A DNA stretch of 64,000 bases, from assembly GCF_900113065.1 (NCBI RefSeq), contig NZ_FOOA01000004.1:124001-188000 (forward strand), given 5' to 3'. The first letter of the stretch is position 1. Each line of letters starts with the position of its first letter. Shown one piece after another: positions 1 through 64,000 of the stretch. Source of the DNA: Aureimonas phyllosphaerae (lineage in GTDB: Bacteria; Pseudomonadota; Alphaproteobacteria; Rhizobiales; Rhizobiaceae). The position numbers and the translations under genes are program-made. The notes below the pieces were generated by a model. It had not been told where the DNA came from and did not search any database. It saw only the letters and a program-made list of their open reading frames with translations.

Positions 1-137
1 AAGGCGTTGGTCAGCGTGCGCACCATCGGCTCCTGGCCGATCAGGTCGTCGAAGGAACGGGGACGATACTTACGCGCGAGGACCCGGTAGGGCGTCGCGG
101 CGGTCTGGGGATGGGGGTCCTCGGCCATCGGCTCCAT
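1..137 (-). CDS. dnaX: DNA polymerase III subunit gamma/tau, N-terminal fragment
   Basis: Clamp-loader subunit of the replicative polymerase. Only the first 45 or so residues lie in the window; the gene runs off the left edge. The visible part contains the stretch YRVLARKYRPRSFDDLIGQE, which is the hallmark N-terminus of bacterial DnaX, followed by a TLTNAF-type segment. The first in-frame ATG is at 137 and a second at 128 (MAEDP); either could be used. The SRP RNA gene lies upstream on the same strand, and SRP RNA next to dnaX is seen in other bacteria. The identification is strong although short. Confidence 0.93.
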   Translation of the reverse strand, partial: MEPMAEDPHPQTAATPYRVLARKYRPRSFDDLIGQEPMVRTLTNA

Positions 138-337
138 TCGAATGCGGGGCGCGGCGATCCGGGCCACCGGGCGCGCCGGCGCGACCCTACGCGGCTTTTC
201 GCTGAATGCAATCGGCGGGGAGCCCCGGAGAGTCGATGTCGCAGCGCCCAGGCGAAGGCTTGGAGACCTCGCAGCCGGGCGGCGCATCGCCTATGACAGG
301 CGAATCGCTATCAAGCACCGGAGACGGGACGAAGGGG

Positions 338-434
338 TGGGAGGCTGGCACGATGACCCGTGCCGGATTCGTTGGGGCTGCTTCCTTCCGGACCTGACCC
401 GGTTGGCGAGCGGCTCGTCCACCACCAACCTCCC
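338..434 (-). ncRNA. ffs: Signal recognition particle RNA (4.5S, small bacterial type)
   Basis: RNA scaffold that binds Ffh and targets nascent membrane proteins to FtsY. On the minus strand, positions 400-377 carry the conserved apical domain GTCAGGTCCGGAAGGAAGCAG, complete with the GGAA tetraloop and the asymmetric-loop AGCAG. The ends close a long helix: GGGAGGTTGG at 434-425 pairs with CCAGCCTCCC at 348-339. The length is about 97 nt, normal for the 4.5S class. The gene lies between dnaX (same strand, downstream) and the divergent HIT gene. The ends were inferred from helix closure and could be off by a few bases. Confidence 0.95.
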
Positions 435-440
435 GCAGTC

Positions 441-469
441 CATATCGTGGAGAACGCATCGAAATGCAA
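441..469 (-). promoter_or_regulatory. Probable sigma-70 promoter of the SRP RNA gene
   Basis: Minus-strand TTGCAT (469-464) and GATATG (446-441) are separated by 17 bp, and the inferred RNA 5' end at 434 lies 6 nt downstream of the -10 element. The -35 hexamer overlaps the ATG start codon (464-466) of the divergent HIT gene. Confidence 0.6.
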
Positions 470-883
470 GCCGAACCGTCCGCCTTCGTGCTCGATCCCC
501 GCCTGGAAGCGGACACGACACCGGTCTGCGATCTCGCGCTGTGCCGGCTCCTCCTGATGCGCGACGCGCGCTGGCCCTGGCTGATCCTCGTGCCGCAGCG
601 CGTCGGTCTTGTGGAGCTCTTCGATCTGGACGACGCCGACCGCGGGCAGCTCCTCGACGAGGCGAACGCGGTGGCCAGGGCGCTCGATGCCGCGACGCGC
701 CCGGAGAAAATCAACATCGGCGCCCTCGGCAACGTGGTGCGGCAGTTCCATCTGCATGTCGTCGCGCGCTCGTCCGGCGATCCCAACTGGCCAAGGCCGG
801 TCTGGGGCTTCGAGAGCGCCCTCCCCTATGGCTCCGGCGCCGACGAGGCGCTGATCCGCTCCGTCAAGCAAGGCCTCCGCTGA
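464..883 (+). CDS. HIT family protein (nucleotide hydrolase/transferase superfamily)
   Basis: A 139-residue histidine-triad protein. Members hydrolyse or transfer nucleotidyl groups through a nucleotide-His intermediate. The motif at residues 94-100 reads QFHLHVV, so the first His of the canonical HxHxHxx is Gln, while the middle His (96, the nucleophile position) and last His (98) are kept. The stop codon TGA (881-883) shares its A with the ATG of nudC, so the two are translationally coupled. The substrate cannot be deduced. The start at 464 is the first ATG after the divergent SRP RNA promoter. Confidence 0.88.
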   Translation: MQAEPSAFVLDPRLEADTTPVCDLALCRLLLMRDARWPWLILVPQRVGLVELFDLDDADRGQLLDEANAVARALDAATRPEKINIGALGNVVRQFHLHVVARSSGDPNWPRPVWGFESALPYGSGADEALIRSVKQGLR

Positions 884-1803
884 TGTCCGACGCCCCCATC
901 CGCCTCGGGTTTGCCGCCAACGCCCTGCGCCGCGACGGCGAGTTGCGGACCGACGCCTCGCTCGAGGAGGCGCTCGACCACCCGCAGGCGCGCGTCTATC
1001 TGGCCTCCAAGGGTCAGTGGCTGTGCCGCGGCGGCGACGCCCCCAATCCCGTCTTCACCGTCGCGGAGGCGCAGGCCATTCTCGGGTCCTCGCCGATCGA
1101 GATCCTTCTCGGCCACGACGACGCCGGCGTGCCGAGGCTGGTGGCCGGCATCGACGCGCTCGAGCCGCCGGAAGGGATCGCCCTTTGGGACCTGCGCACG
1201 CTCGGCATGCGCGAGCTTCTGCGGCCCGACATGGAAGGCGAACTCGCTCAGGGCGCTCATCTTCTGAACTGGCACGCCTCGGCCCGCTTCTGCGGCCGAT
1301 GCGGCACCCCGACCGTGTCTGAGGCCGCCGGTTTCCGCCGCCGCTGCACGGGCTGCGAGCATGTCGTGTTCCCCCGCACCGATCCCGTCTCGATCATGCT
1401 CGTGCACGACGGCGAGGGGCGCTGCGTGCTCGGTCGCCAGCCGCATTTTGCGCCGGGCATGTGGTCGTGCCTGGCCGGCTTCATCGAAGCCGGCGAGACG
1501 CTGGAGGATGCCGTGCGCCGCGAGACGCTGGAGGAAGCCGGCCTCGTGGTCGGCGCGGTGCGCTACCACTCCTCGCAGCCCTGGCCGTTCCCCGGCTCGC
1601 TGATGATCGGCTGCATGGCGGAGGCTCCGCAGGCGCCGATCACCTTCGATGCGGCCGAGCTCGAAGCCTGCCGCTGGTTCGACCGGACCGAGGTTCAGGC
1701 GATGCTGGAGCACCGGCATCCCGACGGCCTCGTCGCACCTGCCCGATTTGCGATCGCCCACCATCTTCTGGCTGCCTTCGCAAGCGGCAACGAGCTGCCT
1801 TGA
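883..1803 (+). CDS. nudC: NAD+ diphosphatase (NADH pyrophosphatase)
   Basis: Nudix hydrolase of 306 residues that splits NAD(H) into NMN(H) and AMP; family members also act on NAD-capped RNA. Seen directly: a four-cysteine zinc site (Cys137, 140, 155, 158) typical of NudC; a full Nudix box at 199-221 (GFIEAGETLEDAVRRETLEE core, with the REXXEE metal-binding glutamates); and the NudC signature SQPWPFPGS at 231-239. The N-terminal domain (1-130) is the usual variable region. The ATG overlaps the HIT stop by one base, which favours this start. Confidence in the family is very high. Confidence 0.96.
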   Translation: MSDAPIRLGFAANALRRDGELRTDASLEEALDHPQARVYLASKGQWLCRGGDAPNPVFTVAEAQAILGSSPIEILLGHDDAGVPRLVAGIDALEPPEGIALWDLRTLGMRELLRPDMEGELAQGAHLLNWHASARFCGRCGTPTVSEAAGFRRRCTGCEHVVFPRTDPVSIMLVHDGEGRCVLGRQPHFAPGMWSCLAGFIEAGETLEDAVRRETLEEAGLVVGAVRYHSSQPWPFPGSLMIGCMAEAPQAPITFDAAELEACRWFDRTEVQAMLEHRHPDGLVAPARFAIAHHLLAAFASGNELP

Positions 1804-1946
1804 ACCAAGGCATTAAGATTTCATGAACGACAAATTGGCTGAGTTATGCACGCGCTGCACAACAGACGTGCTAAACCTGCTCTCCTTTTAGGCACCTGCG
1901 AGGCGTATATCGGGGTCAACGAATTCTGTTGCTCCCCGAGGCTCCC

Positions 1947-2093
1947 ATGCTCAACTCCATTGCCAAGCGTTTTCAGTCCTTCCGCTCGCACCGCCGCACC
2001 GTCATCGAACTCAACAGCATGGACGACCGCATGCTGAGCGACATCGGCGTGATGCGCGGCGACATCGAGCGCATGGTTCGCATCGGTCGCTGA
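1947..2093 (+). CDS. DUF1127 domain-containing small protein
   Basis: A 48-residue protein beginning MLNSIAKRFQSFRSHRR. The C-terminal half has the DUF1127 pattern: an acidic/polar helix, then LxDIGVxRGDIERMV. Single-domain DUF1127 proteins are abundant in alphaproteobacteria; some are linked to RNA turnover or to phosphate and carbon metabolism, but no specific role can be assigned here. The gene stands alone between nudC and a strong terminator, consistent with its own short transcript. A 143-bp gap upstream would hold its promoter; I could not pick one convincingly. Confidence 0.88.
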   Translation: MLNSIAKRFQSFRSHRRTVIELNSMDDRMLSDIGVMRGDIERMVRIGR

Positions 2094-2116
2094 ACCGAGA
2101 CACCGCACCGAACATG

Positions 2117-2146
2117 AAAAAGGCCCCGCTCTGGCGGGGCCTTTTT
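2117..2146 (+). terminator. Rho-independent terminator after the DUF1127 gene
   Basis: Perfect stem AAAAAGGCCCCGC / GCGGGGCCTTTTT with a TCTG loop, followed by more T residues on the plus strand. The A-rich left arm gives a U-run on the minus strand too, so it could also end the convergent kdsB-pheA transcript. Confidence 0.93.
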
Positions 2147-2156
2147 CGTTGGCGCC

Positions 2157-3755
2157 CTACTCCGCGGCGCCGGGATGCGTCGGTCGGTCGGGCGAGGCGG
2201 GATAGACGCCCATGATCGAGACGCGCTTGGAGAAGAAGCGCAACTCGTCAAGCGCGCGGGCGACGCCGGGGTCGTTCGGATGCCCCTCGATATCGGCGAA
2301 GAACTGCGTCGCCACGAACTTGCCCTCCAGCTGGTAGCTCTCGAGCTTGGTCATGTTGATGCCGTTGGTGGCAAAGCCTCCGAGCGCCTTGTAGAGCGCG
2401 GCCGGCAGGTTGCGCACCTCGAAGACGAAGGTCGTCACCACCATCTCGCCGGACCGCGGCGCCCAGAGATCCTCGCCGCGGCCCGGCCGCGACAGGACCA
2501 CGAAACGCGTCGTGTTGTGCTCGGCGTCCTCGACGTTCTCGGCGAGGATGTCGAGCCCGTAGAGCTCGGCGGCCAGCCGGGGCGCCAGCGCTGCGACGTC
2601 GCGTTCCGCCATCTGCGAGATGATGCGCGCCGCACCCGCCGTATCGCCGGAGATGACCGGCTTCCAGCCGTTGCGCCGGAGGATCCCGCGGCACTGGCCG
2701 AGCGCGTGGATGTGGCTGTGCACCTCGCGGATGTCGGCAAGGCCCGTGCCGGGCTTGGCCATCAGCTGGAAGCGGATCGGCAGGAAGAACTCGCCGACGA
2801 TCTGGAGGCCCGACACCGGCAGGAGGTGGTGGATGTCGGCGACGCGGCCGGCGATCGTGTTCTCGATCGGGATCATCGCAAGGTCCGCCTCGCCGCGCGT
2901 CACGGCGGCGAGCGCATCCTCGAAGGTCGGGCACGGCAGCGGCTCGAGGCCGGGATACATCGTCCGGCAGGCGGTGTCGGAGTTGGCACCCGGCTCGCCC
3001 TGGAACGAGATCCGGTTCGAGCGCGTCGCCGGCTCGAAGAAGCGGCGGGCTTCCTCCAGCTGGTGGGGCATGTCGACGCCGAGCGGCACGGCCTCGACGA
3101 TCTCCGCGTCGATCCGCATGCCGGCCTCGAGCGCGCGCAGCTGCTCGAGCTTCTCGCGCGTCTCCAGCGGCGACGGCGGCAGCGCCACGAAGCGCGCGAG
3201 CGCCGTGCGGCGATAGGCGTAGATGCCGACATGGTGATAGAGCGGCCCGTCGCCCGTCGGGGCGGTCGCGCGCGTGAAGTAGAGCGCGTTCAGCCGGTTC
3301 TCGGCGAGCGGCGTGCCGATCAGCTTGACGACGCTCGGGTCGGCCCGGTCGGCGGGGTTCTCGATCTCGACGGCAACGGTCGCGATCTCGCAGGCGGGAT
3401 CGGCGAAGGGGCGCAGCACGGCCCGGATCGTCTCCGGCTCGATCGTCGGCAGGTCGCCCTGCAGGTTGATGATCGTCTCCACCTCGCCCGCGGGATCGAG
3501 AGCTTCCAGCGCCTCGAAGATGCGGTCGGAGCCGGACTGGTGGTGCGAGCCCGTCATCACCGCATCGAAACCCGCAGCCGTGACCGCATCGCGAATCGCC
3601 GCGTCGTCGCACGCCACCACGACGCGACCGATACCGGCATCGCGGGCCCGCTCGGCCACGCGCACGATCATCGGACGTCCGCCGATGTCGGCCAGGGGCT
3701 TCATGGGAAGCCGGGTCGAGGCCAGCCGGGACGGGATCAGGATCAGGGTGGACAT
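2157..3755 (-). CDS. kdsB-pheA: KdsB-PheA fusion: CMP-KDO synthetase joined to prephenate dehydratase
   Basis: One uninterrupted 532-residue frame holds two enzymes. Residues 1-240 are 3-deoxy-manno-octulosonate cytidylyltransferase (lipid A/LPS core synthesis): [15 protein letters not shown] start, LQGDLP near 98-103, [14 protein letters not shown] end. Residues 247-532 are prephenate dehydratase (phenylalanine synthesis): [14 protein letters not shown] start, catalytic TRF at 416-418, then an ACT domain (from about 441) with the effector-site region [21 protein letters not shown]. The linker is only about six residues, with no stop. In related genomes kdsB and pheA are separate neighbours as I know them. 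An internal ATG (codon 229, at 3069-3071) could still give a separate PheA. Divergent from cycM. Confidence 0.93.
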
Positions 3756-3820
3756 GGGTCGGGACTCTGGTGCGGCCGCAGGAAATTTAGGCGAAGCTGT
3801 GACAGGAGGGCGCTTGATCG

Positions 3821-3834
3821 ATTCCGATCGGAAT
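3821..3834. promoter_or_regulatory. Perfect 14-bp palindrome in the kdsB/cycM divergent region
   Basis: ATTCCGATCGGAAT is self-complementary over all 14 bases. It lies 66 bp upstream of the kdsB start and 134 bp upstream of the cycM start, a plausible place for a dimeric regulator. No known consensus is recognised, so function is inference. Confidence 0.3.
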
Positions 3835-3967
3835 GTCAGAACGCTTCCAATTGACGGGCTTGAGCCAGGCTGCCGGGAACCGGCGGGCCGCGCTCCGTGT
3901 CCGTGGAACGTCGAAAGCGCGTGTCGTCGGCCCCTTGCGCCGGCTGCAGAGGGAGCCGCCCTTTATC

Positions 3968-5020
3968 ATGAATTCGTTCGAGGCCAACAAGATCTTCGGT
4001 GCCCTCCTCGGCACCGTGTTCGTTCTGTTCGGCGGCAGCCTTCTGGCCGAAGGCATCTTCCATGCCGAGGCGCCCGAGCAGCCCGGCTTCGCGATCGCCG
4101 TGCCCGATGCTCCCGCCGGCGGGGGCGCCGCGCCAGCAGCCAACGAGGTGACGCCGGTCGGCCAGCTGATGCAGAACGCCAATGCCGAGGCGGGCGCCGC
4201 GATCTTCAAGCGCTGCCAGGCGTGCCATTCCGGCGAGAAGGGCGGACCCAACAAGGTCGGTCCCGATCTGTGGGACGTCGTGAACCGCCCGATCGCCTCG
4301 CACGAGGGCTTCAGCTACTCGGCCGCGATGACCGAGTTCTCGCAGGGCAAGACGGTGGTCTGGGACTGGGATCACCTCAACCACTTCCTGCATGGGCCCA
4401 AGCAGTACATCAAGGGCACGGCGATGGGCTTTGCCGGCATCGCGAAGGACCAGGAGCGCGCCGACCTCCTCGCCTATCTCGGCACCCTGTCGGACAACCC
4501 GCCCGCACCGCCCGCACCGGACGCCGGCGCGCCGGCCGGCGGTGAAGCGGCGGCGGCTCCGGCCGAGACCGCCCCGAACGCCACGACCAACACCAACGCC
4601 CTGCCGAACGACGCGGTGACGCAGCCCCAGGGCGCCGGCACGACCGACCAGACCACCGGCGCAGCGCCGACCGCGCCGGCGTCCGGCACGGTTCCGGCCA
4701 CCGGCACCAACGCCGAGAACCGCCCCGCCGGCGCGCCCGTGCCGCCGACCGAGCCCGGACAGGCCGCGCCCTCGCAGCCCGGCACGCAGGCTCCGCAGGA
4801 GAACCCGGCGCCTTCCACCCCTCCCGCCGCGGCACCGGCTGCGCCCGCTCCGGCCGAGCCCGCAGCTCCGGCGCCTGCCGCGCCCGCTCCGGCGCCCCCC
4901 GCCGCCCCGGCTCCGGCGCCGGCAGCTCCGGCTCCAGCCACTCCGGTCGCTCCGGTCGCTCCGGTCGCTCCGGTCGCTCCGGCGAACAACGCGGCTCCCG
5001 CGCCGGCACCGGCCCAGTAA
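3968..5020 (+). CDS. cycM: Membrane-anchored c-type cytochrome with long Pro/Ala tail
   Basis: CycM-type cytochrome c that carries electrons at the periplasmic face toward terminal oxidase. The protein has 350 residues from the ATG at 3968, the only start placing a hydrophobic anchor (about 10-27) at the N-terminus. Haem attachment is CQACH (Cys83, Cys86, His87); the distal ligand is Met153 in KGTAMGF. The globular domain ends near 176. Residues 178-350 are an unusual low-complexity tail of Ala, Pro, Thr and Gly, ending in repeated PVA units. CycM proteins I know of lack so long a tail. Frame and codon use continue unchanged through the tail and end at a terminator, so I accept it as coding. 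Confidence 0.9.
4941..4982 (+). repeat. 9-bp tandem repeat in the cytochrome tail
   Basis: CTCCGGTCG repeated 4.7 times, encoding APV units. Being a multiple of three, copy-number changes would keep frame and alter only tail length. Confidence 0.95.
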
Positions 5021-5046
5021 GGCCGTCCAAGACCGCAACCCTTCAT

Positions 5047-5074
5047 GAAAGCCGGGCCGCAAGGTCCGGCTTTC
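5047..5074 (+). terminator. Rho-independent terminator after cycM
   Basis: Stem GAAAGCCGGGCC / GGTCCGGCTTTC with a GCAA loop and one G-U pair, followed by a short T-containing stretch (CGTCGTT). It lies 27 nt after the cytochrome stop codon. Confidence 0.75.
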
Positions 5075-5225
5075 GTCGTTCCGGGCCCTGCGAACGCGGC
5101 CGGCTCTCTGGACAGGGGCGAGGTGAAGCTTACACTTTCGTCACCACGGCCTTTTGCCCGAGGAAGGCCACAAAGCTCGGGCGGGGTCCGGGCATCCGGT
5201 GCGCGCGCCGCGCCGGCCCTGCCAG

Positions 5226-7217
5226 ATGGAGATCGATTTGCCGCCAGTCTCGCGCGCCCTGACCGCCCTGACCCTGACCGCTCTCCTGGCCGTCGGCATT
5301 CCGTTCGCAGCGGCGCAGGACCAAACCGCCCCAGCCGCTCCCGCTGGCGCGGCGGCACCGGCCGGGATGGAAGCGGGGGAATGGCGCAGCTGGTCGTCGC
5401 TGATCCGGCCCTCGAAATACGGCAACGACTTCCGGCACTATGATTTCGTGAACCCGGATGCCCCGAAGGGCGGCCGCCTCAATCTGCAGGCGGCGGGCAC
5501 GTTCGACAGCTTCAATCCGTTCCCCGTGCGCGGCACGCCAGCTGCGGGCTTTGCCGCATTCGGCGGCGGCATCGCCTACGATACCCTGATGGATCAGGCA
5601 CTGGACGAGCCGGGCGTCAGCCACGGGCTGATCGCCGAGGCGATGCGCTATCCCGCCGACTTCTCGTCCGTGACCTTCCGCCTCGACCCGGCAGCCAAGT
5701 TCCACGACGGCCAGCCGATCACCGCCGAGGATGTCGTCTGGACCTTCCAGACCGTGACGCGGCTGTCGCCCCTCTATGCCAACTACTATCACAACGTGAC
5801 GGGCGCCGAGGTCACCGGCGAGCGCGAGGTGACCTTCCGCTTCAACCAGACGGGAAACCGCGAACTGCCCAACATCATGGGCGATCTCGTGGTGCTGCCC
5901 AAGCATTTCTGGGAGGGCACGGACGCGCAGGGCGCCAAGCGCGACATCGACAATCCGACGCTGGAGATCCCCGTCGGCTCCGGCCCCTATCGCGTGAAGG
6001 CCTACCAGCCGGGCTCGACCATCACCTGGGAGCGGGTGCCGGACTACTGGGCCGCATCCAAAGGCCCTCGCGTCGGGCGCTATAACTACGACGAGATCCG
6101 CTACACCTACTTCCGCGACCAGAGCGCGGGCTGGGAAGCCTTCAAGCGCGGGGGCTTTGCCGACTACCGCTCCGAGAACAGCGCCGGTCGCTGGGCGCAG
6201 GGCTACGACTTTCCCGCCTTTCGCGACGGCCGGGTGAAGAAGGAGGCCTTCCCGTCCGAGACCGGCGAGCCGATGCAGGGCTTCGTGATGAACACGCGGC
6301 GCGACAAGTTCGCCGACCCGCGCACGCGCCAGGCCCTGACGCTCGTCTACAATTTCGAGGAGATGAACCGGTCGCTGTTCTACGGCCAGTACAAGCGCAC
6401 CACGAGCTACTTCCAGGGCACCGAGCTCGCCTCGTCGGGCCTGCCGAGCGAGGCGGAGCTGAAGATCCTCGAGCCGCTGCGCGGCGAGGTCCCGCCCGAG
6501 GTCTTCACGACGCCCTTCACGCTGCCGGACTATTCGGACCCGGCCGCCGAGCGCACGTATCTCCGGCAGGCCTTCGAGCTCCTGACGCAGGCCGGCTGGA
6601 AGCGACAGGGCTCGCAGCTGGTGAATGCCAAGGGCGAACCGTTCCGGATCGAGTTCCTGGCGGCCGACCCCTCGTCGAGCCGCGTCATCGACCCGTTCGC
6701 CAACCAGCTGAAGCGCCTGGGCATCGAGACCTCGACGCGCATCGTCGACGCCTCGCAGTATCAGGCGCTGACCAACAATTTCGAGTACGACATCGTCACC
6801 GACGTGATGGCGCAGTCGCTCTCGCCGGGCAACGAGCAGCGCGACTTCTGGTCGAGCGCGGCGGCGAACCAGCCGGGCAGCCGCAACGCGGCCGGCATCC
6901 GCAATCCTGCGGTGGACGCGATCATCGAGAAGATCATCTACGCGCCCGACCGCGACAGCCTCGTCGCCGCGACCCATGCGCTCGACCGGGTGCTGCTCTG
7001 GAACTTCTACGTCGTGCCGCAGTACCACAACCCGTCGATCTGGCTGGCCTGGTGGGACAAGTTCGGCATGCCCGCGACGCGCCCGGCCTATGCGGGCATC
7101 GATCCCTTCTCGTGGTGGGTGAAAGGCGAGGTCGCCGTGAACACGCCGGAGGACCAGGCGGCCGCGGGCGCGCCCGACCCGGCTACCGCCCCTGCCATTC
7201 CGCCGCAGCGGCCGTGA
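5226..7217 (+). CDS. yejA: ABC transporter extracellular solute-binding protein, YejA family (first copy)
   Basis: SBP_bac_5-type periplasmic receptor for oligopeptide import, 663 residues from the ATG at 5226. The start leaves a Sec signal peptide (hydrophobic LTALTLTALLAVGIPFAAA, cut near AQD). An upstream in-frame ATG at 5154 would add 24 residues before the signal, so 5226 is preferred. Family signs: HYDFVNPDAPKGG near the N-terminus, the FDSFNPF segment, and a WYxxD-type Trp/Tyr-rich C-terminus (LAWWDKFGMPATRPAYAG). The last 30 residues are Ala/Pro-rich. First gene of a Yej-type operon; 10 bp from the next gene, a second binding protein. Confidence 0.92.
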   Translation: MEIDLPPVSRALTALTLTALLAVGIPFAAAQDQTAPAAPAGAAAPAGMEAGEWRSWSSLIRPSKYGNDFRHYDFVNPDAPKGGRLNLQAAGTFDSFNPFPVRGTPAAGFAAFGGGIAYDTLMDQALDEPGVSHGLIAEAMRYPADFSSVTFRLDPAAKFHDGQPITAEDVVWTFQTVTRLSPLYANYYHNVTGAEVTGEREVTFRFNQTGNRELPNIMGDLVVLPKHFWEGTDAQGAKRDIDNPTLEIPVGSGPYRVKAYQPGSTITWERVPDYWAASKGPRVGRYNYDEIRYTYFRDQSAGWEAFKRGGFADYRSENSAGRWAQGYDFPAFRDGRVKKEAFPSETGEPMQGFVMNTRRDKFADPRTRQALTLVYNFEEMNRSLFYGQYKRTTSYFQGTELASSGLPSEAELKILEPLRGEVPPEVFTTPFTLPDYSDPAAERTYLRQAFELLTQAGWKRQGSQLVNAKGEPFRIEFLAADPSSSRVIDPFANQLKRLGIETSTRIVDASQYQALTNNFEYDIVTDVMAQSLSPGNEQRDFWSSAAANQPGSRNAAGIRNPAVDAIIEKIIYAPDRDSLVAATHALDRVLLWNFYVVPQYHNPSIWLAWWDKFGMPATRPAYAGIDPFSWWVKGEVAVNTPEDQAAAGAPDPATAPAIPPQRP

Positions 7218-7227
7218 GGCGCGGCGC

Positions 7228-9108
7228 GTGACCGAAAGCTTCATCCGCATCAGCCGCCGCCATTTCGGCAAGCTGGCGCTCGGCGCTGCGGCCAGCGCCG
7301 CCCTCCCCCGCCTATCCTTCGCCGACAACCCGGCCGACACACCGCTCTATGGTCTCTCGGCGTTCGGCGATCTGAAATACCCGGCCGGCTATACGCAGTT
7401 CGACTATGCAACGCCGGACGCGCCGGAGGGCGGGCGGTTCACCTTCACCGTGCCGTCCTGGTACTTCAACCAGTCGCCCGACACGTTCGACACGTTCAAC
7501 ACGCTCGTCCTGCAGGGCAACGCTCCGCCGCGCATGGAAATGCTCTACGAGGGCCTGATGCTCTCGACGCTGGACGAACCGGACGGGCTCTACGGCCTGC
7601 TCGCCGAAAGCGTGTCGATCTCACCCGACGGCAACCGCTTCACCTTCCGGCTGCGGCCCGAAGCTTGCTTCTCGACCGGCGCGCCGGTCACCGCGGCCGA
7701 CGTCGTGTTCTCCTACGAGACGCTGAAGCGGGAGGGCCATCCGAGCCTCGCAATCCAGCTTCTGGAGGTGCGAGAGGTCGTGGCCGAGGACGAGCGCACG
7801 GTGCGGATCGTCTTTTCCGGGCGCCAGACCGTGCCGACCGCTCTCGCCACCCTCTCGATACCGATCGTCCCCGCCGCGTTCTTCCAGAACCGCCCGTTCG
7901 GTCAGGGCGGCTTCGACGTGATCCCCGGCTCGGGTGCCTGGGGCGTCGGGCGCTACGCCGCCGGCCGCTACATCGAATACGAGAAGCGCGCGGACTACTG
8001 GGGCCGCGACATGCCGTTCGCCAAGGGGCTCGGACATTTCCAGACGATCCGCGTCGAGTGCTTCCGCGATCGGCAGGCCTCGCTCGAGGCCTTCAAGAAG
8101 GGCGACGTCACCTATCGCGAGGAGTTCACGACGAGAGCCTGGGCGAGCGAGTACAACTTCCCCGCCATCCAGGACGGCCCGGTGAAGCGCGACACGTTCC
8201 CGGAAGAGAAGTGGCCGAACTTCCAGTGCTGGGCGCTGAACCAGCGCCGCGCGCAGTTTTCCGACGCGCGGGTGCGCCGCGCGATCAACCTGTGCTTCGA
8301 CTTCGAGTGGACCAACGCCAATCTCCTGTTCGGCCTGCGGCTGCACTCGCAGTCCCCGTTCGAACTGTCGGACTATGTCGCGACCGGCGCGCCCTCTCCT
8401 GAAGAGCTCGCCGTGCTGGAGCCGCTGCGCGCCGACCTGCCGCCGGAAGTCTTCGGCGAGGTCTGGACGCAACCCGTCACCGACGCGTCGGGGCGCGACC
8501 GGCGCATCCTGCGGGAAGCCTCCGAGCTCTTCGCCGCTGCCGGCTGGACGCGCCGGGGCTCGGCGCTCGTCGATGGCGCCGGCCAGCCGTTCCGGCTCGA
8601 ATACCTCCTGAACGACCCCGAGCAGGGCCGCGTCTACGGCAAGATGGTCGAGAACATGAAGCTCTTGGGCGTCGACGCCTCGATGCGCGTCGTCGATGCC
8701 GCCCAGTACCAGGACCGCCTCAGCCGCTTCGACTTCGACATGATCCTCTGCCGCTTCGGCCTCAACGGCACCCCGACGCGCGAGAGCCTGACGAGCTTCT
8801 TCGGCTCCACGTCCCGCGACCGGCCGGGGTCCTACAACTATCCCGGCATGGCGAGCCCGGCGGTGGACGCGCTTCTCGACCGTATCGGCGAGGCGAAGAC
8901 GCGCGACGAGCTGACCGTCCTGATGCGCGCGCTCGACCGCGTGCTGCGCTGGCGGCTCGACTGGATCCCCAACCTTCACGCCCAAGGCCACAACGTCGCC
9001 TGGTGGGACATGTTCGGCATGCCCGTCACCAAGCCCGATTACGGCTTCCCGGTGGAACAGCTCTGGTGGTACGACGAATCCAAGGCCAAGGCGGCCGGGC
9101 GGGCCTGA
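7228..9108 (+). CDS. ABC transporter extracellular solute-binding protein, YejA family (second copy, Tat signal)
   Basis: A 626-residue paralogue of the preceding protein with the same architecture (DYATPDAPEGG start, DTFDTFN, VAWWDMFGMPVTKPDYG end). Translation starts at GTG 7228. Its signal is different: SRRHFGK is a textbook twin-arginine motif before the hydrophobic LALGAAASAALP, so export would be folded through Tat rather than Sec. Two binding proteins with one permease pair suggest two ligand classes feeding one channel. The ligand is unknown; the YejABEF transporter of enterobacteria imports peptides such as microcin C, which makes peptides likely. Confidence 0.9.
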   Translation: MTESFIRISRRHFGKLALGAAASAALPRLSFADNPADTPLYGLSAFGDLKYPAGYTQFDYATPDAPEGGRFTFTVPSWYFNQSPDTFDTFNTLVLQGNAPPRMEMLYEGLMLSTLDEPDGLYGLLAESVSISPDGNRFTFRLRPEACFSTGAPVTAADVVFSYETLKREGHPSLAIQLLEVREVVAEDERTVRIVFSGRQTVPTALATLSIPIVPAAFFQNRPFGQGGFDVIPGSGAWGVGRYAAGRYIEYEKRADYWGRDMPFAKGLGHFQTIRVECFRDRQASLEAFKKGDVTYREEFTTRAWASEYNFPAIQDGPVKRDTFPEEKWPNFQCWALNQRRAQFSDARVRRAINLCFDFEWTNANLLFGLRLHSQSPFELSDYVATGAPSPEELAVLEPLRADLPPEVFGEVWTQPVTDASGRDRRILREASELFAAAGWTRRGSALVDGAGQPFRLEYLLNDPEQGRVYGKMVENMKLLGVDASMRVVDAAQYQDRLSRFDFDMILCRFGLNGTPTRESLTSFFGSTSRDRPGSYNYPGMASPAVDALLDRIGEAKTRDELTVLMRALDRVLRWRLDWIPNLHAQGHNVAWWDMFGMPVTKPDYGFPVEQLWWYDESKAKAAGRA

Positions 9109-9146
9109 CCGCGCCCACCGACGCTTTCGCACAACGGGACCGCTGA

Positions 9147-10232
9147 ATGGCAGCCTACATCCTCCGACGTCTGCTCCTGATGATCCCGACCCTGCTCGGC
9201 ATCATGGCCGTGTCCTTCGTGGTCATCCAGTTCGCACCGGGCGGGCCGGTGGAGCAGATCGTGGCCGGGCTGCAGGGCCAGGGCGGCGGCGCGGCCGATC
9301 GCCTCGGCGGCGGCGGGGGCGACATGGCCGCGCAGGGCGGCGACACGTCGGGCTATCGCGGAGCGCAGGGGCTGGACCCCGAGTTCATCCAGCGGCTCAA
9401 CGAGCAATTCGGCTTCGACAAACCGGCCTGGCAGCGCTTCGGCGAGATGATCTGGAACTACGCCCGCTTCGACTTCGGCACGAGCTTCTTCTCCAACGCC
9501 ACGGTCGTCGACCTCATCATCCAGAAGCTCCCGGTTTCGATCTCGCTCGGCCTCTGGATCACGCTCCTGTCCTACGCGATCTCGATCCCGCTCGGCATCC
9601 GCAAGGCACTCCACGAGGGCTCGCGCTTCGACACCTGGACGAGCGCCGTCATCATCGTCGCCTACGCCATCCCCGGCTTCCTCTTCGCGGTGCTCCTGAT
9701 CGTCCTCTTCGCGGGCGGCTCGTTCCTCGACTGGTTCCCGTTGCGCGGGCTCACCTCCGACAACTGGGCGCAGCTCTCCTGGCCGGAGCGCATCGTCGAC
9801 TACTTCTGGCACCTGACGCTGCCGCTGATCGCGCTGTCGCTCTCGGCCTTCGCCACGACGACGCTGCTGACGAAGAACTCGTTCCTCGACGAGATCCGCA
9901 AGCAGTACGTGACGACCGCGCGCGCCAAGGGGCTGACCGAGCGCCGCGTCCTCTACGGCCACGTCTTCCGCAACGCCATGCTGATCATCGTCGCGGGCTT
10001 TCCCGGCGCCTTCATCTCGGCCTTCTTCGCCGGCTCGCTGCTGATCGAGACCATCTTCTCGCTCGACGGGCTCGGCCTCCTCTCCTTCGAGAGCATCTAC
10101 AAGCGGGACTACCCGGTGGTCTTCGCCACGCTCTACATCTTCTCGCTCATCGGACTGCTGACGACGCTGATCTCCGACCTCACCTACACCTGGATCGATC
10201 CGCGCATCGACTTCGAGCGGCGGGAGGTCTGA
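9147..10232 (+). CDS. yejB: ABC transporter permease, YejB type
   Basis: Inner-membrane channel subunit, 361 residues. The start MAAYILRRLLLMIPTLLGIM is the typical first membrane helix of DppB/OppB/YejB permeases. A Gly-rich insert (about residues 47-72) before GLDPEFIQRL is characteristic of YejB. The permease EAA loop is visible as YVTTARAKGL near residue 255, the contact with the ATPase. It follows the second binding protein by 38 bp and is 4 bp from yejE, so they are co-transcribed. Confidence 0.95.
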   Translation: MAAYILRRLLLMIPTLLGIMAVSFVVIQFAPGGPVEQIVAGLQGQGGGAADRLGGGGGDMAAQGGDTSGYRGAQGLDPEFIQRLNEQFGFDKPAWQRFGEMIWNYARFDFGTSFFSNATVVDLIIQKLPVSISLGLWITLLSYAISIPLGIRKALHEGSRFDTWTSAVIIVAYAIPGFLFAVLLIVLFAGGSFLDWFPLRGLTSDNWAQLSWPERIVDYFWHLTLPLIALSLSAFATTTLLTKNSFLDEIRKQYVTTARAKGLTERRVLYGHVFRNAMLIIVAGFPGAFISAFFAGSLLIETIFSLDGLGLLSFESIYKRDYPVVFATLYIFSLIGLLTTLISDLTYTWIDPRIDFERREV

Positions 10233-10236
10233 TCCG

Positions 10237-11460
10237 ATGACCGACACCATCGAGGATCGCAACGCGAAGGATCGCCCGCCCGAGCCCGCGACGCTGCGCG
10301 AGGCGCAAGGGGGCGCGAGCGGCGTGGCCCAGAACGCGCCGCCGGTCGTTGCCATCGGCACGCCCTCCCGCCTGTCGCCGCTCAATCAGCGCCGCTGGCA
10401 GAACTTCAAGGCCAACCGGCGCGGCTGGTGGTCGCTCTGGATCTTCGCGATCCTCTTCGTCGTGACGCTATTCGCCGAGTTCGTCGCCAACGACAAGCCG
10501 ATCCTGATCTCCTACAAGAACGAGTACTACGCGCCGATCTTCACCGACTATCCGGAGGAGGTCTTCGGCGGGTTCCTGCCGGTCACGAACTACCGCGACC
10601 CGTTCATCCAGGACGAGATCGCCGCCAACGGCTGGATGATCTGGCCGCCGATCCGCTACTCCTACCAGAGCGTCAACAACGAGATTCCGACGCCCGCCCC
10701 GTCGCCGCCGTCCTGGACCTTCTCCAAGGAGGAGCGCTGCGCGCGCTACAGCCAAGGCGTCAACGACCCCAACTGCACGGTCGGCAACTGGAACTGGCTT
10801 GGCACCGACGACCAGGCGCGCGACGTCCTCGCTCGCCTGATCTACGGTTTCCGCATCTCGGTCCTGTTCGGCCTGATCCTGACCGCCGCCTCGGCGGTGA
10901 TCGGGGTCTTCGCGGGTGCCGTGCAGGGCTATTTCGGCGGCTGGGTGGACCTTCTCTTCCAGCGCTTCATCGAGATCTGGTCCTCGATCCCGGTCCTCTA
11001 CCTCCTCCTCATCGTCGCCGCGATCCTGCCGCCCGGCTTCTGGATCCTTCTCGGCATCATGCTCCTGTTCTCGTGGGTCGCCTTCGTCGGCGTCGTGCGG
11101 GCCGAGTTCCTGCGCGCGCGCAACTTCGAATACGTCAACGCAGCGCGGGCGCTCGGCGTCGGCGACTGGACGATCATGGGCCGACACCTCCTGCCCAACG
11201 CGATGGTCGCGACCTTGACCTTCCTGCCGTTCATCCTGAACGGCTCGATCACGACGCTGACCTCGCTCGACTTCCTCGGTTTCGGCCTGCCGCCGGGCTC
11301 CCCCTCGCTCGGCGAACTCCTGGCGCAGGGGCGCAACAACCTGCAGGCGCCCTGGCTCGGCATCTCCGGCTTCGTGGTCCTGTCCCTGATGCTGTCGCTT
11401 CTCGTCTTCGTCGGCGAGGCGGTGCGCGATGCGTTCGACCCCCGCAAGAGCTTCCGGTGA
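10237..11460 (+). CDS. yejE: ABC transporter permease, YejE type
   Basis: Second channel subunit, 407 residues, DppC/OppC family. A cytoplasmic N-terminus of about 60 residues ends in NQRRWQNFKANRRGWWSLW, leading into the first helix. The long periplasmic segment after helix 1 (PEEVFGGFLPVTNYRDPF) is typical of YejE. The EAA loop reads EYVNAARALGV near residue 300. The C-terminal DPRKSFR is the usual end. The next gene, a CDF exporter, starts 8 bp downstream, separating yejE from its ATPase partner yejF. Confidence 0.95.
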   Translation: MTDTIEDRNAKDRPPEPATLREAQGGASGVAQNAPPVVAIGTPSRLSPLNQRRWQNFKANRRGWWSLWIFAILFVVTLFAEFVANDKPILISYKNEYYAPIFTDYPEEVFGGFLPVTNYRDPFIQDEIAANGWMIWPPIRYSYQSVNNEIPTPAPSPPSWTFSKEERCARYSQGVNDPNCTVGNWNWLGTDDQARDVLARLIYGFRISVLFGLILTAASAVIGVFAGAVQGYFGGWVDLLFQRFIEIWSSIPVLYLLLIVAAILPPGFWILLGIMLLFSWVAFVGVVRAEFLRARNFEYVNAARALGVGDWTIMGRHLLPNAMVATLTFLPFILNGSITTLTSLDFLGFGLPPGSPSLGELLAQGRNNLQAPWLGISGFVVLSLMLSLLVFVGEAVRDAFDPRKSFR

Positions 11461-11467
11461 CCGCGTC

Positions 11468-12541
11468 ATGAGCGACCATCACGGCCATTCGCACGATCAC
11501 GGCGACCACGATCACCACGACCATGCCGCGCATGCGAGCCACAAGCGGCTCGGCATCGCGGCGGCCCTCACCGGCCTTTTCATGCTGGCGGAGATCGCGG
11601 GCGGTCTGATCTCCGGCTCACTTGCGCTTCTCGCTGACGCCGGGCACATGTTCGTGGACTTCGCAGGCCTCGTGCTCGCCTTTGCCGCCGCGCGCCTCGC
11701 GCTTCGGCCGGCCGACGCCAAGCGGTCCTACGGCTACGACCGGTTCCAAATCCTCGTCGCCTATTCCAACGGCCTCGTGCTCTTCGGCATCACCGCCGTG
11801 ATCGTCTACGAGGCGTGGCGGCGGTTCACGGAGCCCGTCGAGATCCTCGCCGGCCCGATGCTGGTCGTCGCCGTCGCCGGTCTCCTCGTCAACATCGCGG
11901 CCTTCTATGTGCTCCACGGGGGCGACAAGGAAGACCTCAACATGCGCGGCGCGCTGCTGCATGTCCTGGGCGACCTTCTCGGCTCGGTCGCCGCGATCGT
12001 CGCCTCGCTGGTGATTCTGGCCACCGGCTGGACGCAGATCGATCCGATCCTCTCCGTTCTCGTCTGCCTGCTGATCCTCACCAACGCCTGGCGGCTGGTT
12101 CGCGAATCCGCGCACGTCCTCCTGGAAGGCGCACCGGCCGGCGTCGACGGCCAGGAGGTCGGTCGGCATCTACGTGCCGCGATTCCCGGCATCGAGGACG
12201 TCCACCACGTCCATGTCTGGATGATCACGCCGCGCCGGCGCGCCGCGACGCTGCATGTCTGCGTGCCCGAGGGCGCCGACGGGACGGCCGTGGTGCGCCG
12301 CGTGAAGGCGATGCTGAGCGCCGATTTCCGGATCGAGCACGCGACGGTGGAACTCGAGCATGGGCACTGCGCCGATGCCGGAAGCGCCTGCGGCGGCGAC
12401 CACGTCCATGACCACGCGGGTCATGACCACGCGGGTCATAACCACGCGCACCATCACCACGCCCATGACCACGGACATCGTCACGACCATGGGCATCACG
12501 GGCACGACCACGCCCATGGCACCCTGCCCCGTCCGGCCTGA
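11468..12541 (+). CDS. Cation diffusion facilitator (zinc-type exporter) with His-rich ends
   Basis: Proton-driven heavy-metal exporter of the CDF/ZitB group, 357 residues from the ATG at 11468, chosen because it begins directly with MSDHHGHSHDHGDHDHHDH. Six membrane helices span about 27-200; the metal site is LLADAGHMFVDF (HxxxD, near 60) with a matching HVLGDLLGS (HxxxD) in helix 5. The cytoplasmic domain ends in a second His-rich tail (about 297-353) with some 25 histidines. Zinc is likely from the family; cobalt or cadmium are possible. The gene sits between yejE and yejF, an unusual interruption of a transporter operon. Confidence 0.93.
   Translation: MSDHHGHSHDHGDHDHHDHAAHASHKRLGIAAALTGLFMLAEIAGGLISGSLALLADAGHMFVDFAGLVLAFAAARLALRPADAKRSYGYDRFQILVAYSNGLVLFGITAVIVYEAWRRFTEPVEILAGPMLVVAVAGLLVNIAAFYVLHGGDKEDLNMRGALLHVLGDLLGSVAAIVASLVILATGWTQIDPILSVLVCLLILTNAWRLVRESAHVLLEGAPAGVDGQEVGRHLRAAIPGIEDVHHVHVWMITPRRRAATLHVCVPEGADGTAVVRRVKAMLSADFRIEHATVELEHGHCADAGSACGGDHVHDHAGHDHAGHNHAHHHHAHDHGHRHDHGHHGHDHAHGTLPRPA
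12406..12450 (+). repeat. Three 15-bp direct repeats coding for the His-rich CDF tail
   Basis: Units of the type TCATGACCACGCGGG at 12406, 12421 and 12436 (the first and third with changes) encode repeated HDHAG segments. Further CAC/CAT-rich sequence follows to about 12520. Confidence 0.85.
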
Positions 12542-12556
12542 GAGGATGAGAGCCGC

Positions 12557-14212
12557 TTGAGCCAGATCGCTCCCCGCCCCGACGCCAGCGCACCGCTTCT
12601 CGACGTGCGCGACCTGAAGGTCGCCTTCCACCAGAACGGCGAGACGAGCCTTGCCGTCAAAGGCGTGTCCTTCGCGATCCACAAGGGCGAGACGGTGGCG
12701 CTCGTCGGCGAGTCCGGGTCTGGCAAGTCCGTCTCGGCGCTGTCGATCCTGAAGCTCCTTCCCTATCCGTCCGCCAGCCATCCCGACGGCACGGTGGTCT
12801 TCGAGGGGAAGGATCTCATCGCCGCCGACGACAAGGCGCTGCGCGGCGTTCGCGGCAACAAGATCTCGATGATCTTCCAGGAGCCGATGAGCTCGCTCAA
12901 TCCGCTTCACACGATCGAGCGGCAGATCGGCGAGGTGATGAAAATCCACCGCGGCCTGTCCGACCGGGCCGCGCGCGAGCGCACGCTGGAGCTTCTGCAT
13001 CAGGTCGGCATCCGCGAGCCGGAAAAGCGGCTCGGTTCCTACCCCCACCAGCTGTCGGGCGGCCAGCGCCAGCGCGTGATGATAGCGATGGCGCTCGCCA
13101 ACGAGCCGGACCTTCTCATCGCCGACGAGCCGACGACGGCGCTCGACGTGACGGTGCAGGCGCAGATCCTGGAGCTCCTGAAGCGGCTGCAGGCCGAGCG
13201 GGACATGGGCCTCCTCTTCATCACCCACGATCTCGGCATCGTCCGACGCATCGCCGACCGCGTCTGCGTGATGTATCGCGGCGAGATCGTCGAGACCGGG
13301 CCGACGGCCGAAATCTTCGCCAACCCGCAGCACGCCTACACCAGGCACCTTCTGGCGGCCGAGCCGAAGGGCCGCCCACCCGCAGCCAACGCCAATGCGC
13401 CGCTCGTCATGGAAGGCAAAGGCGTGAAGGTCTGGTTCCCGGTGCGCACCGGCCTGATGCGGCGCGTCACCGACCATGTGAAGGCGGTGAACGGCATCGA
13501 CATCGCCGTGCGCGCGGGGCAGACGGTCGGCGTCGTCGGGGAATCCGGCTCGGGCAAGACGACGCTCGGCCTCGCGCTCTGCCGGATGATCGCGAGCGAG
13601 GGCGAGATCCGCTTCGACGGGACCCGGATCGACACCAAGTCGTCGCGCGAGATGCGCGACTGGCGCGACCGTATCCAGATCGTGTTCCAGGACCCCTACG
13701 GCTCGCTCAGCCCCCGCATGCCCATCGCCGACATCGTGGCGGAAGGCCTGCAGGTGCATCAGCCGAAACTGTCGAAGGCGGAGCGCGACGCGCGCGTCGT
13801 CTCGGCGCTGGAGGAAGTGGGTCTCGACCCCGCGACGCGCTTCCGCTACCCGCACGAGTTCTCTGGGGGCCAGCGCCAGCGTGTCGCCATCGCTCGCGCC
13901 ATGGTGCTTAATCCGCGCTTCGTGATGCTGGACGAGCCGACCTCGGCGCTCGACATGAGCGTACAGGCGCAGGTCGTCGACCTCCTGCGCGACCTCCAGC
14001 GGAAGCACGACCTCGCCTATCTCTTCATCAGCCACGACCTCAAGGTCGTGCGCGCGCTCGCCAACGAGGTGATCGTGATGCGGGGCGGCGAGGTGGTGGA
14101 GCGGGGGCCTTCGGAAGAGATCTTCGAGCGACCGAAGACCGACTACACCAAGGCCTTGATGGCTGCCGCCTTCCGCATCGAGACGGCTGCCGGCGAGGAC
14201 GTCGCCCAGTGA
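12557..14212 (+). CDS. yejF: Duplicated ATP-binding subunit of the oligopeptide transporter, YejF type
   Basis: Energises YejBE. 551 residues with two complete ABC domains: Walker A GESGSGKS at 51-58 and again at 328-335; signature LSGGQ at 166-170 and FSGGQ in the second half; Walker B LLIADEP and FVMLDEP. The frame opens with TTG at 12557, 15 bp after the CDF stop, preceded by a purine-rich AGAGGATGAGAG; the ATG inside that stretch is out of frame and hits a stop at once. Fused double ATPases are the norm for YejF. The last four bases overlap the next gene. Confidence 0.95.
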
Positions 14213-14859
14213 GCGTGCCGACCTACCGCTCCCGCCTAGAGGACCAGGCGCTGGACTTCACCGTCAGCGAGGAACGGCGCGTCTTCGACGGCTTCCGGCC
14301 GCTCGACGTCCTGACGCTCAGCCACGAGCCGCTCGGCGACGCGCAAGGCGCCCGCGTGCGACGCGAACTCGTGCGCGGCGGGCGCTGTGCGGTGGTCATC
14401 CCCTACGATCCTGCGCGCGACGCGATCGTGGTCATTCGCCAGTTCCGCATCGGCGCGGCGCTCGCCACCCCGCACGCCGCGCCGCTGGAACTGCCGGCCG
14501 GCGGCATCGACGAGGGCGAGGACCCGTCGAGCGGCGCGGCCCGCGAGCTGACGGAGGAAACGGGGCTGGTGCCGCGCGCGGTCGCCCATTGCTTCTCGAT
14601 CCTGTCGACGCCCGGCCTCACCGACGAACTCGCCATGATCTTCCTTGCGATCGTCGATACCGGACAACTCTCCGGCCGCGGCGGCAAGGCCGATGAGGAC
14701 GAGGACATCCTCGCCATAGCCGCCCCCTTCGAGGACCTCTTGGCCGCGGTCGACCGCGGCGCCGTGCAGAACGGGTTCCTCGTCGCAGCGACACATTGGT
14801 TCGCGCGCCACGGCCGCGCCCATGCGAAGCTCCTCGCCGATTCGACGCAAACGGACTGA
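14209..14859 (+). CDS. Nudix hydrolase, ADP-ribose pyrophosphatase-like
   Basis: 216 residues. The Nudix box GGIDEGEDPSSGAARELTEE (residues about 98-117) is intact, preceded by VVIRQFRIGA and LELPAGG, the arrangement of NudF-type ADP-ribose pyrophosphatases. It starts at GTG 14209, overlapping the yejF stop in a GTGA junction, which shows translational coupling to the transporter operon. The substrate is inferred from similarity only; other nucleoside diphosphate derivatives are possible. Confidence 0.87.
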   Translation: MSVPTYRSRLEDQALDFTVSEERRVFDGFRPLDVLTLSHEPLGDAQGARVRRELVRGGRCAVVIPYDPARDAIVVIRQFRIGAALATPHAAPLELPAGGIDEGEDPSSGAARELTEETGLVPRAVAHCFSILSTPGLTDELAMIFLAIVDTGQLSGRGGKADEDEDILAIAAPFEDLLAAVDRGAVQNGFLVAATHWFARHGRAHAKLLADSTQTD

Positions 14860-14864
14860 GACAC

Positions 14865-15806
14865 GTGAGCATCCTTCTTTCCGTCACCGGTTTCGATCCC
14901 TCGCGCTGGACGGAGGCGTTGCTCGCCGCCGCGCCCGACGAGACGATCGTGCTGCGCCCCGCGAGCGCGGCGGACGACAGCATCGACTACGCCGTCGTCT
15001 GGAAGCAGCCGCCGGGCGTCCTGTCGAACTTGCCCAATCTCCGCGCCGTCTTCTCGCTCGGCGCGGGCGTCGACCACATCCTGCGGGACAAGACCCTGCC
15101 GGACGTTCCGATCCTGCGCATCGTGGCGGACGACCTCACCGCGCGCATGAGCGAATACGTCGTCTGGCGCGTGCTCGACCATCATCGCCGCGGGATGACC
15201 TACCGCGCGCAGCAGGCGGTCCGGATCTGGAACGAGCGGCGCCAACCGGCGGCGTCCGAGATCGAGGTCGGTATCCTCGGGCTCGGCGAACTCGGGCGCG
15301 ACGCCGCCGAGAAGCTGAAGGCGCTGGGCTTTCGGGTCGCGGGCTGGAGCCGTCGGCCGAAGTCGATCGAGGGCGTCGAGTGCTTCGACGGCGACACGGG
15401 CCTCGATGCAATCCTCTCGCGCGCCGACATCCTCGTCGTGCTTCTGCCCCTGACCCCGGACACGACAGGCATGATCAACGACGGCTTCCTGTCGAAGCTG
15501 AAGCGCGAGACGCCGCTCGGTACGCCCTCGCTGATCAATGCGGGTCGCGGTGGCCTCCAGAAGGATTCCGCGATCCTGCGTGCCCTGAACGACGGGCGGC
15601 TGATGGAAGCCTCGCTCGACGTCTTCGAGCGCGAGCCGCTGGCGTCCGACAGCCCGCTCTGGCGCCACCCGCGCGTCTTCGTGACGCCGCACGCGGCGGC
15701 CTCCTCCGACCCGGCGGCGCTGGCGCCGATCATCATGGCCCAGATCGCTGCGCATCGGCGCGGCGAGAGCCTTCACAACATCGTGGACCGCAGCGCGGGC
15801 TACTGA
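14865..15806 (+). CDS. ghrA: Glyoxylate/hydroxypyruvate reductase A-like 2-hydroxyacid dehydrogenase
   Basis: NAD(P)-dependent D-2-hydroxyacid dehydrogenase, 313 residues from GTG 14865. The Rossmann motif is GLGELG at 139-144. The conserved substrate-binding segment SLGAGVDH (64-71), catalytic Arg in NAGRGGLQ, Glu in DVFEREPL and the catalytic-site His in FVTPHAA follow in the usual order. This pattern matches the GhrA subgroup that reduces glyoxylate and hydroxypyruvate. It is the last gene of the yej operon, five bases after the Nudix gene, and its stop directly abuts the stop of the convergent NlpC/P60 gene. Confidence 0.88.
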   Translation: MSILLSVTGFDPSRWTEALLAAAPDETIVLRPASAADDSIDYAVVWKQPPGVLSNLPNLRAVFSLGAGVDHILRDKTLPDVPILRIVADDLTARMSEYVVWRVLDHHRRGMTYRAQQAVRIWNERRQPAASEIEVGILGLGELGRDAAEKLKALGFRVAGWSRRPKSIEGVECFDGDTGLDAILSRADILVVLLPLTPDTTGMINDGFLSKLKRETPLGTPSLINAGRGGLQKDSAILRALNDGRLMEASLDVFEREPLASDSPLWRHPRVFVTPHAAASSDPAALAPIIMAQIAAHRRGESLHNIVDRSAGY

Positions 15807-16670
15807 TCAGCCGAGACGCCGCCGGACGGTGACGGGCGAGCCTTTGGCGAGCGCCCGCGCCTCGGCCGACGCCAGCGGCTCGGCAGCCGTCATCATGTGA
15901 TGGGCGTTGGCGTGGAGCAGCGTTTCCGCATCCAGCATGATGCCGACATGGCCGCGCCAGAACACGAGATCGCCGCGGCGCAGAGGCTCGTCGGGGCCGA
16001 GCGCATGCCCGAGCAACGCCGCCTGGAGATCGGTGTCGCGGGGCGCCTCGATCCCCGACAGCTGGAGCGAAAGCTGCACGAGACCGGAGCAGTCGATGCC
16101 GGACGGTGACTTGCCGCCCCAGAGATAGGGCACCCGCAGAAACCCTTCCGCCACCGAAACGAAATCGGGCGCGACGGCGTCGATCGGCTTAAGATGCTGC
16201 GAGACGATCGCGCCGAACGGTGCGATCAGCGTGTAGATGGCGTTGGGGTCGGTCGCCTGGCCCTGCGCGGCGACGCTCGCGCCGAGCATCAGCTCGCGCA
16301 TCGGGGGGCGCTTGATGTCCGGTCCCGGAAACACGAAGGTGCGGGGCACGCAGACGCGATGGGTCGCCTTGGGTGCCGGGCCGGAGAGGATCGCGGCCGT
16401 CGGCATCCAGCCGACATAGCGGTCGCGCTCCAGCTGGACCCAGCACCAGCCCTCCGGCGTCTCCTCGAAGATCGTCACCGCCTCGCCGTGCAGCGCCTGC
16501 GTTTCGAGCGGGGCGTCGGGCGAAGGATGGCGGCGCAGGTCTGCGAGCGGTGCATCGACATGAGCCGGCTCGCCCGCCACGAAGCGGTCGGCCTCGACGC
16601 GCCCGCGCAGGCGTTCGTCGGCAAGGTCCGGCCGCGCCGCGTGGAGGCGCCGATCGAGAGCCACGGTCAT
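15807..16670 (-). CDS. NlpC/P60 family peptidase with SH3-like domains
   Basis: Cysteine peptidase that cleaves peptidoglycan stem peptides, 287 residues. The C-terminal NlpC/P60 domain has the catalytic Cys in SPSGIDCSGLV (about 195), the His in WRGHVGIM (about 241) and PYLWGGKS before the Cys. The N-terminal half (about 30-150) looks like two bacterial SH3 folds (HGEAVTIFEETPEGWCWVQL). No signal peptide is visible, so it may be cytoplasmic and act on recycled muropeptides. Its start overlaps the MarR-type gene by four bases. Confidence 0.9.
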   Translation of the reverse strand: MTVALDRRLHAARPDLADERLRGRVEADRFVAGEPAHVDAPLADLRRHPSPDAPLETQALHGEAVTIFEETPEGWCWVQLERDRYVGWMPTAAILSGPAPKATHRVCVPRTFVFPGPDIKRPPMRELMLGASVAAQGQATDPNAIYTLIAPFGAIVSQHLKPIDAVAPDFVSVAEGFLRVPYLWGGKSPSGIDCSGLVQLSLQLSGIEAPRDTDLQAALLGHALGPDEPLRRGDLVFWRGHVGIMLDAETLLHANAHHMMTAAEPLASAEARALAKGSPVTVRRRLG

Positions 16671-17017
16671 CGCGCCAGTCCTCCGGCCTCGTCGACCAGC
16701 CGGTCGGCCATCTGCGATACGAACAGGCTGCCCTTCACCGTCCGCCGCACGAGAACGTTGCGAAGATCGGCCGGGTCGCGGCGGCGCTCCAGAAGTTCGA
16801 GGCGCCCCATCGTGTCGAGCGCGCGCGTGACGACAGGCTTCGTCACCTTCAGCCGGTCGGCAAGGCCGCGCACCGTGTGCGGGGGCGGTTCGAGATAGAC
16901 GGTGAGGAGAATGGCGGTCTGCCGCGTCGTGAGGTCAGGCCCCGCGTCGCGCGCCTGCTTTAATGCGTTGCCATGCAACAGCCGAAGCGCCTGCGCCGGC
17001 CGGATTTCGATACCCAT
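16667..17017 (-). CDS. MarR-type winged-helix transcriptional regulator
   Basis: A 116-residue DNA-binding protein. The core DLTTRQTAILLTVYL, then TVRGLADRLKVTKPVVTRALDTMGRLELLERRRDPADLR (recognition helix and wing) fits the MarR fold. Shorter than usual for MarR (about 140), mainly at the C-terminal dimer helix. It is coupled by a four-base overlap to the NlpC/P60 gene and lies 73 bp after the M17 aminopeptidase gene; all three read in the same direction. The ligand and target are unknown. Confidence 0.8.
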   Translation of the reverse strand: MGIEIRPAQALRLLHGNALKQARDAGPDLTTRQTAILLTVYLEPPPHTVRGLADRLKVTKPVVTRALDTMGRLELLERRRDPADLRNVLVRRTVKGSLFVSQMADRLVDEAGGLAR

Positions 17018-17090
17018 TCTCGGTCCCCACCCCGAACCGGCCCTCGTTTCGGAGCCGGTTCGGTCACAGGACAGAGGAATTAAGGCCGTT

Positions 17091-18473
17091 TCAAGAGGAC
17101 GGATAGCGCTCGCGCAGAACTTTCGCGAGCGCGCGGATCGCCTGCGCCTCGCCGCCCGCCTGTCCCGTCGGCCCGGCCTGCGGTCGCCAGCCGAAGACGT
17201 CGAAATGCACCCAGGATTTCGCCTGCGAGACGAAGCCCTGAAGGAACAGGGCGGCGGTCACGGAACCGGCGAACCCGTCGGTGGTGACGTTGTTGATGTC
17301 GGCGATCTTGGAGGCGAGGTTCTTCGTGTAGGGCTTCCAGAGCGGCAGGCGCCAGAGCGGATCGTGCACGGCGGCGCTGGCATCGGCGATCGCAGCGGCC
17401 AGCGCCTCGTCGTCGGTATAGAAGGGCGGCAGGTCCGGCCCGAGCGCGACGCGTGCGGCCCCTGTCAGCGTCGCCATGTCGATCAGAACCTCGGGCGCCT
17501 CCTCGTCGGCGAGCGACAGGGCGTCGGCCAGAATCAGCCGCCCTTCCGCGTCCGTGTTGCCGATCTCGACCGTCTTGCCGTTGCGCGAGCGCAGGATGTC
17601 GCCGGGACGGAAGGCGTTGCCGGCGATCGCGTTCTCGACGGCGGGGATCAGGACGCGAAGGCGGACGTGCAGTTTCTCGCCCATCACGATGCGCGCGAGG
17701 CCGAGGGCGTTCGCCGCGCCGCCCATGTCCTTCTTCATCAGAAGCATGCCGGACGCCGGCTTGATGTCGAGCCCGCCCGTATCGAAGGCGACGCCCTTGC
17801 CGACCAGCGTCACACGTGGGCCGTCGGCCGGGCCCCAGGTCATGTCGATGAGGCGCGGGGCGACGGCGCTCGCGCGGCCGACCGCATGGATCATTGGGAA
17901 ATTCTCGGCCAGCAGCGCATCGCCGGTGATCACCGACACCGCGGCGCCGAACTCCTCGGCCAGCGCGCGGGCGGCCGCCTCGATCCCGTCGGGTCCGAGA
18001 TCGTTGGTCGGGGTGTTGATGAGGTCGCGCACCATCGCGACGGCGTCGGCATGCAGGCGCACCCGCGCCTCGTCGGCGCCTTGGGGCAGCGCCAGACGCG
18101 CGCCCTCTTCGCCGGGCTTGGAACGGTAACGATCGAAGCGATAGGCGCCCATCAGGAAACCCAGAGCGGCAAGGTCCGGGTCGAGCCCGTGCCCGTCGGC
18201 GAGCGCCCAGTCGCCGGCCGGCAGCGCGTTCGCGAGCGCGCCCACGAGAAGCGCACGCTCGGCCGGGCTCGCGCCCGCACCGCCGAGGCCGAGCGCGGCG
18301 GAGCCGGGTACACCCTCAGCGCCCGGCGCCACGAGGACGCCGCCCGCGCCCCCCTTCCAGCCCATCGCCTGCGCCCAGGACCCGAGCGGCGCGGGCAGGC
18401 TGCCGAGGTCGCCCTCCCCCACCGGATGGACGGGGCGGGGGTCGTGAGCGGCGGACAGGAGGCGATCGGTCAT
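17091..18473 (-). CDS. Leucyl aminopeptidase family protein (M17)
   Basis: Metallo-aminopeptidase that removes N-terminal residues from peptides, 460 residues. The M17 di-metal site is intact: VGKGVAFDTGGLDIKP (Lys226, Asp231, Lys238), MKKDMGGAA (Asp249) and the signature NTDAEGRL at 306-313. The N-terminal domain is short and divergent, as in the PepB-like alphaproteobacterial members rather than E. coli PepA. The gene sits upstream of a MarR regulator and a muropeptide-type NlpC/P60 hydrolase, hinting at cell-wall peptide recycling (inference). Divergent from tadD. Confidence 0.94.
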   Translation of the reverse strand: MTDRLLSAAHDPRPVHPVGEGDLGSLPAPLGSWAQAMGWKGGAGGVLVAPGAEGVPGSAALGLGGAGASPAERALLVGALANALPAGDWALADGHGLDPDLAALGFLMGAYRFDRYRSKPGEEGARLALPQGADEARVRLHADAVAMVRDLINTPTNDLGPDGIEAAARALAEEFGAAVSVITGDALLAENFPMIHAVGRASAVAPRLIDMTWGPADGPRVTLVGKGVAFDTGGLDIKPASGMLLMKKDMGGAANALGLARIVMGEKLHVRLRVLIPAVENAIAGNAFRPGDILRSRNGKTVEIGNTDAEGRLILADALSLADEEAPEVLIDMATLTGAARVALGPDLPPFYTDDEALAAAIADASAAVHDPLWRLPLWKPYTKNLASKIADINNVTTDGFAGSVTAALFLQGFVSQAKSWVHFDVFGWRPQAGPTGQAGGEAQAIRALAKVLRERYPSS

Positions 18474-18532
18474 CTCACACGGTTCCTCGCGTGCGCTCCA
18501 GAGGATTAAGGGAGCGGTAAGGTTAACGATTT

Positions 18533-19453
18533 ATGGCTTTGACGACAGACAGCACAGCCGGATCGGGACCCATGCGCGCCTTCGAACCTTCCAACCGGTC
18601 CGCCGCCTCGCTCGAGGCTGGGGCCTACGCCCGCTCCGGCACTCGCGCAAGGCGTCTGGCGCTGGCAGGCGGTTTCCTGACGCTGGCGCTCCTTGCCGGA
18701 TGCAACCAGACGTCGCGCATGCACACGGGCTCGATCGGCCCATCGACTGCCTCCAGCACCACCACCGCGCCGCGCGGCGAGCCGTCCCTGTCGGAAATGA
18801 CGACCGACCAGTTGGCGAATGCGGTGCGCGCCTATGGCGCGCGCTACGAGGGCAATCCGAAGGACAAGGCGAACGGCCTCGCCTTCGCCTCGGCGCTGCA
18901 GATGACCGGGCGCAACGAGCAGTCGCTGGCCGTGATGCGCCAGGTGGCGATCGCCCATCCCGACGATCGCGACGTGCTTGCGGCCTACGGCAAGGCCTTG
19001 GCCGCGGCCGGCGACCTGCCGAAGGCGTTGGAAACCGTCCGCCGGGCCCAGACGCCGGACCGTCCGGACTGGCGCCTCATGTCGACGGAAGGCGCGATCC
19101 TCGATCAGCTCGGCCAGCCGGAGAAGGCGCGGGTCCTCTACGAGCGAGCCCTTGTGCTTCAGCCGAACGAGCCCTCGATCCTCTCCAACCTCGGCATGTC
19201 CTACCTCCTGTCGAAGGACCTGCCGAAGTCCGAGACCTATCTCGCACGCGCCGTGAAGCTGCCGGGCGCGGATGCACGCGTGCGCCAGAACCTGGCGCTG
19301 GTGATGGGTCTTCAGGGTCGCTTCGACGAAGCCGAGCGCACGGCGTCGGCCGTGCTCAGCCCGGACGAGGCGAAGGCCAACGTCGCCTATCTCCGCCAGA
19401 TGCTGTCGCAGAAGAACACGTGGTCGGAACTGGCTGCCGAGGATCGCGGCTAG
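18533..19453 (+). CDS. tadD: Tad pilus assembly lipoprotein, TPR family
   Basis: Outer-membrane lipoprotein that assists pilus secretin assembly. 306 residues from ATG 18533, with a lipobox LALLAGC (Cys57) behind a long basic N-terminus; a second in-frame ATG at 18572 would shorten it, and the true start is uncertain. Tetratricopeptide repeats run from about 95 to 290 (YERALVLQPNEPSILSNLGM is typical). It is placed on the plus strand, facing the end of the tadC gene across a shared terminator, while the other tad genes read on the minus strand. The upstream region contains TTAA-type sequences. Confidence 0.87.
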   Translation: MALTTDSTAGSGPMRAFEPSNRSAASLEAGAYARSGTRARRLALAGGFLTLALLAGCNQTSRMHTGSIGPSTASSTTTAPRGEPSLSEMTTDQLANAVRAYGARYEGNPKDKANGLAFASALQMTGRNEQSLAVMRQVAIAHPDDRDVLAAYGKALAAAGDLPKALETVRRAQTPDRPDWRLMSTEGAILDQLGQPEKARVLYERALVLQPNEPSILSNLGMSYLLSKDLPKSETYLARAVKLPGADARVRQNLALVMGLQGRFDEAERTASAVLSPDEAKANVAYLRQMLSQKNTWSELAAEDRG

Positions 19454-19485
19454 GCGGTCGACCAACCGAATTGAAGACGAGATGA

Positions 19486-19520
19486 AGAGGCCCGCGCTCC
19501 CGCAAGGAGGCGGGCCTTTC
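19486..19520. terminator. Shared terminator between tadD and tadC
   Basis: Inverted repeat AGGCCCGC ... GCGGGCCT enclosing GCTCCCGCAAGGAG, followed by TTCGTCGTC on the plus strand. It lies between two convergent genes. The T-run is weak, so efficiency is uncertain. Confidence 0.7.
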
Positions 19521-19531
19521 GTCGTCGGGCT

Positions 19532-20521
19532 TCAGCGCTGCATGATCTGGATCACGGCGGGGCCGATGATCACGGCAAAGAGCACCGGCAGGAAGAACAG
19601 GATCATCGGGACGGTGAGCTTGGGCGGCAGGGCCGCCGCCTTCTTCTCGGCGGCCATCATGCGCATGTCGCGGCTTTCCTGCGACATGGTGCGCAACGCG
19701 ACGCCGAGCGGCGTGCCGTAGCGCTCGGCCTGGATCAGCGCGGTCGAGACCGAGCGCACCGATTCCATGCCGGTGCGCGAGACGAGGTTCTCGTAGGCCT
19801 GCCGGCGCTCCGGCAGATAGGACAGCTCGGCGCAGACCAGCACCAGTTCCTCGGCGAGCTCGATCGACTGGATGCCGATCTCGTCGGCGACGCGACGGAA
19901 CGCGGCCTCGATGGAATTACCCGATTCGACGCAGATGAGGAGAAGGTCGAGCGCATCCGGCCAGGCGCGGCCGATCGACTGCCCGCGCTTGGCTGCCCGG
20001 TTCTTCACATAGAAATTCGGTGCGTAGAAACCGGCATAGGCCGCCGAGATGCAGGCGAAGATGCGGGCCGGCAGCTTGTAGCCGTCCATCAGCCCAAGGC
20101 CGAAGATGTAGAAGGCGGCCAGAAGGCCGAAGACCAGCGGCAGCGCCACGCGGCAGAACAGGAAGAGCGTGGTGGCGCGCTGCGTGCGAAGGCCCGCGAC
20201 CTTGAGCTTCGTGAGCATCGCGTCGTCGAGCAGCGCGTTGCGCAGCTCGAGCTTCTCGACGACGCGCGCGGCGAAGGAGCGGTCCTGCTCCTTGCGAAGC
20301 CCCTTGCCCCGCCCGGCATCGCGCTCGCTCGCCATGCGCGCGCGCTCGCGAGCGCGCAGCTCGTCCCGCTCCAGCGCCACCGATCGCATGCGCGTCTTCA
20401 TCTCGCGCCCGCTCATCAGGGGAAGGGCGATCGACAGGAAGGTCGCGAACACGGCGACCGCGACGAGGAGCCCGAGCGCTGCCTCCGGCGAGAGACCGAA
20501 AAGTTTCAGGACTGCGTCCAT
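19532..20521 (-). CDS. tadC: Tad pilus inner-membrane platform protein TadC
   Basis: Type II secretion F-domain protein, 329 residues, one half of the Tad platform that works with the CpaF ATPase. The start is the ATG at 20521 (MDAVLKLFGLSPEAALGLL), which opens directly into a membrane helix; the frame is open further upstream but that part runs through tadB. Helices are visible at about 15-37, near 115 and 140, and at the C-terminus (VPMILFFLPVLFAVIIGPAVI). The T2SSF core includes DLLLICVESGNSIEAAFRRVA. It lies 65 bp after tadB. Confidence 0.93.
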   Translation of the reverse strand: MDAVLKLFGLSPEAALGLLVAVAVFATFLSIALPLMSGREMKTRMRSVALERDELRARERARMASERDAGRGKGLRKEQDRSFAARVVEKLELRNALLDDAMLTKLKVAGLRTQRATTLFLFCRVALPLVFGLLAAFYIFGLGLMDGYKLPARIFACISAAYAGFYAPNFYVKNRAAKRGQSIGRAWPDALDLLLICVESGNSIEAAFRRVADEIGIQSIELAEELVLVCAELSYLPERRQAYENLVSRTGMESVRSVSTALIQAERYGTPLGVALRTMSQESRDMRMMAAEKKAAALPPKLTVPMILFFLPVLFAVIIGPAVIQIMQR

Positions 20522-20586
20522 GGGCGCTGCACCTTGCGGGAAAACGGAGCGTCGCGCAGCGCCGCGAGCGGCGCCGGGTGCGAGCG

Positions 20587-21588
20587 TCAGAAGTCGAAGT
20601 TGATCATGTTGCGCATGACCATGACGCCGATCGACATCCAGAAGCCGGCACATGCGAGGACGACGTTGCCCATTGAGGTCGTGAACAGGATCGAGATGTA
20701 GTCGGGCGACGTCAGGTAGACGAGGAAGCCGACGATGAACGGCAGGGCGCCGATGATCGCGCCGGACGCCTTGGCCTCCATCGACATCGCCTGGATCTTG
20801 CCCTTCATGCGCTTGCGCTCGCGAAGAACGCGCGACAGGTTGGACAGCGCCTCGCCGAGATTGCCGCCCGCCTGGCTCTGGATCGAGACCACGATGGCGA
20901 AGAAGTTCGTCTCGGGCAGCGGCATGTTCTGGTAGAGCCGCTCCACCGCCTCGGTCATCGACAGGCCCATCTGCAAACCTTCCACGACACGGGCGAACTC
21001 GGAACGGACGGGCTCGGGCGTCTCGAAGGCGACCATGCGCAGCGTGTCGTTCAAAGGCAGACCGGATCGGATGCCGCGCACCACGACGTCCACGGCGTTG
21101 GCGAACTCCTCGGTGAACTTCTTCTGCCGGCGCTTGCGCAGGAACGTCAGGGCCCATCGCGGCACGCCGAAGCCGCCGACGAAGCCGAGGCCGACGGCCA
21201 GAAGAAGCGGCGCGCCCATAATGAGCGTGACCAGCATCATGACGAAGCCGAGCCCGATGCTCGCCAGGACGAAGCTGCGCATCGACAGCTTCAGGCCGGC
21301 CTGCGTCATGCGTCGCTCGATCGACAGGTTCCGGGTGTGGCGGTTGCGGGCCCTCTGCTTGCCGTCAAGCTCGTCGAGCGAGCTCTGGATCGACTTGCGG
21401 CGCTTGGCCACTTCCTGGAGGCGATCACGCGCGACCCGCTTGGCGTTCGCCTCGCTTTCGCTCTGCTTGTAGAGACCGAGACGGCTGCGGGCGTTCTTCT
21501 CGGTCTGGAGCCTCGGCTCCAGGATCGCATAGGTCAGGGCACCGAGCGAGACGGCGACGAGAAGCGCGAAGAGAAGGCCGACGATCAT
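20587..21588 (-). CDS. tadB: Tad pilus inner-membrane platform protein TadB
   Basis: Partner of TadC, 333 residues. Start ATG 21588 overlaps the cpaF stop (ATGA), the likely coupled start. Membrane helices at about 3-22, 115-155 and the C-terminal pair (GAIIGALPFIVGFLVYL and VVLACAGFWMSIGVMVM). The F-domain shows GIRSGLPLNDTLRMVAFETPEPV and QSQAGGNLGEALSNLSRVLRER, a strongly conserved TadB block. The charged region 30-105 is a predicted cytoplasmic stalk. Confidence 0.95.
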   Translation of the reverse strand: MIVGLLFALLVAVSLGALTYAILEPRLQTEKNARSRLGLYKQSESEANAKRVARDRLQEVAKRRKSIQSSLDELDGKQRARNRHTRNLSIERRMTQAGLKLSMRSFVLASIGLGFVMMLVTLIMGAPLLLAVGLGFVGGFGVPRWALTFLRKRRQKKFTEEFANAVDVVVRGIRSGLPLNDTLRMVAFETPEPVRSEFARVVEGLQMGLSMTEAVERLYQNMPLPETNFFAIVVSIQSQAGGNLGEALSNLSRVLRERKRMKGKIQAMSMEAKASGAIIGALPFIVGFLVYLTSPDYISILFTTSMGNVVLACAGFWMSIGVMVMRNMINFDF

Positions 21589-23048
21589 TGCGGCCCCGCG
21601 CCCTTGACCTCGGCGGCGTCGAGCGCGCGGGCCAGCCTCTGCTCCTCGCCGTAGTAGCGCGCGCGGTCCCAGAAGGCGGGACGGCCGACGCCGGTCGAGC
21701 GGTGCCGGCCGAGAAGCTTGCCGCGCGAGTCCTCGCCGAGGATGTCGTAGACGAAGAGGTCCTGCGTGGTGATGACGTCGCCTTCCATGCCCAGCACCTC
21801 GGTGATGTGGGTGATGCGGCGCGAACCGTCGCGCAGGCGCGCGGCCTGGACGATGATGTCGATCGAACCGGTCACGATCTCCTTCACCGTGCGCGAGGGG
21901 AGCGAAAAGCCGCCCATGGCGATCATGGATTCGATACGGTTGAGGCACTCGCGCGGCGAGTTGGAGTGGATCGTGCCCATCGATCCGTCATGGCCGGTGT
22001 TCATGGCCTGCAGGAGATCGAAGACCTCCGGGCCGCGCACCTCGCCGACGATGATCCGCTCGGGGCGCATGCGCAGACAGTTCTTGACGAGGTCGCGCAT
22101 CGTGATCTCGCCCTCGCCTTCGATGTTGGGCGGGCGCGTTTCGAGGCGCACGACGTGGGGCTGCTGGAGCTGGAGTTCGGCCGAGTCCTCGCAGGTGATG
22201 ATGCGCTCGTCCTCGTCGATATAGCGCGTCAGGCAGTTGAGGAGCGTCGTCTTGCCCGAGCCCGTACCGCCGGAGATGACGACGTTGCAGCGCACGCGGC
22301 CGATGATCTGGAGGATCTCCGCGCCCTCCGGCGAGATCGCGCCGAAGCCGACCAGCTGGTCGAGGGTGAGCTTGTCCTTCTTGAACTTACGGATGGTGAG
22401 CACCGTGCCGTCGATCGCGAGCGGCGGCGCGATGACGTTGACGCGGGAGCCGTCCGGCAGGCGCGCATCGCAGATCGGCGAGGATTCGTCGACGCGTCGC
22501 CCGACTTGGGATACGATGCGCTGGCAGATGTTGAGGAGCTGCTGGTTGTCGCGGAAGCGCACGCCGGCTTCCTGCACCTTGCCGTTGACTTCGATGAAGG
22601 TCTGGCGGGCGCCGTTGACCATGATGTCGGCGATGTCGTCGCGCGCCAGAAGCGGCTCCAGCGGGCCGTAGCCGAGGACGTCGTTGCAGATGTCGGCGAG
22701 CAGGTCCTCCTGCTCGGCGATCGTCATCGCGAAGTTCTTGATCGCGATGATGTCGTTGACGATGTCGCGGATTTCCTCGCGCGCCGCCTCGGTCTCGAGG
22801 CGCGCGAGCTGGCTGAGATCGATCGTGTCGATCAGCGCCGCGAAGACCTTGCTCTTCGTCTCGTAGTAGCTGTCGGGCCGAACCTTGGCGGCCGGCGCCG
22901 GCGCGGGCGCCGCCTCCGGTGCGCGTCGCATGGGAGCGGGCGCGGCGGCAGGGGTTGTCGGCGCTGCGACCGGCGCGCGAACGGCTGCGAGCGCGACGGC
23001 CGGCGCGGGAGCCTTGGCCGGTGTATCGGGTCCGCGCTTTCCGAACAT
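21585..23048 (-). CDS. cpaF: Tad pilus assembly ATPase CpaF/TadA
   Basis: Hexameric secretion ATPase that powers pilus extension and retraction, 487 residues. An Ala/Pro-rich N-terminal extension (about 10-55) precedes the conserved core. Walker [10 protein letters not shown] at 260-268; the Asp box follows as [12 protein letters not shown], then Walker [16 protein letters not shown] and the His box [14 protein letters not shown]. The sequence is typical of the VirB11/TadA group. It overlaps tadB by four bases and follows cpaE by 13 bp. Confidence 0.97.
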
Positions 23049-23061
23049 GTTCCCTCCGGGA

Positions 23062-24336
23062 CTAACGGCGGCGCATCAGGCCGAACAGGCCCGACCGCAC
23101 GGACTTCGGGGCGCGCTTTGCGGACGCGCGTCCCGTCACGGCATGGGCGATGGCGGCAAAGGCTTCGACCGACGGGTGCTTGGGCTCGGCCTCGCAGACC
23201 ATCCGGCCCGTGTTGGCGGCGGCGCCGAACACGGCGGGGTCGAAGGCGATCGTCGCGAGCGGCGTGAGGCCCAGCGGTTCGGAGAACTCGGCGATGTCGA
23301 TCTCGGGACGCTTGGGCATCGCCGTCTGGTTGAGCACCAGCCGTGGCGGCCCATCGTTGGGGCGCAACCGCTTCAGCGTCTCGACGAGGTTCTTCGCGTT
23401 GCGAAGGTTCGCCAGATCCGGCGTCGCCACGAGCACGATCTCATCGATCCGCTGCAGCACGTCGCGCGTCCAGTCGTTCCATGTATGCGGCAGGTCGAGC
23501 ACCACGGAGGGCGTCACCCGCTGGGCGGCCTCGATCAGCGGCGTGAAGGCCTCCGCCGAGAAGTCGTAGGTCCGCTCGAGCGTCGACGGCGCGGCCAGGA
23601 GCGACAGATGGTCGGCGCATTTCGCCAGAAGGCGGTCGAGAAACACGTCGTCGAGCCGGTCGGCCGAGAACACGGCCTCGGCGATGCCCTGCGGCGGGTC
23701 CTTGTCGAAGTTGATGTTGGCTGTGCCGAAGGCCAGGTCGAAGTCCGCGAGGATCACGTCGGAGGAAAACAGCTTGCCGATGGACCAGGCGACGTTGTGG
23801 GCGATCGTGGAGGCACCGACGCCGCCCTTGGCGCCGACGAAGCCGACGGACCGGCCGAGCGGGGCGGCATCGGGCGCGGCAAAGAGCTGGGAAACGAGGC
23901 CGATGAACTCGGACAGGGTCAGCGGTGCCAGAACGTATTCCGAGATCCCGCGCCGCGTCAGCTCGCGGTAGAGAGACACGTCGTTGCAGTGGCCGACCAC
24001 CACGACCTTGGAACCGGGATCGCAGACGTCCGCCAGCGTGTCGAGTTCCGCCAGAAGCTCGGTCGGCGTCAACTGCGATTCCAGGATCACGAGATTGGGC
24101 GTCGGAGCCGAGGCGTAGTGCTCGGCAGCCGCGCGGATGCCGCCGGTGTGGACGCGCAGGTGCGCCTTGGCCATGCGCCGATCGGAGCCTGCCGCCTCGA
24201 TCGCACCCGCAACCTCGGGCGTTTCGCAGAAGGCCTGGATCGAGATGCGCGGGATCGGCCGCAAGGCCTCGAGCCGTTCGCGCAGCGTCTCGTCGTCGAG
24301 GTGGTAGGTAGTCTCGGGATGGGACAGGAGAGACAT
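23062..24336 (-). CDS. cpaE: Pilus assembly protein CpaE (TadZ), ParA-like ATPase
   Basis: Polar localisation factor for the Tad machine, 424 residues. Residues about 30-150 form an atypical receiver-like domain (VVVVGHCNDVSLYRELTRRGISEYVLAPL), and 160-400 a MinD/ParA ATPase with the deviant Walker A FVGAKGGVGAST at 167-178 and VILADFDLAFGT as Walker A'. This order, receiver then ATPase, is the CpaE/TadZ architecture. It follows cpaD by 15 bp. Confidence 0.95.
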   Translation of the reverse strand: MSLLSHPETTYHLDDETLRERLEALRPIPRISIQAFCETPEVAGAIEAAGSDRRMAKAHLRVHTGGIRAAAEHYASAPTPNLVILESQLTPTELLAELDTLADVCDPGSKVVVVGHCNDVSLYRELTRRGISEYVLAPLTLSEFIGLVSQLFAAPDAAPLGRSVGFVGAKGGVGASTIAHNVAWSIGKLFSSDVILADFDLAFGTANINFDKDPPQGIAEAVFSADRLDDVFLDRLLAKCADHLSLLAAPSTLERTYDFSAEAFTPLIEAAQRVTPSVVLDLPHTWNDWTRDVLQRIDEIVLVATPDLANLRNAKNLVETLKRLRPNDGPPRLVLNQTAMPKRPEIDIAEFSEPLGLTPLATIAFDPAVFGAAANTGRMVCEAEPKHPSVEAFAAIAHAVTGRASAKRAPKSVRSGLFGLMRRR

Positions 24337-24351
24337 CGGTTATCAGCCTTC

Positions 24352-25059
24352 CTACCAGTCGTAGTTCGATTCGGTGCGGCTGCGCTGGGAAGCCGTCGCA
24401 TTGCCTTGCCGGTAGTCGTTGATCACCGTCGTCCGGCGCTCGGCGTCGATCTCGCTCATGCCACGGGGCCCCAGGAGGTCGCGCGGGTCCGAGATCTGCG
24501 CGGCGAGGTTCGCCTGCGTCGCGCAGCCGAAGTTCTCGTAGTTGCGGTTCTGGTACGTGTCGCCGAGATCGCTCGGCCACTGCCCGCACGGATGGTCGAG
24601 ACCGGCGGCAAGGCCGGTATAGGACAGCCGGATCGGGTAGGCGTCGTCGCCGCCCGCGACCTCGTAGGAGGAGAAGACGATGCGCGAGCGCGGCACGCCC
24701 TCGCGATGGAGGACGCGCAGCGTGTCCTTGGCCACGAGGCTGGCGGCGGCGGCATTGCGGGTGCGCACCGGCACCTGGACGCTGATCGCGCCGGCGCGCG
24801 ACGCCCGGAAGCGCGCCGCGAAGCTTTCTACGCGCGTCGAGTCGGCATGGGTCAGCCGCGTTTCGGACGAGGACGGGAGGATGTCGAGGTCCTGCGTCGC
24901 GTCGGCCACGATGATCGGGTGGCGCGACCGGTAGTCGTCCGGCACGAAGTTCAGCCGGGCGTCCGGCCGCTCGGCGCAGCCGGCAAGACCGAGGGTCGCG
25001 AGGATCAGGCCGGCCGTGGCGAAGCGGCGGGCGGCGGGGGCATTCGCGAGCACGCTCAT
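24352..25059 (-). CDS. cpaD: Tad pilus lipoprotein CpaD
   Basis: Outer-membrane lipoprotein of the pilus secretin complex, 235 residues. The signal ends in a lipobox LGLAGCAER (Cys28). The CpaD pattern is visible: DDYRSRHPIIVADATQDLDI and a C-terminal CATQANLAAQISDPRDLLGPRGM, as in the Caulobacter family. The start overlaps the end of cpaC by four bases, supporting co-translation. Confidence 0.93.
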   Translation of the reverse strand: MSVLANAPAARRFATAGLILATLGLAGCAERPDARLNFVPDDYRSRHPIIVADATQDLDILPSSSETRLTHADSTRVESFAARFRASRAGAISVQVPVRTRNAAAASLVAKDTLRVLHREGVPRSRIVFSSYEVAGGDDAYPIRLSYTGLAAGLDHPCGQWPSDLGDTYQNRNYENFGCATQANLAAQISDPRDLLGPRGMSEIDAERRTTVINDYRQGNATASQRSRTESNYDW

Positions 25060-26648
25060 TTGTAGATATATCCAACGGTGCCGTGGTAGCGGCCGGACGG
25101 AAGGGCGGTTTCGGACTGGCCGTAGACGCGGTTGATCCGGCCGAGGAGATTGCCGGAGCCATCCGAGGTGAAGGCGAGGTTGTCGTCGGGCCGGGCGAGG
25201 TCCTGCCGCGCCACGGGCCGCACGAGGTAGGGCGTGACGATCACGACGAGTTCGGTCTCATAGCGCTGGAAGTCGCGCGAGCGGAACAGCGTGCCGAGCA
25301 CCGGGATTTTGGAGAGGCCCGGATAGCCCGAGATGACCTGCCGCATCTCGTCGCGCACGAGGCCGGCGATCACCATCGAGCCACCGGACGGCAGCTCGAC
25401 CGTGGTGTCGGCCAGGCGCTTGCGGATGCCGACCGAGCCGACGCCGCCATCCCTGCCGCCAGGAATGTTGAGCGGAGACTCGAAGGTCGGCTCTGAAACC
25501 GCTGTCCGGATCTTCAGGCTGATACGGCCCGGTGACAGCACCACGGGAGTGAAGTCGAGACCAATGCCGTAGTCGATCTCCTTCGACCGGATGGTGCGCT
25601 GGTCGCGGGTGGCCGGAATGGTCTCGTAGATGGGCTGGCCGCTGCCGTCGTACCCCTTGAACTCACGCCGCTCCGGCTCGCCGTAGCTGTAGCTTTGGCC
25701 GGTCGGGACCGAGAACTCGCCGCCGACCTTGAAGCTGGCGCTCTCGCCCGAAATCGCGGTGAGACTCGGCTCGGCCAGCGTGCGCATGACACCCGCCTGC
25801 TCCATGGCCGACAGCATCGCGTCGAAGTTCACATCGCCGACCGCACCAGCGGCTGCGATACCTGACGTCGACAGCGCCTTCCCGAGCGCGAACGGGTTGT
25901 CCACACCGCCGAAGAAACTGACGCCGTCGCTCGTGCCGCCGATCGAGCCGCTGAGGCCGAGCTGCTTGACGACCGAGCGCTGGACCTCGGCGACCGTCAC
26001 CTTCAGCGTGACCTGATCCTCGCCCTGGATCTGGAGGAGATTGACGATCTGGCTGCGCTGCAGCGAGGGGCTGATCTGCGAGACCGAATTGAACGAATTG
26101 GTCCCGCTGCCGCTGCTCGAGGTTGCCGTCTGCACGAACTGGCCGGTGGTCGCCTCGCCGCCGCGCGTGTAGATCGTGGCGAGATCGACGGCGCGGGCCG
26201 CGTCCTGGGCATTCTCCACCGTGCCGGTCAGGATCACGTTGTCGTTCAGCATCTCCGCCTTCACGTCGGCGGTCGGGATGAAACGGCGGATGGTGGCCGC
26301 GAGGCCGGCGATGTCGCGTTCGATCCGCAGGTCGAGGACCGCGATCTCGCGCCCTGCCGCGTCGAAGACGAAGATGTTGGTCTGCCCGACCCGCTTGCCG
26401 AAGAGATAGATGCGCCGCGCGGTCCGCGTCACCGCATCGGCGACCGAAGGATCGGCGACGACGATGTCATGGGCGTCGCGCGGCAGGTCGATGACCTTGG
26501 ACTTGTTCAACCCGAGCGGGACCGACTGATTGAGGCGGGTGACCGAAATGATCGCGTCGTTCGAAGCAGCGACCGCCATCTCGGGCAGCCCCGCGGCGGT
26601 GACGGCCAGCGCGAGATGGGCCAGGGGGCGCAGGATGCGTGTCGCCAT
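25056..26648 (-). CDS. cpaC: Pilus assembly secretin CpaC (RcpA)
   Basis: Outer-membrane channel of the Tad pilus, 530 residues. Start ATG 26648 gives a Sec signal (LAHLALAVTAAGLPEMAVAA); the open frame extends further upstream but that part overlaps cpaB. The N-terminal pilus domain is at about 32-105 (VPLGLNKSKVIDLPRDAHDI), then a BON-like segment, and the secretin domain from about 220 to 480 with VPTGQ and GSMVIAGLVRDEMRQVISGYPGLSKIPVLGTLF. It follows cpaB by two bases. Confidence 0.95.
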   Translation of the reverse strand: MATRILRPLAHLALAVTAAGLPEMAVAASNDAIISVTRLNQSVPLGLNKSKVIDLPRDAHDIVVADPSVADAVTRTARRIYLFGKRVGQTNIFVFDAAGREIAVLDLRIERDIAGLAATIRRFIPTADVKAEMLNDNVILTGTVENAQDAARAVDLATIYTRGGEATTGQFVQTATSSSGSGTNSFNSVSQISPSLQRSQIVNLLQIQGEDQVTLKVTVAEVQRSVVKQLGLSGSIGGTSDGVSFFGGVDNPFALGKALSTSGIAAAGAVGDVNFDAMLSAMEQAGVMRTLAEPSLTAISGESASFKVGGEFSVPTGQSYSYGEPERREFKGYDGSGQPIYETIPATRDQRTIRSKEIDYGIGLDFTPVVLSPGRISLKIRTAVSEPTFESPLNIPGGRDGGVGSVGIRKRLADTTVELPSGGSMVIAGLVRDEMRQVISGYPGLSKIPVLGTLFRSRDFQRYETELVVIVTPYLVRPVARQDLARPDDNLAFTSDGSGNLLGRINRVYGQSETALPSGRYHGTVGYIYK

Positions 26649-26650
26649 GG

Positions 26651-27472
26651 TCAGTTCCCCGCGGTCAGATTGGTCGTCTTGCCGTAGCGGACGAGGCGGA
26701 TTTCGGTGTTCGTGGTTCGCTTCTGCTGCTCGAGGAGGAAGGCCGCGTAGCCCGGCGAGCCGGGTACGGAATCGGCGAGCGAACGGAGCGACAGGACCAA
26801 CCGATCGGCCATGCGCTGTGCGGCCGTCAGCGCCTCGGCCTGTGCCGCGTCGACTTCGAGCGTCGCGGTCGTGCCCACGACGACGCGCTCGCCCTCCTTC
26901 TCCTCCACCGACTGGTCGATGGCGAGGACGCGCAGGTTCTTGAGGACGGTCTGCGTGTCGTAGGTCACCGCCTGCCCTTCGACCGGCGGCCGGGCACGCG
27001 TCATGATGACGTCGACATGGTCGTTCGGAAGGATGAAGCCGCCGGCCGATGTATCGGGTGCAATCTGGACCGCGACCGCGCGGCTGCCCGATGGCAGGAT
27101 GGCCGACATGAATCCGCGATCGGAGCGGATCAGCTTGGCCTCGCGGATCGGCTCGCCGGCAAAGAAGCTCTGGCGAGCGATGGTGCCCTTCAATTCTGCG
27201 ATGGCGTCGGGGCGCTGGTCGCGGCGGATCAGCGTCGCTGAAACGCCGTCCTCGGGCCACTTCATCCAGTCGAGGCCACCTTCGGTGCCCGCGCCCATGC
27301 CGATGTCGTGCGAGGCGACGAGCACCTCGACGAGCTTGATCGGAGGTTGCACAGGCTGGGCGGAGATGATGATCGGCTCGGACGCAGGCCCGCCCAAATG
27401 CAGCGCGAGGAAGCCGGCACCCACTGCTGCCACGGCTGCGACGCCGAAGATCGCCAAGCGCGAAGCCTGCAT
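26651..27472 (-). CDS. cpaB: Flp pilus assembly protein CpaB (RcpC)
   Basis: Periplasmic protein of the Tad apparatus, 273 residues. One N-terminal membrane helix (about 7-26) is followed by an SAF/RcpC domain: PVQPPIKLVEVLVASHDIGMG, then RAVAVQIAPDTSAGGFILPNDHVDVIMT, the signature of CpaB. The 129-bp gap upstream carries a TTAACCATG sequence and a dyad, so a promoter for the cpaBCDEF-tadBC unit probably lies there. Confidence 0.94.
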   Translation of the reverse strand: MQASRLAIFGVAAVAAVGAGFLALHLGGPASEPIIISAQPVQPPIKLVEVLVASHDIGMGAGTEGGLDWMKWPEDGVSATLIRRDQRPDAIAELKGTIARQSFFAGEPIREAKLIRSDRGFMSAILPSGSRAVAVQIAPDTSAGGFILPNDHVDVIMTRARPPVEGQAVTYDTQTVLKNLRVLAIDQSVEEKEGERVVVGTTATLEVDAAQAEALTAAQRMADRLVLSLRSLADSVPGSPGYAAFLLEQQKRTTNTEIRLVRYGKTTNLTAGN

Positions 27473-27523
27473 CCTCTCAACTCCTCCTGCGGTCCTTTGG
27501 AAATCGACCGATGAGGCGTTATG

Positions 27524-27550
27524 GAGGATAAATCCTCAAGGCATGGTTAA
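27524..27550 (-). promoter_or_regulatory. Dyad plus CtrA-like half-site upstream of cpaB
   Basis: GAGGAT-AA-ATCCTC (27524-27537) is a perfect 6+6 dyad. Immediately next to it the minus strand reads TTAACCATG (27550-27542), matching the TTAACCAT form reported for CtrA sites in alphaproteobacteria. Both lie 50-80 bp upstream of the cpaB start. Binding is inference. Confidence 0.4.
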
Positions 27551-27601
27551 CGGTTTCCTGCCGAGGGCTTCCCGTGCGTCAGAATCCGGAAACCATCGCT
27601 G

Positions 27602-28093
27602 TCAGGCTGTCATGGACGCGATGAGGGCCGGCGTGATGGCGAGGCCCGCAAGGCCGATCGCGACGCCGTAAGGAATGCCCGTGGAAGGCTCGAGCAGGCG
27701 ATCGACCGCCGGACGGCCGGTGGTGGGAGAAAGGCAAGCGCGCGCCAGAAGAAACATGAGCGTCAGCGCGCCGCCGAAGATCGACGTCCAAACGACGAAG
27801 GTCAGGAGAAGGGGCGTGGGTCCGAGCCACAGGCTCGCTGCCGCCAAAAGCTTGGCATCGCCGCCCCCCATCCAGCCGGCGGCAAAGCACCCGAAGGTGA
27901 TCGCGAGAACGGCCAATCCGGCCGCCCCATGGAGCGCGATCGCACCAGGGGGCATGCCGGCGGCGAAGGCGAAGAGCGGAAAGACCGCGGAAAGAAGCAC
28001 GACCAGCCGGTTGGAGATCGTCATCGACGCAAGGTCGCTCGCCGCAGCGGCGACCATGGCCAGCGGGAACGCGAGAAGGAGGACCATCGCCAT
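27602..28093 (-). CDS. cpaA: Prepilin peptidase CpaA (TadV type)
   Basis: Membrane aspartic peptidase that cleaves the Flp prepilin, 163 residues with about five helices. The two catalytic aspartates are present: Asp20 in AASDLASMTISN and Asp79 in GGGDAK (the GxGD motif). No N-methylation domain, as expected for the short TadV class. It lies between pilA and cpaB, with 60 bp to pilA. Confidence 0.94.
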   Translation of the reverse strand: MAMVLLLAFPLAMVAAAASDLASMTISNRLVVLLSAVFPLFAFAAGMPPGAIALHGAAGLAVLAITFGCFAAGWMGGGDAKLLAAASLWLGPTPLLLTFVVWTSIFGGALTLMFLLARACLSPTTGRPAVDRLLEPSTGIPYGVAIGLAGLAITPALIASMTA

Positions 28094-28153
28094 GGAACCG
28101 ATCCCCCTTCGCCGCGAGCCGATTTCCGGGTTTCCGCAGACTACGAACCTGCT

Positions 28154-28330
28154 TTACTTGGTAGCGTCCTTCAACTCGCCGGAAATGAAGTTGAAGGTCG
28201 AGCCGAGCTGCGTGCCGAGGGCCGACGCGCCGGTGATGATGGCGATGCCGACGAGAGCGGCGATCAGGCCGTACTCGATCGCGGTCGCGCCGGACTCGTT
28301 CTTGCGAAAACGCTTGATGAGCTTGAACAT
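28154..28330 (-). CDS. pilA: Flp family type IVb pilin
   Basis: Major pilus subunit, 58 residues. A basic leader MFKLIKRFRKNESG is followed by the processing site: cleavage after Gly14 leaves ATAIEYGLIAALVGIAI with the required Glu at +5 and Tyr at +6. The hydrophobic segment is the pilus core helix, and the short tail FNFISGELKDATK is typical of Flp. First gene of the minus-strand tad cluster; a divergent region of 241 bp lies upstream. Confidence 0.96.
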   Translation of the reverse strand: MFKLIKRFRKNESGATAIEYGLIAALVGIAIITGASALGTQLGSTFNFISGELKDATK

Positions 28331-28427
28331 GGAAACTCCTGCCCGTTCGATGGAAACCCGTCCCGACGACCCGACATCGTCCGTCGTTCGGTGGTCTTCA
28401 AATTACAGAGGAGCGTTTGCCGGCGGC

Positions 28428-28455
28428 TTAAGGAACAGCCCTAACGATCGATTAA
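28428..28455. promoter_or_regulatory. TTAA-rich sequence upstream of pilA
   Basis: TTAA at 28428-28431, and CTAA-N7-TTAA at 28441-28455, one base from the TTAA-N7-TTAA CtrA consensus. It sits about 100-125 bp upstream of the pilA start and a similar distance from the divergent gene at 28572. In Caulobacter pilA is CtrA-activated; here this is inference. Confidence 0.35.
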
Positions 28456-28571
28456 GTCGGCGACATCCAACTTAGGGTGAATGCATTGCAAACAGGAACC
28501 GGCAACTTTCCTTTAAGCATCCGCAAATTAAGAATGGCGGCCGGCTGCGTGGTTCCGGCGGAGTTCTTTCG

Positions 28572-29018
28572 ATGCGTCACCTCGTTCTTGCCTCGATCCT
28601 GGCTCTCGGCTCCCCGTCCCTTGCCTTGGCAGACAGCGCCGATCCTTTGACCGTCCCGATCGATCAGGCTCGCATCTTGCGCATCCCGCGGCAGGCCGGA
28701 AGCGTCATCATCGGCAATCCCTCGATCGCCGACATCACGATCCATGACGCGCGGACGCTGGTGCTGACCGGTCGCTCGTACGGCCTGACCAACCTTGTCG
28801 TTCTCGACACGAATGGCGATGTGGTGCTCGACGACAGCGTCATGGTCTCGACGGTCGAGGACCATTCGCTTCGGGTCTATCGTCAGGGATCGCGCCAGAC
28901 CTTCGCCTGCGCCCCGACCTGCGAGCCGAAGGTGACGATCGGCGATGATCCGATTACGTTTGAAAGCACCACTTTGCAGGTGCAGAGGCACGACGCGCTC
29001 TCTCAGTCCAGCAACTGA
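28572..29018 (+). CDS. Stand-alone pilus assembly N-terminal domain protein
   Basis: Periplasmic protein of 148 residues with a Sec signal (LVLASILALGSPSLALA, cut before DSAD). The domain at about 25-105 resembles the N-terminal pilus domain of CpaC: compare VPIDQARILRIPRQAGSVIIGNPSIADI here with the CpaC stretch at its residues 40-70. No secretin barrel follows. A short C-terminal part has two cysteines (FACAPTCEP), perhaps a disulfide. It is divergent from pilA and shares its upstream region, so a role in the same pilus is likely but unproven. Confidence 0.82.
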   Translation: MRHLVLASILALGSPSLALADSADPLTVPIDQARILRIPRQAGSVIIGNPSIADITIHDARTLVLTGRSYGLTNLVVLDTNGDVVLDDSVMVSTVEDHSLRVYRQGSRQTFACAPTCEPKVTIGDDPITFESTTLQVQRHDALSQSSN

Positions 29019-29090
29019 CAGCTACGACGCCCCTCCTCCCGCTCGCCGCCTTTTCGTGACAGAAAGAGCCGCGTCCAGAGGAGAACATGC

Positions 29091-30284
29091 TTGCCCCGCG
29101 CCATCCTGATCGTGCTCGACAGCTTCGGAATCGGCGGCGCGCCGGATGCGGCAGCCTATGGCGACGAGGGGGCCGACACGTTCGGGCACATCCGCGGGGC
29201 CGCATCGATCGGACACGCCGATCGCGCCGGGCTGCGGCAGGGTCCTCTCCGCATCCCGTTCCTGGAAGGCCTCGGGCTTCTGGCCGTGGCCGGCATCGAC
29301 GGCGGGCCTGATCCGCGCGGCCTGTTCGGCTCGGCCGAGGAGACCAGCCGCGGCAAGGACACTCCGTCGGGTCACTGGGAGATCGCGGGCGTTCCGGTCC
29401 CGTTCGACTGGGGCTACTTCCCGCGCACGCAGCCCTGCTTTCCCGCCGAACTCGTCGCCGCGATCGTCGAGGAGGCAGGCCTTCCCGGCATTCTCGGCGA
29501 CCGCCATGCCTCCGGCACCGAGATCATCGCGGCCGAGGGCGAGGCGAGCATCCGGACCGGCCGGCCGATCTTCTACACCTCGGCCGACAGTGTCCTGCAG
29601 ATCGCCGCGCACGAGGACGCGTTCGGCCTCGAACGCCTCTACGCCCTTTGCGAAATCGCACGGCGCCATGTCGATGCGCTCGCCATCGGCCGCGTCATCG
29701 CGCGGCCCTTCGTCGGCCGCGACGCCGCAAGCTTCCGGCGCACGGCCAACCGGCGCGACTACGCCGTGCCGCCGCCCGAACCGACCGTCCTCGACCGGAC
29801 GATCGACGCCGGCGGCCGCGTCATCGCGGTCGGCAAGATCGGCGACATCTTCGCCCATCGCGGCATCAGCGAGGTGCGCAAGGGCGACGGCAACATGGCG
29901 CTGTTTGACAAGCTCCTCGGCGCGGTCGAGGATGCCCGCGACGGCGATCTCGTGTTCGCGAACTTCGTCGATTTCGACACGCTGCACGGCCATCGGCGCG
30001 ACGTCGCGGGTTACGCCGCCGAGCTCGAAGCCTTCGACGCGCGCCTGCCCGAACTCGCCGCGTACCTCAAGCCCGGCGATCTCGTGATCCTCACCGCCGA
30101 CCACGGCTGCGACCCGACCTTCCCCGGCACCGACCACACGCGCGAGCGCGTGCCCGTCCTCGGCTTCGGCCCCGGCATCGCCCCGTCGGCGATCGGCCTG
30201 CGCCCGACCTTCGCCGACATTGGGGAAAGCGTCGCGGCCCATCTCGGGCTCGCGCCTGGCCCGCACGGAACAAGCTTTCTCTAG
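29091..30284 (+). CDS. deoB: Phosphopentomutase
   Basis: Interconverts (deoxy)ribose 1- and 5-phosphate in nucleoside salvage, 397 residues, alkaline-phosphatase superfamily. Translation starts at TTG 29091, 7 bp after AGAGGAG; the ATG four bases earlier is in another frame. Metal ligands and the phosphorylated Thr are visible: ILIVLDSFG (Asp10), [10 protein letters not shown] (Thr91), and [11 protein letters not shown] and LTADHGCDP near the C-terminus. Upp follows 81 bp downstream, forming a pyrimidine/purine salvage pair. Confidence 0.96.
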
Positions 30285-30365
30285 AGCTTCGCGCCCGTGA
30301 TCTTGGCGGCGGCGTCGCCAGGCACTACACGCTCTGCCACGATATCAGCCGAAGGAACTGCCCGC

Positions 30366-30995
30366 ATGGACGGCGTCACCGTGATCGATCATCCGCTGGT
30401 CCAGCACAAGCTGACCCTGATGCGAAAGCAGGAGACCTCGACGGCGAGCTTCCGCCGCCTCCTGCGCGAGATCTCGACGCTCCTCTGCTACGAGGTGACG
30501 CGCGATCTCGACATCACGACGATCGACATCGAGACGCCGATGGGGCCGATGTCGGCACCGATCCTCGAGGGCAAGAAGCTCGTCTTCGCCTCGATCCTGC
30601 GCGCCGGCAACGGGCTACTGGAGGGCATGCTCGACCTTGTGCCGGCGGCGCGCGTCGCCCATGTCGGCCTCTATCGCGACCACGAGACGCTGCAGCCGGT
30701 GGAATACTACTTCAAGGCGCCGGAAGACCTCGAGAACCGCCTCATCATCGTGGTCGACCCGATGCTGGCGACGGCCAATTCGGCCGTCGCCGCGATGGAC
30801 ATGCTGAAGAACCGCGGCGCGCGCAACATCCGCTTCCTGTGCCTCCTCGCCGCCCCGGAAGGTATCCGGCGCTTCCGCGAGGCCCATCCCGACATTCCCG
30901 TCTTTACCGCCTCGATCGACCAGGGGCTGAACGAGAAGGGCTACATCATCCCCGGCCTCGGCGACGCGGGCGACCGCATGTACGGCACCAAATAG
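30366..30995 (+). CDS. upp: Uracil phosphoribosyltransferase
   Basis: Makes UMP from uracil and PRPP, 209 residues, the usual length. The start at ATG 30366 matches family length; the open frame extends upstream without support. The PRPP-binding motif is [12 protein letters not shown] at 129-140, and the C-terminal uracil-binding region reads [20 protein letters not shown]. It follows deoB in a salvage operon. Confidence 0.97.
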
Positions 30996-31079
30996 CCGTC
31001 CATCGAAGCCGTCTCTACGCCGAGGAACCGGCCGATTCCGCACGGGTTCACCTCTCGACACCCCATCGAGGAGAGACCC

Positions 31080-31262
31080 ATGAGTGCCAAGGCACCCCCC
31101 GTCCCGGCCGAGAACCGCAGCCCGAAGGGCACCGGCGAACCCGCCGTTGCCGACATGTCGCAGGTCTCGGCCGGAGGCGTTCCCGGCAATCTCGACGAGC
31201 AGGACCGACAGGGCAACATCAAGCAGAACACGACGCATCAGGGCTTTCAGCAGGATCGGTGA
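31080..31262 (+). CDS. Small hydrophilic protein of unknown function
   Basis: 60 residues, rich in Pro, Gly, Asn, Gln and charged residues, no membrane segment, and predicted to be disordered. It is preceded by a strong GGAGAG ribosome site at 31069-31074 and followed five bases later by another small hydrophilic gene that ends at a terminator, so it is likely real. Its tail NIKQNTTHQGFQQDR resembles small conserved proteins in rhizobial genomes, as far as I recall, but I cannot name a family. Confidence 0.7.
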   Translation: MSAKAPPVPAENRSPKGTGEPAVADMSQVSAGGVPGNLDEQDRQGNIKQNTTHQGFQQDR

Positions 31263-31267
31263 GCGCC

Positions 31268-31468
31268 ATGTCGAGTTCATCCAAGATCGAGGAAACCAAC
31301 CGCCATCACGGCGGCCCCGGCTCCAGCCATCAGCGAGCCGATCGGCCCGACCCGACCGAAGGCCGCGGACCGAAACCCGGCCAGCCGACCAACGGCCCGC
31401 AGGCCCGCGTGTCGGGTGGCGGCGGCGAGCAGGACAGCCACCACACCCACGATCCGCGCGGCAAGTAG
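31268..31468 (+). CDS. Small hydrophilic protein of unknown function
   Basis: 66 residues, starting MSSSSKIEETNRHHGGPGSS and ending GGEQDSHHTHDPRGK. Gly, His, Pro and Ser dominate; no hydrophobic core, so probably disordered. It sits 5 bp after the similar small gene at 31080 and just before a strong terminator. No family recognised. Confidence 0.68.
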   Translation: MSSSSKIEETNRHHGGPGSSHQRADRPDPTEGRGPKPGQPTNGPQARVSGGGGEQDSHHTHDPRGK

Positions 31469-31476
31469 CCGTTTCC

Positions 31477-31507
31477 GAACCCCGCCTTGGCGGGGTTCTT
31501 TCGTTTT
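31477..31507 (+). terminator. Rho-independent terminator after the small-protein pair
   Basis: Stem GAACCCCG / CGGGGTTC with loop CCTTGG, followed by TTTCGTTTT. It starts 8 bases after the second small gene. Confidence 0.9.
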
Positions 31508-31591
31508 CCACTCTTCAACCCTTTCGCAACCCGGCTCCGTCAGGCTGTTTCCGGCGCCTCGTTCCGTCGCGCTCCTTCCGGATGCCGGCCG

Positions 31592-32122
31592 ATGACGAAG
31601 CTCCTTCCCCTCCTGATTGGCGCAACGGCCGTCGCGCTCGTCTTCCCCTCCGCCTTCGAGCGCTACCGGGCGAGCCTCGTGTCCGAGGGCGAGGTCGAGC
31701 GCCTGGAGCCGCCGGTCGCAGTGGTGGAGGCCGCCGTTCCCCGACCGAGCGGCCGGATGGTCCGGCTTCCCGCCGGCTCCGACGGTCATTTTCGCGTCGA
31801 GGCACGGTTCGACGGACGGAACGAGGAGGTCCTGGTCGACACGGGAGCGACCTATGTCGCGCTCGGGCAGGAAACCGCGCGCCGGCTCGGCGTCCGCGTC
31901 GACCCGTCTGACTTCGTGCATCGCGCCCAGACCGCGCAAGGGACCGTGCGCGCCGCGCTCGCCAAGGTCCGCCGCCTGTCGATCGGCCCGGTCGAGGCCG
32001 CCGATGTCGACGTCATGGTCCTTGAGGGCCAGGGTCCCGGCGTGACGCTTCTCGGCATGAGCTTCCTGACGCGCCTGTCGCGGTTCGAGGTCTCCGACGG
32101 CCGGCTGACGCTGGTCCAATAG
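31592..32122 (+). CDS. Membrane-anchored retropepsin-like aspartic protease (clan AA, TIGR02281 type)
   Basis: 176 residues with an N-terminal hydrophobic anchor (MTKLLPLLIGATAVALVFP). The single catalytic motif is VDTGATYVAL (Asp83), and the matching hydrophobic-hydrophobic-Gly is VTLLGMSFL near 160. One active-site half implies it works as a homodimer, as retropepsins do. The start is the second of two nearby ATGs; 31582 is out of frame. The substrate is unknown. Confidence 0.87.
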   Translation: MTKLLPLLIGATAVALVFPSAFERYRASLVSEGEVERLEPPVAVVEAAVPRPSGRMVRLPAGSDGHFRVEARFDGRNEEVLVDTGATYVALGQETARRLGVRVDPSDFVHRAQTAQGTVRAALAKVRRLSIGPVEAADVDVMVLEGQGPGVTLLGMSFLTRLSRFEVSDGRLTLVQ

Positions 32123-32198
32123 CCAAATCGCCATCGGACGGGTTGCCCCGCCGGTCCTCTCGCGAAACACTCCCCCGACTGATTTGGGGAGACGTTCC

Positions 32199-33422
32199 AT
32201 GACGAAACGGTTTGCAACGACGGGCATTGCCTTTGCCGCGGTCTCGGCCTTGATGGCCGCCCTGCCGGCCGACGCCGCCGACAATCCTCACGGCGGCGAG
32301 CGCATCGGGACCGTCTCGCAGATCTACGACGGCAAGCTCCTGCCCGATGACGCGGTCTCGACCTTTCGCAACATCGACCGCCTCTTCCCGACGCGCACGA
32401 TCCGGGCCGGCGGTACGGTGCGCGAGCTGCGGCCGGCGGACAAACCGCTCGGCGAGGTCAGCTTCCGCTTAGGCGAGGAGACCTACGACCTCTACGACGT
32501 CATGGCGCTCGACAGCTTCACCGCGATGATCGTCCTGAAGGACGGCAAGGTCGCCTACGAGACCTACCAGCGCGGCAACACGCCGGAAACGCGCTGGATG
32601 TCGATGTCGGTCGCCAAGTCGATCACCTCGACGCTCGCCGCGATCGCCATCAAGGAGGGCAAGCTCTCGGGCCTCGACGCGCCGGTTACCCAATATGTCG
32701 AGGCGCTGAAGGGCAGCGCCTACGAGGGCGTCACCTTGCGCGACATCCTGATGATGAGCTCAGGCGTGCGCTGGAACGAGACCTACACCGACCCCACCTC
32801 CGACCGGCGCGCTCTTCTGAAGGCGCAGATCTCGCAGGAGCCGGGCTCGGCGATGAAGCTGATGGCGAGCCTGCCGCGCGCCGCCGAGCCCGGCACGGTC
32901 AACAACTACTCGACCGGCGAGACGCAGGTGCTCGGTGAGATCGTGCGCGGCGCGGTCGGCAAGCCGCTCGCCGAATACCTCTCAGAGACGATCTGGGTGC
33001 CCTACGGCATGGAGGCCGACGCCAACTGGTGGCTGGATTCGCCGGACGGCCACGAGATCGGCGGCTCCGGCCTGTCGGCGACACTGCGTGACTTCGCGCG
33101 CTTCGGCCAGTTCTTTTTGGAGAACGGGGTGATCGGCAGCGCGTCCATCCTGCCAGACGGCTGGGTCCGGCAAGCGGCCGGCCCGACGACGCTCAAGGAC
33201 GGCTCGAAGCTCGACTACGGCTACATGTGGTGGACCGGCTGGACCGAGCCCTCGATCGCCGATGGGGCGTTCGCCGCGATCGGCATCCAGGGCCAGAACA
33301 TCTACATCAACCCGAAGCGCAACGTCGTCATCGTCACCTTCGGCGCGCAGCCCAAGCCCACCGGCAAGGAGCCGGTGGACCCGCTGGTCTTCTTCGACGC
33401 GGTCGCTGCCGCGCTCGACTAG
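32199..33422 (+). CDS. Serine hydrolase, class C beta-lactamase fold
   Basis: 407 residues, secreted (signal peptide ending LMAALPADAADN). Family motifs: SxxK as SVAK (Ser137-Lys140, the nucleophile and base) and YxT/N as YST (237-239). Members of this family are esterases, D-aminopeptidases or 6-aminohexanoate-dimer hydrolases more often than true beta-lactamases, so no substrate is assigned. The start ATG 32199 has a strong GGGGAGA upstream. Its TAG stop overlaps the stop of the convergent FAD oxidase. Confidence 0.9.
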   Translation: MTKRFATTGIAFAAVSALMAALPADAADNPHGGERIGTVSQIYDGKLLPDDAVSTFRNIDRLFPTRTIRAGGTVRELRPADKPLGEVSFRLGEETYDLYDVMALDSFTAMIVLKDGKVAYETYQRGNTPETRWMSMSVAKSITSTLAAIAIKEGKLSGLDAPVTQYVEALKGSAYEGVTLRDILMMSSGVRWNETYTDPTSDRRALLKAQISQEPGSAMKLMASLPRAAEPGTVNNYSTGETQVLGEIVRGAVGKPLAEYLSETIWVPYGMEADANWWLDSPDGHEIGGSGLSATLRDFARFGQFFLENGVIGSASILPDGWVRQAAGPTTLKDGSKLDYGYMWWTGWTEPSIADGAFAAIGIQGQNIYINPKRNVVIVTFGAQPKPTGKEPVDPLVFFDAVAAALD

Positions 33423-34825
33423 TCGCGCGCCGGCGCCACGGCCCATGGATTCAGGACGGCCGCCGGGTCGAGCGCCCGGCGGATCGAGCGCATGAGCTGG
33501 CGCTCGACGGGCGAGCGAAGCGCGTCGGCAAGCGCGATCTTGGCCTGACCGAGACCATGCTCGGCGGCAAAGCTGCCGCTCATCTCGGTCGCAAGGCCCG
33601 CGATGGCCAGCCCGAGCTCCTGCGCCTTGCCGCCAAAGTCGGCGGCCTCCTCCGGCGGCGACAGGTTGTAATGGATATTGCCGTCGGCGAGATGCCCGAA
33701 CGGGTTGATCCGCACGCCGGGCAGGATCGCCTCGCAGCGGGCACCGGCCGCCGCGACGAACTCCGCGATCCGGCCGGGCGGCACGGCGACGTCGTGCTTG
33801 AGCTGCGCGCCCTCGAGCCGCTGGCCCTCCGGCTGCTCCTCGCGCAGCCGCCAGAAGGCGCCGCGCTGCGCGTCCGAGGCCGCGATCGTTCCGTCCAGAA
33901 CGAGGCCCTCCTCCATGCCCCATTCGAGCGTCGCGGTAAGGATGTCCTCCAACGGCATCCGCGCCGAAGCGCTGGCGATCTCGACGAGGAGATAGGTGCC
34001 GCCGCGCGTCTCGAGCGGATAACCGAGCGAGGTCACGTGACGCAGCGCGAGGTCGAGGCCGAGTTCGCAGAAGAATTCGAGCCCCGTGAGCACCTCGCCG
34101 GCCTCGGCGCGAAGCCGTGTGCCGAAGGCGACGGCCGCCGCCTCGTCCGGCAGGACGAGGAGCGCGGTGGCGCGCTGGCGGGGCGCGGGATGAAGCTTCA
34201 GGACGGCCCGCGTGACGATGCCGAGCGTGCCTTCCGAGCCGCAGAAGAGACGGCGGAGCTGGTAGCCCGCATTGTCCTTCTGGACCGCGCGCATGCCGTT
34301 CCAGACCGTGCCGTCGGCCAGCACCACTTCGAGGCCGAGCACCAGATCCTGCATCATGCCGAAGCGGAAGGCGTGACTGCCCCCGGCGTTGGTGCCGATC
34401 AGCCCGCCCACCTGCGCGCTGCCTTCGGCGCCGAGATGCATCGGGAACATCAGGCCGGACCCGTCGAGACGATCGTGCAGCATCTGCAGCACCAGCCCCG
34501 CCTCGACCTCGATCGAACCCGAGGCCGCATCGGGCACGCCGCAGGCGTTCATGCGCCCGAGCGATAGGATCACGCCGCCGGGGCTGCCCAGCACAGCGCC
34601 GCCGCAAAGGCCCGTATTTCCCCCTTGCGGGACGACGGCGACGCCGGCGGCATGCGCCGCTGCCAGTACCGCCGAGACCTCGGCGGTGCAGGCGGGCCGC
34701 GCGACGCCGAACGGCGGCGCCCCGTAGCGATCCAGCCAGTCCCGCTGAAAGGGCCCGGCCTCGGCCGCCGGCATCCAGCCCTTGGGCCCAAGGATCTTCG
34801 CCAGCCGCTCCGCCAATTCCGTCAT
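33419..34825 (-). CDS. FAD-linked oxidase (D-lactate / D-2-hydroxyacid dehydrogenase family)
   Basis: 468 residues. The N-terminal PCMH FAD-binding domain shows VVPQGGNTGLCGGAV (about 67-81) and GLIGTNAGGSHAFRFG (about 140-155). The C-terminal cap has HLADGNIHYN, with the metal-binding His pair, and AAEHGLGQAK. This matches the GlcD / D-2-hydroxyglutarate dehydrogenase-like family. It lies 67 bp downstream of uxuA on the same strand, so it may oxidise a sugar-derived hydroxyacid (inference). The true substrate is unclear. Confidence 0.9.
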   Translation of the reverse strand: MTELAERLAKILGPKGWMPAAEAGPFQRDWLDRYGAPPFGVARPACTAEVSAVLAAAHAAGVAVVPQGGNTGLCGGAVLGSPGGVILSLGRMNACGVPDAASGSIEVEAGLVLQMLHDRLDGSGLMFPMHLGAEGSAQVGGLIGTNAGGSHAFRFGMMQDLVLGLEVVLADGTVWNGMRAVQKDNAGYQLRRLFCGSEGTLGIVTRAVLKLHPAPRQRATALLVLPDEAAAVAFGTRLRAEAGEVLTGLEFFCELGLDLALRHVTSLGYPLETRGGTYLLVEIASASARMPLEDILTATLEWGMEEGLVLDGTIAASDAQRGAFWRLREEQPEGQRLEGAQLKHDVAVPPGRIAEFVAAAGARCEAILPGVRINPFGHLADGNIHYNLSPPEEAADFGGKAQELGLAIAGLATEMSGSFAAEHGLGQAKIALADALRSPVERQLMRSIRRALDPAAVLNPWAVAPARD

Positions 34826-34892
34826 GCCCGTCCCGCTCCTCTCATCGATCCGACGACGTGTAGAGGCTGGCGGGGCCCGAGCACAACCGGGC

Positions 34893-36092
34893 TCAGGCGG
34901 CGGGGCGCTCCGGCGGATGGCCGAGGGCGTGGAGAATGCCTCGCAGTTCGGCAAGGCCCCGCATCCGCCCCGTCGCGGGATAACCGGGCGTTACGTCCTT
35001 GCGCAGGTCGTCCAGCATCCGGTGCCCGTGGTCGGAGCGGAACACGATCGTCGCGCCCTTGTCGCGTCGGCGGTCTTCGGCGACGAGTTCCGTGAGGACG
35101 GCGACCATGTCGACGTCGCCCTCGAGATGGGCCGATTCGTGGAACGTACGCGGGTCCGCCTCGCGCTTGGTGGCGCGCAGATGGGCGAAGTGGATGCGCG
35201 ACGCGAAACGGCGGGCGATCACCGGCAGATCGTTGTCGGCGCGCACCCCGAGGCTTCCCGTGCAGTAGCACATGCCGTTGGCGGCGGACGGCACGGCGTC
35301 GAAAAGGGCTGCGTAATCGTCCTGCGTCGAGGCGACGCGCGGCAGGCCGAAGAGCGGGCGCGGCGGATCGTCGGGATGCAGCGTGAGCTTTACCTTCAGA
35401 GCTTCGGCTGCGGGCGTCACCGCTTCCAGGAACTCGACGAGGTGACGGCGCAGACGCGCGGCGTCGACGTCCCGGTACTGGTCGAGCTTGTCGCGGAAGG
35501 CCGGGATGGTCATCGGCTCGGTGGTCGAGCCCGGCAGAGCGCTCGCGATGTTGCGCGTGAGATCGGCGACCTCGCCCTCGCCCATCGCATCGAAGCGCGT
35601 GCGGGCCCGCGCCTGCTCCTTCGGCGTGTAGTCGCGCTCGGCGCCCTGCCGCTGGAGGATATGCAACTCGAACGCGGCAAAGGTCTCGAAGTCGAAACGC
35701 ATCGCCGTCGCGCCGGTGTCGGTCACGAAGTCGAGGTCCGTGCGGCACCAGTCCACCACCGGCATGAAGTTGTAGCAGACGATGCCGATGCCCGCCTTGG
35801 CAACGCTCTCGAGACTGGCGATCCAAGCCTCGATCTCGGGTTTCGCAGCGCCTCCGGTGCGCTTGACGGCATCGGGGATCGGGATGCTCTCGACCACCGA
35901 CCACAAGAGCGGCGCACGGCCGGCAGGCGTCGTCTCGATCATGTCGCGGCGCGCCTCGACGGCCTCGCGCGTCCAGACCGCGCCGATCGGCACCTCGTGC
36001 AGGGCGGAAACGATGTCTGTCGCCCCCACCTGCCGCACCTCGTCCAGCGTCACGTTGGCCCGTGGTCCGAACCATCTCCAGCCCTGGCGCAT
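34893..36092 (-). CDS. uxuA: Mannonate dehydratase
   Basis: Dehydrates D-mannonate to 2-keto-3-deoxygluconate in glucuronate breakdown; 399 residues, the usual UxuA length. Start MRQGWRWFGPRANVTLDEVRQ is the canonical UxuA N-terminus. Active-site and metal motifs are present: CYNFMPVVDWCRTDL, LHPDDPP, GMCYCTGSLG, HFAHLRATK, and FRSDHGHRMLDD at the end. The GntR regulator gene lies 37 bp upstream. No uxaC, uxuB or kdgK is in the window, so the rest of the pathway must be elsewhere. Confidence 0.96.
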   Translation of the reverse strand: MRQGWRWFGPRANVTLDEVRQVGATDIVSALHEVPIGAVWTREAVEARRDMIETTPAGRAPLLWSVVESIPIPDAVKRTGGAAKPEIEAWIASLESVAKAGIGIVCYNFMPVVDWCRTDLDFVTDTGATAMRFDFETFAAFELHILQRQGAERDYTPKEQARARTRFDAMGEGEVADLTRNIASALPGSTTEPMTIPAFRDKLDQYRDVDAARLRRHLVEFLEAVTPAAEALKVKLTLHPDDPPRPLFGLPRVASTQDDYAALFDAVPSAANGMCYCTGSLGVRADNDLPVIARRFASRIHFAHLRATKREADPRTFHESAHLEGDVDMVAVLTELVAEDRRRDKGATIVFRSDHGHRMLDDLRKDVTPGYPATGRMRGLAELRGILHALGHPPERPAA

Positions 36093-36129
36093 CGATACTC
36101 CCCCTTGCCCGGCGCGATGCCGGCAGTCC

Positions 36130-36849
36130 TCAGATGAAAAAGTCGGGATGGCGGCTGCGTATCTCGGCGACATCCGGAATGACGGCGCCGAGATGCCCTT
36201 CCATCGCGCTCCGCGCGCCCGCCGCATCGCCGGCCGCGATCCGCGCAAGGATCGCCTCGTGCTCGACGATCACCTGCTCGGCCCTGCCGAGGATCGGCAG
36301 CGTCAGGCGGCGAGCGCGGTCGAGCTGGATCTTGGCCTGCGTCACCAGCGCCCAGATGCCCGGATGCCCCGCGAGATCGGCGATCGCCGCATGGAAGGCT
36401 TCGTCGGCCTCGTGGAACCCGTCGTTGTCGCCGACCGCGGCACAGGCCTTCTGGCGGCGGATCGCGTGCTCGAGGGTATCGAGGCGCCCGGTGCCCGTCC
36501 GCTCGGCCGCCTTCTCCACCGTCACGCCCTCCAGCGCCTTGCGGATCAGCACCGCTTCGGGAATCGCCGAAACCGCGACGCGCGACACGAAGGTCCCGAA
36601 CTGCGGCCGCACGTCGACCAGTCCGATCTCGGCCAGACGGATCAGCGCCTCGCGCACCGGCGTGCGGCTGACGCCGAAGCGCTCGACGAGGCCGCGGTCT
36701 GCGAGCGGCGTTCCCGGCGGCAGCCGTGCGGCGACGATCTCCCCCCGAAGCGTCTCGAAGACCTGCGTCGCGGACGTGACCCGTCGCGCCGGTCGCGATG
36801 CAACTGCGGTGCTTTCATTCAACGGAGAGACGGGAGGATCGGACGCCAT
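36130..36849 (-). CDS. GntR family regulator, FCD (FadR C-terminal) domain
   Basis: 239 residues. A winged-helix DNA-binding domain at about 25-95 (LRGEIVAARLPPGTPLADRGLVERFGVSRTPVREALIRL) is followed by an all-helical FCD ligand domain with its metal-binding residues (DNDGFHEADEAFHAAI). It leads the cluster with uxuA, so a sugar acid is the likely effector, as for UxuR/ExuR. A near-perfect palindrome of the GntR type lies 26 bp upstream of its start, suggesting autoregulation. Confidence 0.9.
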   Translation of the reverse strand: MASDPPVSPLNESTAVASRPARRVTSATQVFETLRGEIVAARLPPGTPLADRGLVERFGVSRTPVREALIRLAEIGLVDVRPQFGTFVSRVAVSAIPEAVLIRKALEGVTVEKAAERTGTGRLDTLEHAIRRQKACAAVGDNDGFHEADEAFHAAIADLAGHPGIWALVTQAKIQLDRARRLTLPILGRAEQVIVEHEAILARIAAGDAAGARSAMEGHLGAVIPDVAEIRSRHPDFFI

Positions 36850-36874
36850 GAGACGGTAACAGCAGGACGGTTAT

Positions 36875-36894
36875 CTGGTATACTAGTATGCCAG
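36875..36894. promoter_or_regulatory. Probable operator of the GntR/uxuA cluster
   Basis: CTGGTATACTAGTATGCCAG is a 20-bp inverted repeat with one mismatch. The TGGTATAC core resembles UxuR/ExuR-type operators (TTGGTATACCAA) and the FCD-group pattern. It lies 26 bp upstream of the regulator's start codon. Confidence 0.65.
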
Positions 36895-36939
36895 TGGATC
36901 CGGTTTGCCAATGGCGCTATTGCCTGCGAGCGAGCCAAC

Positions 36940-37632
36940 CTATGGTTTCGGTCGGCGATAGCGGTCCGCATGGCGTTCGAACGTTTCAAGCTGCGAAGCG
37001 AGCGCCCGCTGGAACGCCGGGCGTCCCTCGTGCCGTGCGACATAGGCGGCGAGCTGCGGAAACGGGTCGAGGTCTTCGGCTTCCGCATCGCGCAACACAG
37101 AGGTCATCATCAGGTCGGCAACCGTGAAGCGGTCGGCGACGAGATGCGGAGCGTCGCCCAGCGCGTCCGACAACCGACCCAGCCGCTCGTGGAGAAGCGC
37201 CTGGATGTCGGGTTCGATGCCCGCGGCGGCCGCCTTGTCCGTCGTGAAGAAGCGTAGCATCGCCAGCATGGCGATCGGCTTTTCGACCGTATCGGTCGCG
37301 GCGAAGACCCAGGCGAGGCAGTCGTCGCGGTCGCCGGGCGCCTGAGGCAGAAGGGCGTCGCTCGCCGCCGCGATGCGCCAGACGCAGGCGCCGGTCTCGA
37401 ACAGGGTGTCGGCGCCGATGGTCAGGGCCGGAACCTGACCGAAGGGCTGACGGGCGAGGTTCTCGGCCTGCCGTTGGCTGCCCTGCGCTACGAGATCCAC
37501 CTCGTAAGGCAGCCCGGTCTCCTCGAGCGCCCAGCGCAGCCGAAGGTCGCGTACATGACCTTGCGCGAAGCGCGGGACCCAATCGAAGGCGGTGAGACGG
37601 ATCGGTCGCCCGCGCAAGGTGTCGGCATCCAT
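36940..37632 (-). CDS. Glutathione S-transferase family protein
   Basis: 230 residues. The thioredoxin-like N-terminal domain (about 12-90) has the GST core FGQVPALTIGADTLFETGACVWRIA, with the cis-Pro of QVPAL and the glutathione-contacting ETGA segment (usual ESxA). The C-terminal helical domain includes LVADRFTVADLMMTSVL. No clear catalytic Ser/Tyr/Cys is obvious in the first 20 residues. Stand-alone gene; substrate unknown. Confidence 0.88.
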   Translation of the reverse strand: MDADTLRGRPIRLTAFDWVPRFAQGHVRDLRLRWALEETGLPYEVDLVAQGSQRQAENLARQPFGQVPALTIGADTLFETGACVWRIAAASDALLPQAPGDRDDCLAWVFAATDTVEKPIAMLAMLRFFTTDKAAAAGIEPDIQALLHERLGRLSDALGDAPHLVADRFTVADLMMTSVLRDAEAEDLDPFPQLAAYVARHEGRPAFQRALASQLETFERHADRYRRPKP

Positions 37633-37737
37633 GCGTTGATCCCTCGGATGGTGCGATCACGCAAGGATGATGCGAAGCGCCCACATCGGCAAGGCGATCG
37701 GCCGGAACCGGCCGGCCGCTTCGATCGTAACTCCGGC

Positions 37738-37893
37738 ATGACGGACGAGACCCGCACCACCCCGGAAGAAAGCCCGCGCGACCGCCTCACCACGGCATTT
37801 CTGCTGACGGCGATGGTGGTAGGCGGCGGATTTGCGACAATCGCGCTTGCGATCGGGGCGTGGGACCTTCTGCAGCGCTACGGCGGGCTCTAG
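37738..37893 (+). CDS. Small single-helix membrane protein of unknown function
   Basis: 51 residues. A charged N-terminus (MTDETRTTPEESPRDR) precedes one membrane helix (LTTAFLLTAMVVGGGFATIALAIGAW). It lies between divergent GST and convergent hslO, with codon use similar to its neighbours. No family recognised; the call rests on the start codon, the clear helix and lack of a competing frame. Confidence 0.55.
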   Translation: MTDETRTTPEESPRDRLTTAFLLTAMVVGGGFATIALAIGAWDLLQRYGGL

Positions 37894-37906
37894 CCCGCCG
37901 ATCCCG

Positions 37907-38905
37907 TCAGGCCTGCGGCTCGAACTCGTCGGGCGAGAACTCGTAGGCCTCGCCGCAGAACTCGCACGTCACCTGGATGCGGCCGTCCTGCGTGCTGTGG
38001 GCAAGGTCGTCGGCCGAGAAGCCCTGCAGCACGCCGCGGATCTTCTCGCGGTTGCACGAGCAATCGTCGCGCACCGGCGTCGCCGGGAAGACCCGTACGC
38101 CCCGCTCGTGGAACAGGCGGAACAGGAGACGCTCGACCCCCACATCGGGATCGGCGAGTTCCGAGGGCTCGACGGTGCCGACGAGCGCCTGCACCTCCGT
38201 CCAGGCGTCGTCCTCGGCATAGGCCTCGACCTCGGCGCCTTCCGGCGCGTCGCCGCCCGGCAGATCGGCCATGCGCATGCGCTCGGGGGCCTCGGGCAGG
38301 AACTGCGCGATGAGGCCGCCGGCGCGCCAGCCCTGCGAGAAGCCGCCGCCGTCCTGCCGGCGCGCGATGCGCGCGACCGCCAGACGAACCGTGGTCGGGA
38401 TCTGCTCGGACTGGCGGAAATAGGTCTCCGCCACCGCCTCCAGCGAGGCGCCGGACAGTTCCACGATGCCCTGGTAGCGCTGCATGTGGGGGCCCTGGTC
38501 GATCGTCAGGGCAAGAATGCCATTGCCGAGAAGCTCGGCGGATTCGACCCGCTTCGCCTCGATCGCCTGCGCGAGGCGATCGGCATCGAAGCGCGCATAA
38601 GCTCGCACGCTCGACGGCATGGTGAAGTCGACCACGAGGAGATCGACCGGCCCGTCGGTCTGCGTCTGCGCGATGAACTTGCCGTCGAACTTCAGCGAGG
38701 TGCCGAGAAGGACGGTGAGGACGATCATCTCGGCGAGAAGCCGGGCGACCGGCTCGGGATAGTCGTGACGCGCCAGGATCGCGTCGACCATCGAGCCGAG
38801 TTGCACGGCACGCCCGCGCGCATCGAGCGCCTCGACTGCGAACGGCACAACCGCGTCGTCGCCGGCAAAGCCGAATTCGCCGAGTTCGGGGCTATGGTCA
38901 GCCAT
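37907..38905 (-). CDS. hslO: Redox-regulated chaperone Hsp33
   Basis: Holdase activated by oxidation, 332 residues. The zinc redox switch is intact at the C-terminus: CSC (Cys282, Cys284) and CEFC (Cys314, Cys317), with 29 residues between. The N-terminal domain has [21 protein letters not shown], typical of HslO. The gene overlaps argF by eight bases, forming argD-argF-hslO, an arrangement I know from other Hyphomicrobiales. Confidence 0.97.
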
Positions 38906-39833
38906 GCGCGGCCACCTCGCCGAAGGCCCAGGCCAGGATCGACTTCTGTGCGTGGAGGCGGTTCTCGGCCTCGTCGAAGACCACCGACTGCGGTCCGTCG
39001 ATCACCTCGTCGGTCACCTCCTCGCCGCGGTGGGCGGGCAGGCAGTGCATGAAGAGCGCCTGCGGGTTGGCGCGGCTCATCAGCGCCGCGTTGACCTGAT
39101 AGGGCATGAAGACGTTGTGCCCCCGCGCCTCGGCCTCGCGGCCCATCGAGACCCAGGTGTCGGTGACGACGCAGTCGGCGCCCGACACGGCGTCCTCGGG
39201 GTCGCGCGTGAGGTGCAGGCGCGTGCCGGCGGCGCGCGCGCGCTCGACGTAGCGCGGATCAGGGTCGGAGCCCTCGGGGGTCGCGATGCGCAGCGAGAAG
39301 TCGAAGGCGCCCGCCGCCTCGATCAGCGAGTTGAGGACGTTGTTGCCGTCGCCGGTCCAGGCGAAGGTCCGGCCCTTGACCGGCCCGCGATGCTCCTCGA
39401 AGGTGAGGAGGTCGGCCATGATCTGGCAGGGATGTGTGTCGTCGGTCAGAGCGTTGATCACCGGCACGGTCGCCGCCTCGGCCATTTCCAGAAGGCGGGC
39501 GTGCTCGGTGGTGCGGATCATGATCGCGTCGACATAGCGCGACAGGACGCGGGCCGTGTCGGCGATCGTCTCGGCGCGGCCGAGCTGCATTTCCGATCCC
39601 GAGAGGAACAGCGTCTCGCCGCCGAGCTGGCGCATGGCGACGTCGAACGACACGCGGGTGCGCGTCGAGGGCTTCTCGAAGATCATGGCGAGCACCCGCC
39701 CGTCGAGCGGCTTCGGCCCGGCGCGGCCGAGCGTCTTGCGCTCGCCCGCATCGTCGAGGATGGCGCGCAGATCCCCCGCCGACATGGCCGACAGGTCGAG
39801 GAAGTGCCGGGGCGACTGGATCAGGGCGCTCAT
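38898..39833 (-). CDS. argF: Ornithine carbamoyltransferase
   Basis: Forms citrulline from ornithine and carbamoyl phosphate in arginine synthesis, 311 residues. Carbamoyl-phosphate binding motif STRTR at 56-60, [11 protein letters not shown] near 140 and the ornithine-site [11 protein letters not shown] near 263. Start ATG 39833 overlaps the argD stop (ATGA), fixing the start. Catalytic trimer expected; cytoplasmic. Confidence 0.98.
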
Positions 39834-41035
39834 GCCGCGGAGCTTTCGCTGGAGCCGGCCGACAGTTCGGCGCAGGCCGCCTCGATCCGGTTCATCGCCT
39901 CGCGCACCTCGTCCGCGCTGACGACCAGCGGCGGCAGGAAGCGCACGACGTTGTCGCCGGCGGGGGCCGCCAGCATCTGATGGCGGCGCAGCGTCTCGAC
40001 GAACTGGCCGTTCGGCACGCGGGGCTTGAGGCCGATGAGAAGCCCCTCGCCGCGCACCTCCTCGACGATATCGGGGAAGCGGTCCTTCAGCGAGGCGAGG
40101 CTCTGCTTGAAGAGAAGCGCCGTGTGGCGCACCTCGTCGAGGAAGCCGTCGGCAAGGATGACGTCGAGCACGGCATTGCCGACCGCCATGCCGAGCGGGT
40201 TGCCGCCGAACGTGGTGCCGTGGGTGCCGGCCGTCATGCCCTTGGCGGCTTCCGCCGTGGCAAGGCACGCGCCGAGCGGAAAGCCGCCGCCGATGCCCTT
40301 GGCCGAGGCCAGGATGTCGGGCTCGACCCCTGCGTTCTCGTAGGCGAAGAAGCGGCCGGTGCGCCCGACGCCGGTCTGCACCTCGTCGAAGATCAGCATC
40401 AGGCCCTGCTCGTCGCAGAGCGCGCGAAGCTGGCGGAGGAACTCCGGCGCAGCGGACCGCACGCCGCCCTCGCCCTGGATCGGCTCGATCAGAATGCCGG
40501 CCGTCTCCGGCCCGACGGCCGCGCGCACCAGTTCGATGTCGCCGAAGGCCACCTGGTCGAAGCCCTCGACCTTCGGGCCGAAGCCCTCGAGATACTTCTT
40601 CTGGCCGCCGGCCGCGATGGTCGCGAGCGTCCGGCCGTGGAAGGCACCCTCGAAGGTCACGATGCGGAAGCGCTCGGGATGCCCCGAGACGTACTGGTAG
40701 CGCCGCGCGGTCTTGATCGCGCACTCCAGCGCCTCGGCGCCCGAATTGGTGAAGAACACCTTGTCGGCGAAGGACGCCTCGACGAGACGCGCGGCCAGGC
40801 GCTCCTGCCCCGGGATCTGGAAGAGGTTCGAGACGTGCCAGAGCCGGGCGGCCTGCTCGCTCAAGGCGGCCACGAGATGCGGGTGCGCATGGCCCAGCGA
40901 ATTGACGGCGATGCCGCCGGTGAAGTCGAGGAACCGCCGGCCGTCCTCGGTCACGAGCCACACGCCCTCACCTCGCTCGACGCGCAGGTCCGCACGGGCG
41001 AAGGTGGCGAAAAGCGGGTTGTCGTGCTCGGACAT
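39830..41035 (-). CDS. argD: Acetylornithine transaminase
   Basis: PLP enzyme of arginine synthesis, 401 residues; such enzymes often also serve as succinyldiaminopimelate transaminase. PLP Lys246 lies in [13 protein letters not shown], with the phosphate-binding NSGAEA at 97-102 and [12 protein letters not shown] at 216-227. The start at 41035 gives the normal [17 protein letters not shown]-terminus. It opens the argD-argF-hslO operon, with a well-formed promoter upstream. Confidence 0.97.
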
Positions 41036-41130
41036 GGGGCTGACTTCTTCGGTTTTCCCGGAACGGGTTCGGGGCGACGGCACATGGCGGCCCGCATGGG
41101 GGCTTGCCGCCGTGCCGCCCTCACGGTGGA

Positions 41131-41150
41131 CGGGCCCTTGAAACGGGCCC
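41131..41150 (-). promoter_or_regulatory. Hairpin in the argD leader
   Basis: GGGCCC / GGGCCC arms around TTGAAAC form a six-pair G-C stem near the predicted 5' end of the argD transcript. No U-run follows, so it is not an intrinsic terminator; it may stabilise the leader. The remainder of the 413-bp gap up to gcrA (41036-41448) holds the argD promoter, a GATTC (GANTC) site at 41267, and otherwise nothing I can identify. Confidence 0.4.
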
Positions 41151-41163
41151 GCGGCAGCGGCCC

Positions 41164-41194
41164 GCTATACCATGTCGCAACGCGGGATTGTCAA
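41164..41194 (-). promoter_or_regulatory. Probable sigma-70 promoter of argD
   Basis: Minus strand TTGACA (41194-41189) and TATAGC (41169-41164), with an extended -10 TGG upstream of the latter. The spacer is 19 bp, longer than ideal, but the consensus -35 and extended -10 support it. The transcript would start near 41157, giving a leader of about 120 nt. Confidence 0.6.
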
Positions 41195-41448
41195 TCGAAA
41201 CCCCGGATTTGCGGCCGTTTCGCCCGCTCGCGCCGATGCATTGACCTGTTGAAAAACCGCAAAAGCGATTCGTGCAACACTGTGCGCACCTTGCCACAGC
41301 GCCCCGCCACGCGTTAAGTTGGGTCTGGACACCATATTTCGTGCGACGAGACCGGCTGTCTACCAGATCTGGTGGTTCGAGGATCATCCTCTTTCATGCT
41401 GCGCGGATCGGCGATGCGTCGCATGGGTCAAGAGTTAGGAGTCAGTTC

Positions 41449-42048
41449 ATGAGCTGGACCGACGAGCGGATCGATCTTCTGAAGCAACTGTGGGGCGATG
41501 GGCTGAGCGCCAGCCAGATCGCCGCGCAACTGGGCGGGGTGACCCGCAACGCCGTGATCGGCAAGGTCCATCGCCTGAAGCTCGACAGCCGCCTCAAGGC
41601 GTCCGCACCGCTCGAGGCGGTGGTCGCCCCGCGTGCCGTCCGGCCGGTTCTCGTCGAGGCGATGCCGGACGAGGTGCCGGCACAGCGCGTCCTGCCGGTC
41701 CAGACCCCGACCGTCGCCGTCATCACGCCGGCCGTCGCAGCGGCGCCGCGCCCCGTGCGCTCGGCGACCCTCGGCGCGACCGCGCTGAAGATCGAGGTCG
41801 AGCCGGACGAGCAGGTCGAGATCGTCGGCCGCGCCGAAGTGGCCCACGGCCCCGGCGAGGTGGTACCGATCTCGCGCAACCTGACGCTCGTCCAGCTGTC
41901 GGACCGCACCTGCAAGTGGCCGCTCGGCGATCCGCTGTCGGACGAGTTCCGCTTCTGCGGCAACCACGCGCCGGACGCTTCGCCCTATTGCCAGTATCAC
42001 GCGCGCATCGCCTTCCAGCCCGTTTCGGAGCGCCGCCGCGTCCGCTGA
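41449..42048 (+). CDS. gcrA: Cell-cycle regulator GcrA
   Basis: Alphaproteobacterial sigma-70 cofactor that activates promoters carrying CcrM-methylated GANTC sites; 199 residues. The N-terminus MSWTDERIDLLKQLWGDGLS followed by ASQIAAQLGGVTRNAVIGKVHRL is diagnostic. The middle (about 50-135) is an Ala/Pro/Val linker, and the C-terminal sigma-binding domain has CKWPLGDP and FCGNHAPDASPYCQYH. The start ATG has an upstream TTAGGAG. A strong terminator follows. Confidence 0.97.
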   Translation: MSWTDERIDLLKQLWGDGLSASQIAAQLGGVTRNAVIGKVHRLKLDSRLKASAPLEAVVAPRAVRPVLVEAMPDEVPAQRVLPVQTPTVAVITPAVAAAPRPVRSATLGATALKIEVEPDEQVEIVGRAEVAHGPGEVVPISRNLTLVQLSDRTCKWPLGDPLSDEFRFCGNHAPDASPYCQYHARIAFQPVSERRRVR

Positions 42049-42071
42049 TGCGGCAAGGGTGCGACATCGAG

Positions 42072-42106
42072 AAAGGCCTCGTCTTCGCACGAGGCCTTTT
42101 TCGTTT
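42072..42106 (+). terminator. Rho-independent terminator after gcrA
   Basis: Stem AAAGGCCTCGT / ACGAGGCCTTT with loop CTTCGC, running into TTTTCGTTTT. It lies 23 bases after the gcrA stop. Confidence 0.93.
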
Positions 42107-42175
42107 TCGGCGGAGGGTGGAACAGCCGTTGTCCGGCACTGGCGTGCGCGGGGCGCTTGCGCTATGGGGGCGCCC

Positions 42176-42424
42176 ATGACCCAGGACACCCTCCCCGACC
42201 GCCTCGCCATCGATCCCGACAGCCCGTTCCACAACGAGGAACTCCTGTCGCAGGGCATCGGTATCCGCTTCAACGGCTCCGAGAAGACCAATGTCGAGGA
42301 GTATTGCGTCAGCGAAGGCTGGATCAAGGTCGCGGCCGGCACGGCGCGCGACCGCAAGGGCAAGCCGATCCTCCTCAAGTTGAAAGGGACCGTGGAGCCC
42401 TTCCTGAAGGGCGACGCCGCCTGA
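42176..42424 (+). CDS. DUF3297 family protein
   Basis: 82 residues. The pattern LPDRLAIDPDSPFHNEELL, then GIGIRFNGSEKTNVEEYC and VKLKGTVEPF-type end (here LKLKGTVEPFLKGDAA) matches DUF3297, a short uncharacterised family in proteobacteria. Start ATG 42176; an in-frame ATG nine bases earlier is possible. No signal peptide or membrane segment. Function unknown. Confidence 0.88.
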   Translation: MTQDTLPDRLAIDPDSPFHNEELLSQGIGIRFNGSEKTNVEEYCVSEGWIKVAAGTARDRKGKPILLKLKGTVEPFLKGDAA

Positions 42425-42433
42425 CGATCCGAT

Positions 42434-42460
42434 GCGGGCGGCCGGAACCCGGCCGCCCGC
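42434..42460. terminator. Strong GC hairpin between the DUF3297 gene and phoB
   Basis: GCGGGCGGCCGG / CCGGCCGCCCGC is a perfect 12-bp stem with a three-base loop, between two convergent genes. There is no T-run on either side, so termination is possible but not certain. Confidence 0.5.
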
Positions 42461-42480
42461 CGAACTGCCTCGTCGAGCCG

Positions 42481-43215
42481 TCAGACGGCTTCCGGGCGAA
42501 CGCTCGACGCGCGCGGCGCGGCGGCCGTGAACGTCTCGTCCAGCGCATAGCCCGCGCCGCGGACGGTGCGGATCGGATCGCGCTGGCGACCGCGGTTCAC
42601 GGCCTTGCGCAGGCGTCCGACATGGACGTCCACGGTGCGCTCGTCGACATAGATGTCGCGGCCCCAGACGCCGTCGAGCAGTTGCTCGCGCGAGAACACG
42701 CGGCCCGGCGACTGCATCAGGAATTCCAGAAGCTTGAACTCCGTCGGCCCGAGCTTCAGCTCGCGGCCCGCCCGGCGAACGCGATGCGTCTCGCGGTCGA
42801 GGTCGATGTCACCGGCGACGAGCTGCGAGGAGATCCGCTCCGGCTTCACCCGGCGAAGCATGGCGCGCACGCGGGCCATCAGCTCCGGCGTCGAGAAGGG
42901 CTTCACGACATAGTCGTCGGCACCGGTCGACAGGCCGCGCACGCGCTCGGACTCTTCGCCCCGCGCCGTCAGCATGATGATCGGCAGCCGTTCGGTCTCG
43001 GGCCGCGCGCGCAGGCGCCGGCAGAGCTCGACGCCCGAAAGGCCGGGCAGCATCCAGTCGAGGAGGAGGAGGTCGGGCACCTGCTCCTTGAGCCGGAGGT
43101 CCGCCTCGTCGCCGCGCGCGATCGTGTCGACGGCATATCCCTCGGCCTCCAGGTTGTAGCGCAGGAGGATCGAGAGCGCCTCCTCGTCCTCCACCACCGT
43201 GATGCGCGGCGCCAT
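42481..43215 (-). CDS. phoB: Phosphate regulon response regulator
   Basis: OmpR-type response regulator that binds PHO boxes, 244 residues. Receiver domain 1-125 with acidic pocket VVEDEE, phospho-acceptor Asp53 in LLLLDWMLPG and switch Lys in YVVKPFS. The winged-helix domain follows at about 140-232 (GPTEFKLLEFLMQSPGRVFSR). It is the last gene of the pst operon, two bases after phoU, and ends near a hairpin. Confidence 0.96.
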   Translation of the reverse strand: MAPRITVVEDEEALSILLRYNLEAEGYAVDTIARGDEADLRLKEQVPDLLLLDWMLPGLSGVELCRRLRARPETERLPIIMLTARGEESERVRGLSTGADDYVVKPFSTPELMARVRAMLRRVKPERISSQLVAGDIDLDRETHRVRRAGRELKLGPTEFKLLEFLMQSPGRVFSREQLLDGVWGRDIYVDERTVDVHVGRLRKAVNRGRQRDPIRTVRGAGYALDETFTAAAPRASSVRPEAV

Positions 43216-43217
43216 GG

Positions 43218-43940
43218 TCAGGCGCCCCGCAGGCCGACCGGCGCGACCAGGGTCGGGGTCGAGTCGCCCTTCGGACGCTCGATCTCCATCTGGCTGCCGG
43301 TCTTGATGTAGAAGATCGTCTCCGCGATGTTGGTCGCGTGGTCGCCGATGCGCTCGATGTTCTTGGCCGAGAACAGGAGATGGGTGCAGGCGGTGATGTT
43401 GCGCGGATCCTCCATCATGTAGGTCAGGAGTTCGCGGAAGATCGAGGTGTAGAGCGCGTCGATCTCCTGGTCGCCCCGGCGGATCGCCTCGGCGCGCAGA
43501 TGGTCGCGCGTCGCATAGGCGTCGAGCACCTCCTTCAGCTGGCCGAGCGCCAGTTCGGACATGTGCTCGATGCCGCGCACGAGCTGCACCGGCTGGGTGT
43601 GCTCCTGCGTGGCGAGGACGCGCTTGGCGATGTTCTTGCCGAGATCGCCGATGCGCTCGAGATCGTTCGAGATGCGGATCGCGCCGACGATCTCGCGCAG
43701 GTCGTGGGCCATCGGCTGGCGCTTGCCGATGGTCATGATCGCGTGCTCGTCGATCTCGCGCTGGGCGGCATCGAGGAGGACGTCGTCGGCGACCACCGAT
43801 TGGGCGAGCCCGGCGTCCGAGCGGATCAGCGCCGAGACGGCCTGCTCCACCATGCGCTCCGCCTGGCCGCCCATCTCGGAGATGCGGCGCAGAATGAACT
43901 TCAGTTCCTCGTCGTAGGACGTGACGATATGGTGTTCCAT
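43218..43940 (-). CDS. phoU: Phosphate signalling protein PhoU
   Basis: Cytoplasmic negative regulator linking the Pst transporter to PhoR, 240 residues. Two copies of a three-helix PhoU repeat are seen, each with the metal-binding pattern: ISNDLERIGDLGKNIAKR (first) and SAKNIERIGDHATNIAE (second). The start ATG 43940 fits family length; further upstream open frame runs into pstB. It lies between pstB and phoB. Confidence 0.97.
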   Translation of the reverse strand: MEHHIVTSYDEELKFILRRISEMGGQAERMVEQAVSALIRSDAGLAQSVVADDVLLDAAQREIDEHAIMTIGKRQPMAHDLREIVGAIRISNDLERIGDLGKNIAKRVLATQEHTQPVQLVRGIEHMSELALGQLKEVLDAYATRDHLRAEAIRRGDQEIDALYTSIFRELLTYMMEDPRNITACTHLLFSAKNIERIGDHATNIAETIFYIKTGSQMEIERPKGDSTPTLVAPVGLRGA

Positions 43941-43993
43941 GACGCGTCTCCCTTCATGGATTGGGGCCGCCGCCCGGTTGTGCCTCGATCCGG

Positions 43994-44806
43994 TCAGCCG
44001 AAGCGGCCGGTGATGTAGTCCTGAGTCCGCTTGTCGTCCGGATTCTGGAACATCTTCTCGGTCGGGCCGACCTCGACGATCTTGCCCAGGTGGAACATCG
44101 CGGTGCGCTGCGAGACGCGGGCCGCCTGCTGCATCGAGTGCGTGACTATCACGATCGTGTAGTTCTGGCGCAGCTCGTCGATCAGCTCCTCGACGGTCGC
44201 GGTGGCGATCGGGTCGAGCGCCGAACAGGGCTCGTCCATGAGGATGACCTCGGGGCTCACGGCGATCGCGCGGGCGATGCACAGGCGCTGCTGCTGGCCG
44301 CCCGACAGGCCCGTGCCGGGATCGTGGAGCCGGTCCTTCACCTCCTCGAACAGGCCCGCCTTGCGAAGCGAAGTGACGACGATTTCCTCGAGGTCCGTCT
44401 TGGACTTAGCGAGACCGTGGATCTTCGGGCCGTAGGAGATGTTCTCGAAGATCGACTTCGGGAACGGGTTCGGCTTCTGGAACACCATGCCGACGCGGGC
44501 GCGGAGCTCGACGACGTCGATGCCCGAATTGTAGATGTCCTCGCCGTCGAGCGCCACGAGGCCCTCGACGCGCGCGCCGTCGACCGTGTCGTTCATGCGG
44601 TTGAGCGTGCGCAGGAAGGTCGACTTGCCGCAGCCGGACGGGCCGATCAGCGCGGTCACCTGCCGATCGTAGACATCGAGATCGACCGAGAAGAGCGCCT
44701 GCTTGGGGCCGTAGAAGACCGAGACGCCCTTGCCGCGCATCTTGGCGGCGGGGGTCTTGCCCGCGGCCGCCGAGGCGGCCGCCTTGATCGGAAGCTGTTC
44801 CATCAT
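43994..44806 (-). CDS. pstB: Phosphate ABC transporter ATP-binding protein PstB
   Basis: ATPase of the high-affinity phosphate transporter, 270 residues. Walker [10 protein letters not shown] at 55-63, signature [14 protein letters not shown], Walker [14 protein letters not shown], all typical of PstB. The start is one of two adjacent ATGs (44806 or 44803). It lies 11 bp after pstA. Confidence 0.98.
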
Positions 44807-44817
44807 GAGTTTCGCCT

Positions 44818-46146
44818 CTACCAGCGCCGCTCGAAGCGGCGGCGAAGAATGATCGCCGTGATGTTCATCACGGCCAGGAAAAGGAGCAGCACGATGATCG
44901 CGCCGGAGGTGCGCTCGACGAAGGCGCGCTCGGCCTCGTTCGCCCACATGTAGATCTGAACGGGCAGCGCGGTGGCCGGGTCCATCGGCGTCGCCGGATA
45001 GTTGGCGACGAAGGCCACCATGCCGATCAGGAGAAGCGGCGCGGTCTCGCCGAGCGCGTGGGCAAGGCCGATGATCGTGCCGGTGAGAATGCCGGGCATC
45101 GCGAGCGGCAAGACATGGTGGAACACCATCTGCATCTTCGAGGCGCCGAGGCCGAGCGCTGCGGCGCGGATCGAGGGCGGCACCGCCTTCAACGCCGCGC
45201 GCGTCGCGATGATGATCGTCGGCAGCGTCATCAGGGTCAGCACCAGGCCGCCGACCAGCGAGGCCGATCGCGGCAGGCCCATGTAGTTGACGAAGATCGC
45301 AAGGCCGAGGAGGCCGTAGACGATCGAAGGCACGGCCGCGAGGTTGTTGATGTTCACCTCGATGAAGTCGGTGAAGCGGTTCTTCGGCGCGAACTCCTCG
45401 AGGTAGATCGAGGCGGCGACGCCGATCGGGAGCGCCAGCGCCAGGACGATCGCCATCATGTAGAGCGAGCCGATGATCGCCACGCCGACACCCGCCGTCT
45501 CGGCACGCGACGAGGCGCCGAAGGTGAAGAGGCCGGTGTTGAAGCGCTGCTCGAGGTCGCCCGACTGCTCGAGCGTGCGAATCCATTCGAGCTGCTTGTC
45601 CTTGATCGGACGGCGCTCCTCGGGGATCGACAGGTCGAACTGGCCCTTCACGGCCGAATCCACGGTCGAGTTGGCGTAGAGCCAGACGTCCTGCGTGGTG
45701 CCGATGACGGACAGATCCTCCATCACCATGCCGCCGAGCTGCGTGCGCACGCCCTGCGAGACAAGTTGGGTCGCGGCCGCGACGTCGGCGCGGTTGTTCG
45801 GGTCGATGCCGAGACGCTGGACCAGCGCGTCCTGAACGAGTTTGGGATAGTTGGCGAGGCGCAGGGCCTGCATGTCCTTGCCGCCCGTGTTCTTCGGGTC
45901 GATCACGCTTGCCGAGAAGGTGATCGGCAGGCGGATCTGCGTCTGCCAGAAGGCCGTGTAGCCCTGGCTGATCACCGTATAGATCAGCGTCGCGAGGAAG
46001 ATCATGCCGATCGCGATCGCCGAGATGCCGTAGGCCTTGAAGCGACGCTCGGCGGCGTAGCGCTTTTTCAGGCCGATGTCGCGACGCGGCGGCGCCTTGG
46101 CGTCGGCGACCGCACGGCCGCCGGTGGGGAAGGTCGCGTCGCTCAT
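44818..46146 (-). CDS. pstA: Phosphate ABC transporter permease PstA
   Basis: Inner-membrane channel subunit, 442 residues, longer than the enterobacterial protein (about 300). The extra part is a large periplasmic segment between helices 1 and 2 (about 70-210), corresponding to the DUF3333 region common in alphaproteobacteria. The permease core with EAA-like loop [14 protein letters not shown] follows near 345. Its start and the pstC stop share one base. Confidence 0.95.
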
Positions 46147-47624
46147 CAGTCGTACTGCTCCCGATACTTGCGCACGATCGCCAGCGCGATGACGTTGAGG
46201 ACGAGGGTGATCGCGAACAGCGTGATGCCGAGCGCGAAGGCGACGAGGCTCTGCGGCGAGGTGAAGTCGAGATCGCCGGTCAGCTGCGAGACGATCTTGA
46301 TGGTGACCGTCGTCATCGCCTCGAAGGGGTTGGCGGTAATGTTGGCGGCGATGCCCGCGGCCAGCACCACGATCATGGTCTCGCCGATGGCGCGCGAGGC
46401 GGTGAGGAGGAGCGCCGAGACGATGCCCGGAAGCGCTGCCGGAAGCACGACCTTCTTCACCGTCTCGGACGGCGTCGCGCCGAGGCCCAGAGAGCCGTCG
46501 CGAAGCGAGCGCGGCACGGCGGTGATGATGTCGTCCGACAGCGACGACACGAAGGGGATCAGCATGATGCCCATCACGAGGCCGGCGGTCAGGATCGACT
46601 GGGCCTGGATGAAGCTCGAATAGTCGCCCGTCAGGAGGCCGTTGATGTCGGCCGAGAGGTCGCGCAGGAACGGACCCACCGTGATCAGGGCGAAGAAGCC
46701 GTAGACGATGGTCGGGATGCCCGCGAGGACCTCGAGGAGCGGCTTCACCACCGACCGCACGCGGTTCGAGGCGTATTCCGCCATGTAGATCGCGGCGAAC
46801 AGGCCAACCGGCACCGCGAAGAGCATCGCGACGAAGGCGATGTAGAGGGTGCCGAGAAGAAGCGGGATGAGGCCGAACTGGCCGGTCGCGGTCGACCCGG
46901 CGGCCGCGAAGCGCGGCTCCCAGACGGTGCCGAAGAAGAAGCTCGACGGCGGCACGCGGCTGAAGAAGTCGATTGATTCGAACAGCATCGAACAGACGAT
47001 GCCGACCGTCGTCAGGATCGCGATCGAGGAGCAGAGGACGAGGAACGACTTGACCACCCGCTCGACCTGGTTGCGGGCGCGAAGGCGCACGGCGACGCGC
47101 CGCAGCGCGAAGACGAGGCCGGCGACGGCGACCGCCAGGACGAGAACCGTCATCGCGAGGCGGCTCGTGTCTTCGAGCCGATTGCGCTCGAGCGCCTGGC
47201 GGATCATCGAGTCGGTCGCCTCGGTCGGCACCGGGATGCCGCGACGCGCGAGCAGCGGGCGCAGGTCCGCGACGTTGATCTGGTCGAGGTTCTCGCGCTC
47301 CTCGGGCGGAAGGAGGCGGATGCCCTCCCCGATCGAGCGCACGAGGCTCGCGCGGAGCGTCGGCGCCAGGTTCGTCTCGGTCGCGGTCGCGTCCGGCACG
47401 ACGACGAGGCTCGTCACCACGACGGGCGAGACGGCGAGCCAGATCGCCATCAGGAGGAGCGCCGGGATCGTCGTCGCCATGGCGGCGTAGACGCCGTGAT
47501 AGATCGAGCGCGAATGCAGCTTGTCGGTGGATGCGGCGGCGACCGCGGCGCTTCGTCGGCGCGCCGCCACGAAACCGACGGCGCCCAGCGCCAGCACGGT
47601 CAGAACGATTGCAAGGATGGACAC
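46146..47624 (-). CDS. pstC: Phosphate ABC transporter permease PstC
   Basis: Partner permease, 492 residues, also extended by an N-terminal region with two extra helices and a periplasmic segment (about 75-170), as in other alphaproteobacterial PstC. Core helices from about 200 on; EAA loop [23 protein letters not shown] near 395. The gap to pstS (103 bp) holds two hairpins. The start codon is the ATG at 47624. Confidence 0.95.
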
Positions 47625-47659
47625 CGTCCCGCGTCTCCCGACAGGATGAACGAACGAAA

Positions 47660-47715
47660 CGGCCCGGAAGTCCGGGCCGCCGAGAGGAACGACGCGGCCC
47701 GCACGAGGCCGCGTC
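47660..47715 (-). promoter_or_regulatory. Two intercistronic hairpins between pstS and pstC
   Basis: Perfect nine-pair stems at 47691-47715 (GACGCGGCC / GGCCGCGTC) and 47660-47679 (CGGCCCGGA / TCCGGGCCG). On the minus strand the second is followed by TTTCGTTC, a weak U-run. Such structures after the binding-protein gene often raise its mRNA level over the downstream genes, by partial termination or mRNA protection. Confidence 0.6.
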
Positions 47716-47727
47716 GCGAAAGTCCGG

Positions 47728-48774
47728 TCAGCCGCCGATCGTGGTGCCGGCCGCGAACTTCTGGCGGGCTTCCTCGCGCTGGGCGTCCGGCGCCGGGACG
47801 AGGCCGTACTGGGCGAGCGGGCCGTCCGGGCCGATCATCTGCTCGGACAGGAAGAAGTCGACGAACTCGGACAGGCCCGGAACGACGCCGATATGCGCCT
47901 TCTTCACGTAGAAGAAGAGCGGACGCGACACCGGGTACTCGCCCGAGGCGACGGTGGCGACCGAAGGCGTCACGCCGGCGACGGTCGCGACCTTCAGCTT
48001 GTCCTGGTTCTGCTCGTAGAAGGCGAGGCCGAACACGCCCATACCCTGCGGGTTGGCGGCGATGCGGGCCAGCGTCTCGGTGTAGTCGCCGGCGATGTCG
48101 GTCGCCTTGCCGTCGTTGCGGACCTGGTGGCACTGCGCGGCGGCCGCCTTGTCATCCATTCCGGCGGCCTTGAAGGCCTCCAGGGCGCCCGAGGCCTTGC
48201 AGCCGGCGTCGAGGACCTTCTGATCGAAGACTTCGCGCGTGCCGTGGTTCTCGGCCGGGATGAAAGCGGCGATCGGCTGGCTCGGCAGCGACGCGTCGGC
48301 CTCGTTCCAGGCGGCGTTGGTGTTGTCGACGACCTTGCCGTCCTTGACGATCTTGGCGGCGAGCGCGTTGAAGACCGCGGTCGGAGTCAGCGCGAAGCTC
48401 GGGCCCTGGGCGGCCGAGGCGAAGACGATGCCGTCATAGCCGAAGCGCACTTCCTGGATCTCGTTGACGCCGCCGTCCATGCAGGCCTTCTTCTCGGAGT
48501 CCGAGATCGGGCGCGAGGCGTTGGCGATGTCGACGGTCGCCGGGCCGACGCCCTGGCAGAACTGGCGGAAGCCGCCCGAAGTACCGCCCGACTCAACCAC
48601 CGGGGTCGGGAAGTCGGGATAGACCTCGCCGAAGTTCTCGGCGACGATCTGCGCATAGGGCAGGACCGTCGAGGAGCCGGCGGCCTGCACGGGCTCGGCG
48701 GACTGCGCGAAGGCCTGGCTGGAAAGGGCGAAGGCAGCGCCGAGCGCGAGGCCGGCAAGCGTCTTGTTCAACAC
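47728..48774 (-). CDS. pstS: Phosphate-binding periplasmic protein PstS
   Basis: High-affinity phosphate receptor, 348 residues with a clear signal peptide (LAGLALGAAFALSSQAFAQ). Phosphate-site segments are visible: QAAGSSTVLPYAQ near the N-terminus, ESGGTSGGFRQFC, and NASRPISDSE. It is larger than E. coli PstS by sequence in the C-terminal half, as in related bacteria. First gene of the pst operon, with a PHO box 103 bp upstream. Confidence 0.96.
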   Translation of the reverse strand: MLNKTLAGLALGAAFALSSQAFAQSAEPVQAAGSSTVLPYAQIVAENFGEVYPDFPTPVVESGGTSGGFRQFCQGVGPATVDIANASRPISDSEKKACMDGGVNEIQEVRFGYDGIVFASAAQGPSFALTPTAVFNALAAKIVKDGKVVDNTNAAWNEADASLPSQPIAAFIPAENHGTREVFDQKVLDAGCKASGALEAFKAAGMDDKAAAAQCHQVRNDGKATDIAGDYTETLARIAANPQGMGVFGLAFYEQNQDKLKVATVAGVTPSVATVASGEYPVSRPLFFYVKKAHIGVVPGLSEFVDFFLSEQMIGPDGPLAQYGLVPAPDAQREEARQKFAAGTTIGG

Positions 48775-48876
48775 GAGGTTGTCTCCGTCATGGAGTTTCG
48801 AAAGCGAACCGCCCGACGTCTGCGAGTCTGCGGTGCCGGTTCGCCGCTTGGTCTATCGACCCCGCGCAACTCCTAT

Positions 48877-48905
48877 ATGACAACAGCATATGCGATTTAT
48901 GACAG
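48877..48905 (-). promoter_or_regulatory. PHO box upstream of pstS
   Basis: On the minus strand CTGTCAT (48905-48899), CGCATAT and TTGTCAT (48883-48877) repeat every 11 bp, matching the PhoB box built from CTGTCAT direct repeats. It lies about 103 bp before the pstS ATG and just after the phoR stop codon, so PhoB should drive pstSCAB-phoU-phoB from here. Confidence 0.9.
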
Positions 48906-48917
48906 TCCAAGCCTCTG

Positions 48918-50201
48918 TTATCGCTCGGGTTTATCGAACGCATCGAGAAAGCGGACGAAACGGACCGCGAAGGTCGCGCCCTTTCCGGGCTCCGAGGTGA
49001 TCGCCAGCCGCGTGCGGTGCCGGGTCAGGACGTGCCGGACGATCGACAGGCCGAGGCCGGTGCCCGGCTTTCCGGTGCTCCCCTCCTCCACGCGGTAGAA
49101 GCGCTCGGTGAGGCGCGGCACGTGCTCGGCCTTGATGCCCTTGCCGAAGTCCCGGACATAGGCCTCCACCCCCTCGCCGTCGCGCCGCAGGCCGATCTCG
49201 ACGCGTCCGCCGTCGCTGCCGTACTTGCAGGCGTTCTCCATGAGGTTGGCGAAGACCTGGATCAGCTCGTCCCGGTCGCCATTGACGAGCACGCCGTCGC
49301 CGTCGAGCCCGACGAGCTGGATCGCCAAACCGCTCTCAGTGGCCTGAGGCCCCAACTGCCGCGCGACGGTGCGCAGGACATCGGCGATGTCGGCCGCCTC
49401 GTTGGCCCGCAGGCGCCGCCGCGTCTCGATGCGCGACAGGGACAGGAGGTCGTCGATCAGCCGCGACATGCGCCGCGCCTGATCCTGCATGATATCGAGA
49501 AAGCGGGCGCGCGCGGCGGCGTCGTCGCGAGCCGGCCCCTTCAGCGTCTCGATGAAGCCGGTGAGCGAGGCGAGCGGCGTGCGCAGCTCATGGCTGGCGT
49601 TGGCCACGAAGTCGGTGCGCATTCGTTCCAGCCGCCGCGCCTGCGTGAGGTCGCGCAGGAGGAGCAGGAAGAACGGCGGACGCGCCTCGCCGGCAAGGCG
49701 CAGCGGCAGGATATCGATGCCCCAGGACCGGTCGGTCGGCAGGCGCTCGGTCAGTTCCTCCTGCTCGGCTTCGTCGTTCTCGACCGCCCGCTCCAGGGCG
49801 GCCAGAAGATCGGGCGCGCGAAACCGCATGGCGATCGGATCGCCGAGCACCAGCGGCCCGAAGGCGCGCATCGCGCCGGCGTTGGCATAGCGCAGCGCCA
49901 GCGTGCGATCGACGATGACGGCAGGCTCGCGCACTGCCTCGACGACGCTCTTCACGCTCGCGTCCGGCCAGAGCGGCTGGCGCCGCGCACGTGCGCCCTG
50001 GGTGCCCTTCGGCAACGTCCGGTTCGCGCTACGCAGGAGAAGATGGAATACGAGGCCGGCGACGACGAAGACGATCGCCATCGGTCGCACCGCGGGCGTG
50101 GTGACGGCCGCCATCACGAGGCCGGCCGCCCAGATCAGCGCCGGCGCGTATCGCAGCCAGCGCCGCGCGGTGTCCCTGGCGGAGCGTCCCGTCTCGTCCA
50201 C
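48918..50201 (-). CDS. phoR: Phosphate regulon sensor histidine kinase PhoR
   Basis: Inner-membrane kinase for PhoB, 427 residues. Two N-terminal helices (about 19-58), a PAS-like domain (about 85-185), then the HisKA domain with NASHELRTPL (His204) and a HATPase_c domain with NLMENACKYG (N box), FGKGI (G1) and GTGLGLSIV (G2). No periplasmic sensor, as for PhoR. The unknown membrane gene lies 29 bp upstream on the same strand. Confidence 0.95.
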   Translation of the reverse strand: MDETGRSARDTARRWLRYAPALIWAAGLVMAAVTTPAVRPMAIVFVVAGLVFHLLLRSANRTLPKGTQGARARRQPLWPDASVKSVVEAVREPAVIVDRTLALRYANAGAMRAFGPLVLGDPIAMRFRAPDLLAALERAVENDEAEQEELTERLPTDRSWGIDILPLRLAGEARPPFFLLLLRDLTQARRLERMRTDFVANASHELRTPLASLTGFIETLKGPARDDAAARARFLDIMQDQARRMSRLIDDLLSLSRIETRRRLRANEAADIADVLRTVARQLGPQATESGLAIQLVGLDGDGVLVNGDRDELIQVFANLMENACKYGSDGGRVEIGLRRDGEGVEAYVRDFGKGIKAEHVPRLTERFYRVEEGSTGKPGTGLGLSIVRHVLTRHRTRLAITSEPGKGATFAVRFVRFLDAFDKPER

Positions 50202-50230
50202 GCGTCACCTTGTGCGTTTGAAAGGGAGAA

Positions 50231-51214
50231 TCAGCCGACGCGGCGAAGGCGCAGCGAGAAGACGTCGACGTCGTTGGTGGTGCCGTTGACGCCCGGCTCG
50301 ATGGCGATCGAGGCCGGCGAGCGGGCATCGGCCGGCACGGGAACGTCGAAGATGAAGGCTTCCTCGGTCATCGTCGTTGAGAAGCTCTGGCGCTCGCAGA
50401 GGCTCGTGCCGCCGAAGAGGCAGCGCACCGAGAACTCGCGCGGCGAGCCGTCGGGCGAACCGGCCGTCACCTCGATGCGGACGTTCGAGCCCGCGATCTC
50501 GCCGACGACGCCGGGACCGATCGCCATCAGGACCTCGCCCTCGCCGGTCGTCGGCCCGGAGACGCGCACGGCGTCGCGCCCGCCCGAGCGGGGCGCCGCC
50601 TCGATGCGACCGCCTTCCGGTGTCGACAGGCTTTCAAGGTCGTCGCCGTCGAACACGGTGATCCACGACAGGGCCGACGTCTCAGGGGACGCCGAGGACG
50701 TCTCCGGACCGGAGCCACGGATCATGCCGCCGACGAAATAGGCAAGAAGCGCCAGCACCACCGCGAACGCGACCGCCGCTACCAGCACGGACCGGGCGGA
50801 GCGCACAGGCCTTGCGCGTTCCTGCAGCGGCCGATCGCCGCCCGGCGTCCAGGCGCCCTCGCCCGCTTCGGCGTCGGATCGTGCGGGGTCGAAGGCCCGT
50901 GGGTCGCGAGGTCCATTGCCGAACGCCGCCTCATCGTGCGTGGACGGGGGCGCGGGCGGGATGAAGCCCGGATCGGCCTCGGCTTCCGCGATGGCCGACG
51001 TCGACGGCCAGTCGGCATAGTCGGCCTCGACGCGGTCGATCGTCTCGGCGAGCTTGGCGCGCTGGGCACTCGCCTCGTCCTCGCTGCCGCCGCGCGTTTC
51101 CAGCATCCGCTCCAGCGCGCGCTCGGAGGCGGCATAAATGCTTTCCCGGAAGGCCGGATCGCTCGCGTCGCCACCCGCAAGGGCGCGTCGCAGGCTGTCT
51201 TCCATTGCGCTCAT
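50231..51214 (-). CDS. Single-pass membrane protein of unknown function upstream of phoR
   Basis: 327 residues. A cytoplasmic-looking N-terminal half, acidic and Pro-rich (1-135), one membrane helix (SVLVAAVAFAVVLALLAYFVGGMI, about 143-166), and a C-terminal domain of about 160 residues rich in beta-type sequence with two cysteines (Cys251 region CLFGGTSLC). Residues 1-60 contain two helical segments. I do not recognise a family. It is 29 bp upstream of phoR in the same direction, so the two may be co-transcribed and related in function. Confidence 0.78.
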   Translation of the reverse strand: MSAMEDSLRRALAGGDASDPAFRESIYAASERALERMLETRGGSEDEASAQRAKLAETIDRVEADYADWPSTSAIAEAEADPGFIPPAPPSTHDEAAFGNGPRDPRAFDPARSDAEAGEGAWTPGGDRPLQERARPVRSARSVLVAAVAFAVVLALLAYFVGGMIRGSGPETSSASPETSALSWITVFDGDDLESLSTPEGGRIEAAPRSGGRDAVRVSGPTTGEGEVLMAIGPGVVGEIAGSNVRIEVTAGSPDGSPREFSVRCLFGGTSLCERQSFSTTMTEEAFIFDVPVPADARSPASIAIEPGVNGTTNDVDVFSLRLRRVG

Positions 51215-51231
51215 GACATCTCCCGGCCGAT

Positions 51232-51260
51232 CGAGGCGACACCGTCGCGACGGTGCCTCG
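51232..51260. repeat. Imperfect inverted repeat in the gap before the GH15 gene
   Basis: CGAGG / CCTCG and CACCGT / ACGGTG arms flank a CGCG loop with a three-base bulge. It lies 18 bases upstream of the unknown membrane gene's start codon (minus strand). No U-run. Operator or leader hairpin cannot be told apart. The rest of the 206-bp divergent gap shows nothing else I can name. Confidence 0.4.
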
Positions 51261-51420
51261 GCATCGCATCTGGATAGCGAATGCGGCGGAATGGAGCAAT
51301 CACATGCGGCGGAGCGCTCCGGTGCGGCGCAAGGCCCCGGACCGCTTCGGCCTTTCCTTTCCGCCGGCGCGCCCGACCTTTTGCCGACGAACCAGCCAAC
51401 AGCGTGCGAAATCGACCCTC

Positions 51421-53289
51421 ATGCCGCCCCCGAACGCCACGCCCAACCCGATCGGCCAACATGGCGTGATCGGCGACCTGAAGACGCTCGCGCTTGTGGC
51501 GCCCGACGGGCGCATCGACTTCCTGTGCCATCCCAACGTCGATTCGCCGACGCTCTTCGCCAGCCTGCTCGACCCCGAGAACGGCGGCGAGTTCCGGCTC
51601 TGGGCGATGGCCGAGGGCATGGGCCAGAAGCAGATCTACCTGCCCGACACCAACATCCTGCTCACGCGGTTTCTCGGGCCGAACGGCATCGGCGAGATCT
51701 CGGACTTCATGCCGCTCGACGGATCGGGGCGCATCGTGCGCCGGGCGAAGGCGATCATGGGCCGCGTCACCTTCGCGCTGCGCCTCGACCCGCGACCGGA
51801 ATATGCGAGTCTGCGCCCGGCCGTGTCGATCGACGACGGCACGGCGCGGATCGCCTGGTCGCGCGACGACGGGACGCCCCAGACCATGTGGCTGCACACC
51901 TCGCTTCCCCTGCGGATCGAGGACAATACGATCGTCGGCGAGATCACGCTGAGAGAAGGCGAGACCGTCTTTGCCATCCTCTGCCCGGGCCACGAGGGCT
52001 GGGATGCGCCCGACATGGACTACGTGCGCTCCTCGTTCCGCGAGACGCGGGCCTACTGGCACGACTGGGTGTCGCGCGGACAGTATCCGACCTTCTGGCG
52101 CGAACTCGTGGTGCGCTCGGCGCTGACGCTGAAGCTTCTCACCTCGGCGGAGCACGGCTCGATCGCGGCCGCCGCGACCTTCGGCCTTCCCGAGGTCGTC
52201 GGCGGCGAGCGCAACTGGGACTATCGCTTCTGCTGGGTGCGCGACTCCGCCTTCACCCTCTACGCCCTGTCGCGCCTCAACTACTACGACGAAGCGGAGG
52301 CCTTCATCCACTTCCTGATGGAGCGGGTGACGGTCAGCGACGGCGACCGGTCGGGCCTGCAGATCATGTACGGCATGGACGGGCGCGCCGAGATACCGGA
52401 GGCGGAACTCCCGCACCTGTCCGGCTACGGCGGCTCGAAGCCGGTGCGCGTCGGCAACGGCGCCTTCGACCAGCGCCAGATGGACATCTTCGGTGAGTTC
52501 ATGGACGCGGTCTACATCGCGACGCGCGCGCGGGGTAAGCCGAGCTATTCGGTCTGGGCGAAGCTCGAGGGCCTGATCGACTGGCTCTGCGTCAACTGGC
52601 GCCTGCCCGACCGCGGCATCTGGGAAAGCCGCGGCGAGGACAAGGAATATCTGTCGTCGCGCCTGATGTGCTGGGTGGCGATCGACCGCGCCATCCGCAT
52701 CGCCACGCGCGAGTCGATGCCGGCCGATCTCGTCGCCTGGCGCCAGCAGCGCGACGCGATCCAGAGGACCATCGTCGAGGAGTTCTGGAACCCGGAGATC
52801 GGCGCGTTCACGCAGTTCCGGGGCGGCGACACTTTGGACGCCGTCGTGCTCCTGATGCCGCTCGTGCGCTTCATCAACCCGCGCGATCCGATGTGGGTGT
52901 CGACCTTGAAGGCGGTGCGCGAGAACCTCGTCCACGACTGCCTCGTGAAGCGCTACGTCAACGGCCCGGAGAACGACGACGGGCTGGAGGGCGAGGAAGG
53001 CTTCTTCTCGATCTGCTCGTTCTGGTACGTCGAGGCGCTGGCACGCACCGGCTACGTCGCGGAGGCGCGGCTCCTGTTCGAGAAGCTGCATTCCTACGCC
53101 AACCATCTCGGCCTCTACGCCGAGGAACTGTCCACCGACGGGCAGCATCTCGGCAACTTCCCGCAGGCGCTCACCCACCTGTCGCTGATTTCGGCCGCCA
53201 TCTGGTTGAACCGGGCGCTGACGGCCGACAGATCGGACCCCCACCATGCCGGCTTCCAGATGATCGAGGACCCCGATGGCATCTTCTGA
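51421..53289 (+). CDS. Glycoside hydrolase family 15 protein (glucoamylase/trehalase-like)
   Basis: 622 residues, no signal peptide, so cytoplasmic. The N-terminal beta domain (1-220) starts IGQHGVIGDLKTLALVAPDGRIDF, typical of bacterial GH15. The (alpha/alpha)6 barrel has RNWDYRFCWVRDSAFTLYAL (264-283), and LPDRGIWESRGEDKEYLSS contains the catalytic Glu candidate in GIWE. GH15 includes glucoamylases and trehalases that release glucose; the exact substrate is not clear. The stop overlaps the next gene, an SDR, by 14 bp. Confidence 0.93.
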   Translation: MPPPNATPNPIGQHGVIGDLKTLALVAPDGRIDFLCHPNVDSPTLFASLLDPENGGEFRLWAMAEGMGQKQIYLPDTNILLTRFLGPNGIGEISDFMPLDGSGRIVRRAKAIMGRVTFALRLDPRPEYASLRPAVSIDDGTARIAWSRDDGTPQTMWLHTSLPLRIEDNTIVGEITLREGETVFAILCPGHEGWDAPDMDYVRSSFRETRAYWHDWVSRGQYPTFWRELVVRSALTLKLLTSAEHGSIAAAATFGLPEVVGGERNWDYRFCWVRDSAFTLYALSRLNYYDEAEAFIHFLMERVTVSDGDRSGLQIMYGMDGRAEIPEAELPHLSGYGGSKPVRVGNGAFDQRQMDIFGEFMDAVYIATRARGKPSYSVWAKLEGLIDWLCVNWRLPDRGIWESRGEDKEYLSSRLMCWVAIDRAIRIATRESMPADLVAWRQQRDAIQRTIVEEFWNPEIGAFTQFRGGDTLDAVVLLMPLVRFINPRDPMWVSTLKAVRENLVHDCLVKRYVNGPENDDGLEGEEGFFSICSFWYVEALARTGYVAEARLLFEKLHSYANHLGLYAEELSTDGQHLGNFPQALTHLSLISAAIWLNRALTADRSDPHHAGFQMIEDPDGIF

Positions 53290-54091
53290 CCTTCTTTCGC
53301 TCGCCGGCCAGGTGGCCGTCGTCACGGGCGCTTCGGCCGGCATCGGCCGGGCCTGCGCGGTCGAACTGGCGCGCGCGGGCGCCGACGTCGCGGTGAACTA
53401 CCACGGCTCGCGCGAGGGCGCCGAGGAGACGGTCGCCCTGATCGAGGCGCTGGGGCGACGCGCGATCCCGGTGCAGGGGGATGTCGGCACGGAGGGCGAC
53501 GTCGCGCGCCTCTTCGACGAGGCGGAACGGCAGTTCGGACCGGTCGACATCGCCGTGTCCAACGCCGGGCGCCAGAAGGACGCCGCCCTCACCGACATGA
53601 CGCTCGACGACTGGAACGCGGTGATCGGCACCAACCTTACCGGCGGCTTCCTGATGGCGCGCGAGGCCGTGCGCCGGTTTCGCGCCAAGGGACGCCGCCC
53701 GGAGGTCAGCCGCGCGCTCGGCAAGCTGATCTTCGATTCCTCCGTGCATCAGCGCATTCCCTGGGCGTTCCACGTCAACTACGCGGCGTCCAAGGGCGGG
53801 CTGAAGCTCCTGATGGAATCGGTCGCCCAGGAGGTCGCCTCCGAGGGCATCCGCGTCAACGCGGTCGCGCCCGGCGCCATCGCCACCGCGATCAACCAGT
53901 CGGAGCGCGAGAAGGCGGGAGGCATGGACGCGATGCTGAAGCTCATCCCCTACGGGCGGGTCGGCGATCCCGAGGATGTCGGACGCGTCGTCGCGTTTCT
54001 CGCCTCCGATGCCGCGGACTACATCACCGGGCAGACGCTGTTCGTCGACGGCGGCATGGTGCTCTATCCCGGCTTCAAGGGCAACGGCTGA
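53276..54091 (+). CDS. SDR family oxidoreductase (glucose 1-dehydrogenase-like)
   Basis: 271 residues, classical short-chain dehydrogenase. Cofactor motif TGASAGIG at 17-24, NAG at 96-98, active-site Ser155/156, Tyr169 and Lys173 (YAASK). The end SDAADYITGQTLFVDGGMVLYPGF matches glucose 1-dehydrogenase-type SDRs. It overlaps the GH15 gene by 14 bp, so glucose released by the glycosidase may be its substrate (inference from context). A hairpin follows. Confidence 0.9.
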   Translation: MASSDLLSLAGQVAVVTGASAGIGRACAVELARAGADVAVNYHGSREGAEETVALIEALGRRAIPVQGDVGTEGDVARLFDEAERQFGPVDIAVSNAGRQKDAALTDMTLDDWNAVIGTNLTGGFLMAREAVRRFRAKGRRPEVSRALGKLIFDSSVHQRIPWAFHVNYAASKGGLKLLMESVAQEVASEGIRVNAVAPGAIATAINQSEREKAGGMDAMLKLIPYGRVGDPEDVGRVVAFLASDAADYITGQTLFVDGGMVLYPGFKGNG

Positions 54092-54098
54092 CACGAAA

Positions 54099-54121
54099 AA
54101 GGGCGGCTCGGGGCCGCCCTT
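54099..54121. terminator. Bidirectional terminator between the SDR gene and trcR
   Basis: Stem AAGGGCGGC / GCCGCCCTT with a TCGGG loop. On the minus strand it is followed by TTTTCGTG, so it mainly ends the trcR transcript; on the plus strand the T-run is poor. Confidence 0.85.
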
Positions 54122-54149
54122 CACATCGCTCGAACGAGGGGACGTGCGC

Positions 54150-54851
54150 TCAGCGCAGTTCGTCCTCTTCCTCGTTCTCCTCCGGCTCGGTGCGGCGCAT
54201 CGAGGTGAGCTTGGCGAACACCGCGGCAGCATCGAGCTCGCCGTCCTCGCGCGCGCCGGAGCGGTAGTTCTGGGTCTGCGCGGCCGATAGCAGGCGCTCC
54301 TCCTCGGCCACCTCCTCCGGACGCGGCATGCCGCGCGAGGCCTTCTCGACCTCGAGGTCGAGATCGATCTGCGAGCAGAGGCCGAGCGTCACCGGGTCCA
54401 TCGGCTGCAGGTTGGCCGAGTTCCAGTGGGTGCGCTCGCGGATCTGCTCGATCGTGTGCTTGGTGGTGCCGACGAGCCGCGAGATCGCCGGGTCCTTCAG
54501 CTCGGGATGGTTGCGCACCAGCCAGAGGATGGCGTTCGGGCGATCCTGGCGCTTGGAAACCGGCGTGTAGCGCGGCCCCTTGCGCTTGGCTTCCGGCACG
54601 CGCACCTTCGGCGGCGCGAGCTTCAGGCGGTACTTCTCGTCCTTCTCCGCCCTGACGATCTCGTCGCGCGTGAGCTGGCCCGTGATGATCGGATCCATGC
54701 CCTTGATGCCCTGCGCCGCTTCGCCGTCCGCGATCGCCTTCACCTCCAGGGGGTGCAGGGTGCAGAACTCGGCGATCTGGTCGAAGGACAGGGACGTGTT
54801 GTCGACGAGCCAGACGGCCGTGGCCTTGGGCATCAGAAGCTGCTGAGCCAT
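54150..54851 (-). CDS. trcR: Cell-cycle transcriptional regulator TrcR (DUF1013)
   Basis: 233 residues. The N-terminus MAQQLLMPKATAVWLVDNTS and the segment LTFDQIAEFC-type helix (here LSFDQIAEFC) through PDAISRLVGTTKHTIEQIRERTHWN-type middle (here KDPAISRLVGTTKHTIEQIR) are diagnostic of DUF1013, described as TrcR in alphaproteobacteria. Residues 105-145 look like a helix-turn-helix. The acidic C-terminus (EPEENEEEDE) is typical. A clean sigma-70-like promoter lies upstream. Confidence 0.93.
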   Translation of the reverse strand: MAQQLLMPKATAVWLVDNTSLSFDQIAEFCTLHPLEVKAIADGEAAQGIKGMDPIITGQLTRDEIVRAEKDEKYRLKLAPPKVRVPEAKRKGPRYTPVSKRQDRPNAILWLVRNHPELKDPAISRLVGTTKHTIEQIRERTHWNSANLQPMDPVTLGLCSQIDLDLEVEKASRGMPRPEEVAEEERLLSAAQTQNYRSGAREDGELDAAAVFAKLTSMRRTEPEENEEEDELR

Positions 54852-54926
54852 GGATATAGGTCTCCTGTAGGCCGGCCCCGGTCAGGCAGGCTGTGGTCAC
54901 GCCACGAATTCCGGAAATCGACGCTG

Positions 54927-54955
54927 ACTATAGGCATGCGCCGCGCGCTTCGCAA
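54927..54955 (-). promoter_or_regulatory. Probable sigma-70 promoter of trcR
   Basis: Minus strand TTGCGA (54955-54950), 17-bp spacer, TATAGT (54932-54927). The expected start near 54920 leaves a leader of about 70 nt before the trcR ATG. Confidence 0.6.
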
Positions 54956-54996
54956 GGAACGATGCGCGGCGCCGGGGCCAGCGGTCGTTGTCCGCC

Positions 54997-55998
54997 CTAC
55001 TCGGGCGACGCGACGAGGACGATCTTGCCGATATGGTCGACGTCCATGTGGGCATGCGCTTCCGACGCCTTCTCCAGCGGATAGGTCGTGTCGACCAGCG
55101 GCTTCACGCGCCCCTCCGACAGGAGCGGCCAGACCTTCGCCTCGAGCTCGGCGGCGAGCGCCGCCTTGAACGCCTTGTCGCGCGCGCGCAGCGTCGAGCC
55201 GGTCAAGGTCAGGCGCTTGCGCATGATGGCGAAGAGATCGACCTCGCCCTTGCGCCCGTTCAGATGGGCGATCTGGACGATGCGGCCGTCGACCGCCGCC
55301 ACCTCGATGTTGCGGGGCAGGTAGTCGCCGCCGATCATGTCGAGCGTGAGGTCGATGCCGCGCCCGTCCTGCCAGTCCTTCAAGGCGGTCGCGAAATCCT
55401 CCTGCCGATAGTTTACCGCGCGGTCGGCCCCGAGGCGACGCGCGGCCTCGGCCTTATCGTCGCTGCCGACCGTCGTCGCGACGTGGGCGCCGAAGGCGTG
55501 GGCGAGCTGGATCGCCACCGTGCCGATGCCCGACGTGCCGCCGTGGACGAGGAACGTCTCGCCGGCCTTCAGCGCGCCGCGCTGGAAGACGTTGTGCCAG
55601 ACCGTGAGGAAGGTCTCGGGGATCGCCGCCGCCTCGACGAAGCCGATGCCGCCCGGAATCGGCAGCACGGCCCCCTCGTCCGCCAGGGCGAACTCGGCGT
55701 AGCCGCCGCCGGACAGGAGCGCCATCACCCGGTCGCCCTCGCGCCAGCGCGACACGCCCGGCCCGACCGCCGCCACCGTGCCGGCGACCTCGAGGCCCGG
55801 CCAGTCCGGCGCGCCGGGCGGCGGCGGGTAGGCGCCCATCCGCTGGAGAACGTCCGGCCGATTGACCCCGGCCGCTCGAACCGCAATCAGCACCTCGCCC
55901 GCGCCGGGTTGCGGCACCGGGGCACGGCGGGGTTTCAGAACCTCGGGACCGCCGTGGCCGCCGAGGGCAACGATCGTCATGTCGGTTTGGGTCGTCAT
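54997..55998 (-). CDS. NAD(P)H quinone oxidoreductase-like MDR family protein (PIG3/QOR type)
   Basis: Zinc-free medium-chain oxidoreductase, 333 residues from the ATG at 55998 (the MTTQTDMTIVAL start). NADPH-binding loop VHGGTSGIGTVAIQLA at about 148-163, substrate-domain motif GVNRPDVLQRMGAYPPPPGAPDWPGLEVAG split over 51-80 (the QOR/PIG3 pattern), and GRIVQIAHLNG later. Stand-alone gene. The electron acceptor is not known; quinones are likely from the family. Confidence 0.92.
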   Translation of the reverse strand: MTTQTDMTIVALGGHGGPEVLKPRRAPVPQPGAGEVLIAVRAAGVNRPDVLQRMGAYPPPPGAPDWPGLEVAGTVAAVGPGVSRWREGDRVMALLSGGGYAEFALADEGAVLPIPGGIGFVEAAAIPETFLTVWHNVFQRGALKAGETFLVHGGTSGIGTVAIQLAHAFGAHVATTVGSDDKAEAARRLGADRAVNYRQEDFATALKDWQDGRGIDLTLDMIGGDYLPRNIEVAAVDGRIVQIAHLNGRKGEVDLFAIMRKRLTLTGSTLRARDKAFKAALAAELEAKVWPLLSEGRVKPLVDTTYPLEKASEAHAHMDVDHIGKIVLVASPE

Positions 55999-56060
55999 CG
56001 GGCGTGTCTCCTTCAACGGGCACGACACTTAACGCGGCGTTGGCAAATGTCTGTCCCCGG

Positions 56061-56092
56061 TTAACCCCTCGTTCACCATTCCGGCGCATAGT
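56061..56092 (+). promoter_or_regulatory. CtrA-like box and -10 element of a candidate small RNA
   Basis: TTAACCCCTCGTTCA (56061-56075) is TTAA-N7-TTCA, one base from the CtrA consensus. CATAGT (56087-56092) would be the -10, and transcription would begin near 56099. The spacing fits CtrA-dependent promoters. Inference from sequence only. Confidence 0.4.
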
Positions 56093-56098
56093 CGGGGC

Positions 56099-56185
56099 AG
56101 TCCAGATTGCTTTGGATGGCGACCTTGCCGGTTGTCGAATCTCCCTGTTGAACTTCAAGAGCCGCCCCGTGCGGCTCTCTTTTTG
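56099..56185 (+). ncRNA. Candidate small RNA or leader RNA upstream of rcdA
   Basis: No protein fits this stretch. It has a seven-pair stem (GGCGACC 56118-56124 / GGTTGTC 56130-56136), an unpaired linker GAATCTCCCTGTTGAACTTC (56137-56156), and an eight-pair terminator stem (AGAGCCGC / GCGGCTCT, 56158-56178) followed by CTTTTTG. The UCUCCCU in the linker is complementary to Shine-Dalgarno sequences, as in many trans-acting small RNAs. It ends about 167 bases before the rcdA ATG. An attenuator for rcdA is the alternative. Between 55999 and 56351 this is the only structure I find, apart from GANTC sites. Confidence 0.5.
56158..56185 (+). terminator. Rho-independent terminator upstream of rcdA
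   Basis: Perfect stem AGAGCCGC / GCGGCTCT, loop CCCGT, then CTTTTTG. It ends no known gene on the plus strand, which points to an unannotated short transcript. Confidence 0.85.
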
Positions 56186-56351
56186 TCCGCATCGTGGACT
56201 TTCCACATGCTTTCCGGCCGTTAACTATCCTGAGGCAGCGCGGCTTGCGGAAGGGAGCCGGGCAGTGGATTCTAGCGGTAACAGGGCAGCGACGCGCGTT
56301 CGGACGAAGCGTCGCCTGCAACGATTCGCTTCCAGATCGGTTTTCCCGCGC

Positions 56352-56873
56352 ATGACACATTCAGTTCTCGATCACAGCGATTCAGCCCGGACGATCAAGC
56401 TGGCGGAGCGGCTTGCGTTCTCCTCCAACTTTCAGCCGATCTTCGACGAGGGCATGACGCTGGTCGACGAGACCGCGGCCTATCTCGACGGCGACGGACG
56501 GCGCGACGCGCGCACGATCTCGCGCGGTGCCTCGACGCTCTATGCCGCCGAATCCATGCGCCTGACGACACGGCTGATGCAGGTGGCATCGTGGCTTCTC
56601 CTGCAGCGCGCCGCCAACCAGGGCGACATGTCGCGTGCGCAGGTCGAGGCCGAGAAGGTCAAGGTGCGGCTCGACGGGATCGGCGGCGGCGCCGACTCGC
56701 CCTTCTACGACGAACTGCCCGAAGCGTTCCGCGACCTCGTCGAACGCGCGGTGATGCTGGAGCGCCGCGTCGCGATCCTCGACCGCGAGATCTACGGCGA
56801 GCCGCAGCCCGAGGCCTCGAGCAACCCCGTGGGCGAGCAGATGCACCTCCTGCGGACGGCCTTCGCCGTCTGA
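56352..56873 (+). CDS. rcdA: Protease adaptor RcdA (DUF1465)
   Basis: Adaptor that helps ClpXP degrade CtrA and other cell-cycle proteins, known from Caulobacter; 173 residues. The DUF1465 pattern is clear: SARTIKLAERLAFSSNF, FDEGMTLVDETAAYLDGDGR, ASTLYAAESMRLTTRLMQVASWLL, and FRDLVERAVMLERRVAILDREIYG. All-helical, no membrane segment. The start ATG 56352 gives the usual length; the frame stays open upstream but that overlaps the terminator region. Confidence 0.9.
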   Translation: MTHSVLDHSDSARTIKLAERLAFSSNFQPIFDEGMTLVDETAAYLDGDGRRDARTISRGASTLYAAESMRLTTRLMQVASWLLLQRAANQGDMSRAQVEAEKVKVRLDGIGGGADSPFYDELPEAFRDLVERAVMLERRVAILDREIYGEPQPEASSNPVGEQMHLLRTAFAV

Positions 56874-56897
56874 GCCCCTTTCCCCGCGAGATACGCG

Positions 56898-56935
56898 AGG
56901 GCGCGTCGGATCACGGTCCGGCGCGCCCTTTTCGT
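56898..56935 (+). terminator. Rho-independent terminator after rcdA
   Basis: Stem AGGGCGCGTCGGA / TCCGGCGCGCCCT (one G-U pair), loop TCACGG, then TTTCG. It lies 25 bases after the rcdA stop. Confidence 0.88.
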
Positions 56936-56952
56936 TTGCGCTGCGGGCAACA

Positions 56953-56980
56953 AAAAACCCGGCCGGAGCCGGGTCTTTCG
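56953..56980 (-). terminator. Rho-independent terminator after rpmE
   Basis: Minus strand ACCCGGC / GCCGGGT stem around TCCG, followed by TTTTT. It lies about 30 bases downstream of the rpmE stop, back to back with the rcdA terminator. Confidence 0.9.
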
Positions 56981-57003
56981 AGAACTCGCAGACAGGTCGG
57001 CAA

Positions 57004-57225
57004 TCAGATGCCGAGGCCCTCGTAGCGCTTCTTGAAGCGCGACACGCGGCCGCCGCGGTCCAGCATCTGCTGGTTGCCGCCGGTCCAGGCCGGGTGGCTC
57101 ATCGGGTCGATGTCGAGGTTGAGCTTGTCGCCCTCGGCGCCCCAGGTCGAGCGGGTCTGGTACTCGGTGCCGTTGGTCATCACGACCGTGATCGTGTGGT
57201 AGTCGGGGTGGATGTTCTGCTTCAT
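57004..57225 (-). CDS. rpmE: 50S ribosomal protein L31 (cysteine-free form)
   Basis: 73 residues, [19 protein letters not shown] start, with the conserved [30 protein letters not shown]. No cysteine is present, so this is the zinc-independent (C-minus) type. The start ATG 57225 gives the usual length. Monocistronic with its own terminator; divergent from the ABC exporter. Confidence 0.97.
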
Positions 57226-57418
57226 CTCTTTGTTCCCAGCTTCACGCGCTCGCACCCACTGAGGTCCCAAGTGATTGCCGCCGGCGGGGTGCCGGGTGGA
57301 CATTTCGACCAAGGACCGGAATGAGGAGCGCGATCGCTTTCAAATTCAAGGGCGAGCCTATACATCAGGGCCCGATAGCGCACAAGGGCCGCGCAGGCGG
57401 TCGCAAGGGACAGCCGAT

Positions 57419-59230
57419 TTGCGAAACGGAACCGCCGAGAAAGCCGGCAGCGGGGCGTCCCGCCGCACGCTGAAGCCGCTGGCGCGCCTGTGGCCCTACA
57501 TGATGGAGCACAAGGGCCATGTGGCCGCGGCGCTCTTCTTCCTGGCGCTCGCCTCGGTCACCACCCTGTCCCTGCCATTGGCCGTGCGCCGCGTGGTGGA
57601 CCACGGCTTCGCCTCCGCCGACGCCGGCTTCGTGAATACCTATTTCGGCATGCTGGGCGTTCTGGCGCTCGTCCTCGCGCTGGCGAGCGCCGGGCGCTAC
57701 TACTTCGTCATCACGATCGGCGAGCGGGTGGTCGCGGCGCTCCGCAAGGACGTGTTCGCCCATGTCCTGACGCTGTCGCCGGCCTTCTACGACAAGAACC
57801 TGTCGGGCGAGATCGTCTCGCGCCTCACCGCCGACACGACGCAGATCAAGTCCGCGGTCGGTGCCACCGCCTCGCTCGCGCTGCGCAACTCGATCCTCTT
57901 CATCGGCGCCGCCGCCATGATGGTGGTGACGAGCCCCGGCCTGTCGGCCATCGTGCTCGGCGCCATTCCGCTCATCGTCCTGCCGCTCGTCGCCTTCGGC
58001 CGTCAGGTGCGCGCCCGCTCGCGCGCCGCGCAGGACGTTCTTGCCGGCGCCAGCGCCTATGCCGGCGAAGCGATCGGCTCCGTGCGCGCCGTGCAGGCCT
58101 TTACCGCCGAGGGCGAGGCGTGCGGCCGGTTCGATGCGGCCGTCGACGACGCCTTCGAGGCGGCCCGCCGCTCGGTCTCGGCGCGCGCCGCGCTGACGGC
58201 CTTTGCGATCTTCCTCGTCACCGCCTCGATCGTCGCCGTGCTCTGGGTGGGCGCGCAACAGGTGATCGGCGGCACGATGACGCCGGGCACGCTCGGGCAG
58301 TTCCTGCTCTACGCCGTCTTTGCCGCGTCCAGCCTCGGCCAGCTGTCGGAGGTCTGGGGCGAGTTGACGGCGGCGGCGGGCGCTACCGAGCGCCTGTCGG
58401 AGCTCCTGGAGGACCGGCCGGAGATCGCCGATCCCACCGCGCCCCTCCCCCTCCCCGCGCGCGCGCTCGGCGCCGTACGCTTCGAGGACGTCGCCTTCCA
58501 CTATCCGACAAGTCCAGGCCGCGAGACGCTGCGCGGCCTGTCGTTCGACGTGCGGCCCGGCGAGACCGTGGCGCTGGTGGGCGCCTCGGGTGCCGGCAAG
58601 TCGACGATCTTCTCCCTGCTCGAACGCTTCTACGATCCGACCGCCGGCCGCATCACGGTCGACGGGATCGACATCCGCCATGTCGGGCTCGAAGCGCTCC
58701 GCCGCCGCATGGCGCTGGTGCCGCAGGACGTGACGGTGTTTGCGGGAACGCTGGCCTCCAACATCGCCTTCGGCCGGCCGGAGGCGAGCCGCGCCGAGAT
58801 CGAGGCGGCGGCCGACGCCGCTCTCGTGACGCCCTTCGTGCGCCACCTGCCGGACGGCTTCGACACGGCGGTCGGCGAGCGCGGCATCACCCTGTCGGGC
58901 GGCCAGCGCCAGCGCGTGGCGATCGCCCGCGCGATCCTGCGCGACGCGCCGATCCTCCTCCTCGACGAGGCGACCTCCGCGCTCGATGCCGAAAGCGAGG
59001 GCCTCGTCCAGAAGGCGCTGGACCGGCTGATGCAGGGCCGCACGACCCTCGTCATCGCCCATCGCCTCGCGACCATCCTCAAGGCCGACCGCATCCTCGT
59101 GGTGGATGCCGGGCGGATCGTCGAGGAGGGAACGCATGCCAGCCTGATCCAGGTGGGCGGCGCCTATGCCCGCCTCGCGCGCCTCCAGTTCGGCGCGGCG
59201 GAAGCCGCGCTGCGCGGGGCCGCCGAATAA
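57419..59230 (+). CDS. ABC exporter, fused permease and ATPase (MsbA-related, TIGR02204 type)
   Basis: Half-transporter that dimerises and exports a lipid or drug-like substrate; 603 residues if it starts at TTG 57419, which has an AAGGGA site 8-9 bp upstream. An ATG at 57275 in the same frame would add 48 residues of basic, low-complexity sequence, which I consider less likely. Six-helix domain about 35-310; ATPase with Walker A GASGAGKST at 388-396, signature LSGGQRQRV and Walker B ILLLDEATSALD. Located beside rpmE, as in other Hyphomicrobiales to my knowledge. The substrate is unknown. Confidence 0.92.
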   Translation: MRNGTAEKAGSGASRRTLKPLARLWPYMMEHKGHVAAALFFLALASVTTLSLPLAVRRVVDHGFASADAGFVNTYFGMLGVLALVLALASAGRYYFVITIGERVVAALRKDVFAHVLTLSPAFYDKNLSGEIVSRLTADTTQIKSAVGATASLALRNSILFIGAAAMMVVTSPGLSAIVLGAIPLIVLPLVAFGRQVRARSRAAQDVLAGASAYAGEAIGSVRAVQAFTAEGEACGRFDAAVDDAFEAARRSVSARAALTAFAIFLVTASIVAVLWVGAQQVIGGTMTPGTLGQFLLYAVFAASSLGQLSEVWGELTAAAGATERLSELLEDRPEIADPTAPLPLPARALGAVRFEDVAFHYPTSPGRETLRGLSFDVRPGETVALVGASGAGKSTIFSLLERFYDPTAGRITVDGIDIRHVGLEALRRRMALVPQDVTVFAGTLASNIAFGRPEASRAEIEAAADAALVTPFVRHLPDGFDTAVGERGITLSGGQRQRVAIARAILRDAPILLLDEATSALDAESEGLVQKALDRLMQGRTTLVIAHRLATILKADRILVVDAGRIVEEGTHASLIQVGGAYARLARLQFGAAEAALRGAAE

Positions 59231-59245
59231 GGTCCCGTCCGAGAA

Positions 59246-59275
59246 AAATAGGTCAGTATTATTGACATATTTTCT
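59246..59275. promoter_or_regulatory. AT-rich dyad upstream of the aminotransferase gene
   Basis: GGTCAGTATTATTGACA contains GTCA / TGAC arms around TATTAT, and the last TTGACA could serve as a -35 element. It is a marked AT-rich island in GC-rich DNA, 50 bp before the start codon. Operator or promoter is likely but not specified. Confidence 0.4.
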
Positions 59276-59308
59276 CGCCGGGTGTGAAGCAGGGTCAGGA
59301 GGACAGAC

Positions 59309-60532
59309 ATGACCCTGACCGATCTCTTCGCCACCCGCTCCAGCCGCATGAAGGCGTCCGAAATCCGGGAGCTCCTGAAGCTCCTCGACCAGCCGGACAT
59401 TATCTCCTTCGCCGGCGGCATTCCGGACCCGTCGCTGTTCCCTCACGAGGCCTTTCGCCGGGCCTATGCCGACGTGCTCGGCGGCGCCGGGGCCAACGCG
59501 GCGCTGCAGTATCAGGTGAGCGAGGGCTACCTGCCGCTGCGCCGCTGGCTGGCCGCCCACATGACCGATCTCGGCGTGCCGTGCGACGAGGGCAACATCT
59601 TCATCACCTCCGGCTCGCAGCAGGGTCTCGACTATCTCGGCAAGCTGATGCTGTCGCCCGCCGACACGGCGCTGGTGACCTGGCCGACCTATCTCGGCGC
59701 GCTCCAAGCGTTCAACGCCTACGAGCCGACCTATGCGCGCCTCCAGCCGAACGGCGGCAACACGACGCCGGCCGAGTACGCAGAGGCTGCCGCCGCGGCG
59801 GGCGGTCGCGTCAAGTTCGCCTATCTCGTACCCGACTTCGCCAACCCGACCGGCGAGACGCTGACCCTTGGGCAGCGCGAGGGGGTGCTCGACCTCGCCG
59901 CCGAGCTCGATTGCGCCGTGATCGAGGACGCCGCCTATCAGGCATTGCGCTACGACGGCGAGCCGGTGCCGCCGATCATCGCGCTCGACTGCGCCCGCTC
60001 CGGCCATCTCGACGCCGCGCGCACCATCTATTGCGGCTCCTTCTCCAAGATCCTCGCGCCGGGCCTGCGGATGGGCTGGATCTGCGCGCCGCGCCGCATC
60101 GTGGAAAAGCTCGTCCTGATGAAGCAGGCGGCCGACCTCCACAGCCCCTCGATCAACCAGATGGCGATCCTGCACGTCGCCGAGACGAGCTACGCCGCGC
60201 AGGTCGAGACCGTCCGCCGCGTCTACGGCGAGCGGCGGAACGCGATCCTCGCCGCGCTCGAGGCGGCGATGCCCGCCGGCGTCGAGTGGAGCCGGCCGGA
60301 GGGCGGCATGTTCATCTGGGTGACGCTGCCGGACGGCATCGACACGACGGCGCTTCTGGCGCGCGCAGTGGCGGAGGAGCGCGTCGCCTTCGTGCCGGGC
60401 AGCGCCTTCTTCGCCGACGGCTCCGGCCGCAACACGCTCCGCCTGTCATTCACGCTGGCGGACGAGCGCGCGGTGACGGAAGGCATTCCCCGCCTCGGCC
60501 GCCTGATCCGCGACGAGCTGGCGCGTCGCTGA
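59309..60532 (+). CDS. PLP-dependent aminotransferase (2-aminoadipate transaminase/MocR-like class I)
   Basis: Fold-type I aminotransferase, 407 residues. PLP Lys247 in GSFSKILAPGLRMGW, SGSQQGLD at 101-108 for PLP phosphate, NPTGETL for the substrate carboxylate. The start SRMKASEIRELLKLLDQPDIISFAGG is typical of the LysN/KAT II-like group, which acts on 2-aminoadipate, aromatic or branched amino acids. No helix-turn-helix domain, so it is an enzyme, not a MocR regulator. The actual amino acid is unknown. Confidence 0.9.
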   Translation: MTLTDLFATRSSRMKASEIRELLKLLDQPDIISFAGGIPDPSLFPHEAFRRAYADVLGGAGANAALQYQVSEGYLPLRRWLAAHMTDLGVPCDEGNIFITSGSQQGLDYLGKLMLSPADTALVTWPTYLGALQAFNAYEPTYARLQPNGGNTTPAEYAEAAAAAGGRVKFAYLVPDFANPTGETLTLGQREGVLDLAAELDCAVIEDAAYQALRYDGEPVPPIIALDCARSGHLDAARTIYCGSFSKILAPGLRMGWICAPRRIVEKLVLMKQAADLHSPSINQMAILHVAETSYAAQVETVRRVYGERRNAILAALEAAMPAGVEWSRPEGGMFIWVTLPDGIDTTALLARAVAEERVAFVPGSAFFADGSGRNTLRLSFTLADERAVTEGIPRLGRLIRDELARR

Positions 60533-60571
60533 GGCCGCGCCAGGCCCCGACGACGCCCTGGTCACACCGTT

Positions 60572-60940
60572 TCAGCCCGGCATCTCGCCGGGCCGGAACA
60601 CGCGAAGGCGGAACGGACCGGGCAGCGAGGCGACGGCGGTGTAGCCGAAGTCCATCTCGGTCGGCGCCTGGAGGACGGCAAGCCCCTTTTCCTGCCAGCC
60701 GGCATGGTGGCGGTCGACCGCCTCGCGCGTGTCGACGCTGATCGACAGCTCGCTGTTCTCGCCGCGCGGCTGCGGTGCGGGCTCCACGCCGTCGACACGC
60801 CAGAAACCGAGGCGCATCCCGTCCAGCACGAAGAGGACGAAGGTCGGCGACCGCTCGACGGGCGCAAGGCCGAAGAGGGCTTCGATCGCCTGGGCCAAGT
60901 CGGCGGGATTTTCGACATAGAAGAGGAGGTAGGGGGTCAT
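60572..60940 (-). CDS. VOC family protein (glyoxalase/bleomycin-resistance fold)
   Basis: 122 residues: two beta-alpha-beta-beta-beta repeats (MTPYLLFYVENPADLAQAIEALFG, then ENSELSISVDTREAVDRHHAGW). Similar to small phenazine/antibiotic-binding or PhnB-like proteins, but the metal ligands of glyoxalase I are not all evident. Lies 48 bp downstream of the WYL regulator on the same strand. Confidence 0.82.
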   Translation of the reverse strand: MTPYLLFYVENPADLAQAIEALFGLAPVERSPTFVLFVLDGMRLGFWRVDGVEPAPQPRGENSELSISVDTREAVDRHHAGWQEKGLAVLQAPTEMDFGYTAVASLPGPFRLRVFRPGEMPG

Positions 60941-60988
60941 GACGGGCTCCGTTCGGTTTGAACGTCCCCTGCCTAGACCGTCCTCCTG

Positions 60989-61681
60989 TCAGCCCATGTC
61001 AGCAGCACAGCGCTCGGCGTCGCGCATCAGGCGCCAGTCGGCCAAGAGCACGCGGTGGCGCCGGCCCATGCGACGCCCAGCCGACACGGCGTCGGCGATC
61101 CGGTCGAGGCGGAAATGGCGAAAATCGCCGCGCATCTCGCACCACGCGGCGAGCACCTCCGCCTGGTCAAAGAAGCCAACGATGATCGGCCAGACGACGC
61201 GCTGCGATGCGGCACCTGCCTTGTTGGTATAGCGGATCGCCAGCGCGTCCTCTGCCCGGATCGCCTCGCGGATCGTGCCGAGGCAGGCAAACTCCTCGGC
61301 CGCCGCACCGCCTGCGAAGAGTTGCACCGCTTCGGCCGAACGGGTCGCAGGCAGGACCGCCTCGATCTTGGCGAGCGCACCGGCCGCGCCCGGCCCGAGC
61401 GTCTCGGGAAGACGCCGCGTGACGAGGCGCAGGCCGAGCACCAGCGCGTCGATCTCGTCCTCGTCGAATATCAGGGGCGGCAGCGTGAGGCCGGGACGCA
61501 GGACGTAGCCGAGGCCCGCCGCGCCCTCCACGGGCACGCCCTGTCCCTGGAGCACGGCGATGTCGCGGTAGAGCGTCCTGAGACTGATGCCGAGTTCGGC
61601 GGCGAGCGTCTCGCCCGCCACCGCGCGCCGGTGACGACGCAGGAGCTCCACGAGATCGAGGAGCCTTGCGGCGCGCGTCAT
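60989..61681 (-). CDS. YafY-type transcriptional regulator with HTH and WYL domains
   Basis: 230 residues. HTH_11 domain at about 1-60 (LAAELGISLRTLYRDIAVLQGQGVPVEGAAGLGYVL), then a WYL domain (ALAIRYTNKAGAASQRVVWPIIVGFFDQAEVLAAWCEMRGDFRHFRLDRI). WYL domains bind small molecules or nucleic acids; many sit in defence loci, but this one also fits ordinary YafY regulators. The start overlaps the OmpA-like gene stop by four bases (ATGA), so it is co-translated with it. Confidence 0.9.
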   Translation of the reverse strand: MTRAARLLDLVELLRRHRRAVAGETLAAELGISLRTLYRDIAVLQGQGVPVEGAAGLGYVLRPGLTLPPLIFDEDEIDALVLGLRLVTRRLPETLGPGAAGALAKIEAVLPATRSAEAVQLFAGGAAAEEFACLGTIREAIRAEDALAIRYTNKAGAASQRVVWPIIVGFFDQAEVLAAWCEMRGDFRHFRLDRIADAVSAGRRMGRRHRVLLADWRLMRDAERCAADMG

Positions 61682-62712
61682 CGCTCGGTGAGCTTGAGCT
61701 CGATGCGCCGGTTGCGGGCACGCGCCTCCGGCGTGTCGCCTGCGACCAGCGGCTGGAACTCGCCGAAGCCGGTGGCGGCGAGGCGGTTCGCCGGAACGCC
61801 GGCGCCGACGAGGAAGCGGACCACGGCGGCCGCGCGGGCGGTGGAAAGCTGCCAGTTGTCGGCGAACCGCCCGCCGGTGATCGGCACGTTGTCGGTATGG
61901 CCGTCGACGCGGATGATCCAATTGATGTCGGAGGGAATCTCGCGGTTGAGCTGGATGATCGCCTCGGCGAGCTTTTCCATCTCGTCGCGCCCCGCCGGCT
62001 GAAGCACGTCGGCGCCCGACGAGAACAGGACCTCCGACTGGAACACGAAGCGGTCGCCGACGATGCGGATGTTGTCGCGGTCGGCCAGAATCTCGCGCAG
62101 GCGGCCGAAGAAGTCCGAGCGGTAGCGCGCGAGTTCCTGCACGCGCTGGGCGAGCGCGACGTTGAGGCGGCGGCCGAGATCGGCGATCTGCGTCTGAGAT
62201 TCGCGGTCGCGGCTCTCGGAGGCGCCGAGCGCGTCCTCGAGCGCGGCGATCTGCTGGCGGAGCGCCGATAGTTGCTGGTTGAGAAGGTCGATCTGGGTGC
62301 GGGCCTGCGCCGACACCTGCCGCTCGGAATCGACCTGCGCCTGCAGCGTGCCGATCTGCGAGCCGGCGTCGCCAGCACCGGGGCCCGAGCGCGTCCCGTC
62401 GAGCGCCGCCTGAAGCCGCGTGCGCTCGGTCTCGGCGCCGGCGAGCGAGGCTTGCAGCGCCGAGATCTGGTCCTGGAAATCGGTCGAGTTGGAGCGCTCC
62501 AGCGCGAGCAACTGGTTGAGTTCGGCGATCTGCGAGTTCAGGCGGTCGAGCACCGTGTCGCGACCCGAGAGGTCGCGGCTGAGCAGGAACTGCGCGATCA
62601 CGAAGACCGACAGAAGGAACATGATGGCCAGAAGGAGCGTCGACAGGGCGTCCACGAAGCCCGGCCAGTAGTCGACCTCGCGCCGCAGCCGGCGTCCGCG
62701 CCCGAGCGCCAT
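61678..62712 (-). CDS. OmpA/MotB-like peptidoglycan-binding membrane protein
   Basis: 344 residues. A plug-like N-terminal helix (YWPGFVDALSTLLLAIMFLLSVFVIAQF, about 15-42) precedes a long coiled coil (about 50-185, rich in Leu/Gln/Ala heptads) and a C-terminal OmpA domain (about 215-344) with DGHTDNVPI and RNRRIELKL. This is the MotB/ZorB plan: membrane ion-channel helix, stalk, peptidoglycan anchor. It starts 4 bases after the MotA-like gene ends, so the two form one unit. Confidence 0.92.
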   Translation of the reverse strand: MALGRGRRLRREVDYWPGFVDALSTLLLAIMFLLSVFVIAQFLLSRDLSGRDTVLDRLNSQIAELNQLLALERSNSTDFQDQISALQASLAGAETERTRLQAALDGTRSGPGAGDAGSQIGTLQAQVDSERQVSAQARTQIDLLNQQLSALRQQIAALEDALGASESRDRESQTQIADLGRRLNVALAQRVQELARYRSDFFGRLREILADRDNIRIVGDRFVFQSEVLFSSGADVLQPAGRDEMEKLAEAIIQLNREIPSDINWIIRVDGHTDNVPITGGRFADNWQLSTARAAAVVRFLVGAGVPANRLAATGFGEFQPLVAGDTPEARARNRRIELKLTER

Positions 62713-62716
62713 CGCG

Positions 62717-63763
62717 TCAGTTCCGCTCGATCTCGGTCAGCGACCGGTTCAGCCGCTCCAGAACGCGCCGCATCTCGCGCTGCTCGCCGGCCTGCGCCTC
62801 GACGAAATCGCGCAGCGTCTGCTGCTCGCCGCGCATGTGCTGGACGAGGCCCTGGATGCTTTCGGCAAGGTTCGCCATCGCCGCCGAGGTGCGCGGGCTG
62901 GTGGAGTGCTCCAGAACCAGCCGGTTGATCCGGTCCGACAGGAGGCGGAATTCCTCGCCGCTGGAGCCGACGGCCGCCCCGTCGGGCGCGGCGACGGTCG
63001 CCGGCACGGCTTGGCCCGCCTCGACCGCGACGGTCGAGAGCCAGTCCTCGAGCTCGGTGTAGAAGCGGTTCTGCGCGCGCCCGACCTGAAGGTCGAGGAA
63101 GCCGAGCACCAGCGAGCCGGACAGGCCGAAGAGCGAGGACGAGAAGGCCGTGCCCATGCCCGACAGCGGGGCGGAGAGGCCGTTCTTGACCGAATCGAGC
63201 ACGGTGGCCGCATCGCCCGCCGCCGGATCGAGCGACTGGATCGTCGCCGAGATCGAGCCGATCGTGGTGAGAAGGCCCCAGAACGTGCCGAGAAGGCCGA
63301 GGAAGACGAGGAGGCCGACGAGATAGCGCGACACGTCACGCTGCTCGTCGAGGCGCCCGCCGACGGAATCGAGGATGGCGCGCACCGATGGGGCGGGAAG
63401 CGTGCGCGGCATCGCGCCGTGGCCGATCATCGCCTCCATCGGCGCGAGCAGTACCGGCGAGCGCGCGCGGCGCTCGCGGTCGTTGTCGCGAAGCGCGTTC
63501 AGCCAGCGCACCTCGCGCGCCAGCCGCGCGATCTGCAGGACCGCCATCAGGATGCCAACGGCGAGGACGCCGAGGATCAGGCCGTTGAGGCCGGGATTGG
63601 TCGAGAAGGCCTGGATGACCTGCCGGCCGAGGATCATCGCCACGAATCCGGCGAGGGCCAGGAAGACGAGCATTGCCCACAAGAAGACCAGCGGACTGGA
63701 GAACCGTTCCGGCCCTCCAAGCGGAAGGGGGCGGCCGTCGGGAGGAGAACTCGAAACCTGCAT
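62717..63763 (-). CDS. MotA/TolQ/ExbB-like membrane protein
   Basis: 348 residues from the ATG at 63763 (MQVSSSPPDGRPL), chosen because the upstream 33 codons lack family similarity. Helices at about 30-55, 65-85, 160-185 (YLVGLLVFLGLLGTFWGLLTTIGSI, the pore helix) and 200-240 (GTAFSSSLFGLSGSLVLGFLD). Followed by a C-terminal helical tail. The partner of the next OmpA-like gene; together they resemble an ion-driven motor such as MotAB, ZorAB or ExbBD, not the flagellar pair proper. Function unknown. Confidence 0.9.
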   Translation of the reverse strand: MQVSSSPPDGRPLPLGGPERFSSPLVFLWAMLVFLALAGFVAMILGRQVIQAFSTNPGLNGLILGVLAVGILMAVLQIARLAREVRWLNALRDNDRERRARSPVLLAPMEAMIGHGAMPRTLPAPSVRAILDSVGGRLDEQRDVSRYLVGLLVFLGLLGTFWGLLTTIGSISATIQSLDPAAGDAATVLDSVKNGLSAPLSGMGTAFSSSLFGLSGSLVLGFLDLQVGRAQNRFYTELEDWLSTVAVEAGQAVPATVAAPDGAAVGSSGEEFRLLSDRINRLVLEHSTSPRTSAAMANLAESIQGLVQHMRGEQQTLRDFVEAQAGEQREMRRVLERLNRSLTEIERN

Positions 63764-63910
63764 CGATACGGCACCCGCTTGGCGAAGTCGCTGGCTGGCC
63801 GCGAAGCTAGCTGAGCGGGCGCGCGCTGCAAACCGGTTTTTCGGCAAAAGCGCGCGGCTCACAAGGCTTTGGCGGCACGGAACCGGGCCGCCGAACGATG
63901 CCTGCCGTCG

Positions 63911-64000
63911 TTACGACGCCGCTTCGGTCGCGTCAGCGTCCTCGGCCTTCGGCTTCGGCGTGCCGCGCATGGCGGTCGCCGCCTTCTTCAGCTCGCCCAC
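63911..64000 (-). CDS. C-terminal end of an unidentified protein (runs off the window)
   Basis: The last 29 codons of a minus-strand gene: VGELKKAATAMRGTPKPKA then an acidic Ala/Asp/Glu tail ending at TAA (63911-63913). Too little for a family call. It lies 147 bp upstream of the MotA-like gene, reading in the same direction. Confidence 0.6.
   Translation of the reverse strand: MGELKKAATAMRGTPKPKAEDADATEAAS

Follow-up and report, generated by a model that had tools for sequence, protein, structure and literature searches.

In the 64,000-nucleotide stretch of Aureimonas phyllosphaerae DNA analysed here (the window), kdsB and pheA occupy one reading frame, and we consider it likely that this frame goes back to an ancestral in-frame fusion, yields one two-enzyme polypeptide and has been kept mainly without a functional link between its parts. 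The ORF list and its translation placed the 532-codon open frame at 2157..3755 on the minus strand, from an ATG (3755-3753) to a stop codon (2159-2157). An earlier reading of the letters without database searches (the sequence-only reading) had reported this 532-residue frame; the frame was real, whereas its minus-strand orientation had been left unstated. That reading also described two complete enzymes of two unrelated pathways, with no stop and a linker of about six residues between them. The frame and the model boundaries given below bore out the linker, both models matched at full length and above their cut-offs, and the single frame confirmed the physical joining.

The KdsB half (CMP-Kdo synthetase) comprises residues 1-240 (3036..3755, minus strand), and the PheA half (prephenate dehydratase with an ACT region) residues 248-532 (2160..3014, minus strand). 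In the fused protein, Pfam CTP_transf_3 matched residues 5-215 (144.5 bits) and Pfam PDT (PF00800) residues 249-424 (191.2 bits; cut-off, 25.2). The NCBIfam KdsB model PRK05450.1-1 covered residues 1-241 with 381.1 bits against a cut-off of 281, TIGR00466 (KdsB) scored 197.7 bits against 155.2, and the NCBIfam PheA model PRK11899.1 covered residues 245-525 with 461.3 bits against 359. Pfam gave no ACT match at E 0.001 in the fused protein; the ACT region was instead backed by the NCBIfam match, which is full-length, and by an alignment to 6vh5, a structure with bound phenylalanine. The KdsB half could be aligned to 8ees, 3oam and 1vh1. Of the motifs that we take to be functional, N-x-QGD and GVD, presumably the nucleotide- and Mg-binding motifs of KdsB, as well as IPIEN, TRF and LESY of PheA, were present in all 21 fused proteins of the genus, and R-x-x-STRLP in 20 of them. 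Judged by these matches, the frame is one that encodes a complete KdsB joined to a complete PheA. The PheA half also resembles GqqA (7am0; 54-55% identity in the structure alignment), a prephenate dehydratase for which quenching of quorum-sensing signals has been reported as a further activity (PMC8192741).

In all 21 Aureimonas genomes examined, the genome search returned the gene as a single match across both halves, and the junction, read in every one of them, was open throughout. Stops that suggested re-split genes in G017 (TAG), G003 (TGA) and G007 (TGA) proved to sit at the C-terminal end of PheA, where the tail is shorter. Each genome contained exactly one PDT family match, inside the fused frame (21/21). 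For CTP_transf_3, the genome of the window yielded the fused copy plus a weak partial match on another contig (31.2 bits, profile positions 2-115), and a search with the fused protein (E 1e-20, 21 genomes) gave one KdsB copy per genome except in G015. This last genome carries a second, separate KdsB-like gene (L111, C2:627678-628415), 56% identical to the fused KdsB half, which could relieve the fused copy. A single Kdo transferase, WaaA, was found in the genome of the window, which indicates that Kdo is used and needed there.

Outside the genus the two genes are separate. The first comparison set comprised 204 loci, of which 165 were from other genera with both genes placed on one strand, and kdsB and pheA were separate in all 165; some genomes occur twice, and the 165 protein pairs include 157 distinct ones. 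The preference given to matches that span both genes biases the set towards same-frame neighbours (153/165). Another 52 loci were then examined, 51 of them with separate genes and one (L257) without kdsB near pheA. Altogether, separate genes were found in 216 of the 216 loci from other genera with both genes placed, in agreement with the earlier description of these genes as usually separate neighbours. In the unfused loci, the distance from the kdsB stop to the downstream codon that corresponds to residue 247 is 6-141 nt (median, 30; n = 165), and pheA has a separate start, ATG or GTG, situated a few codons upstream of that position. The neighbours in Rhizobiaceae and other Alphaproteobacteria have the same genes, order and strand as in Aureimonas and keep the kdsB stop and the pheA start, whereas the fused gene has neither; the alignment with relatives that the sequence-only reading had proposed as a check showed precisely this loss in the fused genus. 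Adjacency in relatives together with a single frame in Aureimonas marks the gene as a fixed fusion of neighbouring genes. One of the loci with kdsB followed by pheA, L092, comes from a record titled Bacillus subtilis SK6B4, and its KdsB tail and spacing are those of Pseudochrobactrum (L091, L094); the record is mislabelled or contaminated.

No independent fusion was found in four samples in which every spanning match outside the genus was read at the junction: none among 47/47 in the family sample (247 genomes), 51/51 in the order sample (397 genomes, E 1e-160), 25/25 in the class sample (385 genomes, E 1e-145) and 13/13 in the phylum sample (398 genomes, E 1e-90). These counts apply to fusions within the thresholds and in frame, as more divergent or frameshifted ones would escape, and the reading took in all spanning matches but only a minority of the genomes with two separate matches. 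One candidate, G208, in which the PheA match continued into the end of KdsB with no intervening stop, was rejected, since its kdsB ends in another frame.

The junction, taken as residues 237-247 (3015..3047, minus strand), evolves fast, is nearly constant in length and contains no stop. From the GVD motif to residue 247 there are 63 nt in the window, versus 78 (L063), 84 (L144) and 93 (L041) in unfused loci. Within the 13 codons before residue 247, no ATG, GTG or TTG occurred in 20 of the 21 fused genomes, G018 having an ATG at -6. Linker length was equal in 20 of the 21 genomes, which fits one event, and 19 different linker peptides were found. Invariant positions amounted to 101/236 in KdsB and 137/276 in PheA, and to 1/11 in the linker. 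Summed over 15 within-genus pairs, dN/dS was 0.166 for KdsB, 0.517 for the linker and 0.094 for PheA. These values indicate purifying selection on both halves and suggest that both enzymes are maintained, with a linker that appears loosely constrained and bears no common cleavage motif. Stop-avoidance in the linker was set aside as a sign of translation, because at 68% G+C too few stops would be expected.

The trees lean towards a single origin of the fusion. With 60 rows, one change to the fused state was obtained (support, 80), and with 39 rows, again one (support, 91/92; 88% of bootstrap trees). In a tree with more close relatives (38 rows), the free topology needs two changes and 22% of the bootstrap trees need one; a single clade of the fused genes was nevertheless not rejected (p-AU, 0.546), and the tree constrained to it was 1.38 log units better. 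The ambiguous backbone of this tree is attributable to the long-branched pair G009/G020. The stem leading to the genes of these two genomes (L021 and L020, respectively) is very long (0.71-0.86 changes per column), and their proteins are only 66-67% identical to that of the window. The simplest event would be an in-frame deletion that took the stop, the spacer and the start together.

AlphaFold was run on a single chain with an input of 69 rows (the window, 8 fused proteins and 60 separate halves) and gave a mean pLDDT of 88.2 and a pTM of 0.68 for the whole chain. Foldseek matches included 6vh5 for the PheA half (69% identity; target TM, 0.91) and 3k8d for the KdsB half (43% identity; TM, 0.86), so both predicted folds match solved relatives; among the 50 Foldseek matches listed, no solved structure covered both halves. 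KdsB is described as a homodimer (PMC3149649), and so is the related prephenate dehydratase GqqA, with L-Phe at the ACT interface (PMC8192741). With both partners dimeric and a short linker between them, the fused chains might be expected to form a closed dimer or a higher assembly, such as a chain of subunits.

We propose that kdsB and pheA were initially short-spaced neighbours, as they are in related bacteria, and that in the Aureimonas ancestor an in-frame change, probably a small deletion, removed the kdsB stop and the pheA start. The product of the gene would since then have been a single polypeptide of some 532 residues, made up of two independently folded enzymes, the CMP-Kdo synthetase at the N end and the prephenate dehydratase at the C end, each presumably active in its own pathway. 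The fusion would have persisted as the genus diversified, probably for two main reasons: each part is present in single copy and is presumably required, and re-separation would take a stop and a start arising together.

Among the alternatives, the one that survives best, although we regard it as unlikely, is that a free PheA is made besides the full-length fusion by initiation within kdsB, at codon 213, 223 or 229. Codon 229, for which the sequence-only reading had proposed this role, is indeed an ATG in the window (3069..3071, minus strand). The same codon is found in only 6 of the 21 genomes; it was therefore discarded as a conserved internal start and offers no general way to free PheA. Better led is the ATG at codon 213 (3117..3119, minus strand), present in 17 of the 21 fused genes, 9 of these 17 with a Shine-Dalgarno-like lead of -5 kcal/mol or better. 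In addition, all 21 genomes have at least one ATG, GTG or TTG within 40 codons upstream of residue 247, with a GTG 24 codons before it in most of the genomes listed, and some leads exceed those of ordinary unfused pheA starts (-5.9 and -6.6 kcal/mol for the window's ATG at -34 and GTG at -24, respectively, against a median of -3.2). At codon 213, fused genes have a somewhat better median lead than unfused ones (-5.6 versus -3.3), a mild lean towards such initiation. However, the codon 213 ATG also occurs in 148 of the 152 unfused loci in which this codon position could be located (another 13 gave no placement), and in 68 of these 148 the lead is -5 or stronger. Its conservation is therefore explained by the KdsB sequence and was ruled out as a sign of a PheA start, and the ATG is moreover lost in 4 of the 21 fused genomes. 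G005 and G014 (L013, L014) offer only GTG codons, 24 and 20 codons before residue 247 and lead-less (+0.4), and any product would bear 18-34 KdsB residues. The leads themselves say little in these genomes, since they are weak at real starts, with the median of -3.2 at unfused pheA starts (163 of 165 loci) and values of -2.1 to -3.5 at the kdsB starts of the 8 fused genes listed. As for a free KdsB, the sequences as read imply that ordinary termination cannot provide it in any of the 21 genomes.

A second alternative, which we judge improbable, is that the fusion was selected, the activation of the lipopolysaccharide precursor being coupled to amino-acid status, through allostery or through assembly, when CMP-Kdo synthetase is joined to a phenylalanine-sensing ACT enzyme. 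The closed dimer or subunit chain that two homodimeric partners on a short linker would be forced into is in accordance with this idea, as is the retention of the fused state in all 21 genomes. Against it, the linker is the least conserved part of the protein, and the CMP-Kdo and phenylalanine pathways share no intermediate. The enforced assembly of two dimeric enzymes is also the basis for reading the protein as an obligate chimera, in which CMP-Kdo synthesis would be altered by the binding of phenylalanine to the ACT region, or by assembly into a chain or ring, so that outer-membrane building would be coupled to amino-acid supply; to this form of coupling we give a distinctly low probability.

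Cleavage of one chain by a protease into KdsB and PheA seems very improbable. Although the linker is short and variable and looks exposed in the predicted structure, it has no conserved motif, as its 19 different peptides in 21 genomes illustrate; unspecific clipping is possible. Lastly, a sequencing or assembly error that opened the junction, which the sequence-only reading had named as a possible refutation of the fusion, can be discarded: nothing spoke for it, and the same open junction is found in 21 of the 21 genomes, of which three are single-contig (G003, G005 and G007) and ten also appear as named Aureimonas strains under ten different record prefixes, fused in 10 of 10.

The proposed fusion, kept mainly without a functional link, can be set beside other enzymes of similar build. 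The P-protein (chorismate mutase-prephenate dehydratase, NF007910) likewise consists of PDT-ACT with an N-terminal enzyme partner, so the N end of PDT tolerates one. In that protein the partner is chorismate mutase, whereas in Aureimonas it is KdsB, of another pathway, and NF007910 matched the fused protein at residues 243-521 with only 127 bits against a cut-off of 577, below the P-protein threshold. Among the papers listed in literature searches of open-licence articles, there was no report of a kdsB-pheA fusion. Exported fusions of chorismate mutase with cyclohexadienyl dehydratase have been described (PMC10520331), likewise rare, lineage-restricted and involving a phenylalanine-pathway dehydratase, but these join, as far as that account goes, successive steps of one pathway and contain a dehydratase of another family than PheA. 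The "Rosetta stone" metabolic fusions (PMC4921024) similarly turn neighbouring metabolic genes into one polypeptide; the partners there are, in the background which that paper gives, functionally related, unlike KdsB and PheA, and its main text mentions neither of these two genes.

Metabolic gene fusions are usually interpreted as evidence of cooperation between the partners, and the present one is unusual because its partners serve unrelated pathways. With two single-copy enzymes of unrelated pathways fused genus-wide, it provides a clear-cut natural example with which to ask whether fixation and retention of a fusion are possible in the absence of a functional link, and it cautions against inferring such a link from fusion alone. 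It also matters for annotation, since naming the protein after one half hides the other. If the halves did influence each other, lipopolysaccharide synthesis would be linked to the phenylalanine level, and we know of no other link between the two.

Around the fused gene, no sigma-70-like promoter was detected at 1900-4000 (0 found versus 0.1 expected). Just 3' of the gene lies an inverted repeat with an A-run and a T-run (2117..2146, extent set by eye), a probable two-way terminator; the terminator scan gave its plus-strand form at 2128-2140, with 1 found versus 0.8 expected in shuffles. A small basic protein of 48 residues, presumably of the DUF1127 kind, is encoded at 1947-2093 on the plus strand, convergent with the fused gene. 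On the opposite strand, a 559-codon frame (2175-3854, plus strand) mirrors the fused gene and was taken for a shadow ORF of high-G+C coding DNA. Upstream and divergent, with a likely start at 3968, is a gene at 3968-5020 (plus strand) that we take to be cytochrome-c-like, the product of which has a long proline/alanine-rich tail built of short repeats.
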